Of a stretch of 64,000 bases of DNA, positions 1 to 64,000 are shown in pieces. A model generated the notes under the pieces. It was not told the DNA's origin, ran no database searches, and saw only the letters and a list, made by a program, of their open reading frames with translations. Source of the DNA: Cyanobacteria bacterium FACHB-DQ100. GTDB taxonomy: Bacteria; Cyanobacteriota; Cyanobacteriia; Leptolyngbyales; Leptolyngbyaceae. Where the stretch lies: contig JACJNW010000035.1 of NCBI GenBank assembly GCA_014695195.1, positions 62,001 to 126,000 on the forward strand, read 5' to 3'. Within the stretch, counting starts at the first letter, position 1; every line of letters begins with the position of its first letter. The position numbers and the translations under genes are program-made.

Positions 1-315
1 GAGGGCTTGCTGAAGGGTGAGTTCGGCTAAATATTGCCCTGCGGTCAGTTTCTTCAGGTTGCGCCCCAAGCCTGGATAAGACTCCAGCGTTTCGGCTTGC
101 GTGATTTTGTCGAGCGATCGTCCTTTTGCCATCAGCAGTTCGTTCACAACAAACAAGCCACTGCGCCCCCCCAGTTTAGAATTTTGCTTACGCGCCCCCA
201 TCGCTACGGCTCTAAGCAATCCGAATTCCTTCGTCAAAATCGTGACGATTCGATCTGCCTCTCCCAGGGGCATCGCTTTAAGATTGATTCCGATCGCTTT
301 GTAAGTTCGGCTCAT
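1..315 (-). CDS. recO: DNA repair protein RecO, N-terminal part (runs off window)
   Basis: This is the first 105 residues of RecO, the recombination mediator that loads RecA on RecF-pathway substrates; the rest lies beyond base 1. The start reads [20 protein letters not shown], followed by D-R-I-V-T and a GARK stretch, the typical OB-fold N-terminus of RecO. The ATG at 315 overlaps the TGA of deoC as ATGA (315-312), so the two genes are probably translationally coupled, deoC first. The identification rests on my recognition of the N-terminal pattern; the zinc-finger and C-terminal parts cannot be seen. Confidence 0.85.
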
Positions 316-1007
316 GAACCAGATTCATTGGGGGTCTTTTCTAGGGTATCGCGCTGACGCAGTAACTCGACACCCCTGGATGTTCCAAGCCGTGTCGCTC
401 CCGCCACAATCAAATCTAAAGCCTGTTCAACAGTGCGGATTCCCCCAGAAGCCTTAATTCCGACCCGATCCTGGGCGATTTCTTTCAAAAGGCGGACATC
501 TGCGACAGTCGCTCCTCCGTTCCAGCCTGTACTGGTTTTGAGAAAGGCGGCTCCGGCATCCATGCACATTTGGGCAGCAGTGCGTTTTTCCGCTTCGGTC
601 AAAAGTGACATTTCCAAGATGGCTTTAATCGGACAGCCGGTGGATTCCCGAATCTCTGCAATTTCTCGATAAAGGGCATCGAGATTACCAGACTTTAACC
701 AACCGAGATTAATCACGATATCTAGTTCTGTCGCGCCGTTTTCGACGGCTTCTTCTGCCTCATAGCGCTTGATGATCGAGGTGTTTGCCCCTAAGGGAAA
801 TCCAATTACCGTCGTGACTTTAGGCTGCTTGGTATGCAGCAGGTTTGTCGCTTGCTTGACGTGAATCGGAAGGACGCACACGGAGGCGAAGTGATAGCGA
901 TCGGCTTCCTCGCACCACTGCTCGACTTGATTAGGAGTCGCGATCGGTGTGAGCAAGGAATGATCAATAAAAGCCGCAATATCGATATCTGGATAAGACT
1001 GACTCAT
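312..1007 (-). CDS. deoC: Deoxyribose-phosphate aldolase
   Basis: Class I aldolase that splits 2-deoxyribose-5-phosphate into glyceraldehyde-3-phosphate and acetaldehyde in deoxynucleoside salvage. With the ATG at 1007 the protein has 231 residues, a normal DeoC length. Visible motifs are ELDIVINLG (Asp96), [13 protein letters not shown] with the Schiff-base lysine (Lys157), and [10 protein letters not shown] with the second active-site lysine (Lys185). The frame is open to an upstream ATG at 1061, which would add 18 residues; I prefer 1007 because [19 protein letters not shown] matches the usual family start. It lies upstream of recO with a 4-base overlap. Confidence 0.93.
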
Positions 1008-1111
1008 TGCGTTCTTTTGGAAACTGCACTCTTCAGAATCGCATAAAAATCCGTAGTCCAACTTTCTGAACTACGGACATCTAGCAAATGGTTATAAATA
1101 AAGAAGCTGAA

Positions 1112-1384
1112 TTAACGAGTACCAGATCCCCCAGTGCTACTGGGCGGAGCATTCGGTTCGGGATCGAAGGTTGAATCTATTAATTTAGTGATAGGCTGAA
1201 AATCATGGTGGAAAGCGGAGTGCAGCGCTTTCCCAGCGGATGGCGCTGCTACACTCCTTGCGATCGTAATAACTTCAGCCTGAGCAAATTTTGCCAGTGA
1301 GAGCGATGCACCTAAAGCCAGAGTTGCTGTCAGTGCCATCCTTGAGAACGTACTCATTTGCAGCAACCGATGGAGATAAAGCAT
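1112..1384 (-). CDS. Small secreted protein of unknown function
   Basis: A 90-residue protein with an N-terminal hydrophobic stretch (about residues 16-32, ALTATLALGASLSLAKFAQA) that looks like a Sec signal peptide cleaved after AQA. The mature part is short, has no recognisable domain, and ends in a Pro/Ser/Gly tail, PPSSTGGSGTR. Short exported cyanobacterial proteins ending in a G-(S/T)-G-T-R-like tail are familiar to me, but I cannot attach a function. The start at 1384 has an AAGGAAG upstream at a long spacing; ATG at 1357 is the alternative. It has its own upstream intergenic region. Confidence 0.55.
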   Translation of the reverse strand: MLYLHRLLQMSTFSRMALTATLALGASLSLAKFAQAEVITIARSVAAPSAGKALHSAFHHDFQPITKLIDSTFDPEPNAPPSSTGGSGTR

Positions 1385-1819
1385 TTATCTTATTCACTTC
1401 CTTCACAGTATCTTAATTGATCCAGCAAGATAATTCCAGTGTTTATACGGTAGTCTTATCGCGGTTTTATAGAATCGAAATGATACTTAAGTAATTGCAC
1501 AGGAGCATAGAGAGGATTTCTACTTGCGAAAGCTTTAATAACTCAATTCTGCGATTTTTATAAAATATTCATGCCGAGCCGTGATGTTGTCTCAGGTTTT
1601 TAAGTTTGTTGAAGATTTTTCTCCTAAGAAACTTTGCTCGTCTCGCTCCCTTTATCTGTTAACTTTTAGATCTTTTCTAAGAGCTTTTCCAAAACCTAAT
1701 CTTTACTTTATAGTCTCTTCATAAAAGTTGACAGTGTGCACCTAACCTTATTAAACACAACTGTGCAATTACGAAACCTTATAAAACTATAAAACTTTAG
1801 ACTCTGTTCGATCGCGCCC
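1385..1819. other. Intergenic region, 435 bases
   Basis: AT-rich spacer between divergently oriented genes, the small secreted protein (minus) and the DNA methyltransferase (plus). It should hold both promoters, but I cannot place convincing elements. I see no tRNA, repeat array or convincing small ORF in it. Confidence 0.6.
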
Positions 1820-2755
1820 GTGAAAAAATCCAAAGCCAGCAGAAATCGTAGTGTTGAATTAAGCGACCTCGACCGACAACGCCTGAGATCAAGGCTGATT
1901 TCGATCGCTGAGCTTTCTACCAACCCACCAATAGGGACTATTCAAGCAGATAGCTTAGCGATTTCCGCTCTGCTACCCGATAGATTTGTGGATCTTTTAA
2001 TCCTCGATCCGCCCTACAACTTGTCAAAGAATTTCAACGGGTTGAGATTTGAACGTCGCTCAGTCGAAGCGTATACGGCTTGGCTAGAGGCTGCGATCGT
2101 TGCCTTTAAACCATTGCTCAAACCGACAGCCTCCCTTTATATCTGCGGCGATTGGCTGTCTTCGGCTTCGATTTACACGGCGGCTTCCGCTCATTTCACG
2201 GTTCACAATCGGATTACTTGGGAGCGTGAGAAAGGACGAGGTGCAAAAGCGAACTGGAAGAATTCGAGCGAAGATATTTGGTTCTGTACCGTTTCAAATC
2301 AGTACACCTTTAACTTAGATGCCGTGAAATTGCGGCGACGAGTGCTGGCACCCTATCGGACGATCGACAAAACGCCGAAAGATTGGGAATCGACCGAGCA
2401 GGGGAATTTCCGCGATACGCATCCATCAAACTTTTGGTCAGATATCACGATCCCGTTCTGGTCGATGCCTGAGAATACAGAACATCCCACTCAAAAAAGC
2501 GAAAAACTGCTCGCCAAGCTAATTTTGGCAAGCTCGAATCCGGGAGATTTTGTCTTTGATCCGTTTGTTGGCAGTGGGACGACTTCGGTGGTGGCGAAGA
2601 AGCTCGATCGATGTTATCTCGGCATCGATTTAAACGAAGAATACTGTCTGTTAACCGAGCGGCGATTGGAACTGGCGGAGAACGATCGCCGGATTCAAGG
2701 CTGGTCAGACGGAGTATTTTGGGAGCGCAATACGTTCGCATCGCAGCAGAAATAA
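1820..2755 (+). CDS. Site-specific DNA methyltransferase, beta-type motif order
   Basis: A 311-residue amino-methyltransferase (N4-cytosine or N6-adenine) that uses SAM. Motif IV, DPPY, is at residues 63-66 and the SAM-binding motif FVFDPFVGSGTT is at 244-255. This IV-before-I order, with HPTQKSEKL at 222-230 as motif X, defines the beta group. The start is GTG at 1820; no ATG lies near the N-terminus. No restriction endonuclease gene lies on either side, so it looks like an orphan methyltransferase. Cyanobacteria carry conserved orphan methylases (for GGCC, GATC and CGATCG), and this could be one of them. The recognition sequence cannot be read from the protein by eye. Confidence 0.85.
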   Translation: MKKSKASRNRSVELSDLDRQRLRSRLISIAELSTNPPIGTIQADSLAISALLPDRFVDLLILDPPYNLSKNFNGLRFERRSVEAYTAWLEAAIVAFKPLLKPTASLYICGDWLSSASIYTAASAHFTVHNRITWEREKGRGAKANWKNSSEDIWFCTVSNQYTFNLDAVKLRRRVLAPYRTIDKTPKDWESTEQGNFRDTHPSNFWSDITIPFWSMPENTEHPTQKSEKLLAKLILASSNPGDFVFDPFVGSGTTSVVAKKLDRCYLGIDLNEEYCLLTERRLELAENDRRIQGWSDGVFWERNTFASQQK

Positions 2756-2949
2756 GCGCGATCGTGACTTCGATGCTTCAAATGACATCATCGAGCGTCT
2801 TCTATTTCTGTCTTGGCGATCGCTAATTTATTACGACAAAATAATTAAATTGTTAAGCTCTGTTTCAAGTTGCCGTAGTCCGTAACAGAAGGGCAAAAGC
2901 CGCGTGATACGATGGCTTTCGTAGCTTTAAAGAAATTGGGAGAAAACCT

Positions 2950-4173
2950 TTGACACTCCGGGTTGCAGTTGTAGGCGGTGGTCCTGCTGGTTCTTCCGCA
3001 GCAGAGACCTTAGCAAAAGCGGGTATTGAAACCTATCTTATTGAGCGCAAGTTAGACAACGTTAAACCCTGTGGTGGGGCAATCCCCCTCTGTATGGTGT
3101 CGGAATTTGACTTGCCCGAAAACATCATCGATCGCAAAGTGCGAAAGATGAAAATGATTTCCCCCTCGAATGTCGAAGTTAGTATCGGTAGCACGTTAAA
3201 AGACGACGAATATATCGGAATGTGTCGCCGCGAAGTCCTAGATGGCTTCCTGCGCGATCGTGCCGTCTCCCTCGGCGCAAAGTTGATTAATGGCACGATG
3301 CACAAGCTGGAATTGCCCACCAGCGCAAACGGTTCCTACACGCTGCACTATGCCGATCACTCGGATGGCAGCTTGGAAGGAAAAGCCGCAACGCTCGAAG
3401 TCGATCTGGTCGTTGGTGCAGATGGCGCAAACTCGCGAGTGGCAAAAGCGATCGATGCCGGGGATTACAACTATGCGATCGCCTTCCAAGAGCGGATCAT
3501 GCTGCCTGATGACAAGATGGCGTACTACGAAGACCTCGCTGAGATGTACGTGGGCGACGATGTTTCCACCGATTTCTACGCTTGGGTGTTTCCGAAGTAC
3601 AACCACGTTGCGGTGGGAACCGGAACGATGGCTCCGAACAAAGCAGACATCAAAAAGCTACAGGCTGGAATTCGGGCAAGAGCCGCGAAAAAACTCAGAG
3701 GCGGAAAGATCATTCGGGTTGAAGCGCATCCGATTCCAGAGCATCCGAGACCGCGCCGTGTGGTTGGTCGCGTTGCCTTGGTTGGAGATGCAGCCGGAAC
3801 CGTGACTAAATCTTCGGGTGAAGGCATTTACTTCGCTGCGAAATCGGCGCGGATGTGTGCAGAAACGATCGTCGAATTTTCTGAAAACGGTCGTCGCATT
3901 CCCACGGAAGCCGATTTGAAAGTGTATCTAAAGCGTTGGGATAAGAAGTACGGACTCACCTACAAAGTGCTGGACATTTTGCAAACGGTATTCTACCGAA
4001 CCGATGCAACCCGCGAAGCCTTTGTCGAAATGTGTTCGGATATCGATGTGCAAAGGCTCACTTTCGATAGCTACCTTTACAAAACGGTTGTCCCGGCAAA
4101 TCCGCTGGTGCAACTGAAGATCACGGCGAAAACGATCGGCAGCCTGATTCGCGGCAATGCGTTAGCGCCCTAA
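2950..4173 (+). CDS. chlP: Geranylgeranyl reductase
   Basis: ChlP reduces geranylgeranyl groups to phytyl for chlorophyll and tocopherol synthesis, using NADPH. The 407-residue protein opens with the FAD-binding GGGPAGSS motif (residues 9-16), carries KPCGGAIP near residue 40 and the second flavin motif VGDAAG near 278-283, all strongly ChlP-like. The start codon is TTG at 2950, preceded by GGGAGAA; no ATG lies near the conserved N-terminus VAVVGGGPAG. It stands alone, with its own terminator hairpin downstream. The next gene, a PucC-type transporter, may also act in chlorophyll or antenna assembly. Confidence 0.95.
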   Translation: MTLRVAVVGGGPAGSSAAETLAKAGIETYLIERKLDNVKPCGGAIPLCMVSEFDLPENIIDRKVRKMKMISPSNVEVSIGSTLKDDEYIGMCRREVLDGFLRDRAVSLGAKLINGTMHKLELPTSANGSYTLHYADHSDGSLEGKAATLEVDLVVGADGANSRVAKAIDAGDYNYAIAFQERIMLPDDKMAYYEDLAEMYVGDDVSTDFYAWVFPKYNHVAVGTGTMAPNKADIKKLQAGIRARAAKKLRGGKIIRVEAHPIPEHPRPRRVVGRVALVGDAAGTVTKSSGEGIYFAAKSARMCAETIVEFSENGRRIPTEADLKVYLKRWDKKYGLTYKVLDILQTVFYRTDATREAFVEMCSDIDVQRLTFDSYLYKTVVPANPLVQLKITAKTIGSLIRGNALAP

Positions 4174-4196
4174 GTCAAGATTGCCTTTGCTAAGAT

Positions 4197-4229
4197 GCGA
4201 TCGTGCAGCACTGCGCGATCGCTTTTTAT
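4197..4229 (+). terminator. Rho-independent terminator after chlP
   Basis: Arms GCGATCGTGCAG (4197-4208) and CTGCGCGATCGC (4211-4222) pair almost perfectly around a CA loop and are followed by TTTTTATT. The stem contains HIP1-type GCGATCG sequence. It lies 24 bases after the chlP stop codon. Confidence 0.8.
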
Positions 4230-4325
4230 TGGTCGATCTGAATTCGCAATTGCTCGATTCTCCCTACCTTTACTTCGTTTACGATCGCCACAGAAACCCC
4301 AAACCGCTATTCTGAGTTCCAAACT

Positions 4326-5711
4326 ATGATCACGCAACCGCCCAGAATCAAGCTTTTGACGATGTTCCAACTCGGTCTGTATCAGATGGGGTTGGGCATG
4401 ATGTCGGTGTTAACGCTTGGTGTGCTAAATCGCATCATGATTAAAGAATTGGCAATTCCGGCAACGATCGCAGCAGGCGCGATCGCGGTGCATCAGTTTA
4501 TGGCTCCCGCTCGATTGTGGTTTGGGCAGATGTCGGACGCAAAACCGATCGCAGGCTATCACCGGACGGGCTATGTGTGGATCGCGTCGGTGCTGTTTTC
4601 GCTGACTGCGTTTCTGGCAGTTCAGGTGATGTGGCAAGTGGGCGCGAGTTTGCAGACGGTTGGATGGAGTCTACAAACACAGCTTTGGATCGGCGTATTA
4701 GGGCTGGTCTTTGCGCTGTATGGGTTGACTTTGAGCGCGGGATCGACTCCGTTTGCGGCGCTATTGGTCGATGTGAGCGAAGAAGAAGAACGATCGAAAT
4801 TGGTCGGAATTGTTTGGTCGATGCTGATGGTGGGAATTGTGATCGGGGCGATCGTCACCTCTCGATTGTTACCAGCCGAAGGAACTGCGAATTTAGCCGC
4901 GTTGCGTCCGGCGGTCGATCGCGTGTTTGTAATCATTCCAAGTATTGTCTGTGGGCTGTGTGTGTTAGCAACGCTTGGAGTTGAAAAGAAGTATTCGCGG
5001 TTTAGTACACGGACGACCTTCGATCGCGAGGATCAAATTACCTTAAGCCGAGCGATTCGAGTGTTAACGGCTTCACCGCAAACGGGATTATTCTTCACCT
5101 TCTTGCTATTCATGACGATTAGCTTGTTTATGCAGGATGCGGTGATGGAGTCTTACGGCGGACAAGTGTTTGGAATGTCGGTTGCAGAAACGACTCGCCT
5201 AAACGCCTTTTGGGGCATGGGCACCTTGATTGGAATTAGTAGCGCCGGATTTGCGATCGTGCCTCGCCTCGGAAAAACTAGAACCGCCAAACTCGGCTGT
5301 GTTCTCGTTGCAGCCTGCATGATCTTTATCATCTTCACAGGCTTTACCGCGAACCCCAAACTTTTACAAAGTGGATTATTCCTGTTTGGTTTGGCATCGG
5401 GCGTCACAACCACGGGCGCGATTAGCTTAATGCTCGATCTAACGGCGGTTGAAACCGCAGGAACGTTTATCGGGGCATGGGGATTAGCACAAGCGTTGGC
5501 GAGAGCATTAGCAACGATTTTCGGCGGTGGCGCTTTAGATGTGGGCAAAGCGATTTTCTCGAATTTGACGCTATCGTATGCGGTGGTATTCGGATTACAA
5601 GCGATCGGGATGCTCGTTGCAGTCGGATTGCTGAGCCGCGTCGATGTCAAAGCGTTCCGCAATAATACAAAAGCCGCAATTTCAACGATTTTGCAAGGTG
5701 AGTTGGATTAA
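4326..5711 (+). CDS. PucC-type (BCD family) MFS transporter
   Basis: A 461-residue membrane protein with about 12 hydrophobic segments. It opens with a conserved LTMFQLGLYQMGLGMMSVL stretch and shows VHQFMAPARLWFGQMSD between early helices, the pattern of the BCD/PucC branch of the major facilitator superfamily. Members act in chlorophyll or bacteriochlorophyll delivery and light-harvesting complex assembly; the substrate of cyanobacterial members is not settled. Its stop overlaps the start of the Uma2 gene by one base (TAATG at 5709-5713), so it probably heads a three-gene operon. Its position after chlP fits a pigment-related role but does not prove it. Confidence 0.85.
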   Translation: MITQPPRIKLLTMFQLGLYQMGLGMMSVLTLGVLNRIMIKELAIPATIAAGAIAVHQFMAPARLWFGQMSDAKPIAGYHRTGYVWIASVLFSLTAFLAVQVMWQVGASLQTVGWSLQTQLWIGVLGLVFALYGLTLSAGSTPFAALLVDVSEEEERSKLVGIVWSMLMVGIVIGAIVTSRLLPAEGTANLAALRPAVDRVFVIIPSIVCGLCVLATLGVEKKYSRFSTRTTFDREDQITLSRAIRVLTASPQTGLFFTFLLFMTISLFMQDAVMESYGGQVFGMSVAETTRLNAFWGMGTLIGISSAGFAIVPRLGKTRTAKLGCVLVAACMIFIIFTGFTANPKLLQSGLFLFGLASGVTTTGAISLMLDLTAVETAGTFIGAWGLAQALARALATIFGGGALDVGKAIFSNLTLSYAVVFGLQAIGMLVAVGLLSRVDVKAFRNNTKAAISTILQGELD

Positions 5712-6301
5712 TGACTCAAGCAAAACCCCGATTTCAGACGATCGAAGAGTATCTTGATTACGATGATGGAACTGACACCCGCTACGAATTGGTTGATGGG
5801 GTGCTGGTAGAGATGGGCGCAGAAAAGCCAATTAATACCGCGATCGCCGTTTTCTTGATCGGATACTTTCTACAGCTCGGAATTCCAGTATCCCGAATTG
5901 GCATCAAACATTTGATTGCAGTGAGTTCGTCGAGAGTGACTGCACGCGATCCAGATTTAATGATTCATTCCGAAGCATCGCGTGATGCCATGAATCAAAC
6001 TGCTCAGTTATTTCTGTCGGCTACAATGCCTGCACCTTTGCTTGTGATCGAAGTCGTTTCGCCAGGGGAGCCTGGAAGCGACAACTATAACCGCGATTAC
6101 ATTGAGAAGCCCAGGGAGTACGCGGCGCGAGGAATTCCTGAGTATTGGCTGATTGACCCCAATCGAGCTGTGGCACTTGTGCTATCGCTACAGAACGATC
6201 GCTATCAACCGAAAGAATTTAGAAACAACGATCGTCTCGTTTCCCCCACGTTTCCAAACCTGCAATTAGCAGCAGCGCAAATTTTAGAGGCAGGAGCATG
6301 A
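5711..6301 (+). CDS. Uma2-family (DUF820) putative endonuclease
   Basis: A 196-residue member of the Uma2/DUF820 family, a PD-(D/E)xK-like nuclease fold hugely expanded in cyanobacteria. Visible marks are the N-terminal TIEEYLDYDDGTDTRYELVDG, the ARDPDLMI segment with the catalytic-type Asp, LLVIEVVSPG with the Glu, and YAARGIPEYWLIDP. No cellular function is established. It is embedded between its neighbours with a 1-base overlap upstream and a 4-base ATGA overlap downstream, so it must be co-translated with a transporter and a phosphatase that have no obvious link to it. Confidence 0.88.
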   Translation: MTQAKPRFQTIEEYLDYDDGTDTRYELVDGVLVEMGAEKPINTAIAVFLIGYFLQLGIPVSRIGIKHLIAVSSSRVTARDPDLMIHSEASRDAMNQTAQLFLSATMPAPLLVIEVVSPGEPGSDNYNRDYIEKPREYAARGIPEYWLIDPNRAVALVLSLQNDRYQPKEFRNNDRLVSPTFPNLQLAAAQILEAGA

Positions 6302-7104
6302 ATTTTTTAGAAATCAAAACCTTTTCAGAAACGATTACTCATAAAGTTGGGGCGCAACTGCTGAAAGATTTTGGACAGGTGCAGGCGGCGGAAAAAGCAG
6401 ACGGAAGCCTTGTTACACAGTCCGATCGCTGGGCAGATGAGCAAATTCGGGCGGCAATCTCGCAAAAGTTTCCCGATCACGGTGTTTTAAGTGAAGAAGC
6501 GGAGCATTGTTTTCCCGATCGTGAGTGGTGCTGGATTATCGATCCGCTAGATGGAACGACGAATTTTGCGCGGGGCTTACCGCTCTGGGGGATTTCGATC
6601 TCGCTTCTCTATCAAGGCACCCCAGTCTTCGGCTATGTGCATCTGCCGCCGTTGAATCAATCGTTTCATGGATATTGGTGCGGCGAATCGGGGCTAGATT
6701 TACCGTCGGGGGCATTTCTCAATGACAAACCAATTCACGCAAGCCAAGAAGCTCTCACCCGCAATCACTTTTTTAATCTATGTGCCCGCAGTACCTCAGT
6801 GCTGAAAAATCCATTTCCGGCAAAGATTCGGATGCTAGGAGTTGCGACCTATAACTTACTTACAGTCGCGGCAGGGGCGACGATGGGCGGCGTAGAAGCA
6901 ACGCCAAAGATTTGGGATATTGCCGCAGTTTGGGCGATCGTACAAGCAGCAGGCGCGGTTTGGCATCCCTTGGAATCGTCTCCGATTTTTCCACTAGAAG
7001 TCGGCAAGGATTACAGTATGCGATCGTTTCCCACTTTAGTCGTGAGTCGAGCGGATTTGGTGCCTGTGTTTGAGCCGCTGGTGAGAACGATCGGACAACC
7101 CTGA
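6298..7104 (+). CDS. Inositol monophosphatase family protein
   Basis: A 268-residue Mg-dependent sugar or inositol phosphatase. The metal-binding motifs are in place: SEEAE (Glu66/Glu67), DPLDGTTNF (Asp82, Asp85) and WDIAAVW (Asp207). Family members hydrolyse inositol-1-phosphate, histidinol-phosphate, PAP or fructose-1,6-bisphosphate, and I cannot choose between these from sequence. It is the last gene of the operon with the PucC-type transporter and Uma2 protein, starting inside the Uma2 stop (ATGA). Confidence 0.9.
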   Translation: MNFLEIKTFSETITHKVGAQLLKDFGQVQAAEKADGSLVTQSDRWADEQIRAAISQKFPDHGVLSEEAEHCFPDREWCWIIDPLDGTTNFARGLPLWGISISLLYQGTPVFGYVHLPPLNQSFHGYWCGESGLDLPSGAFLNDKPIHASQEALTRNHFFNLCARSTSVLKNPFPAKIRMLGVATYNLLTVAAGATMGGVEATPKIWDIAAVWAIVQAAGAVWHPLESSPIFPLEVGKDYSMRSFPTLVVSRADLVPVFEPLVRTIGQP

Positions 7105-7137
7105 CGCTTCTGCGAGCGACTACGATCGCAAATTCAA

Positions 7138-7596
7138 TCAGTCATGACTGTCCCAGAACTTATCATGCAGAAGAACATCGATTTCGCTCTTATATTGCCA
7201 CTCATCAGGAAATTGAGTTTTCGAGTAGTCTTCTCGCAGGTCTAATAGAGCCGAATTCCAAGCGTCAGGAAATGCTGCAATTAAATATTTTCGCAAGCTT
7301 GGCGATTGTTCCAATAAGAGTTTCAGTTGCTTTCGCTGTTCGCGAATGGTTAATTCCCAACCCCGATAGTCATCGGGAGAATAAACATAGAGGCGTTTGA
7401 GGAGATGATTGAGTAATACTTCCAGACGGTTTTTTAGCTCCCGTCGATCGCGCCCTGCCAAGCCTTCAATCTCCTCAATCAAGCTGACGATGTCGATGTC
7501 TTCAAACTGTCGTTGTTTCAGCTTGATTACCGTATCGTCTAACCAAGCGACTAAATCCTGCTGATAGAGCGTTTTCTGGGCTTGGATTTGCGTCAT
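7138..7596 (-). CDS. DUF29 family protein
   Basis: A 152-residue soluble protein with the DUF29 signature: LYQQDLVAWLDDTVIKLKQR at the N-terminus, DIVSLIEEIEGLAGRDRREL, then a helical segment with LLNHLLKRLYV. DUF29 proteins occur in many copies in filamentous cyanobacteria and have no established role. The gene stands alone, transcribed toward the inositol phosphatase, with a 33-base convergent gap. Confidence 0.88.
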   Translation of the reverse strand: MTQIQAQKTLYQQDLVAWLDDTVIKLKQRQFEDIDIVSLIEEIEGLAGRDRRELKNRLEVLLNHLLKRLYVYSPDDYRGWELTIREQRKQLKLLLEQSPSLRKYLIAAFPDAWNSALLDLREDYSKTQFPDEWQYKSEIDVLLHDKFWDSHD

Positions 7597-7688
7597 ACAG
7601 CATCGCTCCTTTTGCGAGATAACTTTATTTTATCGAGGCTCACAGACTTCTTTTGCTAGAGAAGATCGAAACTGATTGAAAATTGGTT

Positions 7689-8459
7689 TCAGCTAGAGAG
7701 CACCACGATCGTGTCTCCAACCGCTAACTTCAAATAATTCTGAGCATTGCCGCGATTCATCGCAATCTCAACCCAACGATGACTGCCAATCAATCCAATA
7801 ACCTCGCCGATCGCAGCATCAGCATAAGTCGTCTTTCCTGAAAAGATTGCCTCATTGATGCGAATTCTCCAAGGACGATCGCGCACTCGCTCTCCTGGAA
7901 TGTTGGTAATGAGATTGCCGAAATGATCGATCGCTTGAATCACGCCGAGCAATCCTGCTTCCGTTTCAATCACATCCGGAGTCGGTAACTGCACGATCGA
8001 ACTTAAATCGATCGCAGTGCCTAGCTCCTGTAAGGGAACTCCACTCGCCAAATGTGCCGCAGCCGGCGCAAAAATATCGCGTCCGTGAAACGTAGTGCTC
8101 GGAGTTAGTGATCGCCAATACTGCGAATTGCTCAGTTCAACCGCCGTGATCGCATCGCTCAAAACACCGCTAATCAACCCGTTATCTGGTGCGACCACAA
8201 ACCCAGATTTGAGTCGAACCGCAATCGATCGCCGCTGACTCCCGACTCCGGGATCAACGACGGCAAGATGAACCGTTCCACTTGGAAAATAAGGATAAGC
8301 ATTCATCAGGTGAAATCGCGCGGTTGCAATGTCCTGTGGCGGAACTTGATGTGTTAGATCGATCGTCTGAATCTGGAGATTGATTTGTGCGATCGTTCCC
8401 TTCATTACTCCCACATAGACATCATTTAGTCCGAAGTCAGTCAGCAGCGTGATTAACAT
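7689..8459 (-). CDS. SAM hydroxide adenosyltransferase (DUF62)
   Basis: A 256-residue enzyme family that splits S-adenosylmethionine with water or hydroxide into adenosine and methionine; it is related to fluorinase and chlorinase. Family motifs are LLTDFGLNDVYVGVMKG at the N-terminus, VVDPGVGS and APDNGLIS, and it lacks any sign of halogenase neighbours. The frame is open to an ATG at 8492, but the chosen ATG at 8459 places the catalytic Asp-containing TDFG at the normal N-terminal position. It stands alone. Confidence 0.87.
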   Translation of the reverse strand: MLITLLTDFGLNDVYVGVMKGTIAQINLQIQTIDLTHQVPPQDIATARFHLMNAYPYFPSGTVHLAVVDPGVGSQRRSIAVRLKSGFVVAPDNGLISGVLSDAITAVELSNSQYWRSLTPSTTFHGRDIFAPAAAHLASGVPLQELGTAIDLSSIVQLPTPDVIETEAGLLGVIQAIDHFGNLITNIPGERVRDRPWRIRINEAIFSGKTTYADAAIGEVIGLIGSHRWVEIAMNRGNAQNYLKLAVGDTIVVLSS

Positions 8460-8569
8460 TTGTCCGTCGAAAGTATGAATTTTTAGTAGCATAAGCTACC
8501 GTTTGAAATGACCGATGCTAAAATTAAATAATGGTGATAAGCAAAGCTAACCTCTAGGAAATTCCAATT

Positions 8570-8722
8570 ATGAACAGAAATCGCCTGCATTCAGCAGAAG
8601 TTGCGAGAGTCCATCGCGAAAACCTACAAAGAAACCTGCAACGCCGCATGGATGCAGCTAAAGCGCGGGGTGATCAAGCGTTGCTGCGGATGCTGGAAGC
8701 AGAAGCAAGCTACCTGAGATAA
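8570..8722 (+). CDS. Small charged protein, probably PirA-like PII-interacting peptide
   Basis: A 50-residue ORF starting MNRNRLHSAEVARVHRENLQ and ending LLRMLEAEASYLR. It is almost all helix-forming and charged, and has no cysteine. I recognise the pattern H-R-E-N-x(3)-L-x(2)-R-x(3)-A-x-A-x-G-D from small cyanobacterial proteins annotated as the arginine-synthesis regulator PirA, which binds the PII protein GlnB; this is from memory and not verified. A good terminator follows at 8750-8776, which supports a real transcript. It runs divergently from the SAM hydrolase and convergently to moaC. Confidence 0.6.
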   Translation: MNRNRLHSAEVARVHRENLQRNLQRRMDAAKARGDQALLRMLEAEASYLR

Positions 8723-8749
8723 TTCATTGTTTTGTAAAATCTCAAATTT

Positions 8750-8776
8750 AGCGCGACGAAAGCCGCGCTTTTTTAT
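8750..8776 (+). terminator. Rho-independent terminator after the 50-residue gene
   Basis: AGCGCG (8750-8755) pairs with CGCGCT (8764-8769), with an inner C-G pair closing a GAAA loop, followed by TTTTTA. It ends just short of the moaC stop on the other strand. Confidence 0.75.
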
Positions 8777-8780
8777 TGCA

Positions 8781-9287
8781 TTATAAACTCTCTGCTCGGA
8801 AGTAATCGCCGGACTTGCCTCCGGTCTTGCTGAGAAGATAAATTTGCTCGATCGTAATCGACTTCTCGATCGCTTTTGCCATGTCATACAAAGTCAACGC
8901 CGCGATCGAAGCTGCCGTCAGCGCTTCCATCTCCACCCCGGTTTCTGCCTTGATCTTCACCGTCGCTTGAATCTCAAACCCCGGTCGCTCTGGTTGGGCT
9001 GTGATCTTGACCTCCACTTTTTGAATCGGCAAGGGATGGCACAGCGGGATTAAATTTGCCGTTTGTTTTGCCGCCATAATCCCGGCAATTCGCGCGGTTC
9101 CCAGCACGTCTCCTTTCGGTGTATCTCCGGACTCGATCGCCTGCATGGTCTCTGGTTTCATCCGAACATGCGCGATCGCAGTCGCTTGTCTCACCGTTGC
9201 CGCTTTTGCCGAGACATCTACCATTTGTGCTTGTCCTGTGGCATCGAGATGAGAAAGTTCGATCAATTTTTCAGATTGTTTTGTCAT
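8781..9287 (-). CDS. moaC: Cyclic pyranopterin monophosphate synthase
   Basis: MoaC catalyses the second step of molybdenum cofactor synthesis, making cyclic pyranopterin monophosphate from the MoaA product. The 168-residue length is typical. Diagnostic segments are [41 protein letters not shown] (active-site His), [13 protein letters not shown], and the C-terminal [11 protein letters not shown]. No other moa gene is in the window, although the nitrate transporter at 51-56 kb implies a molybdoenzyme nitrate reductase elsewhere. Confidence 0.96.
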
Positions 9288-9325
9288 TTGCGTCAGATCG
9301 TTGTATATTGAATAAGTGCCGATAA

Positions 9326-9399
9326 GGGCTTGTAGCTCAGTGGACTAGAGCACGTGGCTACGGACCACGGTGTCGGGGGTTCGAATCCCTCCTAGCCCG
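9326..9399 (+). tRNA. tRNA-Arg (anticodon ACG)
   Basis: A 74-base cloverleaf. The acceptor arm GGGCTTG pairs with CTAGCCC (one T-T mismatch) and ends in discriminator G at 9399; CCA is not encoded. The anticodon stem is CGTGG (9353-9357) with CCACG (9365-9369), and the loop CTACGGA gives anticodon ACG at 9360-9362, which reads CGN arginine codons after A-to-I editing. The T-arm holds GGTTCGAATCC. A terminator follows directly. Confidence 0.95.
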
Positions 9400-9410
9400 T
9401 TTTATATTCT

Positions 9411-9443
9411 AGGGATGTTCAAGCAACATCCCTTTTGTTTTTT
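9411..9443 (+). terminator. Rho-independent terminator after tRNA-Arg
   Basis: AGGGATGTT (9411-9419) and AACATCCCT (9425-9433) form a 9-bp stem with loop CAAGC, followed by TTTGTTTTTT. Confidence 0.85.
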
Positions 9444-9446
9444 AAA

Positions 9447-9477
9447 TTAAAAAACCCCTCAATCAAAGTGAGGGGTT
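9447..9477 (-). terminator. Rho-independent terminator of the 9505-10155 membrane gene
   Basis: Read on the minus strand, AACCCCTC (9470-9477) pairs with GAGGGGTT (9453-9460) and is followed by a run of six T (9449-9454). It faces the tRNA terminator, so the two transcripts stop back to back. Confidence 0.8.
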
Positions 9478-9504
9478 ATTAGAGCGATCGATCAAACCCA
9501 AATC

Positions 9505-10155
9505 TTACATGCCGCGATTCGGCTCAACGTAAGCGGTGGTTGCGCGGGGCTTGCGGGTTCCTACTGCTGCACCAGCCAAAGATGCCGCCAAACCGAGCAA
9601 CGAACCAATCACGAACGACCAGCCTGCGGTTGCAGTGTTGCCTGCAATGTTACGAGCATCTTGAGCAGAAATGTTCGGTCTTGCAGCGTTCGGATCAACA
9701 TTCGGAACACCCGTTTGCGGCAGAGCGGCACCTGCTGCGTTTGCTGCGCTCGAAACCGCCAAACCAAATGCACCCGTAACACCACTTGCCAACAGGTAAG
9801 CGCTCAGTGCCAAAGTGGTTGCCCAAAGAATTGCACCGTTGAGCAATGCGGTGCTGCGGTTCATCGGACCACAAGCGCGTGCCATCACCCAGCTACCGAT
9901 AAACAGCGAAATCAACAAGCTGATCGTTGCCCAAATTCCGACTGCGGTTCCGACTCCGCCTGCCTCCGTCCGGGGCGCACCGGAGTTTGCGATCGAGGTT
10001 GCGCCAATTGCTGCACCCAGCGCGCTCAGAATTAACTGAGACACCAGTGCAACCATCAAACCGGAGATAATCGGGCCCCAACGAACGCGGTCATGATAGT
10101 CGCCCGCAACCGGGATAACAGCCGCTTCAGCGACAGGACGATTAGTATATGCCAT
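9505..10155 (-). CDS. Predicted four-helix membrane protein, function unknown
   Basis: A 216-residue Ala/Gly/Ser-rich membrane protein with about four hydrophobic segments (near residues 27-50, 72-92, 105-128 and 177-198). A soluble loop of about 45 residues, rich in Asn/Pro/Ala, lies between helices 3 and 4. The N-terminus carries H-D-R-V-R-W-G before the first helix, and small-residue GxxxG-like spacing recurs in the helices. I recognise no domain. It has its own terminator downstream and faces away from the YbjQ-type gene upstream on the same strand. Confidence 0.75.
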   Translation of the reverse strand: MAYTNRPVAEAAVIPVAGDYHDRVRWGPIISGLMVALVSQLILSALGAAIGATSIANSGAPRTEAGGVGTAVGIWATISLLISLFIGSWVMARACGPMNRSTALLNGAILWATTLALSAYLLASGVTGAFGLAVSSAANAAGAALPQTGVPNVDPNAARPNISAQDARNIAGNTATAGWSFVIGSLLGLAASLAGAAVGTRKPRATTAYVEPNRGM

Positions 10156-10327
10156 TGTGAATTGTCTCCCCTAACAAGATAGTTATTTGCAAAGAAATTA
10201 CTCTTGGCATCACTATAAGGTTTGCAGAAATAAAATCACTCTACCGGGAGTGAGACCATACAGATACCCCGTTAGAGAGAAATCATTGGGGATCACGATC
10301 GAATTCAGTTTGTGAACGTGAGCCGAA

Positions 10328-10654
10328 TCAACGAATTTTCACAGCAGTTCCAACCGCAGTAATTAAAAGAAGAACGCCGGATTGATCAAGTTGGATTGTG
10401 CCAGTATTCACTTCGATTCCCACAACGGCATTTGCGCCTAGACTTTGTGCCCGTTTTTGGAGTTCTGCGAGGGCGTTTTGCTGTCCTTGTTCAAAGACGC
10501 GCTCATATCCTGCGGTACGTCCACCAACGATGTCACGGATGCCGGCAAAGAAATCTTTGAGGGCGTTCGTTCCGTAGACCACTTCGGCCGTAACGACACC
10601 GAGGTATGATTCGATCGCAACATCTTGTATTGTATCGGTGGTTGTCATTAGCAT
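10328..10654 (-). CDS. YbjQ-family (heavy-metal-binding type, DUF74) protein
   Basis: A 108-residue protein with the YbjQ pattern: DIVGGRTAGYERVFEQGQ, then AQSLGANAVVGIEVN and a C-terminal hydrophobic strand with TAVGTAVKI. The fold is a small pentameric alpha/beta barrel; the cellular role is unknown. The frame is open to 10786, but the extra 44 residues are unlike the family and would run through the divergent TPR gene's start. I therefore take ATG 10654 (ATG 10648 is also possible). It is divergent from the TPR gene with a gap of only 45 bases. Confidence 0.82.
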   Translation of the reverse strand: MLMTTTDTIQDVAIESYLGVVTAEVVYGTNALKDFFAGIRDIVGGRTAGYERVFEQGQQNALAELQKRAQSLGANAVVGIEVNTGTIQLDQSGVLLLITAVGTAVKIR

Positions 10655-10699
10655 CGTTTCATCTCGCTCAAACTGGAGTTTCTGTAATTGTTGATCACT

Positions 10700-11770
10700 A
10701 TGGCTACAATATCTCACCTCCGTCGATCGCTCGTTGCTGCTGGAATTCTGGTGTCGGTTGCGATGCCTCAAGTGGCTTACGCTCAATCAGATGAGTTAGA
10801 TAAATTGCTAGAACAGGGACGCGAGTTTGTTGAGGCGCGGAATTGGTCAGGAGCACTAGCAGCGTTTCAGCGGGCATCGGCGATCGACAATCGCAACGCT
10901 CGGATTTTCTCTGGAATGGGGTTTGCCTTTGCTCAGGAAGGGCGATTTCAAGAAGCGGCGGAAGCTTATCGTCAAGCGGTGGCGCTGGAATCGACCAATG
11001 CCGATTTTTTCTATGCGTTGGGATTCAGCCTGGCAAATCTGGGCAACGACAGCGAAGCCGAAGAGGCTTACCGTCAAGCGACCCAATTAGACAGGCGCAA
11101 CGTGAATGCGTTTTTGGGGTTGGGAACGGTTCTTTCTCGTCAGGGACAGTTTTCTCAGGCGTTGTCAGCGTATCAGCAAGCCGCAAGACTCGATCGCCGC
11201 AGCGCCGAGGCGCAGGAATCGATCGGCTTAATGCTGCTGCAACTGGGACGAACAACGCAGGGGATGACTGCGCTGCAAGCAGCGACACGGTTAAATCCAA
11301 GGCGGACGAGTTCTCATGTTGCAATGGGCATTGCGCTGCTAGATCAAGGCAACTCACAAGCGGCGCTGAATGCGTTTAATCAAGCGGTGCGAATTGATCC
11401 AAGTAATTCTAAGCTGCACCTGCAAATTGGCAAGATTCTACGCGAGAAAGGCAATAATACCGCCGCTTTAAGCGCATTTCAGCGGTCGGTGAATTTAGAT
11501 CGAGAGTCAGCCGAAGCGCAGTTTGCGCTGGCAGAAGCGGCGCTGGCAAACAACGAAACGATGCGATCGGTGATGGCGTTTCGCGAGGTGATTAAGCTCG
11601 AACCGAATAACGCAGCAGCGCATTATCAAATGGGGCTTGCTTTGAGAGCGCGGAATTTCACCCAGGATGCGATCGAGGCGTTTCGCCGCGCCAAGATGCT
11701 GTTTGAGGAGCAAGGCAAGACCGACGAAATGAAAAAAGTAGAGCAGGCGCTCTCCGAAGCTAAGCCTTGA
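10700..11770 (+). CDS. Exported TPR-repeat protein
   Basis: A 356-residue protein with a signal peptide (about residues 1-29: basic MATISHLRRS, hydrophobic core, AYAQS) followed by eight to nine tetratricopeptide repeats. These have the spacing A-x(3)-F/Y-x(2)-A-x(2)-L/I-x-P/R about every 34 residues, with repeated segments like LGLGTVLSRQGQFSQALSAY. TPR arrays are protein-interaction scaffolds; the likely place is periplasm or thylakoid lumen, and the partner is unknown. Two in-frame TTG codons lie just upstream; ATG 10700 gives the cleanest signal peptide. The last 11 bases overlap the end of the convergent epimerase gene. Confidence 0.85.
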   Translation: MATISHLRRSLVAAGILVSVAMPQVAYAQSDELDKLLEQGREFVEARNWSGALAAFQRASAIDNRNARIFSGMGFAFAQEGRFQEAAEAYRQAVALESTNADFFYALGFSLANLGNDSEAEEAYRQATQLDRRNVNAFLGLGTVLSRQGQFSQALSAYQQAARLDRRSAEAQESIGLMLLQLGRTTQGMTALQAATRLNPRRTSSHVAMGIALLDQGNSQAALNAFNQAVRIDPSNSKLHLQIGKILREKGNNTAALSAFQRSVNLDRESAEAQFALAEAALANNETMRSVMAFREVIKLEPNNAAAHYQMGLALRARNFTQDAIEAFRRAKMLFEEQGKTDEMKKVEQALSEAKP

Positions 11771-12710
11771 TCAGTGACTTTAGGGTGGCTTCGGGCGATC
11801 GCGGGTTCCATCCGAGTTCGCGTCTTGCTTTGGAGCCATCGACGCGTACACAGCGATCGTAAACATAATGAACTCGCTCGTTGTCGATCGGCGGTTGCCA
11901 ACGGGCGACTCTGCCGATTGGATCGAGAACGCTGGCGACGAGACGCACGATCGATTCTGGAGCTTCGCGGGGAACAGAAATTCCAGTTTCTTGGCTGAAG
12001 ATTTCAAACATTTCTCTAGTGGTCAAGTCGCCTGCAGAAATGATGTAATAGTCGCCAGATTTGCCGCGATCGACCGCAAGAATCATGGCTTCAGCGAGAT
12101 CATCAACGTGAACAATTCCTGTCACTCGTCCGCCGCCTGCCCAAACTTTGAGCCGCCCATTTAGAAAGGCGTTCAGAACAGGCTTAAAGTGTGGATCATC
12201 GCTGCCGAAAATTCCAGAAGGCAGGACGCTGACGATCGATAATTCTTGGGTTTGATCGACTAATTGCTGCGCTTGGTATTTTGTGCGATCGTAAGCGGAA
12301 GAAAAGTCTTTTTGAGTGCGCTGAAAGGTTTCGTCAATCACTTTACCTTGCGTATCGCCAAAAATCCCGATCGTGCTGCAATAAATCAATTTAGGTAGAT
12401 TAACTGCTTTTGCTGCTTCCAAAACGGCGCGGGTGCCTTTAACATTAACGCGCTCCATTTCTGCAGCATCAACAATTCCAAGCTCAACATAGGCAGCCGT
12501 ATGAAATACAACATCGACATTTTGCATCGCCTCGCTCAGAGCAGCGCGATCGGTAATATCACCGTAAGCATATTGAATCTCGCAACCGGATAAACGAGAC
12601 AGATTGCTCGATCGCCGCACGAAACCGATTACAGAATCGCCTCGATGCAAAAGTGCCTTAACCAGATGCGATCCGGTAAATCCATTTGCTCCAGTCACTA
12701 AAGCTTTCAT
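11760..12710 (-). CDS. NAD(P)-dependent epimerase/dehydratase (extended SDR)
   Basis: A 316-residue extended short-chain dehydrogenase. The Rossmann motif TGANGFTG is at residues 6-13, the catalytic Ser112 lies in YCSTIGIFG, and Tyr140-x3-Lys144 form the active site. TGIVHVDDLAEA is the usual substrate-side segment. Overall it resembles dihydroflavonol-reductase-like and hopanoid-associated (HpnA-like) epimerases; I cannot name the substrate. It follows the GNAT-like gene with an ATGA overlap (12707-12710), so both are one operon. Confidence 0.87.
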   Translation of the reverse strand: MKALVTGANGFTGSHLVKALLHRGDSVIGFVRRSSNLSRLSGCEIQYAYGDITDRAALSEAMQNVDVVFHTAAYVELGIVDAAEMERVNVKGTRAVLEAAKAVNLPKLIYCSTIGIFGDTQGKVIDETFQRTQKDFSSAYDRTKYQAQQLVDQTQELSIVSVLPSGIFGSDDPHFKPVLNAFLNGRLKVWAGGGRVTGIVHVDDLAEAMILAVDRGKSGDYYIISAGDLTTREMFEIFSQETGISVPREAPESIVRLVASVLDPIGRVARWQPPIDNERVHYVYDRCVRVDGSKARRELGWNPRSPEATLKSLIKA

Positions 12711-13831
12711 AGGGATTTTTCGTACATTCGATAGGTTTTGTAGATTTTACCGCCCGCCGCTTCAATCAATTTGCGCGATCGAGAATTGTCTTCGTAAACC
12801 CAGGAAAGCTCAGCCCGTTTATAAGGTTTTCCCTTTTTTAATCCGCCTTGTAATCCCAAGTAAATTAATCCCAATGGAACCAATTTTCTTTGAAATTCTG
12901 GAAGTGAACATATCGCAATCACGCGACCCTGATCAATCCGGCGACGGTACCACAAGAACTTCAGAATTCCGACCCAATTGAGCCGACCATTCACAAATTT
13001 AAGCGGAATATTGTAGTCAGGCAATCCCATCCAGAACCCGATCATTTCTCCGTTGTATTCTGCAACCGGAAACACATCCGGATCGACTAAATCTTGCAGC
13101 GATCGCGCTTCTTCTAAAAATTCTTCAAGGGTGCGAGGAGTTGAACTCCAATTACTTGAAAATGCCTGATTAAACAAGTGATATAGATTAATACAATCTT
13201 GCTCAAATCCTTCGCCTTTTGTGTGCAAAGGTCGAAATGTCACGCCGGATTTACAAGCAATTCTGTAGCCTTTTTCAAATTCAGGCGAAAGCGGTTTATC
13301 TAATGGAAAATCGTAAGCATACGCATCTTTTGCCTTTGCCCAACCTAACTGCTCAATAAAAGTTGGATAATAGGACGGATTGTAAGGCATCATTACCATC
13401 GGAGGAGAATCGAAGCCATCGACCAAAAAGAGACAGTTATTATGCGTTGAAAGGTCGATCGGACCACGAACTTCTGTAATATCTAGCGATCGTAGCCAGT
13501 TTTCTGCCGCTTCAAACAGGGCGGCTGCGACTTGGATATCCTCAACACATTCAAAGAACCCAAAAATCCCGATCGGCTTGCCTTCACGCTCAATCAATCG
13601 ATCATTCACGGCTGCCACAATTCGACCGATCGCCGTTCCGCGTGAGATGGCAATAAACTGCTTCAGCTTGCCGTATTGAAAAAATGGATTCTCTGGCTGA
13701 AACTTCTTCTGCACATCGCTCCGCAAGGGTGGCACCCAATTGGGATCATTTGCGTAGACGACCCAGGGAACATTGATGAACATTTCCTGTTCAGTCGCAG
13801 ACGTAACCGGAAATACTTCAAAGGTTGGCAT
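12707..13831 (-). CDS. GNAT-like acyltransferase-fold protein, function unknown
   Basis: A 374-residue soluble protein. Residues 60-90 (AISRGTAIGRIVAAVNDR) and 268-280 (AEYNGEMIGFWMG) look like two GNAT-type beta strands, suggesting a tandem GNAT fold. Other recognisable blocks are VRGPIDLSTHNNCLFLVDGF and YNPSYYPTFIEQLGW, which I associate with a conserved bacterial family of unknown substrate. It is the first gene of a two-gene operon with the epimerase, an arrangement that hints at a shared small-molecule or lipid modification (inference). Confidence 0.72.
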   Translation of the reverse strand: MPTFEVFPVTSATEQEMFINVPWVVYANDPNWVPPLRSDVQKKFQPENPFFQYGKLKQFIAISRGTAIGRIVAAVNDRLIEREGKPIGIFGFFECVEDIQVAAALFEAAENWLRSLDITEVRGPIDLSTHNNCLFLVDGFDSPPMVMMPYNPSYYPTFIEQLGWAKAKDAYAYDFPLDKPLSPEFEKGYRIACKSGVTFRPLHTKGEGFEQDCINLYHLFNQAFSSNWSSTPRTLEEFLEEARSLQDLVDPDVFPVAEYNGEMIGFWMGLPDYNIPLKFVNGRLNWVGILKFLWYRRRIDQGRVIAICSLPEFQRKLVPLGLIYLGLQGGLKKGKPYKRAELSWVYEDNSRSRKLIEAAGGKIYKTYRMYEKSL

Positions 13832-13887
13832 CGCTCATTCATTCATCTATCAGGTTAATGCTGACTATACCAGCCCCAATGCAAAAA

Positions 13888-16242
13888 TTAATTAGAACTA
13901 GGCTGATGCGGCAGTGTGAAGTAGAAGATACTCCCTTCGCCGCTGATCGACTCGACCCAAATTTTACCCTCATGCCGCTCTACAATCTTTTTCGCGATCG
14001 TCAGTCCTGCCCCTGTTCCACCTCCATACTTGTTTGGGCCATGAAGCCGCTTGAAGATGCGGAAAATGCTATCAAGATGATGTTCTGGAATGCCAATGCC
14101 ATTATCTTTGATATAGAAAGTTGTCACCATTTCTGGTGCTTCGTCGTCTACATACCGTTTCTGCAACGATCTCACCGGATCTAAAAAGCCAATTTCAACC
14201 CATTTCTGAGCGCGATCGTTGTATTTAATCGCATTGCTGATCAAGTTCGTAAACACTTCCCCCATCTGAACCTGATCGCACAGGACTATTGGCAACGATC
14301 GAGGAATCCGAATATCAACATCAGTTTGCTCTAAACTAATCCGCAGCACATCTAGAACTGTATGTACCAGTTCGTTTAAGTCCGTTTGCTTCAGTTCAAG
14401 CCCAACTCGCCCCAGACGCGAGAAATGCAGCAAGGAATTGATTAAATCTTCCATTCGCTGCGTCAATCTGACCAGTGTGTGCAGCTTTGAGACTCCATCT
14501 TCATTCAAAACATCTCCATAGTCTTCGATCAGAAAGCTGGAATAGTTGTGAATTCCCCGGAGTGGCTCTTTTAAGTCGTGTGAGGCAATGTAAGCAAACG
14601 AGTCGAGTTCACTGTTGCTGCGCTCTAGCTCAATGTTAATTTGGGCAAGTTCATCTGCTTGGCGTAGAACAATGCCGACGATCGCGCTTCTGAGGTCTAA
14701 TACCGCTTCAATTTCGCAGGATTTCCAGGGCAAAGACTGACCGCGCACCGTTTCCTGCCATAGCGCAAAAGACTGACGCGGAGACAAGCGCACTTCTCCA
14801 CTCTCGGAGATTTCCACGGGTTTATTAGGGTTTCCGCCCCAGTTTACGGTTTGCACCACTTCAGATCGAAACCATAAGATGTAGTTGCGATTGACGCGAG
14901 AAATGGCTAATGCTAACAGTCCTGAAGCAATGTCTCGAAAGGCTTCAGCGGCTGGATAGACTTTAGAGAGTGCTGCTGTGGAAAATACATTGCTTTCAAA
15001 CTGCGTTTCTATCCAGGTCAACAAATCTCTGAGCTGATCTGAGGAGGGAGTCTGACCGATCGAATAAAATTGCTCATTCCAGCAAATCACTACACCCTGA
15101 GCATTAACGAGTTCTAAAAGATTCGATTCATTGCTCACCAAACCATCCAGCATATTCTTATGCTGCGGAATGACTTCGACAAAGTTCGACTGAATCTCCT
15201 TGAGCTTCATTTTGTAATCCAAGTCTTCATTTTCTTCTTTCGCTATCAGTTCTAGCGACATCACTTGCCCCAAAAACTCACAGGCAGTCCGCACTTCATA
15301 GGTGAGATAGTTCGCCGAGGCATGATGACAGGCAATCAATCCCCATAGTTTTTTGTTCTTGATCAGCGAGATGGACATCGAAGCACCAACGCTCATGTTC
15401 TGCAAATATTCGATATGCAGAGGTGAAACACTCCTCAACACAGATAGACTCAAATCTGTCACTTGATGGGTGATCGGATTGATAGTTGGAATCAATGCTG
15501 CGGGCTGATAACTAACATCTGGAATGATTCGCAACCCGTTAAGCGTATAAAGCTGCTTGGCTTGCTTGGGGATATCACTAGGAGGATAGTGCAATCCTAG
15601 ATAAGGGGTAAGCGCATCGCGTTTGTCTTCAGCAACGACTTGTCCTGCGCCCTCCTCATTAAACCGATAGACCATCACACGATCGAAGTCGGTCAATCGC
15701 CGCACTTCCTTGACGATCAAATTGCACATTTCACTCAAGCTATGAGCATTTTGCAGCTTGTGAATCGTGCCTTTGACGAGATGATAAAACCCGAAAAAGT
15801 CGGCTCTTTTTTCACTGCGCGAGGGTTCTAGCTCCAAAATTAGCAATTCTGCCCTGCGATGAATGATGCCATCAAAAGCAAGAGTTTCTTGTGGAGTTGT
15901 AATTAACAGATGCAGCGGATTCACGCTCTCAAAATCTTCGTTCAAGCAGTCTGAAATGAATTGAATCTGCTTGGAATCGAGTAAGCAACTTAAAGGCTGA
16001 TTCAGTAATTCTTCTGGAGATCGCTTCAATAAAGACGTACTGTTGCTGACTTGTACGATCGTTAAGTCCGGCTCACTCAAAACTAACAACACACCGTGCG
16101 GCTGAATTTTGCCGGGAATATGAATTAGTTCACGATCGCAGTTTGTGAGATTGATTTCTTCAGGGGCAATGTTTTCAGCTTGATTCGGTTGCCGCTCACT
16201 TGATTGGGACGCAGAACTAACACGATGAGCGGGCAATTGCAT
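13888..16242 (-). CDS. Biliverdin-type phytochrome histidine kinase
   Basis: A 784-residue red/far-red photoreceptor kinase: PAS (about 30-140), GAF (150-335) with Asp223-Ile-Pro, PHY (345-525) with the tongue motif PRQSF (488-492), HisKA with His555 in ASHDLKEP, and HATPase with NLISNAIKYND. The chromophore site is diagnostic. The GAF cysteine of Cph1-type phytochromes is replaced by Leu275 (SPLHIEY), while Cys35 in NCDRELIHIPG matches the N-terminal cysteine of bacteriophytochromes. It should therefore bind biliverdin (known for CphB/BphP types). There is no C-terminal receiver; the response regulator at 16459 is divergent and is the likely partner. Confidence 0.93.
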   Translation of the reverse strand: MQLPAHRVSSASQSSERQPNQAENIAPEEINLTNCDRELIHIPGKIQPHGVLLVLSEPDLTIVQVSNSTSLLKRSPEELLNQPLSCLLDSKQIQFISDCLNEDFESVNPLHLLITTPQETLAFDGIIHRRAELLILELEPSRSEKRADFFGFYHLVKGTIHKLQNAHSLSEMCNLIVKEVRRLTDFDRVMVYRFNEEGAGQVVAEDKRDALTPYLGLHYPPSDIPKQAKQLYTLNGLRIIPDVSYQPAALIPTINPITHQVTDLSLSVLRSVSPLHIEYLQNMSVGASMSISLIKNKKLWGLIACHHASANYLTYEVRTACEFLGQVMSLELIAKEENEDLDYKMKLKEIQSNFVEVIPQHKNMLDGLVSNESNLLELVNAQGVVICWNEQFYSIGQTPSSDQLRDLLTWIETQFESNVFSTAALSKVYPAAEAFRDIASGLLALAISRVNRNYILWFRSEVVQTVNWGGNPNKPVEISESGEVRLSPRQSFALWQETVRGQSLPWKSCEIEAVLDLRSAIVGIVLRQADELAQINIELERSNSELDSFAYIASHDLKEPLRGIHNYSSFLIEDYGDVLNEDGVSKLHTLVRLTQRMEDLINSLLHFSRLGRVGLELKQTDLNELVHTVLDVLRISLEQTDVDIRIPRSLPIVLCDQVQMGEVFTNLISNAIKYNDRAQKWVEIGFLDPVRSLQKRYVDDEAPEMVTTFYIKDNGIGIPEHHLDSIFRIFKRLHGPNKYGGGTGAGLTIAKKIVERHEGKIWVESISGEGSIFYFTLPHQPSSN

Positions 16243-16458
16243 TGAGGATCGGGGGCAGAACGTCCTTTGTATTCTACCGAGTTCTCTTATCTACAGCCGA
16301 GCTAATTCTAGTCATTAGGCTGCTTCTCAGCGATATGTTTGCCTGAAAATCCGTCTTCGGGTAGATGCAATTCATGAAATCTTTTAGATCAGGTCATATA
16401 ATCTAATTTTAGTCTACTAAACAATATCAGCCTTTGAATCTAAAGCGAGTGTTAGCCA

Positions 16459-16920
16459 ATGGGAGAACAGAGTGCCATCCTGTTAGTTGTGGAAGATAGT
16501 GATGAAGATTTTGAAGCACTGCAACGAACAATTCGCCAAACTTCGATCGCCTGTCAGATTCAACGCTGTTCCGAGGGAGACGAAGCGTTAACTTTTCTCT
16601 TTTCTAGAGACTCACGGGAAACACTGTTTCCCCTGTCTGCTTTTCCGCCCTCGCTGATTCTGCTGGATCTGAACCTGCCGGGTATGGATGGACGAGATAT
16701 CTTAGCGCGGTTAAAGCAAGATGAGATTCTAAAGATGATTCCTGTGGTGATACTATCTACCTCCAATAATCCTAAAGATATTCGAGGGTGCTACAGTCTT
16801 GGCGCAAACGCTTACCTAATTAAGCCGATCGATACCGTTAAATTTAAGCGAACAGTCCAACTATTTGTGGAGCATTGGTTTGAAGCTGTTACCCTGCCAA
16901 ACGCGGTCGATCGTGCCTGA
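16459..16920 (+). CDS. Rcp-type single-domain response regulator
   Basis: A 153-residue stand-alone receiver. The phospho-acceptor is Asp70 in LLDLNLPGMDG, with the acidic pair in VEDSDED near residues 12-16, Ser/Thr in LSTSNNPKD, and Lys in LIKPID. The long loop (residues 50-63) and LNLPGMDGRDILARLK are characteristic of Rcp1/RcpB regulators that take phosphate from phytochromes. It begins 216 bases from the divergently transcribed phytochrome, so pairing is very likely. It has no output domain. Confidence 0.9.
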   Translation: MGEQSAILLVVEDSDEDFEALQRTIRQTSIACQIQRCSEGDEALTFLFSRDSRETLFPLSAFPPSLILLDLNLPGMDGRDILARLKQDEILKMIPVVILSTSNNPKDIRGCYSLGANAYLIKPIDTVKFKRTVQLFVEHWFEAVTLPNAVDRA

Positions 16921-17074
16921 GTACCTTGTTTTTCTTGTCGTAGACAGGAATTCTTATCCACGCCAACAACTTAATAATTTCTTAATACTGCCTATACCTA
17001 AAGAGCGATTTGTCAGGAAATTCTAACGTCCTATGCTATGAATAGCACCGGCAATTAGGGCGATTTATCTCATT

Positions 17075-17341
17075 ATGGACGCTTCAAATCATTGCTTTAT
17101 CTGCTCACATACATTGCTTTTACATATCCAACATCAAGAGAAATATTGGTACTGTAGCCATTGCCGTGAAAAGTTTTCAACTGATTTTCAACAGCGCACA
17201 AAGATTACAAATAGTGGACGGGTTTCTCCTAGTCAGCCTGAACGCCTAAGACCTCGGCCAATTCCTCATTTTGGTAGAACAACGCCCCGCCCTCAGATGG
17301 AGAAGAGCGATCGTTATGCAGCGATATCAAGCTATGTATAG
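17075..17341 (+). CDS. Small zinc-ribbon-like protein, unknown
   Basis: An 88-residue protein with two CxxC knuckles, CFIC (7-10) and CSHC (27-30), spaced 16 residues apart, as in a zinc ribbon. These are followed by a basic, Pro/Arg-rich tail (RLRPRPIPHFGRTTPRP). I recognise no named family. A nucleic-acid or protein interaction role is possible but unproven. No clear ribosome-binding site is visible before the ATG. Confidence 0.5.
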   Translation: MDASNHCFICSHTLLLHIQHQEKYWYCSHCREKFSTDFQQRTKITNSGRVSPSQPERLRPRPIPHFGRTTPRPQMEKSDRYAAISSYV

Positions 17342-17480
17342 ATCTGCTGCTTGAACGATAATCTGCTGTTCAAAGAAACACAGCTTTAGTATGCTCCAAA
17401 CTGTTTTACGCAGAAGGCAATGGAAGCAACCCATTACAAGAGAGATAAGCTGGTTCTTCACCGCTGCTTAAAAGGATTGG

Positions 17481-17510
17481 TTTGATCGTGATGGAAGCAT
17501 CACGATCAAA
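17481..17510. terminator. 13-bp perfect inverted repeat, possible terminator
   Basis: TTTGATCGTGATG (17481-17493) and CATCACGATCAAA (17498-17510) are perfect complements around a GAAG loop. It lies 10 bases beyond the stop of the minus-strand pentapeptide gene and about 140 bases after the plus-strand zinc-ribbon gene. A clear T-run is missing on both sides, so the terminator role is inferred from position and stem strength. Confidence 0.5.
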
Positions 17511-17519
17511 TCAGTAACT

Positions 17520-18083
17520 TTATGTCTGTTGTTCTTCAAGCTGTGTTCCTTGCAAGTTAGCTCCTTCCAACAGAGCATCTGTTAAGTCAGCATTGGCAAA
17601 ATTTGCATCTGTCAGATCAGTGTGATCGAGTTCTGCATTGCTCAGATTTGCGGCCTGAAAGTTGACAGAATCCAATTCAGCGCGGCTTAAGTCTGCTGAT
17701 TGTAAATTCGCTTCACTCAAATCTGCATCACTTAAATCCGCATCTTCTAGATCTGCTTTGATCAAACTTGCTGCAATCAGATCTGCTTCTTCTAAGATAG
17801 CGGCTTCTAGATTTGCGCCTTCTAAATTCGCGTGATTGAGCATGGCATCGCGTAGATCTGCACCTGTTAAATCCGCTCCACTTAAGTCTGCATAGTTCAG
17901 TGCAGCTCCGCTGAGATCTGTTCGGCTTAGGTTTGCTCCACGCAAGTTTGCTCCATCCAAGATGGCACCATGCAGTATGCTTTCATGCAGATCAATGCCT
18001 TCTAGTGATGCTTCTCGCAAATCTGCCACGCTGAAATCTCTTTCTCCTGCGGCATAACGCTCTAGTAGTTCTTGCTTATCCAT
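17520..18083 (-). CDS. Pentapeptide-repeat protein, cytoplasmic
   Basis: A 187-residue protein made almost entirely of A(D/N)LxX pentapeptides (from about residue 18 to 180, over 30 repeats), which fold as a right-handed quadrilateral beta helix. It has no signal peptide or transmembrane segment. The ATG at 18083 is preceded by GGAG at a good spacing; the frame is open to 18110. Functions of such proteins range from gyrase protection to assembly scaffolds; none can be assigned here. Ala-Asp-Leu repeats give it a strongly acidic character. Confidence 0.88.
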   Translation of the reverse strand: MDKQELLERYAAGERDFSVADLREASLEGIDLHESILHGAILDGANLRGANLSRTDLSGAALNYADLSGADLTGADLRDAMLNHANLEGANLEAAILEEADLIAASLIKADLEDADLSDADLSEANLQSADLSRAELDSVNFQAANLSNAELDHTDLTDANFANADLTDALLEGANLQGTQLEEQQT

Positions 18084-18208
18084 TGCTGGCTCCGTTCTAG
18101 GCTGAATCACTATGCTTGATGATAGAAAAGTTACGCAAGCTCTTACGCCTTCCTATTGGTACACCTCCAGTAAAGAACGAAGAAGCAATGCTTTCTCGAT
18201 TCGATGAA

Positions 18209-19090
18209 CTAGAAAGCGTAGCGAATCTTGCAGTAAGGCAGACGATCGCTCAATAACTCGGTCAAACCTTCGATCAATGTTCCTTTGAAGCCGCGTCGAT
18301 ACCGCACATTCTTACCGCCTGTCTGAGAATATTTAGTCTCCTGAATGTCTGGTCGCCATAGAAGTGCTTCTCCCTGCGGATGCCAACCGAGATTCACTTC
18401 GTGCAGCTTGTCATTGTGCGTGAGGAAGATAATCTCAGCTTGAAGCTGTGCTTTGGCTCGATCGCTCAGCACATTATCTAATTGCTCAAATAGCTCAGAA
18501 TAGTCTTCAAGCCAATGATCGTCGTAAATCACAGGAGCAAAGTTCACATGCACCTCATAGCCTGCATCCACAAAGTCATTGATGGTAGCAATGCGATCAG
18601 CGATCGGGGATGTGCGAATATCTACAATCTGTGCTTTCGCCTGTGGCATCAAACTAAAGCGAATCCGGGTCTTGCCTTGCGGGTCGTAATTCAATAATTC
18701 ACGATTCACTCGCTTCGTGGCAAAGGTTGCCTTAGCATTCGGCAGCGTGCGGAACAATGCAATCAAATCCTTAACATTATCGCAAACGGCAGCATCGACC
18801 GAACAGTCGCTATTCTCACCAATCTCATACACCCAATACTGTGGATCAACCTGATTCGGCTCTAGCTTCATGCCTTGCTTGATACTGTGGCGTTTGAGAT
18901 ATTGCTGAATGCGATCGATGTTCACAAAGGTTGTAATCGGATTCGCAAAGCCCTTGCGCCGAGCCACATAGCAATTATGTGTCACAACGTCGTTTGCAAC
19001 AAAGGACTCATATTTGGGAACATGAAAATTATGGACAGTCGTAGGCTGGCTGATGCGCTTAATGCTTGAAACTTTCTGATAACTCGGCAT
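18209..19090 (-). CDS. Split-intein IntC + C-terminal half of spore photoproduct lyase-family protein
   Basis: The C-half of a gene broken by a split intein. From ATG 19090, residues 1-39 form IntC: MPSYQKVSSIKRI, then block F VHNFHVPKYESFVAND and block G VVTHN, ending in the canonical His-Asn. The +1 residue is Cys (codon 18971-18973). The C-extein, 254 residues, starts CYVARRKGFANPITTF, the continuation of the SPL radical-SAM motif. NSDCSVDAAV may hold the H-donor cysteine of SPL enzymes (inference), and the protein ends normally at CKIRYAF. Trans-splicing with the N-half (19668-20294) would give a 366-residue enzyme. The frame is open to TTG 19126, but ATG 19090 gives a normal IntC length. 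Confidence 0.9.
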   Translation of the reverse strand: MPSYQKVSSIKRISQPTTVHNFHVPKYESFVANDVVTHNCYVARRKGFANPITTFVNIDRIQQYLKRHSIKQGMKLEPNQVDPQYWVYEIGENSDCSVDAAVCDNVKDLIALFRTLPNAKATFATKRVNRELLNYDPQGKTRIRFSLMPQAKAQIVDIRTSPIADRIATINDFVDAGYEVHVNFAPVIYDDHWLEDYSELFEQLDNVLSDRAKAQLQAEIIFLTHNDKLHEVNLGWHPQGEALLWRPDIQETKYSQTGGKNVRYRRGFKGTLIEGLTELLSDRLPYCKIRYAF

Positions 19091-19162
19091 AAGTTGGATA
19101 AAACGATGGGAAGAGGAATTAAACAAAACTGCTTATGGTGCGGATGAAATACGACCGAGCAG

Positions 19163-19933
19163 TTGTTCTGCTGTAATCAGTGCGAACAGGCGCATACGGC
19201 AATACTTGAAAAGCCCTTCAAGTCTTTTTACTCCTACCGTCAAGCCAGTCAGTATCTAGGAAAAGATACACGAACAATTCGGCAGTATGAAGGCATCCTA
19301 TTTGCTATTGATAAATCGCTTCCAAATCTGCACAGCAAGCTGAAAAATTGTCGGATTTGCGGTCAACTATCCAAAGCGCATGAGAATCGTAAAGGATATT
19401 GTCCAACCTGCTCAAAAGCAGGGGAAGGAAGAAAATCGCAAGCTAAAATCATTGCAGAACGCTACCTTGCACAAGGCAACCCAAACTATGTTAATGGCAG
19501 CGTTAACCAAACGTTTAGACATCGACGCAAAGGAAAAGCATGGACTAGAAACATTCTTGAGCGCGATCGGGCTTGCCGATGCTGCGGAGAAACCAAAATT
19601 CTACAAGCCCATCACGTCATCCCTGTCGCCCTATTTCCACAATACGCCTTAGATCTGAACAATGGCATTACGCTGTGTGGGCATCATCACACAGAACTTC
19701 ATCGTCTTCAGTTAGATCTCCAGCTTTTACCCATCCTCTACGAGTCATTATCGGATGTTCAGCCGTTACACGAAGCACTTGCTGACCAACCTGAATTTCA
19801 AGCACTTCGTCAACGTCCCGTTGAGCTGTTCCAGAAACGGCGGCTTCTACAAGCTGTCCCGAAGAACTATCGTAAGCAAATACGACATCTCCATCCTGAA
19901 TTTGCTCGACAGGTACTTGACCTTGAGGAGTAG
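19163..19933 (+). CDS. HNH homing-type endonuclease, antisense between the split-intein halves
   Basis: A 256-residue protein starting at TTG 19163. Cysteine knuckles CCNQC (3-7) and CRIC...CPTC (63-83) come first, then GNPNYVNG (105-112), common in phage-type HNH nucleases. The HNH nuclease follows: CRCC (138-141), LQAHHVIP with His150-His151, LDLNNGITLC with Asn166-Asn167, and CGHHHTELH with His174-176. It lies between and opposite the two split-intein genes, the place where homing endonucleases sit in full inteins. From residue 169 on it is antisense to IntN; the 77 residues after the HNH domain may exist only because that strand lacks stops. It is probably the mobility enzyme for this intein allele. 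Confidence 0.82.
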   Translation: MFCCNQCEQAHTAILEKPFKSFYSYRQASQYLGKDTRTIRQYEGILFAIDKSLPNLHSKLKNCRICGQLSKAHENRKGYCPTCSKAGEGRKSQAKIIAERYLAQGNPNYVNGSVNQTFRHRRKGKAWTRNILERDRACRCCGETKILQAHHVIPVALFPQYALDLNNGITLCGHHHTELHRLQLDLQLLPILYESLSDVQPLHEALADQPEFQALRQRPVELFQKRRLLQAVPKNYRKQIRHLHPEFARQVLDLEE

Positions 19934-20294
19934 AGATCAGGGTGCCAGAAGCAACACAATACGCGCAAGCCATCGCGCAACCATTGGCGTGAGAAGGTGC
20001 GACAAAATCAGAGCTACGACAATTCGGACGAGCAGAAAGCGACTTCTTCACACCGAGAACTAAGACCGATCGCTTAATCCGATTCCACTCTCCTACAGAA
20101 TCTTCATTCCCGTGAAGGTCTGGAATTTGCCAGTGAGACTCAACTTCTGTGCGATCGGCATCGGGATACTGTGCAAAGATCTCGTGAGCGCGGGGATAGT
20201 CGAGAACCGCAGGTTCAAAATAAATCTGTTGAATGTTGAGAAGCCGAGTAATATCGTCGCTTGATGCGGTGGAATGCTGAAGTGATGAAGTCAA
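19668..20294 (-). CDS. N-terminal half of spore photoproduct lyase-family protein + split-intein IntN
   Basis: 208 residues. Residues 1-112 are the N-extein of an SPL-like radical SAM protein, ending GCAMACAY with Cys106 and Cys110, the first two ligands of the CxxxCxxC [4Fe-4S] motif. Residue 113 is intein Cys1. IntN (113-208, 19671-19958) has block A CVASGTLISTPQGQVPVEQI and block B VTAEHPIM with the T-x-x-H pair, then stops with TAA at 19668 after CDDAHTA. No minus-strand frame joins it to the C-half 577 bases away, so the intein is truly split. Splicing would replace Cys113 by the +1 Cys of the C-half and rebuild CAMACAYCYVARRKG. SPL repairs the UV spore photoproduct; the role in cyanobacteria is unsettled. 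Confidence 0.9.
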   Translation of the reverse strand: MTSSLQHSTASSDDITRLLNIQQIYFEPAVLDYPRAHEIFAQYPDADRTEVESHWQIPDLHGNEDSVGEWNRIKRSVLVLGVKKSLSARPNCRSSDFVAPSHANGCAMACAYCVASGTLISTPQGQVPVEQIQDGDVVFAYDSSSGQLVEAAVSGTAQRDVDEVLEIQVGQQVLRVTAEHPIMTRRGWVKAGDLTEDDEVLCDDAHTA

Positions 20295-20322
20295 AGGACA
20301 GGTCTTATACTCTTCAACTCTA

Positions 20323-20405
20323 GTTTAGCGTTGCCGTCTAAACGGCTCAGTGAGGTGATCCGATGCGCGATGTAGGGATCTACGCTAGATGCGTTCCCGT
20401 CTAAA
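20323..20405. promoter_or_regulatory. Repeated 15-base motif in the divergent SPL/nitroreductase promoter region
   Basis: GCGTTGCCGTCTAAA (20328-20342) recurs with one mismatch as GCGTTCCCGTCTAAA (20391-20405), 63 bases apart, about six helical turns. The first copy lies in an inverted repeat, GTTTAG (20323-20328) with CTAAAC (20338-20343). The region separates the SPL N-half from the nitroreductase gene. A regulator binding both copies is possible; no regulator can be named. Confidence 0.4.
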
Positions 20406-20468
20406 GAGTGAGGGCATTGAGAAGTGCTTCGATCACGATTAAGCGATCGTTTCTTCAAGTAAAGTGCT

Positions 20469-21092
20469 ATGGCAGTTAGTTCTGATCCATTAGTCGATAA
20501 GGTTGTCCCTACCGAGTACCCGATCGAATCCATTCTCAAAAATCGCTGGAGTCCGCTTGCTTTTTCCGATCGTCCTGTTGAACCGGAAAAGCTTGCTAGT
20601 GTTCTCGAAGCGGCGCGATGGGCAGCCTCTTCCTTCAATGAGCAACCCTGGAGTTTTATTGTTGCAGCGAAAGACAACCCAGAGGAGTTCGATCGATTGC
20701 TTGGCTGTTTAGCAGAAGGAAATCAGGAATGGGCAAAGAGCGCTCCGATACTGATGATTTCAGTGGCTAAGCTCAATTTTGAAAAGAATGGCAATGAAAA
20801 TCGTCATGCCTTTCATGATGTGGGAGCAGCAGAAGCAAATCTAGCCGCTCAAGCGACCGCGTTAGGTCTTCATGTTCACCAAATGGCGGGCTTTGATGTT
20901 GCCAAAGCAAAAGAACTGTATGGCATTCCTCAAGGATATGAACCTGTTGATGCGATCGCGCTAGGGTATCTCGGTGATCCTCATCAGTTATCGGAGCGAT
21001 TGCAGCAAAGACTATCGGCTCCACGATCGCGCAAACCGATTCAGGATTTTGTCTTTACCGGACGCTGGCAGCAATCCTCAAACTTGATTTAA
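20469..21092 (+). CDS. Nitroreductase family protein
   Basis: A 207-residue FMN-dependent nitroreductase-like oxidoreductase. Family marks are RWSPLAFSDRPVEPEKL near the N-terminus, AARWAASSFNEQPWSFIVA (FMN-binding Ser/Asn-Gln-Pro-Trp), HDVGAAEANLAAQATALGLHVHQMAGF, and a C-terminal ALGYLGDP. The natural substrate is unknown. It is divergent from the split SPL gene, sharing a 174-base intergenic region with repeated motifs. Confidence 0.9.
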   Translation: MAVSSDPLVDKVVPTEYPIESILKNRWSPLAFSDRPVEPEKLASVLEAARWAASSFNEQPWSFIVAAKDNPEEFDRLLGCLAEGNQEWAKSAPILMISVAKLNFEKNGNENRHAFHDVGAAEANLAAQATALGLHVHQMAGFDVAKAKELYGIPQGYEPVDAIALGYLGDPHQLSERLQQRLSAPRSRKPIQDFVFTGRWQQSSNLI

Positions 21093-21127
21093 TGGCTTTG
21101 GTGCGAACACGCAAAGTGGACTCGCAC

Positions 21128-21805
21128 CTAACTGCACTTCTGAATAAAATCAATCACTTCGTGCATAAATCCCGGTTTGGTCACCATCAGCACCGTAGAA
21201 TCTGGTGCTAAAATCGTGCTGCCGTTGGGAATCTCCAGATCCATTTGGGAGTGAGGTTGATAGCCAATAATCAAAGAGCCACGCGGAAATCGAGGATCTT
21301 GCGCCACCTCTGCCACACTGCGACCGACTACGTTGCAATTCGGCGAAATCGACAGCTTAAACACTTCAATCTGACCCTGCTCAAAGTGCATCATCGATTC
21401 CACTTCCGGGTACTCGATCAAATTCACCATTGTCGAAACCGCAAGCTCGATCGCATTGATCACATGAGTTGCCCCGGCAAATCGATACGGCTCAGCAAAA
21501 TCCTTGTGCCGCATTCTGACCATAATCATCGGCACACCATAATGCTTTGCCAGCGTCACCATTGCTAAATTCAAAGCATCATCCCGCAGCACCGCCGCGA
21601 TCGCATCCGCCTTACGAATTCCAGCTTCGATCAGCACTTCGGTACTTACCGCACTGCCCTCGAATGCCATCACCCCTAACTGTTCCCGCGCATACCGACA
21701 AGCCGCAGGATTCACATCAATCACTGCAACCGTATGCCCCAGAGCAATGAGACGCTGAGCCAGATTTAGACCGATCAGACCCGCGCCTCCAATTAAAACG
21801 TACAT
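21128..21805 (-). CDS. TrkA-type KTN/RCK potassium-channel regulatory protein
   Basis: A 225-residue cytoplasmic regulator of K+ uptake systems (Trk/Ktr). The N-terminal RCK_N Rossmann domain (1-125) starts MYVLIGGAGLIGLNLAQRL with the GxGxxG NAD(H) motif and a following acidic residue in VIDVNP. The C-terminal RCK_C (TrkA-C) domain (about 140-222) includes VGRSVAEV. No membrane partner is adjacent, so the transporter it gates lies elsewhere. Confidence 0.9.
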   Translation of the reverse strand: MYVLIGGAGLIGLNLAQRLIALGHTVAVIDVNPAACRYAREQLGVMAFEGSAVSTEVLIEAGIRKADAIAAVLRDDALNLAMVTLAKHYGVPMIMVRMRHKDFAEPYRFAGATHVINAIELAVSTMVNLIEYPEVESMMHFEQGQIEVFKLSISPNCNVVGRSVAEVAQDPRFPRGSLIIGYQPHSQMDLEIPNGSTILAPDSTVLMVTKPGFMHEVIDFIQKCS

Positions 21806-21867
21806 AGACCTTCTGACTCACGATGATGCTTCTAGCCTAAAGTATGAGCAATCAAAAACCGGATCTT

Positions 21868-22074
21868 TTAGTCAAGCTTGAGCGAATTAACCGGAACTTC
21901 GTCCCAAGATTTAACGAGACGCATCCGGGCAACCCAACCTTCTGCTTTTTGTTTGTCGGTTAGATTTGCTTCAAAGGATTCGTGGCATTCTTGCGCTTGA
22001 GATTCATTGCAGCAGGCGATACACGCATACATCAGCCCCGATGGATCAACTTGTTCGTTTACCCAAATTGCCAT
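21868..22074 (-). CDS. Small cysteine-containing protein, unknown
   Basis: A 68-residue soluble protein with three clustered cysteines, YACIACCNESQAQECHESF (four with the later Cys), which could bind a metal or form disulfides, followed by a charged, Trp-containing C-terminus. ATG 22074 is preceded by GGAGG at 8 bases spacing, an unusually strong Shine-Dalgarno, so this start is preferred over the longer frame to 22089. I do not recognise the family. Confidence 0.65.
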   Translation of the reverse strand: MAIWVNEQVDPSGLMYACIACCNESQAQECHESFEANLTDKQKAEGWVARMRLVKSWDEVPVNSLKLD

Positions 22075-22114
22075 AATTGTGTCCTCCAAGACCCTACAGA
22101 GAATTTTGCCATAT

Positions 22115-22597
22115 TTACGAGGAGCTTGTTGCCATGTGCGTTAGTGCTTCTCCCGTCACTCGACAGATTCGCCAGTCTGGAAGCACCGTTGCCCCCATGC
22201 GTTTGTAAAATCCGATCGCGCTTTCGTTCCAGTCCAAGACGCTCCACTCTAAACGCCCACAGCCGCGAGATACTGCGATCCCAGCCAATTCTGTTAGCAG
22301 TGCTTTACCGATCCCCCATCCTCGATAGTCGGGTCGAACAAAGAGGTCTTCTAGGTATATTCCCGGCTTTGTCAAAAAAGTTGAATAGTTGTGTAGAAAT
22401 AGTGCAAAGCCGATCGCTTTATTTTCAACAATGGCGACAAGTGCCTCTACGTAAGGCTTTTCGCCAAAAAGGTGATTGTGGAGATGATCGATCGATCCCG
22501 TAACTTGATGGGACAATTTTTCATATTCCGCGAGTGCCTGAATCAAGGCGAAAATCTCAGGCACATCAGCAGGAGTCGCAGGACGAATTTCAAACAT
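22115..22597 (-). CDS. GNAT N-acetyltransferase (SSAT/diamine type)
   Basis: A 160-residue acetyl-CoA-dependent acetyltransferase. The start MFEIRPATPADVPEIFALI and segment LAEYEKLSHQVTGS, then LYLEDLFVRPDYRGWGIGKALL (acetyl-CoA motif RxxGxG), and NESAIGFYKRMGA, match the spermidine/spermine or thialysine acetyltransferase-like subgroup. Substrate unknown. ATG 22597 is chosen because the extra upstream residues in the open frame come from a hairpin sequence (22602-22638). It lies downstream of sigC on the same strand. Confidence 0.88.
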   Translation of the reverse strand: MFEIRPATPADVPEIFALIQALAEYEKLSHQVTGSIDHLHNHLFGEKPYVEALVAIVENKAIGFALFLHNYSTFLTKPGIYLEDLFVRPDYRGWGIGKALLTELAGIAVSRGCGRLEWSVLDWNESAIGFYKRMGATVLPDWRICRVTGEALTHMATSSS

Positions 22598-22601
22598 AAA
22601 A

Positions 22602-22638
22602 TTATGAGTTTCAAGTTGCAGCAACTCAAAACTCATAA
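22602..22638. repeat. Imperfect inverted repeat between sigC and the GNAT gene
   Basis: TTATGAGTTT (22602-22611) pairs with AAACTCATAA (22629-22638), and inner AGTTGC pairs with GCAACT. It lies between the sigC stop and the GNAT start, so it could fold in the shared transcript. Sequences of this type are scattered in cyanobacterial intergenic DNA. There is no T-run typical of a terminator. Confidence 0.5.
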
Positions 22639-22657
22639 CTCATATTTCGGGGATTGA

Positions 22658-23863
22658 CTAGCCTAACCAGCCCTTTAACCGCTCTGCAATTTGCGGTCTT
22701 CTCAACTTCCGCATCGCTTTACTTTGAATTTGGCGCACCCGTTCTCGCGATAGGTTGAACATTCCGCCCACTTCTTCAAGCGTACAAGGCTTGCTGGTGG
22801 TCAGACCATAGCGCAATGAGATAATGTCTTTCTCACGCTCGGTCAGGACATTGCCCAATACATCCCAAATCTCTTGACGCAACATGGTTTCGCTCATTTG
22901 GGACTCTGGCGATTGTGTATCTCCATCTTCGAGCAAATCCATCAATTCTGTATCTTCACCTTTACCGACTCGGTGATTTAACGAAAGCGATTGACGGCGA
23001 ACCTGTTGGAGATGCTGTAATTGCTCTACGGTTAATTCGAGCGATTGAGCCATTTCTGCTTCAGTTGGATTGCGTCCGAGTTCGCGTTTGAGTTCGCGAT
23101 GCGCTTTTTTCAGTTTGTTGAGCTTCTCAACAATATGAATGGGTAAGCGAATGGTGCGAGCATCATTCGCGATCGTTCGCGTGATCCCCTGCCGAATCCA
23201 CCAGTACGCATAGGTTGAAAACTTATAGCCTTTGTCGGGATCAAACTTTTCGGTTGCCCGATTTAATCCTAAAGCCCCTTCTTGAATTAAATCTAAGAAT
23301 GGAACACCGCGATTGAGATATCGTTTCGCAATCGAGACGACTAAGCGGAGATTCGATCGAATCATCTTCCGCTTTGCCACACGACTGCGGTGTAATCGAT
23401 GTTCTAATTGCCTTTCGGTCAAGCCCATACGTTCTGCCAACTCGGCTTTGGTGGGCATATGACCTAATTCGCTATAAAGCTTACGTTGTACCTCATCCAC
23501 TTCTACAAGATACTGTACTCGCCGAGCTAATTCGACTTCTTCATCGGCTTTAAGGAGCGGGTAACGCGCCATTTCTTTAAAGAATGCGCCAACCGCATCA
23601 TCCGCAACGGTTTTGTTATATCCAGACGATCGAGCCGATGCCATCTGATCAATTTCAGATTCACCGGAATCGGTTGAGTCTTCTAAATCAGCGGCAACCG
23701 AAGTCAGTTCGAGTAAATCAGGTTCAATTTCGATCGGAGTGCTGTCTGCGAAATCGGCTTCTAATTGCAAAGAGTCCACTGAATCTAACTCAGCAACGTC
23801 CATTGCAAAGTCCAAATCACTAGAGAGGGCTTCTGTGTGAGAACTGTTGCTTTGTTCGTTCAT
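22658..23863 (-). CDS. sigC: RNA polymerase sigma factor, group 2 (SigC type)
   Basis: A 401-residue sigma-70-family factor. An acidic, variable N-terminus (1-85) precedes region 1.2 (VGAFFKEMARYPLLKADEEVELARR), region 2 with NLRLVVSIAKRYLNRGVPFL, DLIQEGALGLNRA and YAYWWIRQGITRTI, region 3, and region 4 ending in LSRERVRQIQSKAMRKLRRP. Lack of the long primary-sigma spacer and the match to cyanobacterial SigC in the GAFFKEMARYPLLK segment point to SigC, which serves stationary phase, heat and carbon/nitrogen responses (known for the family). The upstream region is long, 627 bases, which suggests complex control. Confidence 0.9.
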   Translation of the reverse strand: MNEQSNSSHTEALSSDLDFAMDVAELDSVDSLQLEADFADSTPIEIEPDLLELTSVAADLEDSTDSGESEIDQMASARSSGYNKTVADDAVGAFFKEMARYPLLKADEEVELARRVQYLVEVDEVQRKLYSELGHMPTKAELAERMGLTERQLEHRLHRSRVAKRKMIRSNLRLVVSIAKRYLNRGVPFLDLIQEGALGLNRATEKFDPDKGYKFSTYAYWWIRQGITRTIANDARTIRLPIHIVEKLNKLKKAHRELKRELGRNPTEAEMAQSLELTVEQLQHLQQVRRQSLSLNHRVGKGEDTELMDLLEDGDTQSPESQMSETMLRQEIWDVLGNVLTEREKDIISLRYGLTTSKPCTLEEVGGMFNLSRERVRQIQSKAMRKLRRPQIAERLKGWLG

Positions 23864-24490
23864 AGTGATGTGATATTGAGGTAGTTTTACGCGATCGAGT
23901 TAATGAGAGAGTTGCCAGTTAAGTGATCAATTTAGGCTGAAGATTTAAGCCAGTATTGAGTCGTTTTATCTTGAATGTTTTCTAATTAAATTTGAATCAT
24001 GTAGCCTTAGAATTCCTCCTGAACCTATGACGAATTTGTAAGTTTGGTGACAAACTTTTTGGAAACGTTTAGTTTATGAGCAGGATAGAAAGTCTGCTCG
24101 GAACCGCCGTCTCTGAATCGGGAGGAATCCTGGAGATGCGTTTTCAGCTTCGGCACGTTTCCGATTCGCTGGAGTAGCGAATTGCACTTGAATCGAGTTA
24201 GAAATTTTGCCCATAAGACAAGATCTCGAACCGTCCGGTTGCTATAACAGACTCTCATACCCGTTCCGATTTTCATCTCTACCAATGGTTGGAAAAGCCA
24301 AAGCCAGAGGTTTCAATCTATCTTTAGACAAGTCCTCAGCCATTAGGGCGATCGATCCGGTACACTCAGTCTCACGTTAAAATTAATCAATAGTTCATCC
24401 GCACTGCATTACTTTCGATTTCTTGGTAATTTCATACCGTAGTTTTTCTTCCTTACAGGACTTCTTAAGTTTTTCTCTTCATTTGCTGAT
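23864..24490. other. Intergenic region between sigC and priA, 627 bases
   Basis: Divergent promoter region. The sigC side is AT-rich. A minus-strand open frame (24025-24285) has no recognisable protein character. I see no tRNA, convincing small gene or repeat array. Both promoters must lie here, but I cannot place them with confidence. Confidence 0.55.
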
Positions 24491-26911
24491 ATGTCTGAGT
24501 TGCAATCTGTGGCGGAATCGAGGGCAGAGTATTTGACTGCGCCAATGTGGGTTGAGGTATTAGTGGATTGTCCGGGGGCGCAGGGAGTGTTCACCTATTC
24601 TGTGCCGTCTGGATTGCGGGTGCAGCCTGGGGACATTCTCAGTGTTCCGTTTGGGGCACAGCAAGTAGGGGGAATTGCAGTTCGGGTACTGAATGATCTG
24701 CCGAAGTTAGAGCAGATTCGATCGGTTGATTCGATTGTGAGTGCAGGCTTTTTCCCAGCATCGTATTGGGCATTGCTCGATCGCGTGGCACGTTATTATC
24801 AGACTTCGCTGATGCAGGTGGTGCGAGTGGCTTTACCGCCGGGATTGTTGGCGCGATCGCAAAGACGCATTCGATTGATTAATCCCGAAACGAATGAAGT
24901 CTTTCTCAATCCTGCCGCGCAACAAATTCTCAAGCTGCTAAAAGCGAGTAAAACTAAAGGCTATTCCTGGCAATTCATTCAGCGACAGGTCAAAGGGGCG
25001 CATCGGGGACTTCAGGACTTACTGAAGCTCAATTATGTCGAAAGCTATCTAGAGCCGCCTGCAACGATTCGACCGCAACTGCGACAAGCTGTGATCCTGG
25101 TTTCGATGCAGGCAGAGTTGCGAGAACGTCAGCGCGAGATTTTAGAAGTTCTGAAGCGCAACGGAGGTGAGATGTGGTTGACTGACTTGCTGCAGCATTG
25201 CCGCACGACTTCTGCGACGGTGAAGCGGCTGCAAGAGCAAGGCTGTGTGATTCTTCAAGGTCGGGAAGTTCTGCGGAGTGAACACAGTCCACAAGTTAAT
25301 CATGATGCTGCTAAATCACTCACCCCGGATCAAGCTCAAGCACTAGAGCGAATTCAAGCGGTAACGGGATTTGAACAGATCTTGCTGCATGGTGTGACCG
25401 GATCAGGAAAGACTGAAGTTTACTTGCAAGCGATCGCCCCGATTCTAGAGCGCGGTCAATCTGCCTTAGTGTTAGTGCCTGAGATTGGATTAACGCCACA
25501 GTTAACCGATCGCTTTCGGGCGAGATTTGGCGATCAAGTTTGTGTGTATCACAGTGCGCTCTCTGATGGCGAACGGTTCGATACTTGGAGACAGATGCTC
25601 ACAGGTTCGCCACAAGTTGCGATCGGGACACGATCAGCAATTTTCGCGCCGCTCCCCAATTTAGGATTAATTGTGCTGGATGAGGAGCATGATTCAAGCT
25701 TTAAGCAGGATCAGCCTGCTCCTTGTTATCATGCGCGATCTGTGGCGCAATGGCGTGCTGAACTAGAAGATTGTCCCTTGATTCTCGGATCTGCAACGCC
25801 TTCGCTAGAGTCTTGGTTAACGGCGCAATCTTCAACTTATCTATCGTTACCGAAGCGCATCTTAGATCGACCTTTACCGCAGATTGACGTGATTGATATG
25901 CGGCGGGAACTGCACGATCGCAATAGCTCAATTTTGAGCCGATCGTTGCAATTTAAACTGAAGAAACTCAAAGAAAACAATCAAAAAGGACTGTTATTCA
26001 TTCATCGTCGCGGACACAGTACCTTTGTGTCTTGTCGCAGTTGTGGCTATGTGATGGACTGTCCGAACTGTGATGTTTCGCTCTCCTATCATCATGTTCA
26101 CGAAAATGCTCAACCGCTTTTAAGATGCCACTACTGTAATCACACTCAGAGTCAACCAGAGCGCTGTCCCGCTTGTGGTTCATCGTATTTCAAAAACTTT
26201 GGAAGCGGCACTCAACGAGTGGTTCAAGAACTCGCTAAGCTATTTCCTGACTTAAAAACAATTCGATTCGACAGTGATACGACTCGTGCTAAAGGAGCGC
26301 ATCGAGCATTGTTAAGCCAATTTGCTCACGGTGACGCAGATTTATTAGTGGGAACACAAATGCTTACCAAGGGGATTGATCTCCCTCAAGTCACCCTGGT
26401 CGGAATCATCTCAGCCGATGGTTTACTCAACTTGGCAGACTTTCGAGCGAGTGAAAGAGCCTTTCAAACCTTGGTACAGGTGGCAGGACGCGCCGGACGA
26501 GGCACTGAACCGGGACGAGTGATTCTACAAACCTATGCTCCCGAAAATCCGGTGATCCAAGCGGTCAAACGCCAGCAGTATGAACCTTTTGTCGCCAGCG
26601 AACTCGAACAACGATCGCTGCTCAACTATCCCCCTTACGGACGCTTGGTGTTGCTGCGATTTAGCGGTCTCAATGCCAGCACCGTTCAGTCCACTGCAGA
26701 AACGATCGCTGACCTCTTACTTAAATCCGACGAAGATTATCAAGTTTTAGGCCCTGCACCCGCAACCATTGTCAGAATCGCTCAGCGCTACCGATGGCAA
26801 ATCTTACTCAAGCTGACTGACGATCGCATTCCTGATGTGATGGAACTGCGATCGCACTGTCCCTCGACGGTGAGTTTAACGATCGATGTCGATCCAATGA
26901 ACCTAATGTAA
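24491..26911 (+). CDS. priA: Primosomal replication restart helicase PriA
   Basis: An 806-residue 3'-5' DNA helicase that restarts stalled replication forks. The N-terminal DNA-binding part (WVEVLVDCPGAQGVFTYSVP) is followed by Walker A GVTGSGKTEVYLQAI (about 300-314), the DEEHD box (about 396), paired zinc-knuckle cysteines starting CRSCGYVMDCPNC (about 515), GTQMLTKGIDLPQVTLVGII, and VAGRAGRGTEPGRVILQTY (motif VI). Length is normal for cyanobacterial PriA. The last 9 bases overlap the end of convergent queA. Confidence 0.96.
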   Translation: MSELQSVAESRAEYLTAPMWVEVLVDCPGAQGVFTYSVPSGLRVQPGDILSVPFGAQQVGGIAVRVLNDLPKLEQIRSVDSIVSAGFFPASYWALLDRVARYYQTSLMQVVRVALPPGLLARSQRRIRLINPETNEVFLNPAAQQILKLLKASKTKGYSWQFIQRQVKGAHRGLQDLLKLNYVESYLEPPATIRPQLRQAVILVSMQAELRERQREILEVLKRNGGEMWLTDLLQHCRTTSATVKRLQEQGCVILQGREVLRSEHSPQVNHDAAKSLTPDQAQALERIQAVTGFEQILLHGVTGSGKTEVYLQAIAPILERGQSALVLVPEIGLTPQLTDRFRARFGDQVCVYHSALSDGERFDTWRQMLTGSPQVAIGTRSAIFAPLPNLGLIVLDEEHDSSFKQDQPAPCYHARSVAQWRAELEDCPLILGSATPSLESWLTAQSSTYLSLPKRILDRPLPQIDVIDMRRELHDRNSSILSRSLQFKLKKLKENNQKGLLFIHRRGHSTFVSCRSCGYVMDCPNCDVSLSYHHVHENAQPLLRCHYCNHTQSQPERCPACGSSYFKNFGSGTQRVVQELAKLFPDLKTIRFDSDTTRAKGAHRALLSQFAHGDADLLVGTQMLTKGIDLPQVTLVGIISADGLLNLADFRASERAFQTLVQVAGRAGRGTEPGRVILQTYAPENPVIQAVKRQQYEPFVASELEQRSLLNYPPYGRLVLLRFSGLNASTVQSTAETIADLLLKSDEDYQVLGPAPATIVRIAQRYRWQILLKLTDDRIPDVMELRSHCPSTVSLTIDVDPMNLM

Positions 26912-27979
26912 TCGCGCTTCCGGCAGAATTAGCATCGCATCACCAAAAGAATAGAAGCGATATTCGTTCTCGATCGCATCCTGGTACAGCTTTAACAACC
27001 GCTCACGTCCAATCAAGGCGCTGACTAACATCAATAAACTGGACTTTGGTAAGTGAAAATTTGTAATCAAACCGTTAACGGTGCGCCACTCATAGCCCGG
27101 ATAGATAAATAAATTTGTCTTGCCGCAGTAAGGTTCAATCTGACCCGACTGCGATGCCCCTTCGAGCGATCGCACCACAGTTGTCCCCACCGCAAACACT
27201 CGTCCCCCTCTCGCTTGCGTTTCTCGAATCTTCTCCACCGCTTTCGGAGAAACCTCGATCCATTCTCCGTGCATCTGATGTTGCGTGATATCTTCAACTT
27301 CGACCGGACGAAACGTGCCTACCCCAACGTGCAGCGTAATAAAAGTCTTTTCGATGCCCTTTTGCTCTAAACGTTCTAGAAGTTCGGGCGTGAAGTGGAG
27401 TCCTGCGGTCGGTGCGGCAACCGCTCCCCTGCGATCGGCGTACACAGTTTGATACCGATTGGGTTCTGCTTCAGTTTCGTGGATATATGGGGGTAGAGGC
27501 ACTTCGCCAAACTGGTCAATCACTTCAAGCAGAGATCGGCCGTCTGAAGCCTGAAATTGCAGAATCCGCCCGCGTGTCTCTGGATCACTCGCTAAAATCG
27601 ATGCCGTCAACTCAACCTCGGTCTCCCCATGCGGCTTAAACACAATTTGATTGCCAGGCTTCAAACGCCTTCCAGGTTTGACCAATGCTAACCACTGATT
27701 TTGCTGATGTTCTTCGAGCAGCAGAATCTCCACTTCAGTCCCCGTCGTTTTGTGCCCGTGCAGTCGCGCCGGAATGACCTGCGTGTTATTCAACACCAGC
27801 AAATCCCCAGGACGCAGAATCTCATCTAGCTCCCGAAAAATCCGATGACAGTGCTGAGTTTGACTTTCAATCACGAGCAGCCGCGCACTATCCCTTGGAG
27901 TGGCGGGATTCTGAGCAATACGCTCTTCAGGTAAATGATAGTCATAAGCCGAAAGGAGTTGGTCAGCTTCCACGGTCAT
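26903..27979 (-). CDS. queA: SAM:tRNA ribosyltransferase-isomerase
   Basis: QueA transfers and isomerises the ribose of S-adenosylmethionine to make epoxyqueuosine in tRNA. The 358-residue length is standard. Family blocks include AYDYHLPEERIAQNPATPRDSARLLV, LVLNNTQVIPARLHGHK, RRGAVAAPTAGLHFT, FITLHVGVGTFRPV and ITNFHLPKSSLLMLVSA. No other queuosine gene is nearby. It converges with priA. Confidence 0.95.
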   Translation of the reverse strand: MTVEADQLLSAYDYHLPEERIAQNPATPRDSARLLVIESQTQHCHRIFRELDEILRPGDLLVLNNTQVIPARLHGHKTTGTEVEILLLEEHQQNQWLALVKPGRRLKPGNQIVFKPHGETEVELTASILASDPETRGRILQFQASDGRSLLEVIDQFGEVPLPPYIHETEAEPNRYQTVYADRRGAVAAPTAGLHFTPELLERLEQKGIEKTFITLHVGVGTFRPVEVEDITQHQMHGEWIEVSPKAVEKIRETQARGGRVFAVGTTVVRSLEGASQSGQIEPYCGKTNLFIYPGYEWRTVNGLITNFHLPKSSLLMLVSALIGRERLLKLYQDAIENEYRFYSFGDAMLILPEARLH

Positions 27980-28160
27980 AATTAGGGGCGATCGTTACAG
28001 GTGAGTGGTTAGTATTTTCGGATAATTTTGATCCGGATCACTCAATAATTTACAAAATGGGTGAGATTCCCCAGGCGATATCGGGGGCTTCTCCCCTATT
28101 GCAATCGTGGGTGCTACCGCACAATAGAAATGTAAGCCGCATTTGCTAGGTGTCAATTCT

Positions 28161-28550
28161 ATGGAGTACCTCTACTACCTCGCGAATGCCAGTCTAACCC
28201 TGAGAATTGTGGAACACTTGCATCACTCGAAGCAACTCCCGCTCAGCTTCTTGACTGTCATTCACCAAATCGATGGTTGGGTTGTCAGGGTTAAGCTATC
28301 TCAGGCGATCGATGCCCAGACCGAAGGCGATTTTAGAGCGTTTCTAAATGAGTTAGGCATTCCTTATTGTCCAAACATTCGCATTCAAATGGTATTGTGG
28401 GGACTCGAAACAGGACAATCCCCGATCGATGTGATGCAGCGCTATCAAGTGGCAGTGGTTTCGCATGGTAGCCCCGAACGCGAAGAAATCGAAGAGTTCC
28501 GCAAGCAGTTTGTTCAAGGGTTGGGATATTGCCCCGAAACGCTGGCTTAA
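28161..28550 (+). CDS. Conserved hypothetical protein, unknown
   Basis: A 129-residue soluble protein without signal peptide or helix long enough to span a membrane. It has mixed alpha/beta character, HLHHSKQLPLSFLTVIHQ, then VVRVKLSQAI, and two cysteines in YCPNIRIQ and YCPETLA near and at the C-terminus. I do not recognise a domain. ATG 28161 is preferred over the upstream TTG 28143. It ends 9 bases before the yraN gene's end on the opposite strand. Confidence 0.6.
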   Translation: MEYLYYLANASLTLRIVEHLHHSKQLPLSFLTVIHQIDGWVVRVKLSQAIDAQTEGDFRAFLNELGIPYCPNIRIQMVLWGLETGQSPIDVMQRYQVAVVSHGSPEREEIEEFRKQFVQGLGYCPETLA

Positions 28551-28559
28551 CTAAATGGT

Positions 28560-29015
28560 TTAACTAAACGCATCGCGGATATAGTTTTGTATTGAGAATT
28601 GATTTTTGGTGAGGTGGGGGGAAGTCGCCGCAGAAGGCTGATTTCCCCTTTTTCGTGTCTGAGCCTGATATCGGACGAGGGCAACATCAAAGCGACAAGG
28701 GAATTCTGACAGGTGTGGATGCGTGAGCAAAAAGAACTTTGCTGTGGTGAGGAGTTTTCTTTGCTTGGCTGGCGTGATTGATAGAACCCCATCGCTGTCC
28801 CAATTGCCTCGACTGCGGGTTTTGACTTCGACAAAGGCAACGATGCTCGCACCGCGCTCTGCGATCGCATCGCTGGTTTTGACCACCAGATCGAGTTCAC
28901 CCGATCGACAAGTCCATTGGCGCGCCAAGATTAGCGCTCCCTGTGACTGAAGCCAGTCCGCAACGAAGTCTTCGCCGGAGGTTCCGAGATTAGATGTCGA
29001 ATTCGGCTGATCCAC
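28560..29015 (-). CDS. YraN family (UPF0102) nuclease-fold protein
   Basis: A 151-residue protein with the UPF0102 pattern: GTSGEDFVADWLQSQG, CRSGELDLVV (acidic pair of a PD-(D/E)xK-like centre) and VAFVEVKTRS (E-x-K). The start is GTG at 29015; there is no nearby ATG. The C-terminal 30 residues, after the nuclease core, are Arg/Ser-rich and end in a variable tail. The function is not established, though a Holliday-junction-resolvase-like fold is known for the family. It is divergent from the pentapeptide gene with a 49-base gap. Confidence 0.88.
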   Translation of the reverse strand: MDQPNSTSNLGTSGEDFVADWLQSQGALILARQWTCRSGELDLVVKTSDAIAERGASIVAFVEVKTRSRGNWDSDGVLSITPAKQRKLLTTAKFFLLTHPHLSEFPCRFDVALVRYQAQTRKRGNQPSAATSPHLTKNQFSIQNYIRDAFS

Positions 29016-29064
29016 AGGTAGGATTTTTAAAGTGTTCTCTTTAAAACATTCCCTAATTTTGCCA

Positions 29065-29553
29065 ATGCGTTCTAATTGCTTAAAAAGTTTCGTTTGCGCG
29101 GTCGTGGCTCTATTCGCGTCTTGGATGCTCTTCGCTGCACCCGTTTTTGCGCTGGACTACACCAAAGAAATCCTAATCGGGGCTGATTTTTCAGGGCAGG
29201 ATTTAACCGATTCGGAGTTTACCAAAGCGAATTTGCGCGACGGTAATTTGAGCCATACGAACTTGAGAGGCGTGAGATTTTTTGCGACGAACCTAGACCG
29301 AGCGAACTTAGAAGGGGCAGATTTGCGCGACTGTGTACTGGATTCAGCCCGATTAACCCGCGCCAACTTGACCAATGCCAATTTAGAAGGCGCATTTGCC
29401 GCAAATGCAAAATTTGAGGGCGCGATCATCGATGGAGCCGACTTTACCGATGTTCTGCTCAGACCCGATGCCCAAAAGATTCTGTGCTCTGTGGCAAAGG
29501 GAACGAATCCGACAACCGGACGCGACACCCGCGAAACGCTTTACTGTGACTGA
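29065..29553 (+). CDS. Exported pentapeptide-repeat protein, likely thylakoid lumen or periplasm
   Basis: A 162-residue protein with a signal peptide (basic MRSNCLKSF, hydrophobic core, APVFALD; about residues 1-30), then about 16 pentapeptide repeats of the form A(N/D)LxX from ADFSGQDL to ADFTDVLL. The C-terminus, LCSVAKGTNPTTGRDTRETL, ends in a conserved YCD with two cysteines that could form a disulfide. The pattern resembles lumenal pentapeptide proteins of cyanobacteria and plants. ATG 29065 is preferred over GTG 29032. Its last 13 bases overlap the convergent kinase gene. Confidence 0.85.
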   Translation: MRSNCLKSFVCAVVALFASWMLFAAPVFALDYTKEILIGADFSGQDLTDSEFTKANLRDGNLSHTNLRGVRFFATNLDRANLEGADLRDCVLDSARLTRANLTNANLEGAFAANAKFEGAIIDGADFTDVLLRPDAQKILCSVAKGTNPTTGRDTRETLYCD

Positions 29554-30569
29554 TTTTCTTTCGCTTGTCTCGCGGCAAGCCGCACTTGCCAAGCTCGAAT
29601 TGCCATCGCTGTTCTCATCATTGGCGAGACGAATTCGTGACTTGCTGCGGTAGGTTCAGTTTGAGAGAGCGGATGATGGCTTAAACAAGGGCGCAAGCTA
29701 TCTAAATGTGCTTCGAGTTCTAGCGCCCGAAATACCTCATCGGCGGACTTGAAGCGATCGCACGTCGAGGCTTGCAGCATTTTGTCGAGAATACGCCCAA
29801 AATAATCGCTGACTCTCACCAGTTTTCGCCACTGCAATTCCCCCGTATAAGCATCGTAGTCTTGTTCGGTGGGAACCCGTCCCCCCAACAGATACAAGCA
29901 GGTAATTCCGAGCGCATAAATATCGCTCGAATATACCGGACGCATGGCAACTTGTTCGGGCGGCGCAAATCCGATCGTCCCTACAAATCGGGTGACAAGC
30001 GATCGAGAAGTCGGCTCAGATAATGAGATGCGCTCTTTTACCGCTCCAAAATCGATCAGCGCCCAACGTCCATCTTCTCGACAGCGCACGATATTTGAGG
30101 GCTTGATATCTCGGTGAATCACCCGCTGAGCGTGAACGTACTGCAACAACGGCAGAAACTCTTTCAGAAACTGTTTGACGGCTGCTTCTGTCCATACGCC
30201 GAATTTCTGCACATCTTGAGCGAGCGTCCGTCCCCGAATGAATTCTTGAGCGAGATAAAAGATGCCCTCGATCTCGAAATAATCCAGCAGTTGTGGAATT
30301 TGTGAATGGCTCCCCAACCGTGCTAACGTTTTCGCCTCTTGTTCAAATCGCTGACGGGCTTTTTTCAGAGCGGCGGGGTCGCGGACTTTGGGGCAAAGCT
30401 GCTTGATCACACAGTGAGGATGTCCCGGCAAGCGGGTATCCCGCGCCAGGTACGTTACACCAAAGCCACCTCGACCCAGCATCCGATCGATCAAATACCG
30501 ATCGCGTAATAACCGATCGGACTGACTCAAATCGATCCGCTGCTGTGAAGAATCCGCGCCAAAGCTCAT
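29541..30569 (-). CDS. Serine/threonine protein kinase
   Basis: A 342-residue Hanks-type kinase. The glycine loop MLGRGGFGVTYLA, catalytic Lys in CVIKQL, HRDIKPSN, DFGAVKE and GTIGFAPPEQ are all intact, so it should be active. The C-terminal 60 residues have no WD40, TPR or transmembrane segment, and the protein is soluble. GAVKE rather than GIAR in the DFG segment is typical of cyanobacterial Spk kinases. Target unknown. It follows maf? no: the upstream gene on the same strand begins beyond 30642, and the gap of 73 bases leaves room for its own promoter. Confidence 0.9.
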   Translation of the reverse strand: MSFGADSSQQRIDLSQSDRLLRDRYLIDRMLGRGGFGVTYLARDTRLPGHPHCVIKQLCPKVRDPAALKKARQRFEQEAKTLARLGSHSQIPQLLDYFEIEGIFYLAQEFIRGRTLAQDVQKFGVWTEAAVKQFLKEFLPLLQYVHAQRVIHRDIKPSNIVRCREDGRWALIDFGAVKERISLSEPTSRSLVTRFVGTIGFAPPEQVAMRPVYSSDIYALGITCLYLLGGRVPTEQDYDAYTGELQWRKLVRVSDYFGRILDKMLQASTCDRFKSADEVFRALELEAHLDSLRPCLSHHPLSQTEPTAASHEFVSPMMRTAMAIRAWQVRLAARQAKENQSQ

Positions 30570-30642
30570 GTCGCACTACACCATCATGCAAACGCACAAC
30601 TTGTTCCAGTTTAGAAGCGCTATTCCATATCCAATAAAATCT

Positions 30643-31326
30643 TCACACTAAAAATCGGTTATCGGTTTTATCCTGCCAAAAATCGGTGACATCATATCCA
30701 AGCGCTGACAGCATTTGACGCAACAAAGGCAGACTTAAGCCGATGACGTTGGTATGACAGCCCTCGATTTTTTCTACAAATAGCCCACCGCGACCCTCTA
30801 GCGCAAAACACCCTGCACAACTGAGCGGCTCTTTCGTTTCGACATAAGCCTCGATTTGTCGATCGCTAATGTCAGCAAAATATACCCGCGTCATCTGGGT
30901 TTGTACCAAGGGCGGATAAGGCATCAACGCGCCCTGAACGGTTGTGTAAGGCTGCAAAAACGCATGCCCTGTAAACAGCTCACCCAGATTGCCGCGCATC
31001 TTTTTCCATCGAGCGATCGCTTCGTCTGAATCTTTCGGCTTGCCGTGAATCTCGCCATCGATCGCCAAAATCGAATCACAGCCGAGAATGAGTCCGGGCG
31101 TGGTTGAAAAAAATCCAGACGGCAGTTCAGACTGCCTGGAAAAGAGCGACTGCATTGTCGATCGGGCTTTCCCTTCGGCAAGAACCTGCACCAATTTAGC
31201 CGGATCAGTAATCTGAATCTGTGACTCGTCAAAGTCACTCGGATACACCATCGCAGAAATTCCTGCCATCGCCAAGAGCCGACGACGAGCCGGAGATGCC
31301 GAAGCTAACACGAAGGGAACCACCAT
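30643..31326 (-). CDS. Maf family nucleoside triphosphate pyrophosphatase
   Basis: A 227-residue house-cleaning pyrophosphatase. Key motifs are [12 protein letters not shown] at the N-terminus, [22 protein letters not shown], and [21 protein letters not shown]. These are the Maf catalytic and base-recognition segments; the usual substrates are dTTP, UTP or modified nucleotides. The [15 protein letters not shown] spacing is normal. It lies 4 bases downstream of cyanoP on the same strand, so they are probably cotranscribed. Confidence 0.92.
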
Positions 31327-31330
31327 CGAT

Positions 31331-31873
31331 CTAATCCACCATAAACGACTTCACCGACTTCGTGAGAATCGGAGCCATCTTCTCCCAGCGCTCCTCTGAG
31401 GTCGAAGCATTCAGCGTGTACAACTTGCTGCGATAGACGATCGCGTTGGCTAAGTTATGCCGCTTCTCCTGATTTGGCAAGGTGACTAGATATTCCAGCA
31501 GGTAATAGGTTCGATCGGCAATGTCGCGTGACTCGGCGCTGATTAGCTCCGCTGTGCGACCGGAATCAGGGGGCGCGATCGCGCTTTTACCCAACTGATA
31601 CCCCACCTCGCTTGGTGTTCCCAATTCCGCTAGCTTTTTCTTACCCGGAACCGGATTAATCACCATACTGATATTTTCGGTTTGCACGATGATGTCATGA
31701 AACACCACATCTGGCCCGTTTGTCACTTTCACAGGTAGCCAGCCATTTGGATATAAAAATCGATAGCCATCGGTACTATCAATAAAGCTTTTCAGTCCAC
31801 CCACGCCAGACACACAACCTTGTAGCCCTAGCGCCAGAACAACGAGCATCACCGCAATGATTCGTTTGAGCAT
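31331..31873 (-). CDS. PsbP-like photosystem II assembly lipoprotein (CyanoP)
   Basis: A 180-residue lipoprotein of the PsbP superfamily. The signal sequence [20 protein letters not shown] ends in a lipobox Cys20. The mature domain carries the PsbP pattern [41 protein letters not shown] and [12 protein letters not shown]. CyanoP sits on the lumenal side and helps early photosystem II assembly. ATG 31873 is chosen because it begins exactly at the signal peptide. It is followed by maf after 4 bases. Confidence 0.92.
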
Positions 31874-32389
31874 CAAACCACTTCTCCACAAAACGTCTTA
31901 CTCTGTCAAACCACGCACAAACGACGCGCTATCGGGCAGACAACATTTCTTATTCTCCCATTTTCGGGAGCGCGATCGTGCCGAGAAATTCAGAGGGAGT
32001 TGGAGAGAGTGAAGAAAACGCAGCACCCCTCTTCCCCTACTCCCCCTCCCCCTCCAACTCCCGATCAAATTTGGCAGAATGAATCAGCATCCAAAATGTC
32101 CGCTAAACTGTAAAACTGTTTGGGCAGAGCGTCTCTAGAATTGCAACTTCCCGCAAGTCTACGGAGGCACGAATTTAACTTCGGCTTCACAATTTGCTTG
32201 GCTCAGTAGATCATCCACAGATTTGTCGTGAGATTTCGGTAAAATGCTGGAACTTCGTAATTTGGGATACGCAATTCGTAGTGAGTGAAAGGAACTGTAT
32301 ATCAGTCGGAAGCGATCAAATTTAGAGGATTTCCACCTTCAGTCAGGTTGCTTCAATCAAACCCCCCATTACGAATAAATTAATAAGGA
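31874..32389. other. Intergenic region between cyanoP and DUF3038 gene, 516 bases
   Basis: Divergent promoter region. It holds an 11-bp inverted repeat, GGGAGTTGGAG (31995-32005) with CTCCAACTCCC (32052-32062). The right half of this lies in a pyrimidine-rich tract (about 32026-32062, nearly all C and T). Farther on, TTCGTAAT- and ATTACGAA-type sequences recur around 32255-32375, a short-repeat type common in cyanobacterial spacers. No RNA gene is recognisable. Confidence 0.5.
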
Positions 32390-33025
32390 ATGAGTGCCTC
32401 CGTGAATGTAATGCAGTTGAATAGCCCACCTGCTCCGCTACCGCCCCCCACGCCGATTATTCTCGATAGTCTGCCCGATCCGCCTGTTGCCGAGGGTGTA
32501 TGTCCGCGTCGCACCCGGATGCAGATCGATTTGCTGCTGTTGGCGATCGAAGCGCTGGATTTAGCAGGATCAGAAGCAATTTTGGCGGTTGCCTCGGAGT
32601 TTGAACTGCGCGGAGTGCTGAAAAATCGGGTTACTCTGTGGCGGATGCGATCGACGAACCCATTCCGCCGTTACGCCCAACGCCGACCCTTGACGCTAGT
32701 GGAAGCGAAAGCATTAGTGGTGGTGACGTGCTACTTAGCCCGCCGCTTAACGGTGCTAATTCGGCAATTATTGCTGGCGTATCAGCAACTCAGCGAAAAG
32801 AATTTATCGATCGATCATCATTTTCGCTTATCAGAATATTTAGAGAGATTTCGCGCTCACTACCGCAGCCGCATGAATCCTCGACGCGCAGGCGTAATGG
32901 CTTACAGTTCCGATGAGAAGCTAAACGAACTGGCGCTGGATTTGTTAGAGCAGCTTTTATTCTGTACGGGGACTTCTGGAGTCCAACGATTGTGGATTAG
33001 TTTGTTTGACGGAGAAGTGCAATGA
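32390..33025 (+). CDS. DUF3038 domain protein
   Basis: A protein of up to 211 residues. After a Pro-rich N-terminus the DUF3038 core follows: TRMQIDLLLLAIEALDLAGSEA, ELRGVLKNRVTLWRMRSTNP and VVVTCYLARRLTVLIRQLL. It is helical and without clear signal peptide. Function unknown. AAGGA directly abuts ATG 32390, so GTG 32402 or ATG 32411 may be the real start. It overlaps the DUF4335 gene by ATGA (33022-33025). The two families are regularly paired in cyanobacteria, which suggests a shared complex (inference). Confidence 0.8.
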   Translation: MSASVNVMQLNSPPAPLPPPTPIILDSLPDPPVAEGVCPRRTRMQIDLLLLAIEALDLAGSEAILAVASEFELRGVLKNRVTLWRMRSTNPFRRYAQRRPLTLVEAKALVVVTCYLARRLTVLIRQLLLAYQQLSEKNLSIDHHFRLSEYLERFRAHYRSRMNPRRAGVMAYSSDEKLNELALDLLEQLLFCTGTSGVQRLWISLFDGEVQ

Positions 33026-34554
33026 CGAACGCGATGACGCTGCAACGCCAGTACAGCTTGCCAAATTGCACGTTAATTTTAGAAGGCTTGTCGGATACAA
33101 CCGGATTTGCACAACCAGAAATTCGCCCGGTGATGTCGCTGCTGATTAATGCAGAATGTCATTTACCCGGACAAGACAAGCCACTTGTCGGCGGGCGCGA
33201 ATTTTTTGAAAGTCTGGTGACGGCTGTGAGTTTGTACGCTCAAGAATTTTTGAGCGGTGTTCATTTACCCCGGCATACTTATAGCGATCGTCCCTCATTT
33301 ATTCGCTTGGAGCGGATCGATCGTGCTCATCATCGCTTGATTGTCGAAAAAGATCCGAACCATCCCAACAGTGAAGAACGAGCGGTCGATTTAACGACCG
33401 TGCAGTTGTTTGATTTGGTTGAGGCGATCGATCAATTCGTCGCTGATACTCAAACGTTGCCGTATTGGTCGCTGAATCTTTCGCCCGTTCCGAAACGGTA
33501 TGCGCGATCGGGTGAACCGTTCGCTAAACAAGTCGTTCCTGCCTCGATCGGGGTATCGGGACTGGCATTGGCGGCGATCGCGTTCTTCTCGTTGCCCACG
33601 ATGCGGGTGAAAACGCCAGAATGCTTAACTCCTGGGGCATCCGATTGTCCGGGTGTCGTTGCAAACCCCCAAAGTCCGGGCGCAAGCCCGATCCCTAGCC
33701 CCGTTGCTTCTCCGACTGCTGCGGCATCTCCTAGCCCAACGGCATCTCCTAGCGCTGTGACATCTCCCAGCCCAACAGCTTCTCCGGATCTAGCACAGCT
33801 TGAAACTGCGCTGAATGCGGCTCCTCCGATTACCGATCCTCAAGAATTAAGATCGCTGAGCGATCGCTTGTCGGCTCAAATTCGGGACAGATGGAAAACG
33901 CAATCGGCTGTAACCGAGGAGTTAGCTTATCGCGTTGGCGTGGCTCGCACTGGAGATGTCGTTGGGTTTAAAGCCGAAAGCCCTGCAGCACTGGATAATG
34001 CCCGACGTACACCGCTGCTCGATTTGCTGTATTTACCCGCAGGTGGCAGTCCTCCATCATCGGAACCTCTGGCGCAATATCGCGTGGTCTTCAAGCCGCA
34101 AGGAAACTTTGAAGTCACGCCGATCGCGTCGCCCACATCCGCCACGCCTCCGAGTCCTGCGGCAAGTCCGACGACCAATACGACGATCGTTCCGAATCCA
34201 GCTTTAAGTCCCGCCGTTGCTGCAAATCCCGCGACGACTCAGACAGAACTGACCGACGAGTCGACCCTCGATAACTTGCAGCCCAAACTCTACGATACGA
34301 TCAATCAAAATTGGAAAGGCAGACCTCCGTTTAATCAAGATCTCGTGTTTCGAGTTCGGATTAAACCGGACGGGACGATCGCTGGGTATGAACCCGACAA
34401 CTCAGTAGCAGGTCAGTACGCCAAAGACACGCCGCTCCCACAGTTAGGGAAACAGATTGATCCGAATGCCCCTGCTGAACCTGCAGCATCGTTCAAGGTG
34501 GTGTTTAAGCCGAGTGGAGTTTTGCAAATTAACCCCTGGTACGGATCGAGATAA
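33022..34554 (+). CDS. DUF4335 domain protein with Pro/Ser linkers and TonB-like repeats
   Basis: A 510-residue protein. The N-terminal DUF4335 domain (about 1-150) has YSLPNCTLILEGLSD and RPVMSLLINAECHLPGQ. A single hydrophobic segment (about 174-195, PASIGVSGLALAAIAFFSLP) then probably crosses the membrane. A P-S-A-T-rich linker (about 215-255) follows, then two similar modules, each of the form L...IRDRW/INQNWK...YRVGV/FRVRI...G.VVGF/IAGYEP, ending in FKPQGNFEV and FKPSGVLQI. The modules and the Pro-rich linker recall TonB-like architecture without a TonB motif. It is cotranslated with DUF3038. Confidence 0.8.
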   Translation: MTNAMTLQRQYSLPNCTLILEGLSDTTGFAQPEIRPVMSLLINAECHLPGQDKPLVGGREFFESLVTAVSLYAQEFLSGVHLPRHTYSDRPSFIRLERIDRAHHRLIVEKDPNHPNSEERAVDLTTVQLFDLVEAIDQFVADTQTLPYWSLNLSPVPKRYARSGEPFAKQVVPASIGVSGLALAAIAFFSLPTMRVKTPECLTPGASDCPGVVANPQSPGASPIPSPVASPTAAASPSPTASPSAVTSPSPTASPDLAQLETALNAAPPITDPQELRSLSDRLSAQIRDRWKTQSAVTEELAYRVGVARTGDVVGFKAESPAALDNARRTPLLDLLYLPAGGSPPSSEPLAQYRVVFKPQGNFEVTPIASPTSATPPSPAASPTTNTTIVPNPALSPAVAANPATTQTELTDESTLDNLQPKLYDTINQNWKGRPPFNQDLVFRVRIKPDGTIAGYEPDNSVAGQYAKDTPLPQLGKQIDPNAPAEPAASFKVVFKPSGVLQINPWYGSR

Positions 34555-34650
34555 GCAAACTCTAATCCTGTTCAAAAGCTAAACTCGCTCCGGGTCGGGA
34601 CGCGAGTGCGATACCATCGAATAACTCTGAGTTTGCTAAAGCACATTTTC

Positions 34651-35007
34651 ATGGAGCAACAACTACTTCCCACAGAGGTTATTCTGAGCCATCCTCGTAA
34701 ATCTCTGGGCAGTGTGCAACTCGACTGGTCGCCACAGCCCGGAGCCTATTTCGATTTGGAAGGTCAGACCTACGCTGTTCTGGAGCGTCGTCACCGCTAT
34801 GAACTGAAGTCAGGGCGCTATCGCTTACACAAAGTGGCGCTGTATGTTCAAACCGCACAACGTCCGATCGAGCGCTCGCTCGTTGAAGGGCGCTGGGTGC
34901 TGGGTGATGCCACTTGCGAATATAATGCGCGATCAGAGATTATGCGCTGTGCGGTTAATCCTGATGGTCTCTGTGCAGGCTGTCGTCACTACCGCCCGCA
35001 GGATTAA
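34651..35007 (+). CDS. DUF6464 family protein
   Basis: A 118-residue soluble protein, [20 protein letters not shown] onward, with [32 protein letters not shown]-like strands (residues 28-59). The C-terminus, [17 protein letters not shown], has three cysteines that look like a metal or Fe-S knuckle. I recognise it as the cyanobacterial DUF6464 family; function unknown. ATG 34651 is preferred over GTG 34606. Its end overlaps the end of convergent fmt by 53 bases. Confidence 0.75.
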
Positions 35008-35971
35008 GCGGTTCTCCGATCGCAATTCTGGTTCCGTTGGCAAAGTCCCAGCCGGATTGAGGTCGCTTACCTGCTAGTTGGACTTGCCGCAGCAGCAATG
35101 CGCCATTTCCGGTTTGAATCACTGCCCCCCAGTTTTTCACAACACTCACCACTTCACCGGGAGAGCGTGGCTCAAATGTAATCGTCTTTAACTCTTCAAA
35201 CTCGCCCAAAAATTCTGGTTCAAGCGGAATCGTTTGCAGCACTTTCAGCGCAGAATCCCGGAATGAAGTTGTACAGCTTGGATAAAATCCGCGAATTTGA
35301 TTGTGAAGCTCGATCGCGCTGCGCGACCAATCCAACTCATAATCGGGTTTCTTGATTAACGGTGCGTATGTTGCTTGATCGTTGTCTTGCGAAATCGGTT
35401 GGATTTCACCCTCAACCAGTTTTGGCAGGGTTTCAACGAGCAAATCTGCGCCGATCGTACTCAATCGAATGGCTAAATCCTGCGCGGAATCGAAGGGTGC
35501 GATCGGGGTCGTCGCTTTCAACAGCATCGCGCCCGTATCCATTCCCGCATCCATTAGCATTGTCGTAATTCCTGTTTCCGCTTCGCCGTAATACAGACAC
35601 CACTGAATCGGAGCCGCACCCCGATATTTCGGCAAGATTGACCCGTGAACATTCACACAGCCGTATTTCGGCATATCGAGAATTTCCTGCGACAAAATTT
35701 GCCCGTACGCGACGACAACGAAAACATCGGCGTTGAGCGATCGCAAATTTTCCAGGGTTTCGGCATCTTTCTTCACGCTTTTGGGTTGCCAAACGGGAAT
35801 CTGATGCGTCTGTGCCACGGATTTCACCGGACTTGGAGATAATTCATTGCCGCGTCCGCGTCGTTTATCTGGTTGTGTAACTACAGCAACGACCTCGAAC
35901 TCTGCCACTTCTAAGAGCGCTTCCAACGTCGGCACAGCAAACTGAGGGGTTCCAAAAAATACAATTTTCAT
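34955..35971 (-). CDS. fmt: Methionyl-tRNA formyltransferase
   Basis: Fmt formylates initiator Met-tRNA using 10-formyl-tetrahydrofolate. A 338-residue protein with [58 protein letters not shown] (catalytic Asn-His), and [17 protein letters not shown] (catalytic Asp). The C-terminal OB-like domain includes [22 protein letters not shown] 35971 is used rather than the TTG at 35974. The C-terminal 15 residues are encoded antisense to the end of the DUF6464 gene. Confidence 0.96.
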
Positions 35972-36031
35972 CAATCTAACTCTCGCTCCTGGCAGACGTT
36001 CTACACTTATTCAAGCTGATATTTTGAACCT

Positions 36032-36529
36032 ATGAAGCCGAGATTTGCAACGATCGAAACCTGGCAGCAGGCAGAACTCTTGATGCAGCCTGCCTTCATT
36101 CGCCTGATTGACAATTTACGCAAACAACTCGATACCTCAACTTGGCGAGGGCAATACCGCGATGTCCAAGTGTGGGCAGACGACATTCCCGACGAAACCA
36201 AACAGACGGTGCTTCAGCTTCAGCAGCAACTCGAAACTGCTCTCCCAGAAAAAGCTGCAGAAATTCAGGAAACACTAGTGCATTTGCCCTCGCCGTATCC
36301 GGGGTATGAACTGTGTTTAGAGAAGGACGATCGACAAGTCAATATTGATCTATGGGCGTTATGCTATCGAATTTGCTTTCGATCGGAGAACGGCGAATGG
36401 CGGGATGATTTTCCGGTTGAAATCGATATGACTCTGTTTGATCCGACAGGCGAAGTGGATTGGAATCTTTTAGAGGACAAAACGAAGCGAATTGTTGAGC
36501 AGGTGTTTGAGAATCTACCGCAGGAGTAG
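36032..36529 (+). CDS. Conserved hypothetical protein, unknown
   Basis: A 165-residue acidic soluble protein, with no signal peptide or membrane segment. It has a helical N-terminal half (WQQAELLMQPAFIRLIDNLR, TKQTVLQLQQQLETALPEKA) and a C-terminal part with PYPGYELCLEKDDRQVNIDL and LFDPTGEVDWNLLEDKTKR. I believe similar proteins occur in other cyanobacteria, but I cannot assign a domain. It begins 60 bases from divergent fmt. Confidence 0.65.
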   Translation: MKPRFATIETWQQAELLMQPAFIRLIDNLRKQLDTSTWRGQYRDVQVWADDIPDETKQTVLQLQQQLETALPEKAAEIQETLVHLPSPYPGYELCLEKDDRQVNIDLWALCYRICFRSENGEWRDDFPVEIDMTLFDPTGEVDWNLLEDKTKRIVEQVFENLPQE

Positions 36530-36574
36530 TGCTCTACAGCTTTTTAACCGCGATCGGACTTCACAATTAGCTGG

Positions 36575-36673
36575 TTACTGTCTCATCTTTCGCTCGATCT
36601 CCGTAGAATCCGGGGTTTCTTGCGCCGCACTGCGCCGTCCAAAAAATCGTCGAGTATAATCCCAAACACGCAT
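36575..36673 (-). CDS. Possible 32-residue peptide
   Basis: A short open frame from ATG 36673 to TAA 36575, starting MRVWDYTRRFFGRRSAAQET and then charged to the end. It fills an otherwise empty 284-base gap and has a sensible composition (Arg-rich N-terminus, acidic middle). No Shine-Dalgarno is visible, and nothing but the frame itself supports it. Confidence 0.28.
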   Translation of the reverse strand: MRVWDYTRRFFGRRSAAQETPDSTEIERKMRQ

Positions 36674-36813
36674 AGCGGTAGGACTCTCAGATCTTGATTT
36701 GAGGCTCGATCGCCCCATGCGTAATGCAAGGCTAACTTTTGTTCACTTTATTTTGATCCTTCTGTTGGATGTCTAGCAATTCTTATACTTGACAAGCCTT
36801 TGAATCCAAAGCT

Positions 36814-37881
36814 ATGCCTCAAACCATCAGCGGCGCTCAAAACCAATCCTCACAGGCGACTTCCGCACAGCCTTCAACGAATTCTCATGGGCTGATGCCA
36901 GCACCTGTCCAGGTCGATACCTACGCCGATCGATTAATGGATGACTTGTTTGAGGATGTGGAAGACCTCTTATCGGGCAGCGTCCCTCCTCCTGAATCGT
37001 CCAAAGCAAGACCCAAGCCCGCGCTCGACCTTCCGCGTCCCGTTGTGGCATCTCTGGCACCGCTCGTTGCCCAGCCACAACTCCCACAATGGACTTCTCC
37101 TGCCGTTGTGCCAAAAACTGGCAATCAAATTGCCGAGAAAGCCATCAGGCGTAACTCCCGCTTTCCCAAGTTCGTTGCGATCGTCTTTGGACTGTCGGCA
37201 CTTTCTGCGGCTTCCGCGTGGCTGATTCAGCGTGGAACCATGCAGCGACTTTTTGCCGTGGCAACGCGAGAACCAGCGGTAGTCGCGTCTGTACCGAAAG
37301 CGATGTCGATCGATGCGAACGCTCAGTTTGCCCAATACATGAAACGGTCACTGGAAAACATCGATCGCAAAGCCAACCTTAAGACTCCAACCGCGATTCC
37401 AGTCGCTTTAAATAGCAGCTTACCGACGACTTCGATGCCTGGAACCGCACGATCGAATGCTGAATCAAATAAGCTGCCAGTCGTGGTGAATGTTCCTCCG
37501 CTCCCTTCGCCGATGCCCGTTGCAACCGCTCTGAGTAAGAGTCCGCAAGAGCTGAATCAAGTGCTCACGCGCTTAACTTCGGTTTTGGAGCGATTGTCGA
37601 TCAATCCGGCTCCTCGGTCTGCCATGTCTGCGGCTCCGATCGCGATCCAGCCTGCTCAGGCAGTGTCTAGCGAACCGCAACGGATCTTGCGCGGCATTGC
37701 GATCGCGTCTGATCCGAGCCAATCTGCGATTCTGTTTGAAATGAATGGCGTGACTCAGCGCTATTACATCGGAGAAAGCGTCGGGTCGAGTGGTTGGAGC
37801 GTGGTGGATATTTCGAGTAATTATGTGAGTGTGCGGCGTAACGGTGAGGTTCGATCGATCTCCATGGGTCAAAAACTCTAG
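36814..37881 (+). CDS. Single-pass membrane protein with C-terminal beta domain, unknown
   Basis: A 355-residue protein. A disordered, Pro/Ser-rich cytoplasmic N-terminus (1-110) is followed by one membrane segment (about 119-137, FVAIVFGLSALSAASAWLI) and a long flexible external linker. The C-terminal domain is about 65 residues, from RILRGIAIASDPSQSAILFE to VRRNGEVRSISMGQKL. This small beta domain resembles GspC/PilP-type homology-region modules in layout (inference), which would suggest a role in an envelope-spanning complex. No pilus or secretion gene lies nearby. Confidence 0.7.
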   Translation: MPQTISGAQNQSSQATSAQPSTNSHGLMPAPVQVDTYADRLMDDLFEDVEDLLSGSVPPPESSKARPKPALDLPRPVVASLAPLVAQPQLPQWTSPAVVPKTGNQIAEKAIRRNSRFPKFVAIVFGLSALSAASAWLIQRGTMQRLFAVATREPAVVASVPKAMSIDANAQFAQYMKRSLENIDRKANLKTPTAIPVALNSSLPTTSMPGTARSNAESNKLPVVVNVPPLPSPMPVATALSKSPQELNQVLTRLTSVLERLSINPAPRSAMSAAPIAIQPAQAVSSEPQRILRGIAIASDPSQSAILFEMNGVTQRYYIGESVGSSGWSVVDISSNYVSVRRNGEVRSISMGQKL

Positions 37882-37938
37882 AATAAAGAGCAAGGATGAA
37901 GAGCGTTCTTCATCCTTCAGCCTTTCTTGGAGTTGCTT

Positions 37939-38511
37939 ATGGGATTGTTCGACGATTTAGGACGCTTTCTAGAAACGCGGATTGACGAATTTTTGAAGGA
38001 CAATCCGCAGCTTGAACTTCAGGCATTAGAAGAAAAGCTGTATCAGCAAGAACAAGAAACGCGCCGACTGCTAGCAGATCTGCGGCTGCGAGAAAAGCAG
38101 GTGGAATCTGAGATTTTAACCACGGCTCAGGAGATTCAGCGCTGGCACGTTCGGATTGAGAAGGCGCGATCGGCAGGACGAAAGGATTTAGCAGAACCTG
38201 CTGAATCACATGAAGCTTCTCTGCTGCGCGAGGGCAACCAGAAATGGGGACAAATGCAGGTGCTCAAGGAAAGAATTCAGCAAACCGAAGAACTCCAGCG
38301 CAAAATTCAGATTCGCCGTCAGGAAGTGCAATCGGAATTGCGGCAGGTGAAATCGGCTCAAGCGGCTCAAGTAGAACAACGCTGGGCGGTTGATGGCTGG
38401 AATCAAAGCTTTACTGAAACTGAGAAATCGACTGATCCACTAGAGCAAAAATTCCGGCAGTGGGAGACTCAAGAAGAACTCAACGAAATGAAGCGCAATA
38501 TGGGCAAATAA
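37939..38511 (+). CDS. TIGR04376 family coiled-coil protein
   Basis: A 190-residue, highly charged, almost entirely helical protein: MGLFDDLGRFLETRIDEFLK at the start, then long Gln/Glu/Arg-rich coiled coil (25-150) and a C-terminal FRQWETQEELNEMKRNMGK. I recognise it as the TIGR04376 family of cyanobacteria, of unknown function. The start resembles PspA/Vipp1-like proteins only loosely. ATG 37939 is preferred over TTG 37927. Confidence 0.8.
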   Translation: MGLFDDLGRFLETRIDEFLKDNPQLELQALEEKLYQQEQETRRLLADLRLREKQVESEILTTAQEIQRWHVRIEKARSAGRKDLAEPAESHEASLLREGNQKWGQMQVLKERIQQTEELQRKIQIRRQEVQSELRQVKSAQAAQVEQRWAVDGWNQSFTETEKSTDPLEQKFRQWETQEELNEMKRNMGK

Positions 38512-38592
38512 AAGATTTCTGCACAGTCGGATTAATTCCGTGAAATGCCTGTACAGTGATGCTGCTACTGCTTCATGTACAGGATTTTTTCT

Positions 38593-39357
38593 ATGACGTA
38601 TTGCCTTGGAATTCTGACCCAAACAGGTTTAGTCATGGCAGCAGACTCGCGCACTAATGCGGGAGTGGACTATATTTCGACCTATCGGAAACTGTTTGAT
38701 TTTTCGATCGAAGGCGATCGCGCATTGTTCTTCTGCACGTCTGGAAATCTTTCTGTCACTCAGTCAGTTCTGGCTCTAATGCGGCAGGCGATCGCTGCCA
38801 AGTCAGACATTAACCTACACACGCTGCCGAGCTTGTATGAGATTGCCCGTTATGTGGGTGGAATCATGCGACAAGTGCAAGATGAGAATCGTCCGTGGCT
38901 AGAAAAAGACGGCATTGATTATCAATCAACCATTTTGCTCGGTGGTCAAATTCGCGGGACTGCACCTGAACTGTTTATGATTTACAGCCAAGGCAATTTC
39001 ATCCAAGCCTCTAAAGAAAAGCCCTTTTTGCAGATTGGTGAAGCGAAATATGGCAAACCGATTCTCGATCGCGTGTTGTCCTTTCACACTCCGATCGAGG
39101 CTGCGGCGAAGTGTGCGCTGTTGTCGATCGATTCCACGATGATCTCTAACATCTCAGTAGGCCCGCCAATTAACTTAGTGATGTACGAAGCGGATAGTTT
39201 CAAAGTTCGACATCAGCTTTGTTTGAACATTGATGCGCCTTATTTGACTCAAATTCGCAAACAGTGGGAACGGTGCTTGAACGAAGCATTTGAGCAGATG
39301 CCGAACATTGATTGGGAGCATTATTTGAGTCGTGGATCAGAGCCGCTGAATTTGTAA
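38593..39357 (+). CDS. Anbu proteasome-type peptidase
   Basis: A 254-residue Ntn-hydrolase of the Anbu (ancestral beta subunit) family. MTYCLGILTQTGLVMAADSR exposes Thr2 as the N-terminal nucleophile once Met is removed, and SRTNAGVDYISTYRKL is the family signature. It also has GDRALFFCTSGNLSVTQSV and a C-terminal helical extension. Anbu forms open helical or ring assemblies; its substrates are unclear. ATG 38593 is chosen because upstream residues would block the Thr. Known Anbu neighbours include a transglutaminase-like protein, an ATP-grasp and an alpha-E protein; here only the transglutaminase is present, convergent and overlapping by 21 bases. Confidence 0.9.
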   Translation: MTYCLGILTQTGLVMAADSRTNAGVDYISTYRKLFDFSIEGDRALFFCTSGNLSVTQSVLALMRQAIAAKSDINLHTLPSLYEIARYVGGIMRQVQDENRPWLEKDGIDYQSTILLGGQIRGTAPELFMIYSQGNFIQASKEKPFLQIGEAKYGKPILDRVLSFHTPIEAAAKCALLSIDSTMISNISVGPPINLVMYEADSFKVRHQLCLNIDAPYLTQIRKQWERCLNEAFEQMPNIDWEHYLSRGSEPLNL

Positions 39358-40179
39358 GGTATAGTTCATTGTTGTTTGTACTCCTCCCGATCGTGTGACT
39401 TTGCCGACAATCGGAGCCGCATACTCAGGAAGGGCACTGGCTGCGAGTGCGATGTGTCGATCACTCACCACTAATCCGTGTGTCGGATCATATCCGCGCC
39501 ACCCTGCACCCGGAAGATACACTTCTGCCCAAGCGTGAAGATGTCGATCGGGATGTTCGGGATCACCTTCTTGATAGCCGCTCACAAATCGTGCTGCCAG
39601 TCCAATCGATCGACAGACTTCCATGAATAACATGGTTAAATCTCGACAAGATCCCTGTTTCTGCGTCCAAGTGAGTCCAGCAGGATAAGGATTGCCTGTT
39701 TCCCGAGTCCTATACTGACAGCTTGTATAAATCCTCTGATTTAGTTCATTCAGAAACTGAGTCACACTGTTTCCTGAAGCTTCTGCTATTTCGTAAGCGA
39801 GTTGAAGTGCAACACTATCTGTTGAACCCACATAAGGTTGAAGTTGTTTCAATAGTGAAGTGGGATAGTCGATCGGAAGCGCGATCGCCCAAGGTTCCAG
39901 CAGGTAGTTAAACGGGTTTGATTGCTGGGTCAGAGTTTGCGAGAGAACTTGAACATTGAGCGAGGTGGTTAGTTCAGGAGAAAACCAGACTTTGATGAAT
40001 GTGTTGCCGTCGAGATCGGTGAGTTCGGATTGTGCGATCGGGATCGGTGTAACTTGCAGCGAGAACATTGTAAGCGTTTGCCAGCTATCCGATCGGGGTC
40101 GCAATCGAATTAAATGCGGCTGCAAAGTTACAGGGTCGCTGTAAGTGTAAGTTGTGGCATGAGAGATTTGATACAGCAC
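39337..40179 (-). CDS. Transglutaminase-like cysteine peptidase family protein
   Basis: A 280-residue protein of the COG1305 transglutaminase-like superfamily. An N-terminal beta domain (YQISHATTYTYSDPVTLQPH) precedes the catalytic part with Cys in QKQGSCRDLTMLFMEVCRSI, His in HLHAWAEVYLPGAGW, and Asp in YDPTHG, so the triad is complete. GTG 40179 matches the usual family start; TTG 40200 is an alternative. It overlaps the end of the Anbu gene, its typical genomic partner, in convergent orientation. Confidence 0.87.
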   Translation of the reverse strand: MLYQISHATTYTYSDPVTLQPHLIRLRPRSDSWQTLTMFSLQVTPIPIAQSELTDLDGNTFIKVWFSPELTTSLNVQVLSQTLTQQSNPFNYLLEPWAIALPIDYPTSLLKQLQPYVGSTDSVALQLAYEIAEASGNSVTQFLNELNQRIYTSCQYRTRETGNPYPAGLTWTQKQGSCRDLTMLFMEVCRSIGLAARFVSGYQEGDPEHPDRHLHAWAEVYLPGAGWRGYDPTHGLVVSDRHIALAASALPEYAAPIVGKVTRSGGVQTTMNYTLQIQRL

Positions 40180-40320
40180 TATCTGTGTTCCGCTAACCAA
40201 TGTTCTAAATCAGACAGATTTGTGAAACCCAACAGCGTTTCGCTAAGTTCTTCTAAATTCAGTCCCACATTGCCCGAATCTCCAATTGACTTAAGTTTGC
40301 GAACTTGTACATCATTATAG
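40179..40320 (-). pseudogene. Remnant of a DUF4351-type C-terminal domain
   Basis: The minus strand from about 40320 to the TAG at 40179-40181 reads YNDVQVRKLKSIGDSG and then LNLEELSETLLGFTNLSDLE, ending HWLAEHR. This matches the C-terminal L-x-L-E-x-L-x(2)-L-x(2)-A/T-L-L-x-F pattern of DUF4351 domains on cyanobacterial Rpn-type nucleases. The frame has a TGA about 10 bases upstream of this block and no start, so only the tail of a gene is left. The TAG overlaps the GTG of the transglutaminase gene. Confidence 0.5.
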
Positions 40321-40418
40321 AGGTGACGATATCAATGAGGTTTGCTTTTTCTTTGGCGATCGCGTGTAAAATCGGGCGATCGATGTGAATCCTAACAGTA
40401 GTGATTTGGACAAAGGTG

Positions 40419-41081
40419 ATGAATCCGAACAAAGGCAAGGTGCTGCTTGCGCTATCGTTAGTGGTTTCAGGATTGGTGGGAGTAGGGCTTGCTCTGAAAC
40501 AATCACCGCCGCGTATGGCTGTGTTTGAAGCGCCACCGACAAAGATAGAGCCGATCGCAAAACCCATTCAGAAGACACCAGCACAAAGTCGATCTCAAGA
40601 CATCACCAGTCAATTAGAGCAATCGAATGCGGCTCAACTGCTCAAACAGCTTTCTAAGGAAGCAGATACTAAAGTGCAAGACTCAAAAAGTACGATCGCG
40701 GGCTTCATCCAGCAGAAGACCATAGAACAGCGTGATCATCTGAAGCAGAGTGTGGTTGGTGCGCTCCGCGAAGCCATTACAGGAGAAGTGACTCAGCGAT
40801 CGAGCGTGCTTTCGGATGAGTTCAAAGGCATTAAGCTATCTGCTGATCAAGCCGCTCAAGTTGAGAAAGCACATCGCCAGATGCAGACCGAAATCGTTCA
40901 ACAATTGAAAAATAATCCTCGGTTAGTCAATCAACTCAAAGCAGACTTACAAGCAGGACGATTGAACCAAACGCTCTCACAATCTTTGAGTAACTACAAA
41001 GATGCAGTTGCACAAGTCCTCACACCGGAACAACAACAGAAATGGCAAAAAAACTTTGATCTAAGCAAGATTCTTAAGTAG
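40419..41081 (+). CDS. Membrane-anchored helical protein with LTPEQQ motif, unknown
   Basis: A 220-residue protein with an N-terminal anchor or uncleaved signal (about 7-27, VLLALSLVVSGLVGVGLAL). A Pro-rich linker and a Gln/Lys-rich helical region (55-215) follow. Near the end, AQVLTPEQQQKWQK resembles the LTxxQ-type motif of Spy/CpxP-like periplasmic proteins, but the context is too weak to claim homology. ATG 40419 follows AAAGGTG. It ends 9 bases before the futC-type gene's end on the opposite strand. Confidence 0.62.
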   Translation: MNPNKGKVLLALSLVVSGLVGVGLALKQSPPRMAVFEAPPTKIEPIAKPIQKTPAQSRSQDITSQLEQSNAAQLLKQLSKEADTKVQDSKSTIAGFIQQKTIEQRDHLKQSVVGALREAITGEVTQRSSVLSDEFKGIKLSADQAAQVEKAHRQMQTEIVQQLKNNPRLVNQLKADLQAGRLNQTLSQSLSNYKDAVAQVLTPEQQQKWQKNFDLSKILK

Positions 41082-41090
41082 GACGATGAC

Positions 41091-42158
41091 TTAATCAGTA
41101 AAGAAAGCTCGAATCGCGGATAAATTCGCTCGAATCCTCACTCGCGTTCCGATTTCTAGGGCAGGTTTGATGGCGCTTAACGCTTGCAAACGGTTTCCAG
41201 AACTAAATTGAATGCAATAGCGATGCTCCCGTCCTAAAAACTGTCGATCGACCACGACGATCGCACCGTTCGCATCAGGTTCTAAACGAATATCTTCCTG
41301 CCGAATCATCAAATCTGCTTGATCTGAGATCGGATCACTTAGATGGTTAAGAACGATTGTTCCGATCTCAGTTTTCCAGCCTTTGCTATCAAAAGTTGCA
41401 GGTAAAAAATTCCCCTGCGTGACAAACTCAGCAACATATCGCGTAGCAGGCTCACTATAAAGCGCTTCAGGAGTAGCTAACTGCTCAATCCGCCCTTGGT
41501 TCATCACGGCAACACGATCGGAAATTGATAATGCTTCTTCTTGATCGTGGGTAACAAAAATTGCAGTTGTTCCCACTGTTTTGATAATTGAGCGGATTTC
41601 TTGACGCAGGTGCGATCGCACTTGCACATCTAAATTGCTCAAAGGCTCATCGAGCAAAATTAGAGCGGGCTGAGGCGCTAACGCTCTCGCAAGGGCGACC
41701 CGCTGCTGCTGTCCTCCAGAAAGCTCGTGCGGATAGCGCTTTTCTAAGCCAGACAGTCCAACTTGAGCGATCGCGTCGGCAATCAGCTTTTTGGCTTCCT
41801 TAGAAGGATAGCTCGATCTCTTTCGACGAGATTTTTTTAACCCAAAGCCCACATTCTCTGCCAAGGTCAGATGCGGAAACAGCGCATAGTCCTGAAACAC
41901 CATCCCAATATCGCGCTGTTCGGGGGGGAGCCATCGCTTTGCGCCTGCGACTTCCTGCCCTGCAAGCTCGATACTGCCGGATTGAGGACGCTCAAATCCG
42001 GCAATTAATCGCAATAACGTTGTTTTCCCACAGCCAGAAGCACCCAAGAGGCTCAATAGCTCTCCCTGCCGCAGTTTCAGAGATACTGCATCAACCACAG
42101 GAGTATCAGAAAACCGTTTTGAAACGTTGTCAAGTTGCAGGAGAATGGATTCAAGCAT
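41091..42158 (-). CDS. Ferric iron ABC transporter, ATP-binding protein (FutC/FbpC type)
   Basis: A 355-residue ABC ATPase: Walker A GASGCGKTT (about 38-46), Q-loop DIGMVFQDYALFPHL, signature LSGGQQQRVALARAL, Walker B LILLDEPLSNLD, switch His in FVTHDQEEAL. A C-terminal TOBE-like domain (about 240-350) carries RQEDIRLEP. The layout and the facing two-in-one permease point to the Fe(III) family, FutC/FbpC. It is divergent from the permease gene with an 86-base gap, so one regulator (Fur is the usual one) could act on both; I cannot place a Fur box. Confidence 0.88.
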   Translation of the reverse strand: MLESILLQLDNVSKRFSDTPVVDAVSLKLRQGELLSLLGASGCGKTTLLRLIAGFERPQSGSIELAGQEVAGAKRWLPPEQRDIGMVFQDYALFPHLTLAENVGFGLKKSRRKRSSYPSKEAKKLIADAIAQVGLSGLEKRYPHELSGGQQQRVALARALAPQPALILLDEPLSNLDVQVRSHLRQEIRSIIKTVGTTAIFVTHDQEEALSISDRVAVMNQGRIEQLATPEALYSEPATRYVAEFVTQGNFLPATFDSKGWKTEIGTIVLNHLSDPISDQADLMIRQEDIRLEPDANGAIVVVDRQFLGREHRYCIQFSSGNRLQALSAIKPALEIGTRVRIRANLSAIRAFFTD

Positions 42159-42244
42159 TTTTGATGATGTCGAGCTTATTGAGACTTATCATCAACAATT
42201 TTGGAACCACAGTAAAGTAGTTTGAAGAATTTGTTCAAAACTGT

Positions 42245-43885
42245 ATGCAGATTTCATCGGAGAAAAAGACGGGGCTGAGTGGCTGGACAATGTTGGTGAT
42301 GGCGATCGCTTTATTAATCGCACTTCCAATTATTTCAGTTTTAAGTGGATTGTTCGCAGATGCGCGATCAGTTTGGCAACATCTAGCCGAAACGGTGTTG
42401 TCAACTTATGTGATCAATTCCCTGTTGTTAATGGTTTGGGTTGCACTCGGAGTCGGTGTAATTGGAACTGGAACCGCTTGGCTGGTGACGATGTGCCGTT
42501 TTCCGGGAAGTCGGATTTTAACGTGGGCATTGTTGCTACCGTTAGCTGCTCCAGCGTACATCTTGGCGTACACCTATACCGATCTGCTTGATTATTACGG
42601 AATTGTGCAGATGAGTTTGCGATCGTGGTTCGGTTGGAAAACAATGCAGGATTACTGGTTTCCGAATGTGCGATCGCTCTGGGGTGCTGCATTGATGCTC
42701 GTTCTGGTGCTGTATCCGTATGTGTATTTGTTGGCGCGATCGGCATTTCTTTCACAGTCGGTTTGTACGATCGAAGCAAGTCGGAGTCTCGGTTGTAGCC
42801 CTTGGCAAAGCTTTAGAAAAGTAGCATTACCGTTAGCGCGTCCCGCGATCGTAGCGGGATTGTCGCTTGCATTGATGGAAACGCTGAATGACTATGCAAC
42901 CGTACAGTTTTTTGAGGTGAGTACCTTTACAACTGGAATTTATCGTACTTGGTTTGGCATGGGTGAAAGACTGGCTGCGACTCAGTTATCTGCGTTTTTG
43001 TTGATGTTTATTTTTGCTCTGATTCTGTTAGAACAGCTCTCACGCGGACGGGGAAAATACTATCAGTCGAGTGGATCACAGTCGATTCAGAAATACCAGC
43101 TTCGAGGCTTGAGGGCGATCGCAGCTTTGCTGTTCTGTTTAGTGCCCTTATTGCTAGGCTTCTTTGTTCCTGGAGGATTTTTATTAAAAATGACTTTGGA
43201 CAATTGGGAGCAAGCCTTTGATCAGCGATTTTGGGACTTTGCTAGCAATAGTTTAATTGTCTCAGGGTTAGCGGCAGGAGTTGCAATCGTCATCGGCATC
43301 ATTCTGGCGTATGGATTGCGCTTGAATCGATCGATCACGATGCGGATTGCAGCTTACGTTGCTTCAATGGGCTATGCGGTGCCAGGATCAGTGATTGCGG
43401 TTGGAGTTTTAGTGCCGTTTGGATTGTTCGATAATGCGATCGATAGCTGGATGCGATCGACCTTCAACATTTCGACTGGATTATTACTCAGTGGAACTAT
43501 CTTTGCGCTCATCTTTGCTTATTTGGTGAGATTCCTAGCCTTGTCCTTTAATAGCATCGAAGCAAGTTTGACGAACATTAAACCGAGCTTAGATGATGCG
43601 TCTCGGAGTTTAGGATTTGGAGCAACGAATACACTGTTCCGCATTCACATCCCGCTATTGTGGAAAGGCGTTCTGGCGGCTGCAATTTTAGTGTTTGTCG
43701 ATGTCATGAAGGAACTTTCTGCAACCTTGATTATCCGACCGTTTAACTTTGATACATTAGCGGTTCACGTCTACAACCTCGCCTCCGATGAACGATTGGC
43801 AGAAGCTTCTGGATCAGCACTGGCGATCGTGCTAGTTGGTTTAATTCCGGTGATGCTGCTGAGTTGGCAAATGGAGAAAAGGTAA
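42245..43885 (+). CDS. Ferric iron ABC transporter permease, two-domain (FutB/FbpB type)
   Basis: A 546-residue membrane protein with about 12 helices. It contains two BPD-type permease domains with EAA loops: EASRSLGCSPWQSFRKVALPLARPAI in the first half and DDASRSLGFGATNTLFRIHIPLLW in the second (each with the Gly of the loop). Such fused permeases serve Fe(III) uptake. The periplasmic iron-binding protein (FutA/FbpA) is not adjacent. Divergent from the ATPase gene. Confidence 0.88.
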   Translation: MQISSEKKTGLSGWTMLVMAIALLIALPIISVLSGLFADARSVWQHLAETVLSTYVINSLLLMVWVALGVGVIGTGTAWLVTMCRFPGSRILTWALLLPLAAPAYILAYTYTDLLDYYGIVQMSLRSWFGWKTMQDYWFPNVRSLWGAALMLVLVLYPYVYLLARSAFLSQSVCTIEASRSLGCSPWQSFRKVALPLARPAIVAGLSLALMETLNDYATVQFFEVSTFTTGIYRTWFGMGERLAATQLSAFLLMFIFALILLEQLSRGRGKYYQSSGSQSIQKYQLRGLRAIAALLFCLVPLLLGFFVPGGFLLKMTLDNWEQAFDQRFWDFASNSLIVSGLAAGVAIVIGIILAYGLRLNRSITMRIAAYVASMGYAVPGSVIAVGVLVPFGLFDNAIDSWMRSTFNISTGLLLSGTIFALIFAYLVRFLALSFNSIEASLTNIKPSLDDASRSLGFGATNTLFRIHIPLLWKGVLAAAILVFVDVMKELSATLIIRPFNFDTLAVHVYNLASDERLAEASGSALAIVLVGLIPVMLLSWQMEKR

Positions 43886-44026
43886 GATAATGCGAGTTCA
43901 ACGGGAAGGATTCGCTTCGATGCTGTATCTGGGTCGTCCCCTAAATTCCCCATGAGTGCAGGGCAGATCGGCAGTCTTACATTTGATTAGACTTCTGATT
44001 AGGCTTCTCTACTTCCCGATTAAGCA

Positions 44027-44362
44027 ATGATGCAACCCTCTGAAAACCAACGTTCCTACACAGCAAATTTATTCACCTATTGTCTGATTGCTTTCGGCTG
44101 GTCTTGGCTCTGTTGGCTCTGCGCGAATCTTTGTGCGAATCTTGTTTTACCCTTTGCAGAAGTTGCCGCAACGGTCTTAGGGATTTTAGCCAGTTTTGGG
44201 CCTTCTCTAGCCGCGATCGTTTTATCTGCTTTGCGATCATCGAGAATTCGTGCATTTTTAACGCAGTCCTGCCATTGGCGCGTCAGTTGGATACCAAGAT
44301 TGATACCACTGTTGCATCTGATTGATGTCATCTGTTTGAGTTTTAATCACCGATGTAGCTAA
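44027..44362 (+). pseudogene. Truncated CPBP-family membrane protein gene
   Basis: The open frame encodes 111 residues. The first ~85 resemble the N-terminus of CPBP (CAAX-type) membrane proteases: FTYCLIAFGWSWLCWL, then VLGILASFGPSLAAIVL and RAFLTQSCHWRVS. After that, around 44285, the frame runs into sequence that is antisense to the 3' end of the DUF305 gene, and the catalytic EExxxR and later helices are missing. A deletion joining the two loci explains this. Near residue 35 a 12-base direct duplication gives CANLCANL. Confidence 0.6.
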
Positions 44363-44944
44363 ATCCCGAAGTTCAGGATGCTGGGGATTTGACAGTAACA
44401 TTTGTGCCATCATGACTGCCATTTGATGGTGCGGAATCATCTCTTCTAGAAAAGCTCGATCGAAGTCTTTTGCAGATTGTAGCGCTGCAAGATCGCTTCG
44501 CATCCTCATCATTCCTTGGTGTCTCATACTAGAATTATGAACACCAGACTGCCATGCAGGAACCTCCGTTCCGTACCACTGCTTGTACCAGGTTCTCATC
44601 TGCTCAATTTCGCGGGTTTGAGTGGTTTGAATGGTGCTTGCTAACGTTTTAAGCTCAGGATGCGTTGCGCGCTGTAGAGCTAACTTAGACATCTCTACAG
44701 CATCTTCATGATGCGGAATCATCATTACAATAAAGTGCTGATCAGCTTGCCCGTGTCTTCTGAGTTCTAAGGGAGTAGGTGTCGAACGATCGGGAGTTGC
44801 TGAATTTAAGTCAGTCTGAGAGGGCTGACTGCTAGAAAAAGTTGGAGCCGTTGGCTTAGCGGTCAGCAGAATCAAGGCGGCAATAATGCTTCCGGCTAGA
44901 ACACCAGCAAGACTATAAAAAATAATCGGTTGGCGATGAATCAT
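44258..44944 (-). CDS. DUF305 family protein, membrane-anchored
   Basis: A 228-residue protein. An N-terminal anchor (about 7-28) is followed by a Ser/Thr/Pro linker and two DUF305 halves, each with the ferritin-like core motif: VMMIPHHEDAVEMSKLAL in the first and EMIPHHQMAVMMAQMLL in the second. His and Met in these motifs suggest metal (copper) binding, which is inference from the family. Its C-terminal codons overlap the tail of the truncated CPBP frame on the other strand. Confidence 0.88.
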   Translation of the reverse strand: MIHRQPIIFYSLAGVLAGSIIAALILLTAKPTAPTFSSSQPSQTDLNSATPDRSTPTPLELRRHGQADQHFIVMMIPHHEDAVEMSKLALQRATHPELKTLASTIQTTQTREIEQMRTWYKQWYGTEVPAWQSGVHNSSMRHQGMMRMRSDLAALQSAKDFDRAFLEEMIPHHQMAVMMAQMLLSNPQHPELRDLATSVIKTQTDDINQMQQWYQSWYPTDAPMAGLR

Positions 44945-45161
44945 AATTCCTCCTCTATTAGGAGATGGAAGCGATTTTTAGAGTGCGGGCACTGAGGAAT
45001 TGTGAAGCGAAAGTATTCCCCGATGCTTTACTCTTAGTTTAACTTGTTTGCTCAGGGTCAAGTCTTGAAAAGAGCGATCGAATTTTTCCTTGAGGTGCCT
45101 TACTAAATGACGTACTCTCAGGAAAGATAAATAGCAAATTACATCTGAAGCGGCATCTCTC

Positions 45162-45551
45162 ATGATAGCTAAGCGCATTTTGATGATCGACGATGATTCC
45201 TTAATTCGAGAAGTGACCCAAATTTGTCTAGAAACGGTTGCAGGCTGGGAAGTGACAACTGCTGGCTCCGGACAAGAAGGATTAGCCAAGGCTGAGACAA
45301 CGCAGCCAGACGCGATTTTACTCGACGTGATGATGCCTGACATGGATGGAATTTCAACCTTTCAGAAATTACAGTCCAACCCTATAACTCAGTCTATTCC
45401 AGTAATTTTGCTCAGCGCAAAAGTCCTACCAGACGAGCGTTCCTCTTACGAAAAGATGGGATTTAAGGCTGTAATCGTCAAGCCCTTCGAGCCAGTCCAC
45501 TTATCAGCCGAAATTGCTCAAGTGCTAGGCTGGGACACTCCAAGAGTTTGA
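45162..45551 (+). CDS. Single-domain response regulator (REC)
   Basis: A 129-residue receiver without output domain. The acidic pair is in MIDDDS (10-12), phospho-acceptor Asp55 is in LLDVMMPDMDG, with Ser in LLSAK and Lys in IVKPFEP. It belongs to the CheY-like/PilH-type group. Partner kinase unknown. It starts a run of signalling genes (45.2-48.5 kb) transcribed in the same direction. Confidence 0.9.
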   Translation: MIAKRILMIDDDSLIREVTQICLETVAGWEVTTAGSGQEGLAKAETTQPDAILLDVMMPDMDGISTFQKLQSNPITQSIPVILLSAKVLPDERSSYEKMGFKAVIVKPFEPVHLSAEIAQVLGWDTPRV

Positions 45552-45677
45552 GGGCGTTAGCGTGGCTTCACAGACAGGCTCTGATTCAAGCTCTGATTAT
45601 AGACAAAAGCTTGACTATCCTCACAACTTCCTCAGATTGCTTAATTAAGATGAGCACATTGCAAATGGGTGAAAACA

Positions 45678-46085
45678 ATGTTTCAAAAAATTCTCGCTGT
45701 TCTCGACCCTACTCAATCCTGTCATTGTGTTCTGACTACGGCTCTTAGTTACGCCAGAGCAAATCAAGCTCAGATCCGTCTGATAACTTCATCTGAAGAT
45801 AAGCTTCTAATCGAGGCTGGGAGTGATGCTTACATCGACATCGCTCAGCTTGTAGAACAAACAGATCAAGCCTTAGTTGAAGCAGCTCAGCTTTGGAATG
45901 CGGATCTTATTGTTACGGCTCGCGCTTTGAATCCAGAGTTGCAGCGAACATTGCCTTGCTCGGTTTTGATCGTGCGGCAAGACGATCAAACGATTTCAAT
46001 CACCATGCAGTTAAAACCGCTAGCTCCCAACTTAGAAGTACGTAGCCATCTAGAAAGACTCCTCGCTCTCACTCCCAGTTTGTAA
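45678..46085 (+). CDS. Short universal-stress-protein-like protein
   Basis: A 135-residue protein with the start MFQKILAVLDPTQSCHCVLTTALSYARANQAQIRLI, the pattern of UspA strand 1, helix 1 and strand 2. Later it has WNADLIVTAR and PCSVLIVR, the last Usp strand. The Gly-x2-Gly-x9-Gly-(S/T) ATP-binding loop before that strand is not visible, so it is probably a non-ATP type. The C-terminus has an extra 30 residues. ATG 45678 is preferred over GTG 45669. Confidence 0.65.
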   Translation: MFQKILAVLDPTQSCHCVLTTALSYARANQAQIRLITSSEDKLLIEAGSDAYIDIAQLVEQTDQALVEAAQLWNADLIVTARALNPELQRTLPCSVLIVRQDDQTISITMQLKPLAPNLEVRSHLERLLALTPSL

Positions 46086-46191
46086 CTTGAACTGACGCAA
46101 TCTCTTTGTCGATTTGTAACTGTTCCACACCAGGAGAATGCTAACCTTTTAAACTTGGCAATGAGGAATAATACAGTCGAGAAGATGTTCT

Positions 46192-48540
46192 ATGAGAATT
46201 CTAGTCATCGAAGACGACAGGTTGACCGCAGAGACGCTCGCGACCATTCTCACTGCTCATCACTACGCGATCGAAGTTGCAACAACCGGAAAAGCAGGAC
46301 TCGCCCTGCTTAATAGCTTTGAATATGACTTACTAATTCTAGATATAGGACTACCTGATCTCGACGGCATCGAAGTTTGTCGGCGTATCCGCTCAATTCC
46401 AGCCCAACTCCCGATTCTGCTCCTAACTGCTTATCAGAGCTATCACGATCGAGCGCTTGGGCTTGATGCAGGCGCGGATGATTACTTGGTCAAGCCCTTC
46501 GATGAGGAGGAGCTAATGGCACGAATTCGCGCCCTGCTTAGACGAGGGAATGCTGCATCCTCACCGCTCCTAGAATGGAACGACCTTCAACTCGATCCGA
46601 GTACCTGTGAAGTTCAGTATCGATCGCATCCCCTCATCCTTACGCCTAAAGAATATGCACTGCTTGAACTCTTTCTGCGTAACGGACGGCGCGTTTTTAG
46701 CTGCGGTAGTATCATCGAACACTTATGGGCATTTGAAGATGCACCCAGTGAAGAAGCGGTCAGAACACACATTAAAGGATTGCGGCAAAAGCTTAAGTCC
46801 GCAGGTGCACCCCCTGATTTTATCGAAACAGTATATGGAATAGGCTATCGATTGAAGCCAATCAGTTCAGTTCCTACTGATGCTCGATCGGTAAAACAGG
46901 AGCTTCGATCGAAACTGAGTACAATCTGGCACCATCACAAAGATCAAGTCACTCAGCAAATTGCCATCATTGAGAAGTCGGTGCATCAGGCAAATGCGAG
47001 AGTACAGCCGCAAGCGATTCAGCAAGCTCATTCACTCATAGGATCACTCGGATCACTGGGTTTTTCAGAAGGATCGCAAATTGCACGCCAGATTGAATCG
47101 ATTCTAGCGAAACCATCCCTGAACGCCAAAAGCTTAAAGCAATTGAAGGAACTGATCTCAACTTTGCGCCGAGTGATTGATCTTCCTGCTTCTACAACTG
47201 ATCAAACCTGCGCGGAATCGCGTACAGATCTACCTAAAGCAACCATACCCCAGCCCCTCATCTTGATCGTCTCGCGTGATCCTAGTTTTATTAACCCAAT
47301 TGAAAGAGAGATGTGCGTCTGGAACTATCAAAACGCGATCGCATCAACTCCTAAATCCGTCATTAAGCTTTGTGAGAATGAATCCCCCAGCCTTGTCCTG
47401 CTTGATCTCGAATGCTTTGACTCGTTAAACACTGGACTAGAATTGCTTTCATCTTTTCAGCACCATTCCCCTGTAATTCCGGCGATCGTATTTACGGCTC
47501 GAAATGACTTTACTGAGCGTTTAGAAGTGGTTCGACGAGGCGGACGACTTCTGCTTCCAAGATCAACCACAGGAGCACAAACTCTAGAAGCAATTCATCA
47601 AGTCATTCCAAAAACTCCACACCCTTCAGCAAGGATTTTAATAGTAGACGATGATATTGCTCTATTAGAGGTCTTAGTTAAACGATTAAGCCTATCGGGC
47701 TTAAATGTATTCACTTTGAATAATTCCCACTGCCTTTGTGAAGCCCTAGAAACCATTGCACCAGATGTGTTAATACTCGATCTTGAGTTCTCGGATGTGA
47801 ATGGAATTGAGCTATGCCAGGTCGTTCGTAATGACTGGCGCTGGCTTCATCTCCCTATAATTATACTGGCAACACAGTCGCGCTCTGATGCAATCGCGCC
47901 AGCCTTTACTGCTGGAGCTGATGATTTCGTTAGCAAGCCAATCCTTGAATCAGAGTTAGTAGCACGTCTATTCAACCAATTAGAACGAGTAAAATTGCTG
48001 CGACAGCTCACAGAAACTGATTGGCTTACAGGCGCTGCAAACCGACAAAAATCGACACAAAGCCTAGAGGCATTTTTACGATCGTCAGACTGTAATAATC
48101 AACCGACTGCGCTTGCAGTAATTGACATCGATCGCTTACGAGATGTGAATGCTCAATACGGTTATACAGCAGGAGATTCCGTGCTGCGGCAGTTTGCTAT
48201 TTTGCTCCAACAATCTTTCTGCGACGAGGATATTGTTGCTCGCTGGGGCGGCGAAGAATTTGTCGTTGGAATGTATGGCATGACGCGAGAAGACGGTGTA
48301 CAGCGCTTGATTCGAGTGCTAGAACGCATCAATCAGCAAGCAATGCTAACCGACACTGGGGAAGCCTTGCAAGTGACCTTCAGTGCAGGAGTTGCACAGT
48401 ATCCCGCTGACGGCAAAGACTTAAGGACTCTGTATCGTGTTGCAAATTTGGCACTCCGTCAAGCAAAACGATTGCAGCAAGAAGCGCATCCCTATGGTTC
48501 AATTCTTCCCGCAGAATCCGAACTTTTGCTGAAATCCTGA
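46192..48540 (+). CDS. Multidomain response regulator: REC - winged helix - HPt - REC - REC - GGDEF
   Basis: A 782-residue signalling protein. Domains in order: receiver 1 (1-118, Asp51, LVKPFDEE); OmpR/PhoB winged helix (about 127-223, ending GIGYRLKP); HPt-like helical bundle (about 235-330, His280 in AHSLIGSLGSLGF); receiver 2 (355-470), which keeps Asp405 but lacks the conserved Lys (LLLPRS) and looks degenerate; receiver 3 (480-603, Asp530, VSKPILE); GGDEF (about 608-770, GGEEF at 686-690, with no RxxD inhibitory site at the usual place). It should bind DNA and make cyclic di-GMP under phosphorelay control. The GGEEF core looks catalytically intact. Confidence 0.93.
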   Translation: MRILVIEDDRLTAETLATILTAHHYAIEVATTGKAGLALLNSFEYDLLILDIGLPDLDGIEVCRRIRSIPAQLPILLLTAYQSYHDRALGLDAGADDYLVKPFDEEELMARIRALLRRGNAASSPLLEWNDLQLDPSTCEVQYRSHPLILTPKEYALLELFLRNGRRVFSCGSIIEHLWAFEDAPSEEAVRTHIKGLRQKLKSAGAPPDFIETVYGIGYRLKPISSVPTDARSVKQELRSKLSTIWHHHKDQVTQQIAIIEKSVHQANARVQPQAIQQAHSLIGSLGSLGFSEGSQIARQIESILAKPSLNAKSLKQLKELISTLRRVIDLPASTTDQTCAESRTDLPKATIPQPLILIVSRDPSFINPIEREMCVWNYQNAIASTPKSVIKLCENESPSLVLLDLECFDSLNTGLELLSSFQHHSPVIPAIVFTARNDFTERLEVVRRGGRLLLPRSTTGAQTLEAIHQVIPKTPHPSARILIVDDDIALLEVLVKRLSLSGLNVFTLNNSHCLCEALETIAPDVLILDLEFSDVNGIELCQVVRNDWRWLHLPIIILATQSRSDAIAPAFTAGADDFVSKPILESELVARLFNQLERVKLLRQLTETDWLTGAANRQKSTQSLEAFLRSSDCNNQPTALAVIDIDRLRDVNAQYGYTAGDSVLRQFAILLQQSFCDEDIVARWGGEEFVVGMYGMTREDGVQRLIRVLERINQQAMLTDTGEALQVTFSAGVAQYPADGKDLRTLYRVANLALRQAKRLQQEAHPYGSILPAESELLLKS

Positions 48541-48744
48541 TCGCTTTGTACTTCTGTCGAGTTTCTTATTGCTTTTTCATCTTGGTAGTGGTCTAGACCT
48601 GGAGATGCCTTTCGTTGCAATGCTGATTGTTGATAGGTTCTGTTAACTTGCTCCACAGGTCAGCCCATTACCGAAAGATGACTGGTTCTCGTTAGAGGGT
48701 ATTATTGCCTTGAATCAGACGTATCCATTAGACATACATATCCA

Positions 48745-49320
48745 TTAACTTGGACGGAGCTTCTCAATCTCAGATCTCAGCTTGGTTAGATCGGTAAAGC
48801 GATCGCACACATTAATCAAGCTCTCACTCACCATTGTCGGTAAGCTGACAACTTCAACTTGAACACCCCGATACGACACATGGTTCACTGCATAAGTTAA
48901 ATCTCCAGTGCCACTCAGTAATACGATCGTGTCGCAGTGTTCGGAAAGCGTCAGCATATCAACCGCCATTTCAATGTTGAGATCTGCTTTTTTAGAGCCA
49001 TCGGGATATTGAATTAAGTCTTTAGCGATAACTCGATAGCCATTATGGCGCATCCAGAGCAGAAAGCGCTGCTGTTTTTCATTCGCTCGATCGACTCCAG
49101 TGTAGAAATAGGCGCGAATCAGCGATCGACCTTTGGTTAAACAGTGCAACAGTCGGGTATAGTCAATCTCGACCCCAAGCTGCATCGCTGCATAAAACAA
49201 GTTTGCGCCATCGATAAAAACAACGATTCGTTCAGATTGAGCGGTTCCAGGTTGGTTAACGCTTGGAAGCGGTGAACTGGCTTGCGTAGAGGCTTGGGTT
49301 GATCGTGAAACTAATTGCAT
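48745..49320 (-). CDS. NYN domain (LabA/DUF88-type) protein
   Basis: A 191-residue protein. After a Ser/Gln-rich 30-residue leader comes a NYN/PIN-like domain: RIVVFIDGANLFYAAMQLGV (catalytic Asp-x-x-Asn), KKADLNIEMAVDML and TIVLLSGTGDLTYAV. These acidic residues form a metal-dependent RNase-type site; the typical SGDSDF is SGTGDL here, so one acidic position is shifted or lost. LabA-type proteins are linked to clock output in cyanobacteria (known for LabA). ATG 49320 has GGAG upstream and is preferred to GTG 49329. Confidence 0.87.
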   Translation of the reverse strand: MQLVSRSTQASTQASSPLPSVNQPGTAQSERIVVFIDGANLFYAAMQLGVEIDYTRLLHCLTKGRSLIRAYFYTGVDRANEKQQRFLLWMRHNGYRVIAKDLIQYPDGSKKADLNIEMAVDMLTLSEHCDTIVLLSGTGDLTYAVNHVSYRGVQVEVVSLPTMVSESLINVCDRFTDLTKLRSEIEKLRPS

Positions 49321-49793
49321 CGGAACCACTCCTAGAACATAGAGAGCTAGTCAATCAGCATCAAGAACATAAAACTCTGCCTCGGTCTTCCAAAGCTGAG
49401 AGCGTCTACAAGCCCAAAAGAGTAGCGCAGTCTTGCAGGCGGCTTAATTCTTTTTATATTCCTTAACACTTTCCTTAGATTTAACCCGATTTCTCTTGAA
49501 GGGGCTAAACCAGTTTAGAAAATTATACAAAACTTAGTTTTCGGTAGGAAAAATAGGAGCGATCGCATACTCAACAGCGAAAGTATACGAATTTATCGTC
49601 AAAATTATTCCTGTTGAAGCTCGATTCCACCCTGAATCAACCTAGATCTGAAGCTGCAACCCAGTGCGAGTAGATTGCAGAAGCAGATGATCGCAAACAA
49701 AATCAGCCTCGATCTCAGCCTGTTTCTCAGGGCAGAAGCAATTGAATTTTAGATAGCAGTAGAATTTGCACCACTATTGCTGAGGATAAGACG
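49321..49793. other. Intergenic region, 473 bases
   Basis: Divergent promoter region between the NYN gene and the mutarotase-like gene. AT-rich in the middle, with no recognisable RNA gene, repeat array or convincing small ORF. Nothing further can be supported. Confidence 0.5.
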
Positions 49794-50723
49794 GTGCCGC
49801 AAAATCTTGAACTTTTACAAGTCCCTGCCATCACGCTCGAAACTGTAGAGATTGAGGTCGTGATTCGACCCGATTTAGGCGCACGAATCGATCGCTTACT
49901 CGACAAACGCACCGGGCACGATTGGATCTGGCACCCGCCGCACTATGACTCTACGCAAACTAGAACGATCGCGCTTGGCGAATCCTTCGATCGGCATTGG
50001 ACAGGGGGCTGGGATGAAATCTTCCCAAACGATGCAGCAGGAGAGTTCCAAGGACGGCAATTGGTGGATCACGGAGAGTTTTGGTCAGGGTCTTGGACTG
50101 TCTTAGAACATAAGCCGGACTGCCTCACGCTCGGCTTAACTTGTCATACAGTTCCGGTTCAAGTTCAAAAAACGATCCGTGTCGAAAAGGCTGAGATTCA
50201 ACTAGGCTACGAATTCAAGAATCTTTCGGATCAGCCCGTTTCATTTTTGTTCAAACAACATGCAGCGATCGCGATCAAGGCAGGCGACGAAATTATCTTA
50301 CCCGATTGCGATATCGAGCCCGTCGTGCTCGACTTTAGCCGCATTATTGGACAGCCCGGAAAAACAAGATTTCCCACTGCGCTCGATAAAAACGGTGAAG
50401 TGGTTTATCTTCATCAAGCTCCGGCGCGATCGTCGCAGCTCCAGGAGTTTTACTACAGTTCTGGATTATCGATCGGGCAATGTGGCGTGAGAAATCCGCA
50501 ATCGTGCTCCAGTCTGATGATGAATTTTAGTTTGAATGATTTTCCTTATGTTTGGATGTTCCAAAGCTACGGCGGCTGGAACGATTATTACGTACTTGTG
50601 ATGGAGCCTTGTACAACGATGCCGTATGACCTAGAAATTGCAGAACGCAATGGCACGATCGCAACTTTAGAACCCTATCAAATCCAATATCGTCAACTGA
50701 AAGTGAAACTCGAGCGCGATTAA
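49794..50723 (+). CDS. Galactose-mutarotase-fold protein, substrate unknown
   Basis: A 309-residue beta-sandwich protein of the aldose 1-epimerase superfamily: VVIRPDLGARIDRLLDKRTGHDWIW at the N-terminus, DRHWTGGWDEIFPNDAAGEF in the middle, LFKQHAAIAIKAGD and YVLVMEPCTTMPYDL at the end. The typical catalytic His and Glu are plausibly HAAI and EPCTT, but I cannot be sure. The start is GTG at 49794. It ends before, and convergent with, the terminator of nrtD. Confidence 0.8.
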   Translation: MPQNLELLQVPAITLETVEIEVVIRPDLGARIDRLLDKRTGHDWIWHPPHYDSTQTRTIALGESFDRHWTGGWDEIFPNDAAGEFQGRQLVDHGEFWSGSWTVLEHKPDCLTLGLTCHTVPVQVQKTIRVEKAEIQLGYEFKNLSDQPVSFLFKQHAAIAIKAGDEIILPDCDIEPVVLDFSRIIGQPGKTRFPTALDKNGEVVYLHQAPARSSQLQEFYYSSGLSIGQCGVRNPQSCSSLMMNFSLNDFPYVWMFQSYGGWNDYYVLVMEPCTTMPYDLEIAERNGTIATLEPYQIQYRQLKVKLERD

Positions 50724-50760
50724 AAAGAAAATCGGGAATGACAAACGAACCCATTCCCGA
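50722..50760 (-). terminator. Rho-independent terminator of the nrt operon
   Basis: On the minus strand TCGGGAATG (50752-50760) pairs with CATTCCCGA (50732-50740) across an 11-base loop, followed by TTTTCTTTTT (50722-50731). It lies 12 bases after the nrtD stop and closes nrtABCD. Confidence 0.85.
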
Positions 50761-50771
50761 CTCCCCATTCC

Positions 50772-51629
50772 TTATTCAATATCGTCGTGAGCAAAGCGGT
50801 TGTAAAGGAAGTCTAGCGCTTGGTTCCGCAAATCGTAGTAGAGCGGATCTTCCATCACTTGAGCACGATCGCGAGGACGAACAAACGGAATCGTGAGGAT
50901 TTCTCCGATCGTTGCTTCGGGGCCATTCGTCATCATTACTAGACGATCCGCGAGGAACAACGCTTCGTCGATATCGTGCGTTACCATCAGCACGGTACAA
51001 CCATGATCCAAGCAGATCTTTGCGAGTTCTTCCTGCAATTCTTCTTTGGTAATTGCGTCCAATGCTCCAAATGGCTCATCGAGAACCAGCACTTCAGGAC
51101 GGAGCGACAAGGCACGAGCGATCGCAACGCGCTGTCTCATCCCACCTGACATCTGAGGCGGCTTTTTCTGCGCGGCTTCCGCCAAACCCACCATCGCCAA
51201 GTGCTCGTTCACGATCGTGGTTTTCTCAGAGTTCGATTTTTGTGGGAAAACGGAATCGATCGCCAAATAAACATTCTCAAACGCAGTCAACCAGGGAAGC
51301 AGCGCATAGTTTTGGAACACCATCATGCGATCGGGGCCTGGTTTTTCAACCAGTTTCCCTTTCAGTCTCACTTCGCCTTCAGTCGGAGTCACAAACCCAG
51401 AAACCGTGTTCAGCATCGTGGACTTACCGCAACCAGAGTGACCGATCACACAGATAAACTCACCCTGCTTCACGTCAAGATGAATATCTTTAATGATCGT
51501 TTGAGGCCCGGTACGAGTGTTATAGACCTTAACGACATTCTTTAAAGTAAGAAACGGTTGGGTCAACGATGATTGAACAGAAGTAATGGTACCTGATTCT
51601 GTTGTGTTCATGGCAATGGGGAGATTCAT
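50772..51629 (-). CDS. nrtD: Nitrate ABC transporter, ATP-binding subunit NrtD
   Basis: A 285-residue ABC ATPase: Walker A GHSGCGKSTML, VFQNYALLPWLTAFENV, signature MSGGMRQRVAIARAL, Walker B VLVLDEPFGALD, and H-loop VTHDIDEALFLADRL. The PEATIGEILTIPFVRPRDR segment and C-terminal YDLRNQALDFLYNR are NrtD/NrtC family marks. It pairs with NrtC to drive nitrate (and nitrite) import. Last gene of nrtABCD, followed by a terminator. Confidence 0.94.
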   Translation of the reverse strand: MNLPIAMNTTESGTITSVQSSLTQPFLTLKNVVKVYNTRTGPQTIIKDIHLDVKQGEFICVIGHSGCGKSTMLNTVSGFVTPTEGEVRLKGKLVEKPGPDRMMVFQNYALLPWLTAFENVYLAIDSVFPQKSNSEKTTIVNEHLAMVGLAEAAQKKPPQMSGGMRQRVAIARALSLRPEVLVLDEPFGALDAITKEELQEELAKICLDHGCTVLMVTHDIDEALFLADRLVMMTNGPEATIGEILTIPFVRPRDRAQVMEDPLYYDLRNQALDFLYNRFAHDDIE

Positions 51630-51702
51630 AGAGATGAAGCTGTGAGGTTATGAATGTGGACATTGGCGAGAATCAGGGGCATTCGCAATGCCCCAATTCA
51701 AC

Positions 51703-53676
51703 CTAAGCAGTGGCTCTTGCGGGTTGCAGAGCAATCTCTGCCATTGTGTAGTCCCGCCTGATCGCTAAGCTGTTGAGGTAAGCGATCGGGTCTTCCGCAT
51801 TGAAGGGAACGCCATCAAACAATTCGATTTTGTTGCGGGCGTAGCTCAGTTCTGCCAGACCCAACTCCCGCGCTGCTGTACTAAACACATCGACGCGGCA
51901 GGTTTTTTCCAATACTTCCACCCAGTTGCGCGGCAGAGGAATGTCACCCCATCGCGCCATCTGCGTCATGATCCAGAGATGCTCAGTCCGGCTCGGACGG
52001 TTCGCGCCTTCGCCGAAGAAGAGATGATGGGCTGGATCAGAAGTTCCTAACCCTAGCTGAATATACTCTACCTGAGTTGCAACATATTCTTTACGCGACA
52101 GGATTTGACGAATCTCGGTCGTGTTTTCTGGATTGGCACAGTAGCGGCAGGCTTCGAGTAACGCTTTCACCAGGGCAATGTGCGTATTCGGGTATTTTGC
52201 TGCCCATTCTTCACGCACACCGAGAACTTTACCGACGTGACCGCGCCAGATATCGATATCCGATGCGATCGTGGTGCCAACGCCTTCGCGCTCTGCCCTG
52301 AGGTTCCACGGGTCGCCGACGCAGAATCCATCGATCGTGCCTGCTTTTAAGTCCACTACCATTTGCGCGGGGGGAATGATTTGCAGATGCACTTGGTGAT
52401 CGGGGTCGATTCCGGCAGAAGCTAACCAGTAGCGGAGCAGCAGATTGTGCATCGAGGAGGGATGAACCACGCCGAAGCGGTGTGGATTTTCGGGAGAGCG
52501 CTCAACCATTGCTTTGAAGCTTTCCAAGGAATCCACGCCTTGTTCTTGGAAGCGGCGATCGAGGGTGATGCCATTCCCATTACGGGTCATTGTTAATGAC
52601 GTAACTACTGTGGGGTTATCATTGCGCTCATTGCCACCGAGTGTAATCCACAGAGGCATTCCAGCAGGCATCTGAGCCGCATCTAAGTAGCCAGCAGTCA
52701 TACCGTCTACAATGCCGCGCCAGCTTGTTTCCCGTGCCAACGACACTTCATCGAGACCATGCTTTGTAAAGAAGCCTTTCTCTTTTGCAACCGCTAGCGG
52801 AGCGCAAGCGGTGAGCGGCACAAAGCCGATTTCGAGGTTGACTTTCTCTAAGCCATGTCGCGCAACCGTTGCAACTTTCTGCGCTCGGATTTTCTTCACG
52901 CGCTTTTGCTGGTTCAAGAAGTAGATCAGTTCGCTCCGCAAGCTGTAATAGCTAGGGTGCTTCACCACTTCCATCCGTTTACGCGGACGCGGAATATCGA
53001 CATCGAGAATGTTGCCAATCTTGGAACTTGGCCCGTTGGTCAGCATGACGATGCGATCGCTGAGCAACACTGCCTCATCCACATCGTGCGTCACCATGAC
53101 GGCGGTGACTTGGTTCTCTTCACAGATCTTGATCAATTGCTCCTGTAGGTTGCCTCTGGTCAAAGCATCCAACGCACCGAACGGCTCATCAAGCAACAGC
53201 AGCTTGGGCTGAATTGCCAGACCCCGAGCGATCGAAACCCGCTGCTTCATCCCGCCGGAAATTTCGTGCGGATACTTGTCGATCGCGTGTCCGAGTCCGA
53301 CTAATCTGATGTACTTCTCGGTCAGTTCTACACGCTCTTGGGGCGATTTCTCAGTCAGCACTTCATCCACTGCCAATCCGACGTTCTCGCGTACCGTTAA
53401 CCACGGTAAGAGCGAGTAGTTTTGGAACACAACCATGCGATCGGGGCCGGGTTGCTTTACTGCCAGTCCTTCTAGGGTGACAATGCCGCCGGTTGGACTA
53501 TCCAAGCCTGCAATCATATTCAGCAGCGTGGACTTACCGCAACCAGAGTGACCGATCAGCGAAATGAATTCGCCCTTTCTAATCTGTAAATCGATGCCTT
53601 TGAGTGCTATGTACTCTTGTCCACCCGGAAGCGGAAACGACTTGTCAACCTGTTCAACAGAAACAAAACTGCTCAT
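51703..53676 (-). CDS. nrtC: Nitrate ABC transporter, fused ATPase/substrate-binding regulatory subunit NrtC
   Basis: A 657-residue protein with two parts. Residues 1-260 are an ABC ATPase (GHSGCGKSTLLNMIAG, ISGGMKQRVSIARGL, LLLLDEPFGALD). Residues 280-657 are an NrtA-like domain (LEIGFVPLTACAPLAVAKEK, WITLGGNERNDNPTVV, DGFCVGDPWNLRAEREGVG). In NrtC this domain is known to sense cytoplasmic nitrogen status and inhibit uptake when ammonium is present. The fusion is typical of cyanobacterial nitrate/nitrite transporters. It lies 22 bases after nrtB. Confidence 0.95.
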   Translation of the reverse strand: MSSFVSVEQVDKSFPLPGGQEYIALKGIDLQIRKGEFISLIGHSGCGKSTLLNMIAGLDSPTGGIVTLEGLAVKQPGPDRMVVFQNYSLLPWLTVRENVGLAVDEVLTEKSPQERVELTEKYIRLVGLGHAIDKYPHEISGGMKQRVSIARGLAIQPKLLLLDEPFGALDALTRGNLQEQLIKICEENQVTAVMVTHDVDEAVLLSDRIVMLTNGPSSKIGNILDVDIPRPRKRMEVVKHPSYYSLRSELIYFLNQQKRVKKIRAQKVATVARHGLEKVNLEIGFVPLTACAPLAVAKEKGFFTKHGLDEVSLARETSWRGIVDGMTAGYLDAAQMPAGMPLWITLGGNERNDNPTVVTSLTMTRNGNGITLDRRFQEQGVDSLESFKAMVERSPENPHRFGVVHPSSMHNLLLRYWLASAGIDPDHQVHLQIIPPAQMVVDLKAGTIDGFCVGDPWNLRAEREGVGTTIASDIDIWRGHVGKVLGVREEWAAKYPNTHIALVKALLEACRYCANPENTTEIRQILSRKEYVATQVEYIQLGLGTSDPAHHLFFGEGANRPSRTEHLWIMTQMARWGDIPLPRNWVEVLEKTCRVDVFSTAARELGLAELSYARNKIELFDGVPFNAEDPIAYLNSLAIRRDYTMAEIALQPARATA

Positions 53677-53698
53677 GTGCTTATTCTCCCTCTAGAAA

Positions 53699-54523
53699 TT
53701 ACTGTTTAACAATGAGGGACTGAATCCAGCCCACGAAGCGATCGAGCAACAAACCCACTGCACCGATATAGACCAACGCCAGAATCACTTCACTGATGTA
53801 GTTGTTCTGATACGCTTCCCAGATAAAGAAACCGATTCCCACAATCCCGGACATCACGATTTCTGCCGCGATAATTGCCAGCCATGCAAGACCGATCGAG
53901 ATTCTCATGCCAGTAAAGATGTAAGGCAGCGCAGACGGCAGCAAAATCTTGAAGAAGTATTTTTTCGGCGAGATTTGCAGCACTTTTGCAACGTTGTTGT
54001 AGTCCTGAGGAATTTCTTTGACACCAACTGCGGTGTTAATCAAAATGGGCCAAATGGCAGTAATGAAAATCACGAACAATGCAGCAGGCTCGTTCTTTTG
54101 CAGTGCAGCCAGCGAAATTGGCACCCATGCCAACGGCGGAACGGTACGCAGGAACATAAAGAGCGGATCGAGGGCTTTTGAGATCAGAGGCTTTGTGCCT
54201 ACGAGAATTCCGATCGCAACTCCCACAATCGCAGCCGCAGTGTAGCTAAATGCAACCCGTTGCAGACTCGCGAAGGTTTGCCAGAAAATCCCTTTATCGG
54301 TGCCACCGCGATCGAAGAACGGATATAACAGCAGTTCTCGTGTCCGCTCTTCTGTCCACAGGCTTGATGGCGGCGGCAGAAGAATTACTTTCGCCGCCGA
54401 AAGCAATTCCCAAACGATTAAGAAGATTGCGATCGCAATCAAAGGCGGCAAAATTTCTTTGCCGATCTTCGCAAAATTAATTCCGCCCAATCCTGCTCTA
54501 CTCTTCCCCAACGTAGCTGTCAT
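53699..54523 (-). CDS. nrtB: Nitrate ABC transporter permease NrtB
   Basis: A 274-residue permease with about six helices. The EAA loop region IPQDYNNVAKVLQISPKKYF and KILLPSALPYIFTGMRISIGLAW, followed by AAEIVMSGIVGIGFFIWEAY, are the NrtB/SsuC-type permease pattern. ATG 54523 is preceded by AAGGAG at 7 bases; the open frame to 54553 is rejected. It lies between nrtA and nrtC. Confidence 0.94.
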   Translation of the reverse strand: MTATLGKSRAGLGGINFAKIGKEILPPLIAIAIFLIVWELLSAAKVILLPPPSSLWTEERTRELLLYPFFDRGGTDKGIFWQTFASLQRVAFSYTAAAIVGVAIGILVGTKPLISKALDPLFMFLRTVPPLAWVPISLAALQKNEPAALFVIFITAIWPILINTAVGVKEIPQDYNNVAKVLQISPKKYFFKILLPSALPYIFTGMRISIGLAWLAIIAAEIVMSGIVGIGFFIWEAYQNNYISEVILALVYIGAVGLLLDRFVGWIQSLIVKQ

Positions 54524-54575
54524 GTCGATTCTCCTTACTGCAAGTGAGTGCAAACATCTTTCGTCCTAGTCGCAA

Positions 54576-55934
54576 CTAGGCTTTCAAACTCTTGAACTTC
54601 AAACTGTCAAGATACGCCTGCGGTTTTGTTGGATCAAATTCCGCGCCATCAAAAAACTTTTCAACTCCACGCGATGACTCTTGTGGAATTTCTGCTTGTG
54701 CCACTCCCATTTCCCGAGCGGCTTCTTTCCAAAACTTCTCGCCGTTGACTTCGTTCACAATGCGATCGGCTTCTCCGAGTGCGCCCTGCGGCAGGAATCC
54801 CCAGCGTACACTTTCAGTGAGGAACCACAGATCGTGGCTCTTATAGGGATAAGACACGCTGCCTCTGCCGTCCTTCCAGTATTTGACCGCGAGTTCTGGG
54901 TTGTTCTCGGTTTTCTGGGTGTCGCCTAACTGATACTGTCCCGCATAAGGCCCACGTAGGAAGTCGGGCGGAACATTGAAGAACTTACGCTGCGCTAAGA
55001 TCCGAGAGAGTTCTTCTTTGTTTTCTGGCTTGTCGCACCACATCTGAGCTTCCATCACCGCTTTGAGGACAGCTTTGGTTGCTTTCGGGTGTTTCTCGAT
55101 CCATTCTTTGCGAACTGCGAGGTATTCTTCAGGGTGATATTGCCAAACTTGTGCCGTTAAGACAGCGAGGAAGCCGACACGATCGCGCACGATCCGGTAG
55201 GGCCAAGGGTCACCTGTGCTAAAGGCATCCATTGTTCCCGTTTTCATGTTGGCAACCGTCTGCGCGGATGGAACTGCCATCAAATTGATTTCAGTGTTTG
55301 GGTCAATACCGTTTGCTGCCATCCAGTACCGAATCCAAAAGTCTTGGTTCACCTTGGGAAACGTATAAGCGGCTCTAAAGGGTGTCCCTGCCTTTTTCAG
55401 CTCGCGAATGTAATCTGCTCCACCAGATTTTGCCAGGTTTAACTCGAAGCCTTTGCCAATGTGAGTGTTTGCAACTGCAACTCCGTTGCCATGCGTACAA
55501 AGCTGCGATAGAACAACCATTGGAATCTTACGGTTTCCTTTGGTGATCAATCCTTCACTCAACAGATGGGGGATTGGCATTTGCCATTGTCCACCGTCGA
55601 TACCGCCATTGGCTGAGCCGAGTTCAGCATTATCGCGAGCTGCTCCCCACGACGGCTGTTTAGAAAGTTCTACATTCGCCATGCCATACCGAGCGAAGAA
55701 TCCTTTTTCTTGAGCAATAATCAAGGGAGCAGATTCAACGATCGCAATATAACCGAGTTTGATCCGAGTGGTTTCGGGCTGTTCAGCTGGCGAAAGTGAA
55801 AGAACTTGCGCTTTTGGGGACATATCGGACGGAGAAGGGGGAGTTAAGGTACACCCTTTTAGTGCAACGGCTCCGGCTGCTGCACTAGCCGTCCATAAGA
55901 ACTTTCGGCGAGTCAAGAAGTCGAATTCGGTCAT
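54576..55934 (-). CDS. nrtA: Nitrate-binding lipoprotein NrtA
   Basis: A 452-residue periplasmic binding protein. The N-terminus has a twin-arginine-like [21 protein letters not shown] with a lipobox Cys28, so it is a membrane-anchored lipoprotein, possibly Tat-exported. Binding-domain blocks include [57 protein letters not shown] and [13 protein letters not shown], all NrtA-like. It heads nrtABCD; neither nirA upstream nor narB downstream is present, unlike in many cyanobacteria. Confidence 0.95.
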
Positions 55935-56745
55935 GGTCGAGTCTCCAAGGATAGCAAGGCTTCTCCCACGACAAATCAGACGCGATCCGCGGGGAGGTTC
56001 ACAAGCAGCAATGGCTCGTTGCAGACTGACTCAAACTCAATCGTTCAGCGTTCAACTTAGTCAAGTTGGCAAGTTTGAAGTTGCTAAATTGGATTGAAAT
56101 GAATCGTCAGAAAGGACGAATCATGCTTGCGTATTTTTACGAGGAAATAGCTGTTTTGAATGCGATAGAAACGATTGATTTAAGTCAATTGTTTCTATTT
56201 GTCTTTCTACTTGTTCCAGTAACCATTCGATTGAATGTATTAAATTCAATGTTTGGATTGAAATAAGATTATCGTCTTTGTGGACGTGCGTCTAGTGAAA
56301 AAACAGTTGGAACTAAAGAAATTCTAAATTCAAACAATAAGAAATTTAACTTCATTCAAACTGTACCTCTGATTAGTATCGAGATGAATAGATAGTTGAG
56401 CGATTTTGCGTCATTTCTTGGCGGATTTTCTAATCGTTGAATTGATCGAATTAAAGTATAGAAATCTTCCTTTGTTTGTTTAGAACTAAATCAATTGCTG
56501 CGATCGCAAGCCCTACTCAGCCAAAGGATTTGTGAGTGAGACAAGGCGCTAGGGATTGAATACGCTGCTTTCGGCATCAGGGTAATAAAAACGCGGCGCG
56601 ACGTTTGTTTCTAAAGCTCTGCTAATTGCTAAGTTAAATTACGGGTTTGAAATATTTTATAATTCGTCTTTTGACGGAAGAAATTTCTGGCGACAGCATG
56701 GGTAGGAGTGAAATGGCTCACTTGTTGACGCTTGTGAAATGAACG
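55935..56745. other. Long intergenic region upstream of nrtA, 811 bases
   Basis: AT-rich leader and promoter region for nrtA (minus strand). It contains a possible NtcA-type promoter at 56334-56376. The plus-strand frame 56066-56266 (66 codons) has a hydrophobic end but no other support. HIP1 octamer at about 56500. No RNA gene recognised. On the right it borders the petJ remnant. Confidence 0.55.
56334..56376 (-). promoter_or_regulatory. Possible NtcA-activated promoter of nrtABCD
   Basis: Read on the minus strand, CTA-N8-TAC (56376-56363) matches the NtcA consensus GTA-N8-TAC except for one base. A -10 box TATTGT (56339-56334, TANNNT) follows after 23 bases, the class II spacing known for NtcA promoters (about 22). 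The site lies about 400 bases from the nrtA start, which would make a long leader. Position and spacing support it; the imperfect half-site does not. Confidence 0.4.
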
Positions 56746-56940
56746 ATGAAAAAGATAATTCAAATGATGAGAACACTGCTAGCTACGATCGCGCTATCTA
56801 TCTTGTTTTTATTGGCAAGTGTGAATCGCTCTGTTCTAGCCGCAGATGATACGACGGGCGCGAAGGTTTTTGCTCAAACTGTGCCGCTTGCTATGCAGGT
56901 GGTAAGCGGATTTAGGAATTCAGCACTGTATAAAGGTTAA
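56746..56940 (+). pseudogene. Cytochrome c6 (petJ) remnant, frameshifted and truncated
   Basis: The frame begins with a cytochrome c6-like signal peptide (to about residue 32, VLAADD) and TTGAKVFAQ, as in mature PetJ. It then reads nonsense, but shifting by one base at about 56875-56879 gives NCAACYAGGKRI and then TAG. This is the haem motif CxxCH with His changed to Tyr. So one base was lost in the A run (CAAAC for CAAAAC), the axial histidine is gone, and the rest of the protein is missing. It cannot bind haem normally. Confidence 0.7.
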
Positions 56941-56985
56941 GGTAGAGATCTTGTCTGACTTTTCTGAATTCCCAAATCTGTAGTT

Positions 56986-58026
56986 ATGTGGCGTAAATCA
57001 ATCTTAGAGTGGCTGAAACATCGTCCTTGGCTATTCGTGCCGTTTCTGGCATTGATTCCTCTAGCTGGGCTGTACTTAAGTCAACACACTCAAACCGAGG
57101 CAAAATCTGTACCGGCTCCGGCTGCTGCGTCGCCAAGTCCTACACCGATTGTGCTCTCCTCGCCTCTGCCACAGCCAAGCCTTAAACCTTCTCCAAAATC
57201 AACCTTAACGCCGATCGACCCGAAGAAATATACAAAAGAACAAGCCGCTATTAATGAGCGATCGAAAGCCGCATTTGCCGCATCCGTAGGAACCGTGGAT
57301 TCGCTGATTGAGATGCAGGTAGCGATCGCAATGGGGCAGCCCACAATTTCGATTACTGCCTCTCAAGGGGCGACAATTTCAGGTGCAGAGGGTCGATCGC
57401 TAAGTCAGCTTGCGGCAGGAAATCCTTATACCATTCAGGCAGCAGGCGACCAGATCAGTTTTGGCAATGGACAGTTGCCGGGAATGGTAATGATTCAGCC
57501 TGCACCGAATGGAGTGCTGTATTTGGGTGACAAGCCGTATCGAGGGCGCTTTTTGTTAGCGGCGCAGGGTGGGCGAATTTGGGTCGTCAATTATATTGAT
57601 CTACGTCACTATCTCTATAGTGTGGTTGCGAGTGAAGTGTCGCCCAGTTGGAACAAAGAAGCCCTGAAAGCACAGGCGGTTGCGGCACGATCGTATGCGC
57701 TGACTTATTATTTTCGACGGGCGCAACCGCTCTATCACATGGGGTCGGACGAGTATTTTCAGGTCTATAGCGGAATATCGCGGGAATCAGAACGCACGAA
57801 TCGAGCCGTGGATCAGACTGCGGGTGAATTCATTAGCTACAGGGGCGGGATTGTCGAGTCGCTGTATGCTGCCTCAGATGACATTGTTGCGGAGGCGTTT
57901 CGCGGTCGAGGAATGAGCCAGCTTGGTGCATTGGAACTCGCAGAAAGCGGACATACCTATCGGCAAATTTTAGCGCGGTACTATCCGAAAACCGGAATTG
58001 CGAGGATTGAGCAAGACCACGAATGA
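56986..58026 (+). CDS. SpoIID/LytB domain protein
   Basis: A 346-residue envelope protein. A single N-terminal membrane segment (about 15-33, PWLFVPFLALIPLAGLYLS) is followed by a Pro/Ser-rich linker (40-80). The SpoIID/LytB domain then includes RGRFLLAAQGGRIWVVNYIDLRHYLYSVVASEVSP, ALKAQAVAARSYAL and GRGMSQLGALELA. SpoIID is a lytic transglycosylase of denuded peptidoglycan; cyanobacterial homologues are assumed to act on the cell wall. In this copy the YFQVYSG segment near the active site is present. Confidence 0.88.
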   Translation: MWRKSILEWLKHRPWLFVPFLALIPLAGLYLSQHTQTEAKSVPAPAAASPSPTPIVLSSPLPQPSLKPSPKSTLTPIDPKKYTKEQAAINERSKAAFAASVGTVDSLIEMQVAIAMGQPTISITASQGATISGAEGRSLSQLAAGNPYTIQAAGDQISFGNGQLPGMVMIQPAPNGVLYLGDKPYRGRFLLAAQGGRIWVVNYIDLRHYLYSVVASEVSPSWNKEALKAQAVAARSYALTYYFRRAQPLYHMGSDEYFQVYSGISRESERTNRAVDQTAGEFISYRGGIVESLYAASDDIVAEAFRGRGMSQLGALELAESGHTYRQILARYYPKTGIARIEQDHE

Positions 58027-58030
58027 GGGA

Positions 58031-58064
58031 CAGTGCGATCGCTCATCTTCCGGCGATCGCACTG
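58031..58064. repeat. 12-bp inverted repeat made of two HIP1 sites
   Basis: CAGTGCGATCGC (58031-58042) and GCGATCGCACTG (58053-58064) are perfect complements around a 10-base loop. It lies between the convergent SpoIID and cbiN genes and may act as a terminator for both, but no T-run follows on either strand. Each arm contains the HIP1 octamer. Confidence 0.55.
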
Positions 58065-58072
58065 GAAACCGT

Positions 58073-58360
58073 CTACTTGTCTCGGTGCGATCGCCCTTTG
58101 TACCATCCGATCACATATCCAATCACGCCTGCCCCGATCGCAGCTTGAGTCGCAAATAGGAGGCTTTCAATTTCGGGGCTTGCAGGCTCGAATAAAGGCT
58201 TAAGCCAGGGTTGGTAAGTGGGGTGACTGTTTTGAATCGCGGCTTCTGCTTGACCGTCTGAACCGCTAAACTCACCCCGGACAAACACTAACGGGAAAGC
58301 TGCGAGACTGACAACGGCGATCGCAAGTAACCAATTTTGTCGAGCTAAAGAGCGTTTCAT
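58073..58360 (-). CDS. cbiN: Cobalt transport protein CbiN
   Basis: A 95-residue small membrane subunit with two helices (about 9-28 and 66-86) and between them the family pattern [17 protein letters not shown]. CbiN works with CbiM to load Co2+ in the ECF-type CbiMNQO system. Its start overlaps the CbiM stop by ATGA (58357-58360). No cbiQ or cbiO follows; the next gene is SpoIID on the other strand. Confidence 0.92.
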
Positions 58361-59103
58361 TGCTTAATCAGGTTTAAGGTTTCTAATTCACTGCGGTTGT
58401 AGGTTTGTAGCCAGTTCCAAACTAATACCGTTAACAGTCCTTCGCTAATGGCTAATGGAATCTGCGTGAAGGCAAAAATTCCGGCAAACTTGAGAAATGC
58501 TGCCCAAACGCCACCGGATGCGGCGGGAAATGCTAATGCCAGTTGAAAGGAAGTTGTGACATACGTAAGTAAATTCTCTAAAGCGGAAGCAAGGAAAATC
58601 GCTGCTTTTTGATGACCTGTTTTTAAAATCAGATGATAGACCGCATAAGCAATGAAGGGGCCGACGATCGCCATCGAAAACAAATTTGCTCCGAGGGTTG
58701 TGATTCCTCCGTGTGCCAACAAGACTGCCTGAAACAGCAGCACCAATCCACCGAGTACGGTCATCACCGAAGGGCCAAACAAAATTGCGCCGAGTCCGGT
58801 TCCGGTCGGATGTGAACAACTTCCGGTGACAGATGGAATCTTAAGTGCAGATAGAACAAACGCGAATGCTCCTGCCAGCGCTAAAAGCAACTTCAATTCT
58901 GGAGTTTGGCGGGTGATACGGGTGAGCGATCGTAATCCGATTAAGAAGAACGGCAGCGAAATTGCCCACCACAAAGCCGCCCACTGAACAGGTAAAAATC
59001 CTTCTGCAATGTGCATTGCCTGTGCAGGAGCGGCGGCACCGATCACTAGATACAAACTTAGCCCTGCCATTGCAGCAAGGCTCATCCATTTTTTAGTCTT
59101 CAT
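58357..59103 (-). CDS. cbiM: Cobalt transport protein CbiM
   Basis: A 248-residue membrane protein of the cobalt ECF S-component type. A cleavable signal peptide (1-29, ending PAQA) precedes [17 protein letters not shown], so cleavage would expose the Met-His N-terminus needed to bind Co2+ in CbiM. Further family blocks are [20 protein letters not shown] and [19 protein letters not shown]. It follows a cobalamin riboswitch and starts at ATG 59103, the frame being open farther upstream through the riboswitch. Overlaps cbiN. Confidence 0.94.
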
Positions 59104-59136
59104 TCTGTACCTCGCAGAACTTTGAGAACGAAAAAG

Positions 59137-59245
59137 CTGGCGGGCATTCTGACTGGAGATAATTCTCTTCACAGTTGCGGGACAGCGGCAGATTTGCACT
59201 GCTCTTTCCCCGTTTCCTCGATCGACTGATCCTCAGATCGAACCA
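59137..59245 (-). promoter_or_regulatory. Cobalamin riboswitch upstream of cbiMN
   Basis: On the minus strand the leader contains GAAAGAGCAGTGCAAATCTG, then GCCGCTGTCCCGCAACTGTG (the B12 box and its partner), then AGTCAGAATGCCCGCC. These are the hallmark conserved segments of the AdoCbl riboswitch. It ends about 35 bases before the cbiM ATG, so it probably controls translation or termination of cbiMN in response to cobalamin. Boundaries are approximate. Confidence 0.92.
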
Positions 59246-59401
59246 ACTTTTATCCGTGCCTTACTGTATCACTATGCAATTAAAAAACTCTGATTTTGAT
59301 TCACGCAATTCCATATTTTTGGCTCTTACGATTTACCTCCAAGGGCGTAAATTCCGGTACGGTTGGCTTGATAAGGTACAAGCACTGCGCATAAGACTCC
59401 T

Positions 59402-60358
59402 ATGTTTGAGACATCTACCCTAACAACACTGCCAACCCTTAAACCATCTACGATCGCTCCTCTGAGCCTCCCAACGCTGAGACAGTCTAGTGGAACACCG
59501 AGCTTTAACAGCGGGCAACTCGAGATCGACGTTAATACTCCGACGGGAGAGAGAAGCAATATTATTGAGATCGCACCAGTCGCGAATGACTTTTCTAGCG
59601 CACTTGAGCAGCTTCAAGGAACACTTAGCTTTGATCAGGGCAGCGTAACTAGCAATCTCACAACCGCGATCGGGGGCTTCATCGGAACGATCGCATTTGC
59701 TGAAACAGTAAGCAATTTTGTAGAGAATGCGGTTAAAAGTATTTCGGGGAGTATTCCATTTTCGGATGGTCGGTTGGTGATTGATGTGCCATCTTTGGCG
59801 AATGGCACGATCGAGTTTGGTAACGGCGCATTAGTGACAAATCTAAGTACGCCGATCAGAAACTATTTCTCATCGATCGACTTAGAAGAACAAGTTAAGT
59901 TTAATGCTGGCAGTATTCCAGGGGTTGTGAATTTCGATGATGGCTTGGTGATTCTGGATTTACAGCCGCAAATTCAAGATGAAGACATTGCAATTCCGAT
60001 TAATGCCATCAGTGGAACTGTAGTGTTCAACAATGGACAAGCAACTTTGAACATTCCGACCCCATTTGGGACGTTAGCGACAAACTTTGATCTATCAGCG
60101 CTTGTAACTGAAGCAGTGACAGATGCCTTGAATGGTTCTGGAACGGTGACGTTTAACAACGGTATTGCGACGATCGACACAACAGGAGGTTTAGGCACAG
60201 TGAGAACTAGACTAAACCTCCCGCAACTCGCTCAAGATTTCGGCTCAAGTTTGGCAAACACACAAGGCACGATCAGCTTTGATCAGGGCATTGTGACTAG
60301 CAATCTCACGACACCGAACATTGCAGGTGAGATCGATTTATCCGCCTTGTTGGGTTGA
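59402..60358 (+). CDS. Eight-repeat beta protein of unknown function
   Basis: A 318-residue acidic, Cys-free protein with no clear signal peptide. It is built of repeats of the form G-(T/S)-(I/V/L)-x-F-x-x-G followed by a strand and a Thr/Pro turn. Copies start near residues 31, 73, 116, 135, 174, 205, 247 and 289, so most are about 42 apart. The second and last copies are nearly identical (GTLSFDQGSVTSNLTT and GTISFDQGIVTSNLTT). This suggests a beta solenoid or tandem sandwiches. I know no named family. The last 21 bases overlap the end of the convergent methyltransferase gene. Confidence 0.7.
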   Translation: MFETSTLTTLPTLKPSTIAPLSLPTLRQSSGTPSFNSGQLEIDVNTPTGERSNIIEIAPVANDFSSALEQLQGTLSFDQGSVTSNLTTAIGGFIGTIAFAETVSNFVENAVKSISGSIPFSDGRLVIDVPSLANGTIEFGNGALVTNLSTPIRNYFSSIDLEEQVKFNAGSIPGVVNFDDGLVILDLQPQIQDEDIAIPINAISGTVVFNNGQATLNIPTPFGTLATNFDLSALVTEAVTDALNGSGTVTFNNGIATIDTTGGLGTVRTRLNLPQLAQDFGSSLANTQGTISFDQGIVTSNLTTPNIAGEIDLSALLG

Positions 60359-61225
60359 GGTGCGTTTCGCAGTCATGTTTAAGGTTTCGGTTGAATTGCC
60401 GCTTAACACTTCAGCCGTTCCTTGCAAAGTATCTTGCACCACTTGAGCATTCACCCGGACTCGGACATCTTGCCCATTGAGCTTTTGCCGATGTTCAAAA
60501 GACAAGCGATCGCCGACTAATTTAATGTTCGGTAGGCTGATCGTTGTGCCTGCAACTTGCGCCATTGCGCTTGCATTCTGAAACGATTGTTTCATTTGCA
60601 GGGTGTAAGGAATCGATTGTCCCGATTGGGTCGAAAGTGTTCCTGTCCACGTGCCTTCGACTTGGGCGGGAATAATCCACAGATAGGCAGTGCGATCGTC
60701 GATGGTGGTTCGCTGGTCGGGTTGCCAATCTCCCATTGAGAAGGCATGAGAAACAACGCGGCTTCCGGGTTTGAGTTCGCTCAGGAGCTTCGGACGCAGT
60801 TCAAGATTAATTCGAGGGAGCAGATACAGCGTTACAACCGTGGCATCGCGGAAATTTGCCCGAAATAGATCTTGCTGAAGGAATTGAACGCGATCGCTGA
60901 CTCCCGCTTGTCGGGCATTTTCATTACTTTTGTTGACTAAACCGGGATTAATTTCGATTCCGACTCCTCGCTTTGCGCCGAACTTTTGCGCCGCAGTGAT
61001 CACTAATCTGCCATCGCCTGAACCCAAATCGTAAACAATATCGTCGCGTCCCACCTTTGCCAGTTCTAACATTCCCATCACCACATTTTCAGGTGTGGGA
61101 ACATAAGGAACCGCAGGAGTCGCCAATCCCGAACTGGGTTGATCTGCCGCGTGAGTTTTCGGAATGTCAGCGGCAACGATCGACATCGCAACCAGGACTC
61201 CAAGAAATTTAAGCGATCGACGCAC
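60338..61225 (-). CDS. Exported class I SAM-dependent methyltransferase-like protein
   Basis: A 295-residue protein with a signal peptide (about 1-26, basic MRRSLKF, hydrophobic core, KTHAAD). A Rossmann methyltransferase domain follows, with motif I IVYDLGSGDGRLV (63-75), GVGIEINP, and VVTLYLLPRINLELRPKLL. C-terminal of this, from about residue 195, is a beta-rich domain (WTGTLSTQSGQSIPYTLQMK) of about 95 residues. A methyltransferase with a signal peptide is odd, because SAM is cytoplasmic; similar exported proteins are known from sequence in cyanobacteria and other bacteria, with no assigned substrate. Confidence 0.82.
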   Translation of the reverse strand: MRRSLKFLGVLVAMSIVAADIPKTHAADQPSSGLATPAVPYVPTPENVVMGMLELAKVGRDDIVYDLGSGDGRLVITAAQKFGAKRGVGIEINPGLVNKSNENARQAGVSDRVQFLQQDLFRANFRDATVVTLYLLPRINLELRPKLLSELKPGSRVVSHAFSMGDWQPDQRTTIDDRTAYLWIIPAQVEGTWTGTLSTQSGQSIPYTLQMKQSFQNASAMAQVAGTTISLPNIKLVGDRLSFEHRQKLNGQDVRVRVNAQVVQDTLQGTAEVLSGNSTETLNMTAKRTSTQQGG

Positions 61226-61340
61226 AGCTACCTCCTCGAAAAAACTGTTGCAGATTTAGCGCGATCGTCTGGTTCAGAGCATCTATCCGAATATAGAAAA
61301 ACGAGCAGGACTGGGGTTGTCCTACTCGTTTGAACCTAAT

Positions 61341-63230
61341 TTAGGAGTCGACCGCTACCTCTATTAGTGTCTCTGGCTCTGGTGTTGGCTCATTGAGCGC
61401 GATCGTAAACGTCTTCGAGGTGGTGTCACTACCGCCGTTTGCCGTGCCGCCATTGTCCTTCAGCGTGACCGTCACCGTTGCGGTTCCTGCCTTTCCTGCC
61501 GGAGTGTAGCTGAGCGCTCCAGTTTCCGGGTCGATCGTCGGCTGTCCATTCGTCGTAAACAATCCAGCATTATCGACTGTAACCTCATAAGTCAAGGTTT
61601 CGTTCGACTCATTCGGTGCCCCTTTGGTGACGTTAGTGAGGAAACCATTCACCGCTTGAGTGCCTGCGCTCACGTCAACCGATTGGTTTTCCCCGAGCGT
61701 GAAGGTTGGTGCTTGGTTCACGGACAGGACGGTGGTGCCGATCGATGTGGTTGTGCCTGAGAACGCGCTTGTTCCTCCATTGCGGCTCACATCTTGTCGA
61801 ACAGGTGTGACAATCGTAGTTGGCATGGGTGGCATTACAATGCTACCCATCATGTAGCCACCCCTGAGGATTGTGGTTACTGTAGAGAAGCTTCCGGTGT
61901 AGGTGTTGTCGATCGCCCGAATCGTCAAACTATCGGGAGTGCCGTTATAGAACTGAGTCGGCTGAAAGCGCAGTTTCGTCGTCGCGCTCAGGATCAGCGC
62001 ATTGCTATCCGACACTGTACCCACCTCGCGCCAATCTATGCCATTCGTCGAATAATCCCACCAGCCTTGAGTGGTTGGAGCAGTGTTACCCACGATCGCA
62101 ATGCCTTTCAAGCTGGAATTGGTATCTGGATCGCTGAACTGATTGCTCAAGAGGGTGGAGATTGCTTCTCCAGCAGTCACCGCATTCTCCAGAATCGAAC
62201 CGAGAGATACATCTGCACCAAGTGAAGGAGCCGTGTTAAATGACAACTTCAGCGTCGTGGTCACGGCTGCACTGTCTGTGAAACTGTCAGCTACCACAAC
62301 CGAGAAGACGCGATCGCTCTTGTCCGGGTTGAGTGCGGTATTGCTGTATGAAATGCGTTTCAGTGCGGCTTCGCAATCTGCAAATGAACCAGCGCCAAAG
62401 AGGGTGAGAACTCCGGTGCTGGCGTTGTAGGTGCTGGCAATCAAGGAACCTGCGTGATCGTAGGTTAGCCTTTCATCGGCTCCATCCTTGAGGTTGGTAA
62501 TGCTCACCCTTACAAGCGCTAACTGTGTAGAATCGGGGTCTGCGATCGAGGGTGTACCAGTGATCACTGGAGCGCTGCCTTGCGACTGCTCATAGGTGCC
62601 AATGGTTGTACTCGATAAGGTGAACTGTGGCGCAATGTTCGCAAACAGATCGATCTTCGCCGTTATGGTTGTCAGGTTTGTGTTGGTCACTTGGAAATAG
62701 TATTTGCCGGGAGCCAGTGGCTGAGACGGTTCAAGCATGAACTCCTTGCCTTCCGCATTCAGCACCTTCGTCTCCAGACCCGGAACCTCTAAGTTATAGA
62801 GGAGGGCTTGCGGCTCATTGACGGTGAAAGTATAGAAGTTTGAGCTACCAGGCAGAATCGAATCAGTGAAGCTCGCATCTTTACTCGGCACACCAATATT
62901 GAACGCAGTGTCGATCGACACACCACCCAACGGCATCAACATTGGTTCAGCATACTGAGAAGTCACGCTAACAATTTGCCACTCACTGCCTACCTTAGGT
63001 GCATCAATGAATGTGCCAGACAGAAACTTTGTGCCATTAAAGAACCATGCTGCCATTTCGTTGGTCGCACTGTTGCGCCAGATGAAATGCGGATCATTGC
63101 CCACTTGAGCAACTTCTGTCAGTTCCCATTCTCCGCCCACTTTGGGTGCATCAAAGAATCCACCATCCACGACAGACCCACTCGCATGACCGTCCAGTAT
63201 GCCGTTTCGCTGCTGGCTGCATTGCGCCAA
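61341..63230 (-). CDS. Large surface protein, C-terminal part: PPC-like and Ig/cadherin-like domains
   Basis: The downstream frame of a secreted repeat protein. It starts inside the WRNxx..TAYW repeat region (DGGFFDAPKVGGEWEL and IWRNSATNEMAAWFF), continues with a pre-peptidase-C-like domain (SFTDSILPGSSNFYTFTV, LAPGKYYFQVTN), and then several Ig/cadherin-like modules (GSFADCEAALKRISYSN, TVTVTLKDNGGTANGGSDT). It ends TPEPETLIEVAVDS. The listed ATG is not the true start: the same protein continues in another frame from about 63200 upward (next entry). Probable role: cell-surface or exoprotein adhesion. Confidence 0.75.
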   Translation of the reverse strand: MAQCSQQRNGILDGHASGSVVDGGFFDAPKVGGEWELTEVAQVGNDPHFIWRNSATNEMAAWFFNGTKFLSGTFIDAPKVGSEWQIVSVTSQYAEPMLMPLGGVSIDTAFNIGVPSKDASFTDSILPGSSNFYTFTVNEPQALLYNLEVPGLETKVLNAEGKEFMLEPSQPLAPGKYYFQVTNTNLTTITAKIDLFANIAPQFTLSSTTIGTYEQSQGSAPVITGTPSIADPDSTQLALVRVSITNLKDGADERLTYDHAGSLIASTYNASTGVLTLFGAGSFADCEAALKRISYSNTALNPDKSDRVFSVVVADSFTDSAAVTTTLKLSFNTAPSLGADVSLGSILENAVTAGEAISTLLSNQFSDPDTNSSLKGIAIVGNTAPTTQGWWDYSTNGIDWREVGTVSDSNALILSATTKLRFQPTQFYNGTPDSLTIRAIDNTYTGSFSTVTTILRGGYMMGSIVMPPMPTTIVTPVRQDVSRNGGTSAFSGTTTSIGTTVLSVNQAPTFTLGENQSVDVSAGTQAVNGFLTNVTKGAPNESNETLTYEVTVDNAGLFTTNGQPTIDPETGALSYTPAGKAGTATVTVTLKDNGGTANGGSDTTSKTFTIALNEPTPEPETLIEVAVDS

Positions 63231-64000
63231 ACTAACTGTGTGTTGTCTCCCAGAATCAGTTCATCAAGCAGCTTCCAATTCGAATTGCTGCCGAGGGCCG
63301 CCGTGTTAGTAAAGAAGCCACCGCTCGCTATAGCCAAACTGTCATTGATTGTCCAATATGCGGTCTGATCTCCTACCGCATCACGCCACAGCAATCTCAA
63401 ATCGTCGTTAACGATGTTGGCATCGATGAGTTGCCAGTTCGAGTTGCTACCGAGTTTCGGCGCATCTTTGATGAACCCGCCGTCTATAAAATTGTCGTTT
63501 ACATCGACTGTCCAAGTAGCTGTTTCATCTGTTACACCATTGCGCCACACCAAGATGCGATCGCCCCTGTCGTTTGGTGTGTTGACCGCGCCAATTAGTT
63601 TCCAGTCGGAATTGCTGCCGAGTTGCGGGGGATTGTTGACAAACGCACCGTCTACTGAGCTGGTTCGATCTAAATTCCAAAAAGCAGTTTGATCGGCGAG
63701 CGAGTTGCGCCAAACGATCGAGCTTGAGATGCCAGGTTCAGCAAATAACGACAAATCGTAGCTACCTGCATCTGAGGTCGAGACGGTTAGCGTGTAAGTG
63801 CCTGGATCAAGAATGCGGGTAATGCCATCGGTAATCTTGCCTGGATTGTTTGAGGTGATTTCCAGATCGCTACCAGTCTTCGTGAGTTTGAGATTTGAAT
63901 CGCCGTCGAGACTCGATAAGATTGCGTTGAAACTACTTCGTCCTCTAACCTCGAAGTTGTAGGTCTCAGTAGATAACGGAACGGGTCTTTGAAATTCTTT
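63119..64000 (-). CDS. Large surface protein, upstream frame (runs off window)
   Basis: The upstream frame of the same protein. From the window edge it reads a pre-peptidase C-terminal-like domain (FEVRGRSSFNAILSSLDGDS, ILDPGTYTLTVSTSDAGSYD), then four repeats of about 45 residues: VWRN/LWRD...TAFW/ATW/AYW...DGGF...PKLGSNSNWQL. At about 63190-63215 the repeat pattern jumps from this frame (AYWTV) to the next (GHASGSVVDGGFF), so there is a frameshift or sequencing error. Without correction the frame ends at 63119 with AENGN. The tail repeats resemble FG-GAP/VCBS-like or tectonin-like surface repeats; I cannot be more exact. Confidence 0.75.
   Translation of the reverse strand, partial: KEFQRPVPLSTETYNFEVRGRSSFNAILSSLDGDSNLKLTKTGSDLEITSNNPGKITDGITRILDPGTYTLTVSTSDAGSYDLSLFAEPGISSSIVWRNSLADQTAFWNLDRTSSVDGAFVNNPPQLGSNSDWKLIGAVNTPNDRGDRILVWRNGVTDETATWTVDVNDNFIDGGFIKDAPKLGSNSNWQLIDANIVNDDLRLLWRDAVGDQTAYWTINDSLAIASGGFFTNTAALGSNSNWKLLDELILGDNTQLVWRNAASSETAYWTVMRVGLSWMVDSLMHPKWAENGN

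Follow-up and report, generated by a model that had tools for sequence, protein, structure and literature searches.

The segment from 56746 to 56905 of the window, the 64,000-nucleotide stretch of DNA analysed here, is almost certainly a pseudogene of a second cytochrome c6 gene (petJ2), the loss of which was probably tolerated through redundancy. The window lies on contig C35 of the host genome (G000; 5.5 Mb, 99.92% complete). The first-pass annotation had described the 64-aa open reading frame at 56746–56940 (+), which is present exactly as given there, as a dying petJ. This description is borne out by an intact petJ at the syntenic place in six of seven congeneric genomes that we compared, and by product-abolishing lesions in the window copy that include a 193-bp deletion. 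The comparison set (G001–G007) includes Phormidium tanganyikae FI6-MK23 (G001), Leptolyngbya sp. Prado105 (G005) and FACHB-63 (G007). The remnant, left by a redundant paralogue in a known gene family, is a pseudogene of an ordinary kind, and our literature searches listed no paper on the petJ2 locus.

When the ORF was used as a query against 58 genomes, its best outside matches lay in six of the seven same-genus genomes. Residues 1–44 align with the six intact petJ proteins at 49–65% identity (E = 6e-9 to 2e-6 per genome), and the ATG and signal peptide of the remnant align with those of the orthologues. In all six, the match covers the beginning of an intact petJ that encodes 115–118 aa, with NANCAACHAGG and a terminal Trp. 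A petJ2 orthologue scored up to 116.5 bits against solved cytochromes c6 (2v08), and the orthologues have the c6-type Gln (QVTNGK). The window copy resembles cytochromes c6 of the PF13442 kind in its signal peptide, its N-terminal GAKVF and the CXXC spacing that follows the frameshift; it differs from them in the frameshift itself and in lacking the haem His, the Met-ligand region and the C-terminal half.

The genes around petJ2 are also shared. The divergent flank of the intact gene holds a cmpA orthologue in G001, G003, G004 and G006; in G002 and G005 its place is taken by a cmpA/nrtA-type paralogue of 60% identity. On the other flank, G001, G002, G004, G005 and G006 carry a same-strand gene for a SpoIID-domain protein; in G003 this side is hidden by contig ends, petJ being at the end of one contig and the SpoIID gene at the end of another. 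In our reading, petJ2 was inherited vertically and was functional in the ancestors of the genus. We rejected the idea that petJ commonly adjoins a SpoIID gene: a petJ of the petJ2 type was found at 3 of 32 named loci (L085, L087 and L088). One locus in that survey (L084) is FACHB-63, several end early upstream (including L086), and the remaining loci show no petJ of this type. Separately, G003 has a further petJ2-like gene (L168, 854–1258, minus strand), with TTTTACAAGCTGTC approximately 240 bp upstream.

The 5' remnant at 56746–56899 (+), delimited by alignment with the orthologues, retains the start codon, the signal peptide and the N-terminus up to a damaged haem motif. One base has been lost within 56874–56879, where the orthologues read TTT AAT GCR AAY TGY and the window aligns as TTT GCT CAAAC TGT. 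The first-pass annotation was right about the single-base loss, but its placement in the A run is the less likely one. The missing base is more likely the G of the conserved Ala codon, which would need fewer changes; loss from the A run, though possible, implies a further change. Past this point the DNA reads C-A-A-C-Y, as the first-pass annotation had noted: the codon of the former haem-ligand His (56892–56894) is TAT (Tyr) in the window and CAT in all six orthologues. The Cys codon ahead of it is TGC in the window and TGT in all six. The coding end is indeed gone, as also claimed there, but through an internal deletion that spares the original stop codon and the 3' flank. The deletion, with its junction at 56899–56900, measures 193 bp against each of the six orthologues, extends to the last Trp codon, and removes the axial Met region and the C-terminal half. 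The last Trp codon (TGG) and the original stop codon TAA (56903–56905) survive at 56900–56905 (TGGTAAGCGGATTT), out of frame with the 64-aa ORF. The old 3' flank (56906–56985) aligns with the 3' flanks of the orthologues and of FACHB-63; it is partly read as the tail of the ORF and supplies its final residues (GFRNSALYKG). In the intact orthologues, the two ends of the deleted segment are TGG in G001, G004 and G006, and CGG versus TGG in G002, G003 and G005. The few bases common to the joined ends suggest that the deletion may have arisen through slippage or end joining at short homology.

The window copy lacks the features of a working cytochrome c6. There is no in-frame CXXCH, since the frameshift precedes the motif and the His codon reads TAT; the axial Met and C-terminal half fell within the deletion, as did the position of the Gln equivalent to residue 52 of Arabidopsis c6A; and neither Pfam nor NCBIfam gives the 64-aa product a family match above the cut-off. 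In the host lineage, petJ2 lost one base, exchanged its haem His for Tyr and shed 193 bp, probably between short imperfect repeats, leaving a remnant whose product would be unable to bind haem or to fold as cytochrome c6. Two observations count against death of the gene: the promoter core is preserved, and dN/dS in the 5' part is not raised. Over the 34 codons before the frameshift, which are few, the ratio is 0.09 against G001 and 0.27 against G003, showing no rise over the 0.11–0.32 found among intact petJ2 copies. Synonymous sites were saturated against G004 and G006, which gave no ratio, and neighbouring genes served as controls. The unraised dN/dS and the kept core indicate that the death may be recent or that the 5' part may still be used, although 34 codons decide little.

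We considered two explanations under which there would be no pseudogene. An assembly or sequencing error could hide an intact petJ in this strain, and single-base errors are possible in this assembly because there is a second frameshift in the window, near 63119–63230, in a region that the sister genome reads as a single uninterrupted frame of 1306 aa. However, an error would have to account for three separate lesions, one of them too large to come from any single-base error, and the 193-bp deletion together with the sister genome, which also lacks the gene, rules it out as the whole explanation; we regard it as exceedingly improbable. The 64-aa ORF could instead encode a functional small secreted peptide in which the signal peptide of petJ has gained a new tail. 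Such a product would still have its start codon, its signal peptide and the promoter core, and the unraised dN/dS of the 5' part would suit it. Yet the tail comes from out-of-frame reading of the old 3' flank and matches no family, and the sister genome has no counterpart, so that this idea, too, is very improbable.

The first-pass annotation had expected either a second intact petJ or reliance on plastocyanin alone. A genome search for petJ and petE found that the host has kept both, side by side on contig C22, with c6B/C-like and cytM-like genes besides. The petE gene is intact, and petJ1 starts 94 nt downstream; the gene upstream of petE is one that we take to be psbV-like. PetJ1 has CSACH, NAMPAF and the c6-type Gln (QVINGK), and it scores up to 109 bits against solved cytochromes c6. 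This arrangement is general, in that each of the eight genomes has one plastocyanin gene and all eight have a CXXCH-IGG petJ after petE (the start codon was not resolved in G002). PF13442 finds three proteins in the host genome: PetJ1, C35:189298 and C28:245985, the last presumably cytM-like. The C35:189298 protein has CAGCH, and among solved structures it is best matched by 4eie and 4eif. PMC8358224 separates c6 from c6A/B/C by the Gln that corresponds to position 52 of Arabidopsis c6A; under that rule C35:189298 is a c6B/C protein, since Ile replaces the Gln (IITNGK). No transposed intact copy of petJ2 was found elsewhere in this 99.92% complete genome. The loss of petJ2 was probably tolerated because petE, petJ1, and the c6B/C-like and cytM-like genes remain. 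As a side observation, PetJ1 (L001, 1432–1824, minus strand) continues for approximately 14 residues past the usual terminal Trp (AGWSTARVEPTEQISGI), and similar C-terminal tails are seen in five other genomes.

Upstream of the remnant, 56655–56700 (+) holds the putative core of the old petJ promoter (GTCTTTTGACG, starting at 56666, ... GACAGCATG), to which we assign this role from its conservation. GTCTTTTGACG precedes petJ2 in all nine cases examined, which comprise the six intact orthologues, the dead gene and two other genera. Together with the GACA that follows, it occurs once each in six of the eight genomes, always at petJ2 and including the host. This combination is absent from G007 and from G003, where GACA reads GCCA. 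The pattern GTCTTTTGACGN{8,20}GACA was derived from these promoters and therefore finds them by construction; the reversed control also gave six matches. Retention of the core in a dead gene is consistent with a gene that died recently or with a promoter that serves the SpoIID gene. At 56655–56668, TTTTATAATTCGTC precedes the core in place of the TTTTACAANCNGTC block of the relatives.

FACHB-63 bears on the timing of the loss. In a tree of the eight genomes built from five proteins, it forms one clade with the host (100% ultrafast bootstrap), and it has no petJ at the locus, the whole gene having been lost. Its leader is homologous to that of the window over 600 bp at 82%, fading within the old promoter, and the homology picks up again exactly at the former stop codon (GGTAGGCGG). 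The 130 nt to the left of that stop codon gave no above-shuffle alignment to the remnant, to intact petJ or to the deleted part (six comparisons with 500 shuffles; at least 129 of 500 shuffles reached the observed score in each). The intervening stretch is single copy in FACHB-63 and is not a repeated element, apart from three short matches at chance level across the three genomes that were searched.

Two further proposals are compatible with a pseudogene. One concerns timing rather than identity: a single shared deletion could have killed petJ2 before FACHB-63 split off, with FACHB-63 later losing the remainder. Both genomes of this clade lack petJ2, and in both the homology to the orthologues resumes at the same stop codon. 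On the other hand, to the left of that point FACHB-63 resembles the remnant and intact petJ no more than shuffled sequence does, and the dN/dS of the window remnant, which is not raised, suits a separate and recent loss of function. We give a shared deletion slightly less than an even chance. The other proposal is that the promoter of the dead gene was kept to drive the downstream SpoIID gene, as part of a former petJ2-spoIID transcription unit. The core is unchanged in the window, and in all five genomes in which one contig carries both an intact petJ2 and the SpoIID gene, the two adjoin on the same strand. Because the SpoIID gene is still intact in the sister genome, which lacks the core, we think this proposal rather unlikely. 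Under either proposal the window copy of petJ2 would still be a pseudogene.

The regulation of petJ2 can be approached through more distant relatives. At two loci from two other genera (L041 and L042), the closest petJ adjoins BlaI-type and M56-type genes, which look like a PetR and PetP pair; at L041, which matches Myxacorys almedinensis, a SpoIID gene is also near petJ. In Synechocystis, according to the commentary PMC7896320 and the review PMC13421787, PetR activates petJ and represses petE when copper is low; with copper present, PetR is degraded by PetP. The synteny of petJ with petR/petP-like genes in the relatives makes petJ2 look like the copper-regulated c6 gene. In the host, petR and petP are adjacent and intact on contig C39, away from petJ2, and they are also adjacent and intact in FACHB-63; pN/pS between the two genomes is 0.09 for petR and 0.11 for petP.

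The TTTTACAANCNGTC block may be part of this regulation. It or a near form lies upstream of the petJ2 TTGACG, and in four relatives an exact copy overlaps the likely –35 region of petE. These are the positions expected of activator and repressor sites, respectively, and they are no more than suggestive of PetR binding. We found 13 exact matches in the eight genomes, compared to 11 for the reversed control. Six of the 13 are at petE or petJ2 promoters, and a seventh is approximately 240 bp from the extra petJ-like gene of G003. The left arm at petE matches TTTTACAANCNGTC without mismatch in G001, G003, G004 and G006, with three mismatches in G002, five in G005, five in the host and six in FACHB-63. 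Symmetry between the left and right arms is 8 of 14 in the host and 6 of 14 in FACHB-63, versus 10–12 in the other six genomes. Decay of the block at petE is not exclusive to the host and FACHB-63, because G005 is also five mismatches off. The lineage of these two strains could have partly dismantled the copper switch by losing its PetR-type c6 gene and letting the petE block degrade, while petR and petP, under purifying selection, would serve another purpose or a residual site. We consider this unlikely. If true, a single unit would supply both carriers independently of copper, because the only remaining c6 gene lies directly behind petE.

The present case resembles the PetRP-regulated petJ of Synechocystis (Garcia-Canas et al. 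2021, as described in the commentary PMC7896320) in that the closest petJ of L041 and L042, which has the same GTCTTTTGACG core as petJ2, sits beside petR- and petP-like genes. It differs in that the host petR and petP are located away from their presumed target, which is dead. Another cyanobacterial lineage that has lost petJ is the spheroid body of Rhopalodia gibba (PMC2246100). In that case petJ has gone together with petE, amid a loss of photosynthetic genes, whereas our host lost only a redundant paralogue. The petJ2 remnant alone is one more decayed paralogue. The two sister strains, however, amount to a natural experiment, in that they lack the petJ of the PetRP-linked type and yet retain petR, petP, petE and the petE-linked petJ. 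They bear on whether the petE-linked c6 gene can replace the usual copper switch.

The divergent neighbour of the remnant (54576–55934, minus strand), named nrtA in the first-pass annotation, is instead cmpA, encoding a bicarbonate-binding protein: in a phmmer search of PDB it scored 569.9 bits against CmpA (2i48) and 411.2 bits against NrtA (2g29). Based on these substrate-binding protein scores, the ABC transporter operon at 50772–55934 (–) is more likely cmpABCD (bicarbonate) than nrtABCD (nitrate). NCBIfam counts against this by naming the permease and ATPase after nitrate, though no bicarbonate-named model was among the matches. The cmpA leader (55935–56460) has no Rfam family at the gathering threshold. 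It contains several blocks conserved in five genomes, including a hairpin at 56164–56199 (16-pair stem) and AATAAGATTATCGTCTTT; the conserved blocks are possibly regulator sites or a leader RNA. On the other side, the intact gene for the SpoIID/LytB-domain protein (56986–58026, plus strand) is 79–90% identical in all seven other genomes. It is followed at 58073–59199 (–) by what we take to be a CbiM-like gene and a small CbiN-like gene. Further along, the minus-strand ORFs 61341–63230 and 63119–63754 overlap at 63119–63230 and correspond to the single 1306-aa ORF of the sister genome (L176, 960–4880). The repeat protein at 61341–63754 is broken here by either a small indel or an assembly error.
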